In this document: in pieces, positions 1 to 10,787 of the stretch
Numbering within the stretch: the first letter of the stretch is position 1
Layout: each line of letters begins with the position of its first letter
DNA from: Dunaliella salina
Lineage: Eukaryota > Chlorophyta > Chlorophyceae > Chlamydomonadales > Dunaliellaceae
Assembly: GCA_002284615.2 (NCBI GenBank)
Contig: MU069824.1
Span: 125,851-136,637 of the forward strand
Length of the DNA: 10,787 nt
Direction: 5' to 3'
Notes under the pieces: generated by a model
Told to the model about the DNA's origin: nothing
Seen by the model: the letters and a program-made list of their open reading frames with translations, nothing else
Database searches by the model: none
Position numbers and translations under genes: made by a program

Positions 1-1
1 G

Positions 2-262
2 TGCCACAAGGATACCCACAAGTTCTGCTCTGGTGATGGTATTGGTTGGCCCATGGCCATTGGGTCTTATGTGCAGTTGCAAGTGTTGGGAGGGTACAGC
101 AGTGTCACTTCCTGGTTTGTAAACACCTGAACCGGAAAGGGGTGTGGAGTCGTCATCTTTGTGTTTAATCTCACTGCCATCAGTGTAGGTGATTTCCCTC
201 CAGTCCTTGACTTTAGGTGTGAACGTCTTTTTGAAGTTGGCAGGGGTGAATTCTGCCCTTTG
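2..262 (-). pseudogene. RNase H domain of the LINE, cut by window edge
   Basis: An open stretch of 87 codons with the start of a ribonuclease H fold. It shows the first strand ITYTDGSEI with the catalytic Asp at 179-181, then GSGVY, then the helix TRAELVGILVA with the catalytic Glu at 23-25. The remaining catalytic Asp residues would lie left of position 1. In LINEs this domain degrades the RNA of the RNA:DNA hybrid during target-primed reverse transcription. It is in the same frame as the 332-1384 block, separated only by TAA (332-334) and TAG (263-265), which suggests both once belonged to one polyprotein. The D...E spacing and flanking motifs make the family call firm; activity is not expected in this broken copy. 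Confidence 0.85.
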
Positions 263-331
263 CTAAGGGCACTTGTGTAAACAGCTATGGGTGCCAGGGG
301 GGAGTGATTGGAATTTCTGTCTCCCAGTATT

Positions 332-1384
332 TTATGCTAGGTGTTGGTGGGTACGCAGCGGCGTGACAGTATTTGGAGTATCCAAAGTTAGCCAACAAGC
401 TTCTGGTGTAACTCGCTTTACATCTTCCTGGAGGGACTGAAGCCAGTCTTTGTTTGCGGTATCTAGTATTTCTCTGGCGTTAGGGTTCCACACAACGATG
501 AGTTGCATAGAATAGGAAGGTGGAGTAGGATTGGTGATGGTGTCAAACCAGTGTTGTGGTGCCTGGAATCTGATTTTCCTTACAGGGAATTTGGCATGGA
601 CTTTTGCAGTATCTGGGTATTGCTTCAGCCAGCTCATACACGCGTTACAGCTGAAGCCTCTCCAGTGGGGCAGGAGCATGAAGGTGGCAACTGGATCTGT
701 GGATTGGAGGGAGGAGTGCACTGCGTGGCGTAGGAGTTTAAACATCATTTCATCATCGTGTGGAGGATGGCAGAAAGAGAAGCCAGTGTAGCGCACAGAG
801 AGGGCGTCTGTGTGCGCCCCAAAGACCTGGTCTCGGTAGTTTGTGCTGAAATAAGTGTTGTAGGTATTTTTAAAATCGAGAGTGCTGGAAAACCTCTCCG
901 CTGAGACCATGCACCATTTATGCAGGGCTGATCGGATGTGGGAAGGAGTAATAAACTTGTTTGAATTGAAAACCTTTTTGCTCTGGGCCAAAAGATTTTT
1001 CTGTTGAGCCTTTTGGCGTGAGAGCAGACCCATGATTTCAGATGCTGGATCCTGGACAGGGGGCTGAATGGTGGCATGGATGCCTGCTCTTTTGGCTGCT
1101 TCATAGGCTTCGAGCAGGGTTGTGAGCCTTTCTATAGTGAGCATGCCCATGCATTTGCCATTTGCATTGTAGATACAGGTGCATTCAGAGGTGCTTACCT
1201 CTGGCATTGGTGTTGGCATGGCAACCTCATCAGTTGTGTCCGAGTGAAGAGTTTCCTTCATGAGGTCTACACTTCCAATGATATTTTCACATTGCCATGT
1301 TGGTATGATATCTGTCTGGGGATTGGTAGGTTGGAAGTCAAAATGACATTCTTGCGAATTGCGCAGCCGGTGGTTGAAAGCCAT
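332..1384 (-). pseudogene. Methyltransferase-like domain of the LINE (PCIF1-like?)
   Basis: This 350-codon open stretch is the longest intact block of the element. The ATG at 1382-1384 is probably internal, because related sequence continues upstream in other frames. Residues 68-80 contain a Cys-rich patch (CTCIYNANGKC). Residues 185-241 read DQVFGA, then GFSFCHPPHDDEMM (CHPPH at 758-772), a helix, and FMLLPHW. This order (D..FGA, G-F-x3-PP-x-D/E-E-x-M, hydrophobic strand ending P-x-W) resembles PCIF1-type N6-adenine methyltransferases, where the catalytic motif is NPPF. Here it is HPPH, so the catalytic Asn and Phe are not conserved. The assignment is by motif resemblance only. It could instead be an unrelated lineage-specific retroelement domain. 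Confidence 0.45.
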
Positions 1385-1448
1385 GGAGATTCAGATAGGC
1401 TCTGAGCATTGCCTTCGAAGCCTTGGTTGACAAGATTGTCCAGGTCTA

Positions 1449-1824
1449 TTTCAATGGCCAAGGGGTATTTATTTCCTCTGGTCTTTCCTCTGCGTCAAAG
1501 GCTTGCACATGAGCATCCAGGTCTGGATGTATTCGTTCAATTTCTTCTGCTTCCCATTTAGGATGCCACTCTACATAGATCGTTTCACAGTCCTCTGAGG
1601 AGTCGATCCTTTCCTCTTTTTGGGAGTCTGACAGGGATGCGCAGGCAGGGCAGTCCCAGTGCTCTTTTCGTTCGTTCAGTGCCCGGTCATTTTGGGAGCA
1701 TACTTTGACATCTGTGAGACAGTCCCAGTGGTATGTGCGGTGGCAGGCATCACAGGTGGGCTTATTGTCTGGATTTGATTTTCAAAGGTGTTTTTTTGCT
1801 TAATGGACTCCAGCAGAGCTGGCA
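1449..1824 (-). pseudogene. PHD-type zinc finger with acidic tail, part of the LINE
   Basis: Translation gives CQLC (1813-1824), then after about 20 residues and one frameshift CDACHRTYHWDC, then a spacer and HWDCPAC with the last CxxC at 1641-1652. The series C-x2-C ... C-x2-C-x4-H-x2-C ... C-x2-C with Trp two residues before the last pair is the C4-H-C3 pattern of a PHD finger. An acidic stretch (SQKEERIDSSEDCE, EAEEIERIHPDLDAHVQAFD) follows until TAG at 1446-1448, after which related coding sequence goes on in another frame (IDLDNLVNQGFEGNAQSL, about 1380-1450). PHD fingers usually bind histone H3 tails and have been described in ORF1 of some CR1-type LINEs; here the finger lies downstream of the RT. 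The role is inferred. Confidence 0.7.
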
Positions 1825-2205
1825 ACACGGGTCTGCTTTAGTTCTTCTTGGCACATGCTTTGAAGAGGCCAGTTTCAGCCCATTGTTTTGGAAAATGGGC
1901 AAGGCCCATTTTTCAATGGTGACGGGGTGCCATTGTACTTTATTGTTTTTGCTCCTTTTCTTGAGAAGATCTCTTATATTTCCGGAGGTGTTGCCATCCC
2001 AAGATATGTAGGATGACATGGTCAAAGCGGAAGATGGTGTTGCTAGCTTCAACTGCGCTGAATGCATCAGCCGTTAGGCCTAACCCTAACTATTCTGTTC
2101 ATAGTTCCAGAGCCATTGGGGGAAATCAGTGCTTGAAGTATTTGGAGGTGCGGGACAAAGGGTTATAATGGTTTGGGGATCAGGGTCAAAAAGTGTTGTC
2201 GGGGC

Positions 2206-2760
2206 TCAGCTCCCTCTGGACTTTCTACTTCCAATTTGTGGGGTCTGAGAGGGCTCCAGAGATGGAGTCTGTGTGTGGAGTGTCGCAAAGGGTTGATTGG
2301 GTTGTATATTATGTACTTGTGTTTGCGGCTGCTCCGCGTGGGGATTGTTTCTTTTGCGAGTGCGTCTGCCTTGGTATGAGTGCCCTTCCGCGCATGGTTG
2401 ACTGTTTGGAAATGGGCTCTCCTGGCTGCTGGGGGAAGCATTTTCTACTTCCATATCCTCAGCATCAAAAAGGGGGGTTGCTGTAAGCTCCAGAATCAGG
2501 GTGTATGTGTGCATTAGAGGCACATCTCCCACTGTCTGGGCTGGAATTGGGGGGATCAGGGGGAGCATGGCCTGGGTAAAACTTTGACCAGTTCCATCCT
2601 GTTGGTGTACGTCTGTTTTCATCATTTCTGTACATGTTGAATGATTTATGCAGCGTGATTCAGGGGTTTTATTGGGTGAGCTGTCTTGGTTGTGTTTGAT
2701 TGTGCTGATGAGGTCAGGTCTGTTCTCAGTCAGAGTGTGGTGTTTAGGGTATGAGAGAGT
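2206..2760 (-). pseudogene. Low-complexity Pro/Gln/Ser linker of the LINE
   Basis: An open frame rich in Pro, Gln, Ser, Thr and His, with a basic patch GRRTRKRNN in the middle. It joins the RT tail by a frameshift near 2750 and continues in the same frame past TGA (2206-2208) to about 2090. The sequence between there and the zinc finger (1825-2090) is coding-like in more than one frame and too damaged to place. No folded domain is recognisable. It probably served as a flexible hinge between the RT half and the PHD/MTase-like/RNase H half, and the basic patch could be a nuclear-localisation or nucleic-acid-binding segment. That role is inference. Confidence 0.6.
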
Positions 2761-3035
2761 CTATTGAGGGCTACAATATGTTTGGTCTTTATTTTGCAGT
2801 CAAACAGAGATGTGAGTTTGTTCCCACCAATAATATGCGTGAGGTTATTATTCATCAAAGCAGAGAGCCTGTTTATGCCTATTTCCATGAGCGTATAAGT
2901 GCAGTGACAGGCTAAGGTTTTAAGGGTGGGTTGCATTGGCATTGAGAGGACTTTTACTGTGGTAGTGATGCTGGTGAGAAGGTAAGGTGCTCCTTGATAG
3001 GAGACGTCAAGATCGCTTTTGTCGAAGCAGAGGTG
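2730..3035 (-). pseudogene. RT C-terminal extension of the LINE
   Basis: About 100 codons in the same frame as the RT block, separated from it only by TAA at 3036-3038 and ending with TGA at 2730-2732. The translation (HLCFDKSDLDVSYQGAPYLL and onward, with LMEIGINRLSALM and HIIGGNKLTSLFD) looks like the helical tail that follows the thumb in plant and algal LINE polyproteins. No zinc knuckle (CCHC) is visible. It is listed separately because the stop makes it look like an independent ORF, which it almost certainly is not. Confidence 0.6.
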
Positions 3036-4620
3036 TTACCTGACACGGAGCATGTAGGGTAACTGCTTGAGGATGAATTCGGAGGTTTGGTGGGATGGGT
3101 TGATGCTCCTAAGTACATAGTGTCTCAGTTTCTGGATTTGCGATTCAAGTATTGACCTGGTGACCCGGCTGTACCTGCTGGTGTTATTGAGGCTGCTGGT
3201 GAGGGCCGTTGCACACCTTGCATTATATTCTACTGCGGTGGATGTACAACCAAGACCATAATTAGTTTTGTCTTCCCGTAGGATGGCTGTGGCAGTGCTA
3301 TGCCAGAGCTTGTATCTTTCTTTGATAACCTTGAGGATACATTTGTCCCAGCCCGCAAGGTCCTTCTCGGAGCAAGGTGTCACTGGAAAGGCGTATGCAA
3401 TGCTGGGGATGATGGCTGTGCAAATTATATCCAATGTTTGCTTGGGTGTGGCGAAAGAGCATGTGAGGCTTGCCAGCTTTTTGGTAAGCTTTTCCTCCAA
3501 TTTGTTAAGCTGGGATTTCCAGTCTAATGTCATGGTGACTTCAACGCCAAGGTAAGTACATGGGTCTCCGGGGCAAATGAATTGGGCCGGCTTGCCCTGG
3601 ACCAGTATCTTATCTTTAAGTTGACGCCGAGCAAAATCAGCAACGGACGTATTGCCCCTTGTTTGCATTGTTTGTGGGCTAAGAAGGTTGCAAGTCACCT
3701 TTGTTTTTGAACCAGAGATGATGAGGTGGGCCCAATCAGCATAGAGGCTTAATTTCTTGGCTTGAATACGTAGGTTAGCATATGAGCCTGTGAGGCAGAT
3801 GAGGTCATCTGCAAATGCCCCACTGCTGATTTTGTTCTGGATTTTCTGTTCCAAAGTCTGGGGTTTTTGTTAAGGCATTTATATTCATAGCCTTGCCCGC
3901 CAGCGTGGAGCCAGCGCAGCAGAGGCTCCATGTATATGAGGAAGAGGAAGGGGGAGAGGGTGTCTCCTTGGATGGTTCCCCTTTCTATAGGGATGTCTTT
4001 GGAATACTGACCAGTTGCTAGATGGATTCTGGTGTGGGCCCTTTGGTATAAATTCTTAACTGTGTCAATATTGACAGAGTGCCATTAATGGCATCGGTGG
4101 GGAAGCCGAGGTCATACATTATCCAAAGTAGTTTGTCATGGTCTGTTGTGTTGAATGCAGAAGTAAGATCTACAATTAGAGCATAAACACCTTTATTAAA
4201 GAGTTTGGAATCTTCAAAGGTCATGATTAAGTTTTGGAGTTGGTGTATGGTATCTGTGTGTTTATGGAAACCCGCTTGCATAGAGCTCAGGAGGGAGTGG
4301 CTCTCTGCATATTCATAGAGGGTGGTTGTTACTAGGCGTGTTTATAATTTATAGAGGGTGTTGGCCAGGCCAATGGGTTGGTAGGACGTGATGTCCGTTT
4401 CAGGGCCCTTTTCTTTAAAGAAAAGAACGGTATCACTCTTTTTCCAAGCTTTGGGGGTGATCCCTGTTGCCCACATAATGATAAAGAGTTTGTGGATGGA
4501 TTCCTTGCATTCATGCGGCAGGTGTTTGAGCAGCTCATTGGCTATGCCGTCTGGTCCTGTTGTTTGTGAGGGATTGGATGCATTCGTGGAAGGAGCAGCT
4601 GTCTAGGATGGAGTTGTGAA
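3036..4620 (-). pseudogene. Reverse transcriptase domain of the LINE
   Basis: RT motifs appear in canonical order. GPDGIANELLKHLP (from 4557) and TSYQPIGLANTLYKL precede motif A, IVDLTSAFNTTDHDKLL, whose catalytic Asp is at 4168-4170. Then come GTIQGDTLSPFLF (about 3945-3980), the FADD catalytic box (3804-3815, an F-A-D-D variant of YxDD), and YLGVEVTMTLDWK with thumb sequence to 3039. The domain is read in three frames: 4018 to about 4571 with a TAA at 4342-4344, about 3850-4026, and 3036-3854. The first TAA falls where related RTs have a hydrophobic or aromatic residue, so it looks like an ordinary nonsense mutation. The intact enzyme copies element RNA at a nicked target. This copy is dead. 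Confidence 0.97.
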
Positions 4621-4710
4621 GCCATTTCCTTTTCCTGTATCGTTCTCAGCCCTAGTGATGGGAGTTTCAAGGAGGAAGTGGTCCTCGCACTGTCCGTCCG
4701 GACCATGGAT

Positions 4711-5601
4711 CTATCCAGGGGTCACCCTACGGTAGTTGCGCCTAGCTTGGGGTTCAGATGGAAGGTAGGCCCCAGTCTTGATGCTGGGGGCAGCCATGCT
4801 GTCACTGTAAAACTTTTCCACAATACCATCTTTTTTGCATGGGTCTGTTTCTACTTCGCCTGTGTCAGGGTCTGTGAGTACTTGGGCTTGGGGAGGAGCA
4901 GAGGTTTTGCCATTGAAAATTTCCTTGTTGGCAAGGGCAGGGTCTTTTGCAATTTTCTTCTGTGGGCGCCTTTGCGTTCTGATGTGGCACTGGGCGCTAT
5001 AGTCAGAGTCTATTTTGTTGATTTGCTCCTTGAAATTTTCATGCTGGGCTTGGAGGACAGTCTCCAGTGGTGGTAGAGGGGATGAAATGCTGTTTGAGTT
5101 ACGGGCGGAGGATGCTATTTCTGGGTGAGAGAAGCTTTGGACAAAGAGAATGGCCTTATGGAGGTTGGGTTCATGGCTGTGAAGGGCCAGGACCTCAACA
5201 AAGGTGAGGGCCAGATGATTTTGGGGCAATTTGTATTGTACAGCGGACAGATTTGAGATTATTACACAGTGATCTGCGGAGGTTGCTGATCCACCTGATC
5301 CTGAAGTGTTTGAAGGTTGTGGATTTAATTTTGGTGGTGCACACCTGCAGAGCCACCTCGTGGCATTTTTTGACAAGATGATAATTTTGTCCAAAATGTC
5401 CTCAACGGTTTCTCTGGCAGGGAGGCCATTAAGGCGCTTTAAAGGAGCAGGTTTTGTAGCACAAGAGCTCTAGAGCAGACAGGTGGAAGAGAGTAGCTTC
5501 GTGCATACTGTTCAATGCTTCTAAAATGCTCGCATGGGAGGTGTGAGGTGTATAAGAAGGGTCATTGAGGGCACAATGCAGGTTTTCAATATCTGAGGGT
5601 T
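4711..5601 (-). pseudogene. EN-RT linker region of the LINE
   Basis: Two open stretches with a frameshift near 5440. The upstream part continues the endonuclease frame (CVLVQPIKPSDIENLHCALN) directly after the short insertion. The downstream part (about 5440 to TAG at 4711-4713) ends with the motif common just before LINE RT domains, VLTDPDTGEVETDP followed by IVEKFYSDSM. The SGSGGSATSADH segment looks like a linker. Between 4620 and 4710 coding sequence can be traced in more than one frame. It has no enzymatic motif of its own and is annotated because it links the EN and RT blocks and shows that they belong to one element. Confidence 0.8.
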
Positions 5602-5625
5602 TTATGGGCTGCACTAGCACACACT
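5602..5625. repeat. Target-site duplication, copy 1 (24 bp)
   Basis: Twenty-four bases identical to 5763-5786 (core gggctgcactagcacacact). On the minus strand they encode the LINE segment CVLVQPI. Confidence 0.9.
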
Positions 5626-5762
5626 GTAACACTTCTTGAGACATTACATCAGTTTTCTCAATGTTTTTTTAGAGTTGCCTGTGTTTGTGCTCATCAAAGG
5701 AATTCACGCCGAGCAGCCAACCTTATGGCTGAAGGCTTATATCCCATTGTAACCTTGTAACC
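5626..5762. mobile_element. 137-bp insertion within the LINE, with 24-bp target duplication
   Basis: Removing this segment plus one copy of the flanking 24-bp repeat restores the LINE frame exactly: IIGPTLPHQNECVLVQPI on the high-coordinate side continues as KPSDIENLHCALN on the other. The insertion is therefore younger than the LINE coding sequence. One end carries ttgtaacc twice in tandem (5747-5762); the other begins gtaacac. There are no obvious terminal inverted repeats, no poly(A) tail and no ORF. Its half nearest 5762 matches three other places in the window. It could be a SINE-like or other small non-autonomous element; the mechanism cannot be read from one copy. Confidence 0.8.
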
Positions 5763-5786
5763 TTATGGGCTGCACTAGCACACACT
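5763..5786. repeat. Target-site duplication, copy 2 (24 bp)
   Basis: Perfect match to 5602-5625 on the other side of the 137-bp insertion. At 24 bp it is long for a DNA transposon and within the range of some retroposon target duplications. Confidence 0.9.
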
Positions 5787-6614
5787 CGTTTTGATGAGGC
5801 AGAGTAGGCCCTATAATTTTCTTGATTTTGACCCCTAGGACGTTAGTGGGGACATTGGCAGCAAGGGGAATATGATCACTGTGCTTGTAGCCTTGGTCAG
5901 CAGTGTTGCAGCATCTTAGTGAATGAAGATTGGAGCTGTTGGCTTTGATGATGCTGGAGGGCAGTAGTATGCCATCAATGCGGCTGTGTGTGTGGCCCCC
6001 TGAGGTTTGGCAGCGAGGCGCTGTTTCAGACCTGAATATCCAGGGTCTTTAAGTCAAGTGCCAGTCAAGGGGGCAGAGTTGTGTCTCAGAGATGAAGTTG
6101 CGGAAAAGCTTATCTTGCTCGTAGGATTTTCCCCTGGTTCTATCTTGTGGGATTAGCGTAGCATCCATGTCACCCAACAAGATGGGGAGGCAGTGGCAGG
6201 AGTTGAGAAGGCCTTTGAGGGCCGCCTCCATGCGTTTTATTGTTTCCAGGGCTGCTCCCTTGTCGCCTGAGGGCCAGTAGGTTGAGATCAGGAGGATGGG
6301 CTTGCAAGTGGTCTTCAGTTTGGCAGCCACCATCCTTCCCTCAATTTTTTCTTGGAAGAAAACTTGAGTGGCTTGGGTAGTAATGGCGTACTTTGTTTGA
6401 CACATAGGATAGTGCCAGAGTGGTGGTGGGAGCTGTGTCACCAGGCATAGTCGCGCAAAAGTTGGTCAAGCCATTGTGGCGTTTTCAAACCTCCAGTGAT
6501 TATAGTTTCTGTAAAAGAAATTATGTCCGGGTCATGATGGGTGATAAGGTCATACATATCATCCTTACTTTTAAGCTGGGTGATAAGGTCAAATACATCA
6601 TCCTTACTCTTAAG
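5787..6614 (-). pseudogene. APE-type endonuclease domain of the LINE
   Basis: Motifs of the exonuclease-endonuclease-phosphatase fold appear in order: HDPDIISFTET (catalytic Glu of the xTET box, about 6505-6540), LISTYWPSGDKG (about 6270), ILLGDMDATL (the GDFN-like box, about 6180), SRIDGILLPSS (about 5960) and HSDHIPLAA (SDH at 5872-5880). This domain nicks target DNA to prime reverse transcription. The segment 6441-6614 is in one frame. After a frameshift near 6440 the rest is in another, interrupted by TAA at 6049-6051, and runs to the 24-bp repeat at 5786. The GDFN box reads GDMD, an altered core. The N-terminal strand is missing and its place is taken by a 13-residue tandem duplication. 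Confidence 0.9.
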
Positions 6615-6618
6615 GTTG
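6541..6618. repeat. 39-bp tandem duplication in the endonuclease N-terminus
   Basis: Two adjacent 39-bp units (6541-6579 and 6580-6618), identical at 33 of 39 positions. On the minus strand they stay in frame and encode LKSKDDVFDLITQ and LKSKDDMYDLITH, just before HDPDIISFTET. A normal APE domain has one such helix here. The divergence between units shows that the duplication is not recent. Confidence 0.9.
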
Positions 6619-6653
6619 GCTGCTCAGCTCGGGAGAAAGCTGAGCAGTCAACC
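6614..6653. repeat. Hairpin at the LINE 5' junction
   Basis: Arms 6614-6629 and 6638-6653 are reverse complements at 15 of 16 positions, with an 8-base loop (cgggagaa). The lower arm lies where the recognisable endonuclease frame starts; the upper arm is the first part of a short dispersed repeat. Confidence 0.85.
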
Positions 6654-6690
6654 TTTCTGGCTGAAGGCTCGACCCTGTTGTGAACTTGTT
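6638..6690 (-). repeat. Short dispersed repeat, copy B
   Basis: On the minus strand this reads caagttcacaac ... gagccttcagccagaaagg ... gactgctcagc. It aligns with the end of the 137-bp insertion (copy A, about 5709-5762), sharing agccttcagcca exactly and most surrounding bases. It sits directly upstream of the truncated LINE. Confidence 0.65.
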
Positions 6691-7452
6691 TGTTTACACT
6701 TGCTAGAAGCCTTTGCAGCAGCAGGTGGATTGTGGACATAAAAAATAGGTGCCGTTTAAGAGCGGACAAATGGCTCACCAGCCACTCAACACTCGGTCGA
6801 AACACAACATGCGAGAGGATCAATCAGCCTCCTAAGCAAAGTCCCCAGACCCACGCATCCTCCCGCTGCTCAGAGAAATGAGCCTACCTATCTCTCTCAA
6901 ATCTGCCCAATTTCTTCTCTTCTAGCTAACAAAACGGAAATAAACAACAAGTCACAGCATCAATCGAGCGCGTAACACTCCACCAACACATCTCCTGGGA
7001 AAGATTTACAACTATGTACAAACACCACAGGAGAGTTCCACATTTGCACCCCTTAGCATGCCCATGCCTACGCTCACACCTTTTGGCTTCTCAGGAAAAA
7101 TGTACATGCATGTCCCCTTTTAAATCTTGCCACATCATGAATAGGAGGCTCATTTTCAACCAGCACTTTAAAGTACACTTCAGTCAGCAAGCAAATAAAT
7201 ATCCCCCACAAAGAGCATTTTGGCCAACACGACCATGCCTAGGCAACAAGCAGCATGCAAAAGCCAGTTCGAGGAGCAATGCACTGTTCCCAGGCAGGAA
7301 ACCGTGTGGCCAAAGCACTCTTGGATAGCGAGAGCCAGTAGTCTGGAAAAGCCAGCAATTATGCCCACAAAACACAGCACTGCCCTGCTCACTCAGATTT
7401 CGGGTCGTTTCGTCATATCTCAGCCATGGACCTTACTTTCAGCTTTGGGCTG
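6691..7452. other. Intergenic / probable LACS 3' UTR, no gene seen
   Basis: About 760 bp between the LINE 5' junction and the LACS stop codon. Open stretches on both strands are short, overlap each other in several frames and show no recognisable motif. The part next to 7452 should be the 3' UTR of the minus-strand LACS gene. No AATAAA was found on that strand. TGTAA, the green-algal polyadenylation signal, occurs on the minus strand at 7006-7010, but a 5-base match is weak evidence. No tRNA, terminator or long repeat was seen. Confidence 0.5.
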
Positions 7453-7611
7453 TTATTGTTCTGCCTTGAGCTGTGCGTACATCCCAGAGACTGCGTCCTG
7501 GTACTTCTTCAGGAGTTGGGGCCTCTTCAGCTTGAAGCTGGGGGTGATCATGTCGTTCTCCACAGTGAAGGGCTCTGTGTCCAGGTGCACAGCCTTGATG
7601 ATCTCGAAGCC
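7453..7611 (-). CDS. LACS: LACS terminal coding exon with stop (159 bp)
   Basis: Acceptor gcacacag ends at 7612. It encodes 52 residues from GFEIIKAVHLD through NDMITPSFKLKRPQLLKKYQ to QLKAEQ and stops at TAA (7453-7455). The ITPSFKLKRPQ segment carries the basic residues that correspond to the C-terminal catalytic-lysine region of the adenylate-forming superfamily. The C-terminus is of ordinary length for the family. Confidence 0.93.
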   Translation of the reverse strand, partial: GFEIIKAVHLDTEPFTVENDMITPSFKLKRPQLLKKYQDAVSGMYAQLKAEQ

Positions 7612-10241
7612 CTGTGTGCAGCATGATTTGATTGAACATTGATGGTGGTGATGGTGACGGTGATGATGGTGATGATGCTGATGACAATGCCAATGAATTG
7701 ATGGGTTAAGCCATTAGAACGCTGGAAGTCCTGGGCCTCCAGGTGCATGGACTGAATGACCCAGCGAACCCCACACTGGCTAGTCTTCACTCTCGGAGCA
7801 GCGTGCAGCAACGCCCTTGTACTTTTTTGCACACTTGGAAGTGTACTCATTTGAGATCGCGTCATGAGCTGACTTGCTAGCTTTAGCTCCACGTTTTGGA
7901 ACGATTCCCTTGCTCGGATTCGACTCCACTATTCAATTTCACAAGGTTGGATGAAGTCGGTCGGACAAAGTTGATGATGACAAGCAGAGAAAGTAGGTCT
8001 GCCCTGCATCATCAACTGATACAAGCACTTCCCCTTCATCGCAATCTGTCCCAAAAATGGAAAAAGCGAAGTCTTTGCATGAGGCTGCATTAAGAGAGGG
8101 TTCCTCGACTGGCAAGCTTGCAGGAACCTCACCAAACTCCTCCACCAAAGCCCCCTCATGGGCATGTGTAGCTACTGGCCTTCTTTCATGGTGCTAGCAC
8201 CGTGGAAGGAGGCCAGCAGCGTGTCATGCCATGAGAAAGGTCTTCCTTTTCTCCTTTCTACTCTCCAATTCCGCCTAGACAGGGCAGGCGCCTTTCATCT
8301 GTTCCCGCAATCTGGTGCCCCCCCACCTGGAGGTGAGCACCACAAAAGCTCTTTTCTTCCTTCAGACCCGTCATGTGACCCACCCGACTTTGAAGCGCGC
8401 AATCTGCACTGTCAAGTGGCTTTTCATCACCCACCTTCAGCTTGGACGCTTTGCCCGTCTCCTGCAGCATCTTCAGCGCAGTGCTGCGAGCCTCAGGCAG
8501 GGCCACCAGTTGCTGCGATAAAGGCATATGCACAAATGGGTCAGCAAAAGCATGCAGAACTGAGGGCCACTATTTGCTGCAATAAAGGCATATGCACAAC
8601 TGAGTCAGCAAAGGCACGCAGAAGTGAGGGCCACCAGTTGCTGCAATAAAGGCATATGCAGAACTGAGTCAGTAAGGGCATGCAGAACTGAGGGCCACAG
8701 TTGCTGCAATAAAGGCATATGCACAACTGAGTCAGCAAAGGCAAAAAGAAGTGAGGGCCACCAGTTGCTGCAATAAAGGCATATGCAGAACTGAGTCAGT
8801 AAGGGCATGCAGAACTGAGGGCCACCAGCACCACCGGCAGCAAGGCATGCAGAACTGAGGGCCACCAGTTGCTGCAATAAAGGCATGCAGGACTGAGTCA
8901 GCAGTGTACTCACATTTCTTCTCCCTCACTCTTGATGGGCAGCTTGAGATCGCAGTATTTTGAGACTGTGATGTTCAGCGCATTTCTTGATTGCACTTGA
9001 AGGCATGCAGCATGAGAGCATCGAGACCTGCAAGTCCCTTACGCAACCCGACAACTGCTCACTGCAAGCCACCACACAGGTAACAAGGTTACAAGGCCTC
9101 CAGTCAAAACGACTGACTGCTAGCCTGAAGTCACCACACAGGCCTCCAGCCCAGTTGCTTCCACCTACGAGCGCCCTCCAAGCAATGCCTGTGCTCACCT
9201 TGAAGTCCATCGAGGTGACGTGTGGCATATTCTGCTGCTGCGCTGTCTGCTGCTTCAAGTTCTCTTCCTTGGGGATCACCACGGCCACGAGGAAGTTCTC
9301 AAAGCTGCTGCCATACACCCAAAGCTGCAAGCAGGCACACAAGGGCAAGGTGTAAAATGTTGAACCAGCCATGCTTTGGGAATCGCCAAAGGCATGTGAG
9401 AAGGTCTCGCAGCTGCTGCCACAACCACAGCGGTAAGCAACCATGAGTGTGCGAAAGGTGTACAAGGTTCACAAGAAAAGAGCCACTCAGTCAAAACGCA
9501 TGGCTGCTGGGCTTACCGCGGTAAGCAACCATGAATGTGCGAAAGGTAAGCTCTGCGTGTGCTTTACACATGGATCACCATGCAGGCCAGCTTCATGTGA
9601 GATGATGCGACCTGAACTCATGTCCAACTAATACTTCATCCTTTGTTAATAATACTTCTTTTAAAGTCATGACCCAAACATGACTTACTTCGAATTGTAT
9701 CTGCCCCTCATGACCACAAACACCACCATACACTTGCGCCTACAATCACAACTGAAGGAACCAGGAGGAAGCTCTTCTGCAACACAATCCAGGCCAACAA
9801 AGGAGGAAAAACTGCGTGCGCAAGACACTTCAACCCCCTGTAGCTGTTCATTGCTGTAACCCAGTACAGATATACAATAGAGAAGTGCAAGCATTGCAAG
9901 CCCCAGGCACACTCTTCCTGCAATAACACATTTATTGCCTTGCAAACCTAAACCTCTCTCAATGATGTCTCACAAATGAATGTCGGTGAGACCTTGATTA
10001 TTTAGGTGCAATTTAGAGTTAATACGCAGGTTTGATGTGCAGGAAGACCTCCAGGCAAATCCAGCACCTGATGCACACCTCAAAACAGATTTCCTGAAAC
10101 AAAACCCTTCCTGGATGCGCACATCACAGGCACAGGATCCTTGAAAGAAAGAAAAAAACTCCCGCAAGGTGCTGCTCACCTGGTCCACTATAGGGCACAT
10201 CTTGTATGCATTCTCCACACGCTCCACAGCCACATACTCCC
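7453..10241 (-). CDS. LACS: Long-chain acyl-CoA synthetase, 3' part (4 exons)
   Basis: Joined exons 10241-10180, 9324-9199, 8512-8435 and 7611-7453 encode 140 residues plus TAA: the C-terminal lid domain of a eukaryotic long-chain acyl-CoA synthetase. The enzyme activates fatty acids with ATP and CoA for lipid synthesis or beta-oxidation, usually at ER, plastid or peroxisomal membranes. Hallmarks are EYVAVERVENAYKMCPIVDQ, LWVYGSSFENFLVAVVIPKE, ETGKASKLK-GFEIIKAVHLD and ITPSFKLKRPQLLKKYQ, which hold family-typical order and spacing. Every junction is GT-AG and keeps the frame. The AMP-binding core and the upstream DRKKNIFKLSQ-type motif must lie right of 10787. The C-terminus ends KAEQ without an SKL-type peroxisomal signal. 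LACS versus ACSL subfamily and cell compartment cannot be decided from this part. Confidence 0.93.
7641..7684. repeat. Imperfect GAT/GGT trinucleotide microsatellite
   Basis: About 44 bp built from gatggtggtgatggtgacgg-type triplets, ending gatgatgctgatga. It lies in the last LACS intron, about 30 bp upstream of the acceptor in transcription order. Confidence 0.85.
7725..7772 (-). other. Degenerate copy of the last LACS exon's start
   Basis: On the minus strand this matches the beginning of the last exon (7611 downward) at 32 of 46 aligned bases with one 2-base gap, including the exact block tgcacctgga. The translation GVRWVIQSMHLEAQDF parallels GFEIIKAVHLDTEPF in the matching frame. It may be an old partial duplication or a dead alternative exon. 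Chance similarity is not excluded. Confidence 0.4.
7939..8193 (-). other. Coding-like open stretch inside LACS intron, unrecognised
   Basis: About 84 open codons between TAG (8194-8196) and TGA (7939-7941). There is no ATG start. The translation (LVEEFGEVPASLPVEEPSLN, SIFGTDCDEGEVLVSVDDAG) has protein-like composition but matches no family I recognise. It may be a relic of an inserted gene or transposon, or chance. Confidence 0.25.
8435..8512 (-). CDS. LACS: LACS exon ending GKASKLK (78 bp)
   Basis: Acceptor ttatcgcag ends at 8513 and donor gtgggt starts at 8434. It encodes 26 codons in phase 0, starting QLVALPEARSTALKM and ending ETGKASKLK, the helix before the final strand. The first 13 bases of the exon and the intron end next to it form the first unit of the 64-bp minisatellite at 8500-8904, so several near-identical acceptors lie upstream in transcription order. 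Confidence 0.9.
8500..8904. repeat. 64-bp minisatellite carrying a splice acceptor
   Basis: Head-to-tail units start at 8500, 8564, 8628, 8692 and 8755 (64, 64, 64, 63, 64 bp), followed by a 40-bp degenerate unit (8819) and a partial unit (8859 to about 8904). The 8628 and 8755 units are identical; the 8564 and 8692 units resemble each other, so there is a 127-128 bp higher-order period. On the minus strand each complete unit contains tttattgcag followed by a CAACTGGTGGCCC-like string: the acceptor and first 13 bases of the exon at 8435-8512. The unit at 8500 overlaps the real exon edge. Confidence 0.95.
8513..9198 (-). other. LACS intron (686 bp) with splice-site minisatellite
   Basis: GT-AG intron; the protein joins DFK to QLVALPE with no missing family segment. 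Its 3' part is the minisatellite at 8500-8904. The part from 8905 to 9198 holds one copy of the short dispersed repeat (9079-9125) between imperfect 27-bp direct repeats (9054-9080 and 9116-9142, 21 of 27 identical). Confidence 0.85.
9079..9125 (+). repeat. Short dispersed repeat, copy C
   Basis: It reads ggtaacaaggttacaagg, then cctccagtcaaaacg and actgactgctagcc on the plus strand. It shares acaaggtt-acaa and cagtcaaaacg with copy D and the tail/core order with copies A and B. It is flanked by diverged 27-bp direct repeats. Confidence 0.55.
9199..9324 (-). CDS. LACS: LACS exon with WVYGSSFENFLVAVV motif (126 bp)
   Basis: Acceptor gcttgcag ends at 9325 and donor gtgagc starts at 9198. It encodes 42 codons in phase 0 at both ends, beginning LWVYGSSFENFLVAVVIPKE and ending HVTSMDFK. 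The family has V-W-V-Y-G at the junction; here the first residue is Leu. A Gln-rich run (KQQTAQQQ) falls in the variable region. Confidence 0.93.
9431..9547. repeat. 29-bp direct repeat flanking a 59-bp segment
   Basis: cggtaagcaaccatgagtgt (9431-9450) continues as gcgaaaggt to 9459 and recurs at 9519-9547 with one difference (28 of 29). The 59 bp between (9460-9518) contain dispersed-repeat copy D. Their end gcttaccg abuts the second repeat's cggtaagc to form a perfect 16-bp palindrome at 9511-9526. It fits either an insertion with target duplication or a tandem duplication. Confidence 0.85.
9458..9513 (+). repeat. Short dispersed repeat, copy D
   Basis: Plus-strand tacaaggttcacaag, gagccactcagtcaaaacg and ggctgctggg align with copies B and C in order. 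It lies between the 29-bp direct repeats. Confidence 0.55.
10180..10241 (-). CDS. LACS: LACS exon with GEYVAVE motif (62 bp)
   Basis: Acceptor tttgaacag ends at 10242 and donor gtgagc starts at 10179. Two bases complete a Gly codon begun in the previous exon, then 20 codons give EYVAVERVENAYKMCPIVDQ, ending in phase 0. This segment follows the hinge of the acyl-CoA synthetase fold. The phase means that the unseen upstream exon should end with the first base of the Gly codon. Confidence 0.92.
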
Positions 10242-10787
10242 CTGTTCAAACAGAGGCGTGATTCAGAGAGCTCTCCTCAAAAAGGTGATTACGACAAGAA
10301 GCTGTTGATTCGCGGCATGAACAGCCACAATTCAGCAAGGCATCTTGTGACGCCTACTGTCCACTTGCCAGCCTCCGTCATATTTTGCCACACTGGCAGG
10401 GCCTCTCCCTGACGCCCTGATGATGCATGTGTCCTATTAGGTTCGCCCTGCCTCTTTTCAGGGAGGGTTTAGGTTTTTAGGGAAGGGAAAAGAGGCAGGG
10501 CGAAACTAATAGGACACATGCAACATTTTGCTGGAAAACACCCATGCCTTAAAATCGAACAACCTTCAGGGCTAAACATTAGTGATGGAGGTGAAGATCA
10601 GGCCTGCCATTTTTGTCAGTACAGATCTTCTGTCGAATGGGGGTTCATACAGGTACAACAGCAGGCATCCTTTTGCATAGTGCAAACGTGCTAATCCTGT
10701 TTGTTTTCTTTCTCCTTCTTTCTTCCCACTTCACACATGATTTTGCACGTCCTTTTGTGCGGGCACACGCCAGTGTAAGATCAGCAG
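10242..10787 (-). other. LACS upstream intron, partial (at least 546 bp)
   Basis: Sequence upstream of the GEYVAVE exon in transcription order. The preceding exon should encode a DRKKNIFKLSQ-type motif ending in a split Gly codon; it is not present in either orientation, so the intron extends past the window. It contains the foldback element at 10420-10526; the rest shows nothing I can support. Confidence 0.75.
10420..10526. mobile_element. 107-bp foldback (MITE-like) element with G-rich loop
   Basis: Arms 10420-10458 and 10488-10526 are reverse complements over 39 bp with two mismatches; the central 34 bp have one. The 29-bp loop has four G-runs (ggg-a-ggg ... ttaggg-aa-ggg). No transposase, ORF or clear target duplication is visible. 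The high arm identity suggests a young insertion or selection on the hairpin. A small MITE is the simplest reading; a hairpin-RNA precursor is possible. Confidence 0.8.

What the first reader, a model, noticed from the sequence alone, without database searches (positions are those of the whole stretch)
1..6614. LINE with EN-RT-PHD-methyltransferase-like-RNase H architecture
Seen: collinear minus-strand motifs for APE endonuclease, RT, a C4HC3 finger, a domain with a PP-D-E motif, and RNase H. Known: LINEs often carry EN, RT and sometimes RNase H, and PHD fingers occur in ORF1 of some CR1 elements. A chromatin-reader finger plus a possible methyltransferase fold between RT and RNase H is not an arrangement I know as standard. 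Inferred: the C-terminal half may have targeted or modified chromatin, DNA or RNA during integration.
Basis: partly seen in the sequence, partly recalled or inferred. Interest (0 to 1): 0.8.

Follow-up and report, generated by a model that had tools for sequence, protein, structure and literature searches.

The report
Dual-endonuclease LINE carrying a PCIF1-like domain
A jumping gene present in many copies in a green-algal genome carries two DNA-cutting domains plus a chromatin-reader-type finger and a domain related to an mRNA cap methyltransferase, hinting that it may read or chemically mark chromatin, RNA or new DNA copies when it inserts.

Summary
Window 1-6573 (minus strand) is a broken LINE copy: APE endonuclease, RT, C4HC3 finger, a domain with an HPPHDDE motif, and an RNase H cut by an assembly gap. 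The unknown domain is a relative of the PCIF1/CAPAM adenosine-N6 methyltransferase core (PF12237, E 9.8e-9, over cut-off). It is no artefact: 150 of 150 scored matches in this genome pass the cut-off, two families about 32-38% identical share finger-PCIF1-RNase H, and a contig from another sample reads RT-finger-PCIF1 in one 1624-residue frame. Other copies add an R2-type PD-(D/E)XK endonuclease at the C-end; a related copy has Josephin cysteine-protease domains before APE. That is the domain set of the Dualen/RandI group; the finger plus PCIF1-like insert between RT and RNase H is the part I did not find described. It is under purifying selection like the enzymes (dN/dS 0.34 against 0.75 in neutral simulation). 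The catalytic NPPF motif is consistently changed (HPPH, HPIY, HPPY), so whether it still methylates is open. New variant of a known kind; mechanism inferred.

The parts
1..6573 (-). frame-broken copy of a Dualen/RandI-like LINE, apparently 5'-truncated; 3' side cut by an assembly gap
5787..6465 (-). APE-type endonuclease remnant (two frames, 6465-6049 and 6048-5737)
   Evidence: 74-88% protein identity to L022 pieces; the L022 ORF hits Exo_endo_phos PF03372 E 2.3e-7
4711..5469 (-). spacer between APE and RT, 66-85% identical in L022 and L023
3036..4602 (-). reverse transcriptase in three broken frames; FADD at 3815-3804
   Evidence: RVT_1 E 0.0016 and 0.0018, under cut-off; L044 relative RVT_1 E 1.1e-26
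2163..3035 (-). linker between RT and finger
   Evidence: 51-89% identity in other family A copies
1641..1827 (-). C4HC3 PHD-type finger, split by a frameshift in this copy
   Evidence: the unsplit pattern is in 14 of 105 ORFs scanned
332..1390 (-). PCIF1-like methyltransferase-family domain
   Evidence: PF12237 E 9.8e-9, 35.5 bits, cut-off 31.1; PDB PCIF1 6irv, profile E 7.9e-5
749..769 (-). HPPHDDE, at the place of PCIF1's NPPF
2..262 (-). N-terminal part of RNase H (YTDGS, RAEL), cut by the assembly gap
   Evidence: 83-91% identity to RNase H of family A copies; Pfam RNase_H E 3.5e-15 in L021; no Pfam hit for this piece itself
5602..5786 (.). later short insertion (5626-5762) flanked by a 24-bp direct repeat 5602-5625 / 5763-5786

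Best explanation
The window holds a dead copy of a multi-copy, Dualen/RandI-like non-LTR retrotransposon of a green alga. Put together from several copies, the protein reads APE - RT - linker - PHD-type finger - PCIF1-like - RNase H - zinc knuckle - R2-type RLE, probably with Josephin domains before APE, and the element ends in a CTTTT-repeat tail. Shown: the domains from APE to RLE in order on one strand (L022), shared frames across the joins (L021, L044), presence in a second sample, purifying selection on the PCIF1-like domain. Inferred: during target-primed reverse transcription the finger tethers the RNP to a chosen chromatin state, and the PCIF1-like domain acts on adenine in the element's own RNA (cap-proximal or template) or in the nascent RNA:cDNA hybrid, so that the RNA is better used or the new copy is not silenced. 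I give about 45% that it is a working methyltransferase and about 40% that it has become a non-catalytic nucleic-acid-binding module.
Against: The catalytic Asn of NPPF is His in 19 of 21 rows of A2, Tyr in one, Arg in one, Asn in none; the aromatic is His, Tyr or Gln. No WW domain was listed for the 9 ORFs. The finger is below Pfam cut-offs wherever scanned. Both AlphaFold models are low-confidence (53 and 45), and neither Foldseek search gave E below 0.001. dN/dS pairs are not independent, only open frames of at least 60 aa were used, and the linker also lies below simulation (0.56 against 0.78). L044 stops at 4873 while its match to the domain runs to 4965, so its frame ends inside the last part of the domain, and PF12237 is below cut-off there. 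Josephin was found only in L045, whose contig ends before the finger; 0 of the 20 other copies show it. L022 is the only copy with APE, RT and RLE all matched. No expression or activity data.
Confidence: 0.85

Rival explanations
1. Pseudo-enzyme: the PCIF1-like domain has lost methylation and serves as an RNA-binding module (cap or own-RNA recognition), as METTL14 does beside METTL3 (recalled).
For: N to H and F to H/Y at the catalytic motif, kept across families A, B, L015 and L044; selection keeps the domain.
Against: The motif stays a conserved HP[PI][HY]D block in most rows rather than decaying, which fits altered as well as lost catalysis.
Confidence: 0.4
2. The finger and PCIF1-like part is a host gene or a second element nested between RT and RNase H.
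For: The window copy is frame-broken, so the joins are not visible in it.
Against: Uninterrupted frames cross the joins in L021 (finger to RNase H and RLE) and L044 (RT to PCIF1); same order in two families.
Confidence: 0.02
3. The published Dualen elements of Chlamydomonas already contain the same PCIF1-like region, unrecognised or reported elsewhere, so this is an ordinary Dualen.
For: APE, RLE, RNase H and (in L045) a cysteine-protease fold match Dualen; Kojima and Fujiwara 2005 and Iyer et al. 2016 were not held and could describe it.
Against: None of the names shown for the 68 protein relatives is Chlamydomonas, though many rows have no name and the word filter is strict; the passages seen name APE, RLE and RNase H for Dualen but no methyltransferase.
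Confidence: 0.3

Closest known systems
Dualen / RandI group of non-LTR retrotransposons (Chlamydomonas reinhardtii)
   Same: APE and RLE in one element, RT, RNase H (passages of PMC3636483, PMC4640811); cysteine protease (recalled from the Kojima and Fujiwara 2005 abstract; here Josephin in one related copy); non-poly(A) repeat tail in green-algal RandI (PMC3747384 passages; here CTTTT repeats).
   Different: A PHD-type finger and a PCIF1-like domain lie between RT and RNase H; no report of this in the passages read.
PCIF1/CAPAM cap-specific adenosine-N6 methyltransferase
   Same: PF12237 core, PDB profile match and fold match.
   Different: HPPH, HPPY or HPIY instead of NPPF; fused within a LINE protein; no WW domain listed.
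CR1-like LINEs with PHD (Kapitonov and Jurka 2003, seen only as a citation)
   Same: LINE-borne PHD-type finger.
   Different: There recalled to be in ORF1; here after RT in the same protein, beside a PCIF1-like domain.
Retrotransposons with DNA methyltransferases: SymbioLINE-Dnmt, DIRS with Dam-like N6A enzymes, KnitGypsy-Dnmt3 (PMC5890265, passages)
   Same: Retroelement carrying a methyltransferase-family domain under purifying selection.
   Different: Those are C5 DNMTs or bacterial Dam-like; in SymbioLINE the DNMT sits in an upstream ORF. Here a relative of an RNA-cap methyltransferase sits in the RT protein.

Membership tests
Dualen/RandI group | APE endonuclease N-terminal to RT | tested here: met
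   L022 ORF PF03372 E 2.3e-7; L045 PF03372 E 2.6e-7
Dualen/RandI group | restriction-like (PD-(D/E)XK) endonuclease C-terminal, in the same element as APE | tested here: met
Dualen/RandI group | RNase H | tested here: met
   PF00075 E 3.5e-15 in L021
Dualen/RandI group | cysteine protease domain (feature recalled) | tested here: inconclusive
   Josephin PF02099 E 2.5e-9, two stretches, in L045, B-like by its linker (56-57% to L021); its contig ends before the finger, and 0 of 20 copies with the PCIF1-like domain show Josephin, as most are truncated
Dualen/RandI group | RT groups with Dualen in a LINE phylogeny | not tested
   no Dualen RT sequence at hand; in the PDB the L044 protein scores 87 bits to three R2 sequences, 53-55 to L1 and similar entries, 44-45 to 8gh6 and 8ibw, which names as R2 (Bombyx)
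PCIF1/CAPAM methyltransferase | PF12237 core above curated cut-off | tested here: met
   (35.5 vs 31.1 bits); L044 is below it (25.8 bits)
PCIF1/CAPAM methyltransferase | catalytic NPPF motif | tested here: not met
   HPPH, HPPY, HPIY; Asn in 0 of 21 rows
PCIF1/CAPAM methyltransferase | WW domain | tested here: not met
   no WW family among Pfam rows up to E 0.1 for the 9 ORFs
PCIF1/CAPAM methyltransferase | m6Am activity on capped RNA | not testable with these tools
   -
PHD finger | C4HC3 spacing with W before the last Cys pair | tested here: met
   14 of 105 ORFs, L044 included
PHD finger | Pfam PHD above cut-off | tested here: not met
   window E 0.18; family B gives zf-RING_15, best E 9.2e-6, also under its cut-off

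The most novel reading that the evidence does not exclude
A LINE that brings its own adenine-N6 writer and a chromatin reader: the PCIF1-like domain methylates adenine in the element's RNA or in the newborn RNA:cDNA hybrid, and the PHD-type finger places insertions in permissive chromatin, so the new copy starts life with an activating mark. The HPP[HY] motif would be a new catalytic variant of the N6-adenine class.
Probability: 0.25. Interest if true: 0.85.

Novelty: new variant of a known kind. Interest (0 to 1): 0.62.

Why it matters
PCIF1 is known (recalled) as a single-purpose cellular cap enzyme. A selected relative fused into the working protein of an abundant LINE gives a natural test of whether retroelements write or read adenine methylation; the passages I saw report only cytosine DNMTs and Dam-like enzymes in retrotransposons (PMC5890265, PMC6338049). 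6mA is reported to go with permissive chromatin across unicellular eukaryotes including green algae (PMC12695648, title and passages), so an element that placed such a mark could evade silencing. It would also extend the dual-endonuclease LINEs, whose position is read as evidence that APE replaced RLE (PMC4640811, passages).

Tried and rejected
Nested gene or element between RT and RNase H: rejected. Chance domain hit: rejected. Ordinary L1-type LINE with RNase H: rejected because of the RLE. Viral contigs: 14 pattern matches, none a relative. GTDB contigs: 1 relative among 25 pattern matches, L044, filed under a Clostridiales MAG, which I take to be mis-binned. A region search with a 1084-aa ORF found none of 4378 candidates at E 0.001; it admits only proteins of 0.55-1.75 times that length, and the relatives are shorter. 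RLE by sequence profile: nothing in PDB. Papers: the searches with PCIF1 as a term listed no title on PCIF1 in a retroelement; the lists of 10, 65 and 92 were capped (20 of 28, 20 of 2309, 15 of 347), the library is open-licence only, and two key papers were not held. In one search, PMC7824862 (jumbo phages) and PMC8303831 (ERV-K integrase interactors) hold the word PCIF1 once; I saw only the listing. Searches on related terms showed none either among the rows listed. Species: the PsaD exon best matches photosystem I entries, of which 6qph, 6sl5 and 6rhz are recalled as Dunaliella salina; the top rows 9vfj, 9mgw and 9mgz I could not name, so a green alga is likely and the genus open. Many protein relatives are labelled Pelagomonas calceolata in EukProt; I cannot tell whether that label is right. 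MMETSP1126 gave no paper. Host gene: no Pfam hit, nothing relevant.
Full report
What the window is. The window lies at G000:C389:125851-136637 in an assembly of 284,922,659 bases and 1,403 contigs. On its minus strand, positions 6573 to 1 are a LINE copy. Its homology to L022, the one fetched copy that matches there, ends at 6573, while L022's APE-bearing frame runs on; position 1 abuts an assembly gap. Its frames are broken in many places. It lies next to, and in the same orientation as, a host gene whose last exon (7713-7456) matches the end of carboxylic acid reductase adenylation domains at E 4.5e-4; I read it as an acyl-CoA synthetase-like gene, but Pfam found nothing in the four pieces tested.

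Copies. In G000, 150 of 150 scored PF12237 matches pass the cut-off, from 881 candidates. I fetched 20 copies, most of them around long open frames. The PCIF1-like domain is followed on the same strand by RNase H in 20 of 20 and by the RLE in 19 of 20; the finger precedes it in 14, RT in 7, APE in 2, Josephin in 0 (for L036 the APE match is weak, E 4.1e-7, and no RT is matched between). The fall towards the 5' side is what LINE truncation gives, and the 20 were chosen by this domain. L022 shows APE to RLE on one strand over about 8 kb. Two families are clear: A (window, L022, L023, L030, L034, L040 and others) and B (L021, L024, L025, L037 and others), about 32-38% identical in finger and PCIF1-like domain; L015 is a further branch. 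Of the 29 RT copies found with L044 as query, 20 have a finger/PCIF1 match on the same contig and strand and one more (C332); 8 are undecided, since only 29 of 7585 and 64 of 7343 candidates were scored, and such lists favour copies with long matches. One of the 8 ends at a contig end; in C765 the nearest match is 8.4 kb downstream and was not counted.

Outside this genome. Thirteen proteins and, with a profile, 68 match; many come from EukProt entries labelled Pelagomonas calceolata, others from MMETSP, JGI, ENA and NCBI. P0009 joins a PCIF1-like stretch to RNase H (PF00075). L044, a 5,085-base contig filed under a Clostridiales MAG, reads 1,624 residues without a stop: RVT_1 E 1.1e-26, then the C4HC3 finger, then PF12237 at E 9.4e-6 (below cut-off) with motif HPIY. 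Its frame stops at 4873 although the match to the domain runs to 4965, so the last part of the domain is out of frame or cut there.

Selection. Pairwise dN/dS (Nei-Gojobori, pairs with dS 0.05-0.7) has medians of 0.34 for the PCIF1-like domain (187 pairs), 0.35 RNase H (163), 0.37 RLE (38), 0.41 RT (7), 0.50 for the finger region (70) and 0.56 for the linker (28); simulated neutral change with the same substitution types gives 0.68-0.78. Pairs below simulation: 185 of 187, 157 of 163, 37 of 38, 7 of 7, 61 of 70 and 25 of 28. The domain is kept as strictly as the enzymes, the finger region less so. The pairs are not independent, and only open frames were used.

How it may work. From the anatomy, target-primed reverse transcription by a protein that carries two endonucleases is the base. 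A PHD-type finger directly before the PCIF1-like domain, both between RT and RNase H, puts them where RNA:cDNA hybrid and target chromatin meet. I infer tethering by the finger and adenine-directed binding or methylation by the PCIF1-like domain. Nothing here shows activity.

What is known. Passages of PMC3636483, PMC4640811 and PMC3747384 describe Dualen/RandI with APE, RLE, RNase H or repeat tails; passages of PMC5890265 and PMC6338049 (of the latter also the first of four parts) describe cytosine and Dam-like methyltransferases in retrotransposons. The listings showed no paper on PCIF1 in a retroelement, but three of these lists were capped and Kojima and Fujiwara 2005 and Iyer et al. 2016 were not available, so priority is uncertain.

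Changes after re-checking. The protease feature was moved from met to inconclusive and my confidence lowered from 0.86 to 0.85 for that reason.

Noticed in passing
window 5602-5786: A 137-bp insertion inside the LINE flanked by a perfect 24-bp direct repeat, like a SINE target-site duplication; parts of it recur in L028, L030 and L038.
   Followed up: partly
window 6632-6669: A short stretch at the LINE's 5' border matches L022, L028 and L030; in L028 it falls in the same place that the 5626-5762 insertion matches, so it may be another copy of that short repeat.
   Followed up: no
window 8500-8900: Tandem-like repeats, read by eye, between presumed exons of the host acyl-CoA synthetase-like gene.
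   Followed up: no
window 10423-10521: Near-perfect inverted repeat with arms of about 30 bases, read by eye.
   Followed up: no
L045:3-2828: Two Josephin-like stretches before APE; Josephin is a deubiquitinase fold (recalled), so such an element may also edit ubiquitin.
   Followed up: partly
L034:4712-5668: A different RT (YADD) of another retroelement lies close by on the other strand.
   Followed up: no
L044: LINE contig filed in a bacterial MAG (PUOC01000032.1): likely contamination of the reference genome.
   Followed up: partly
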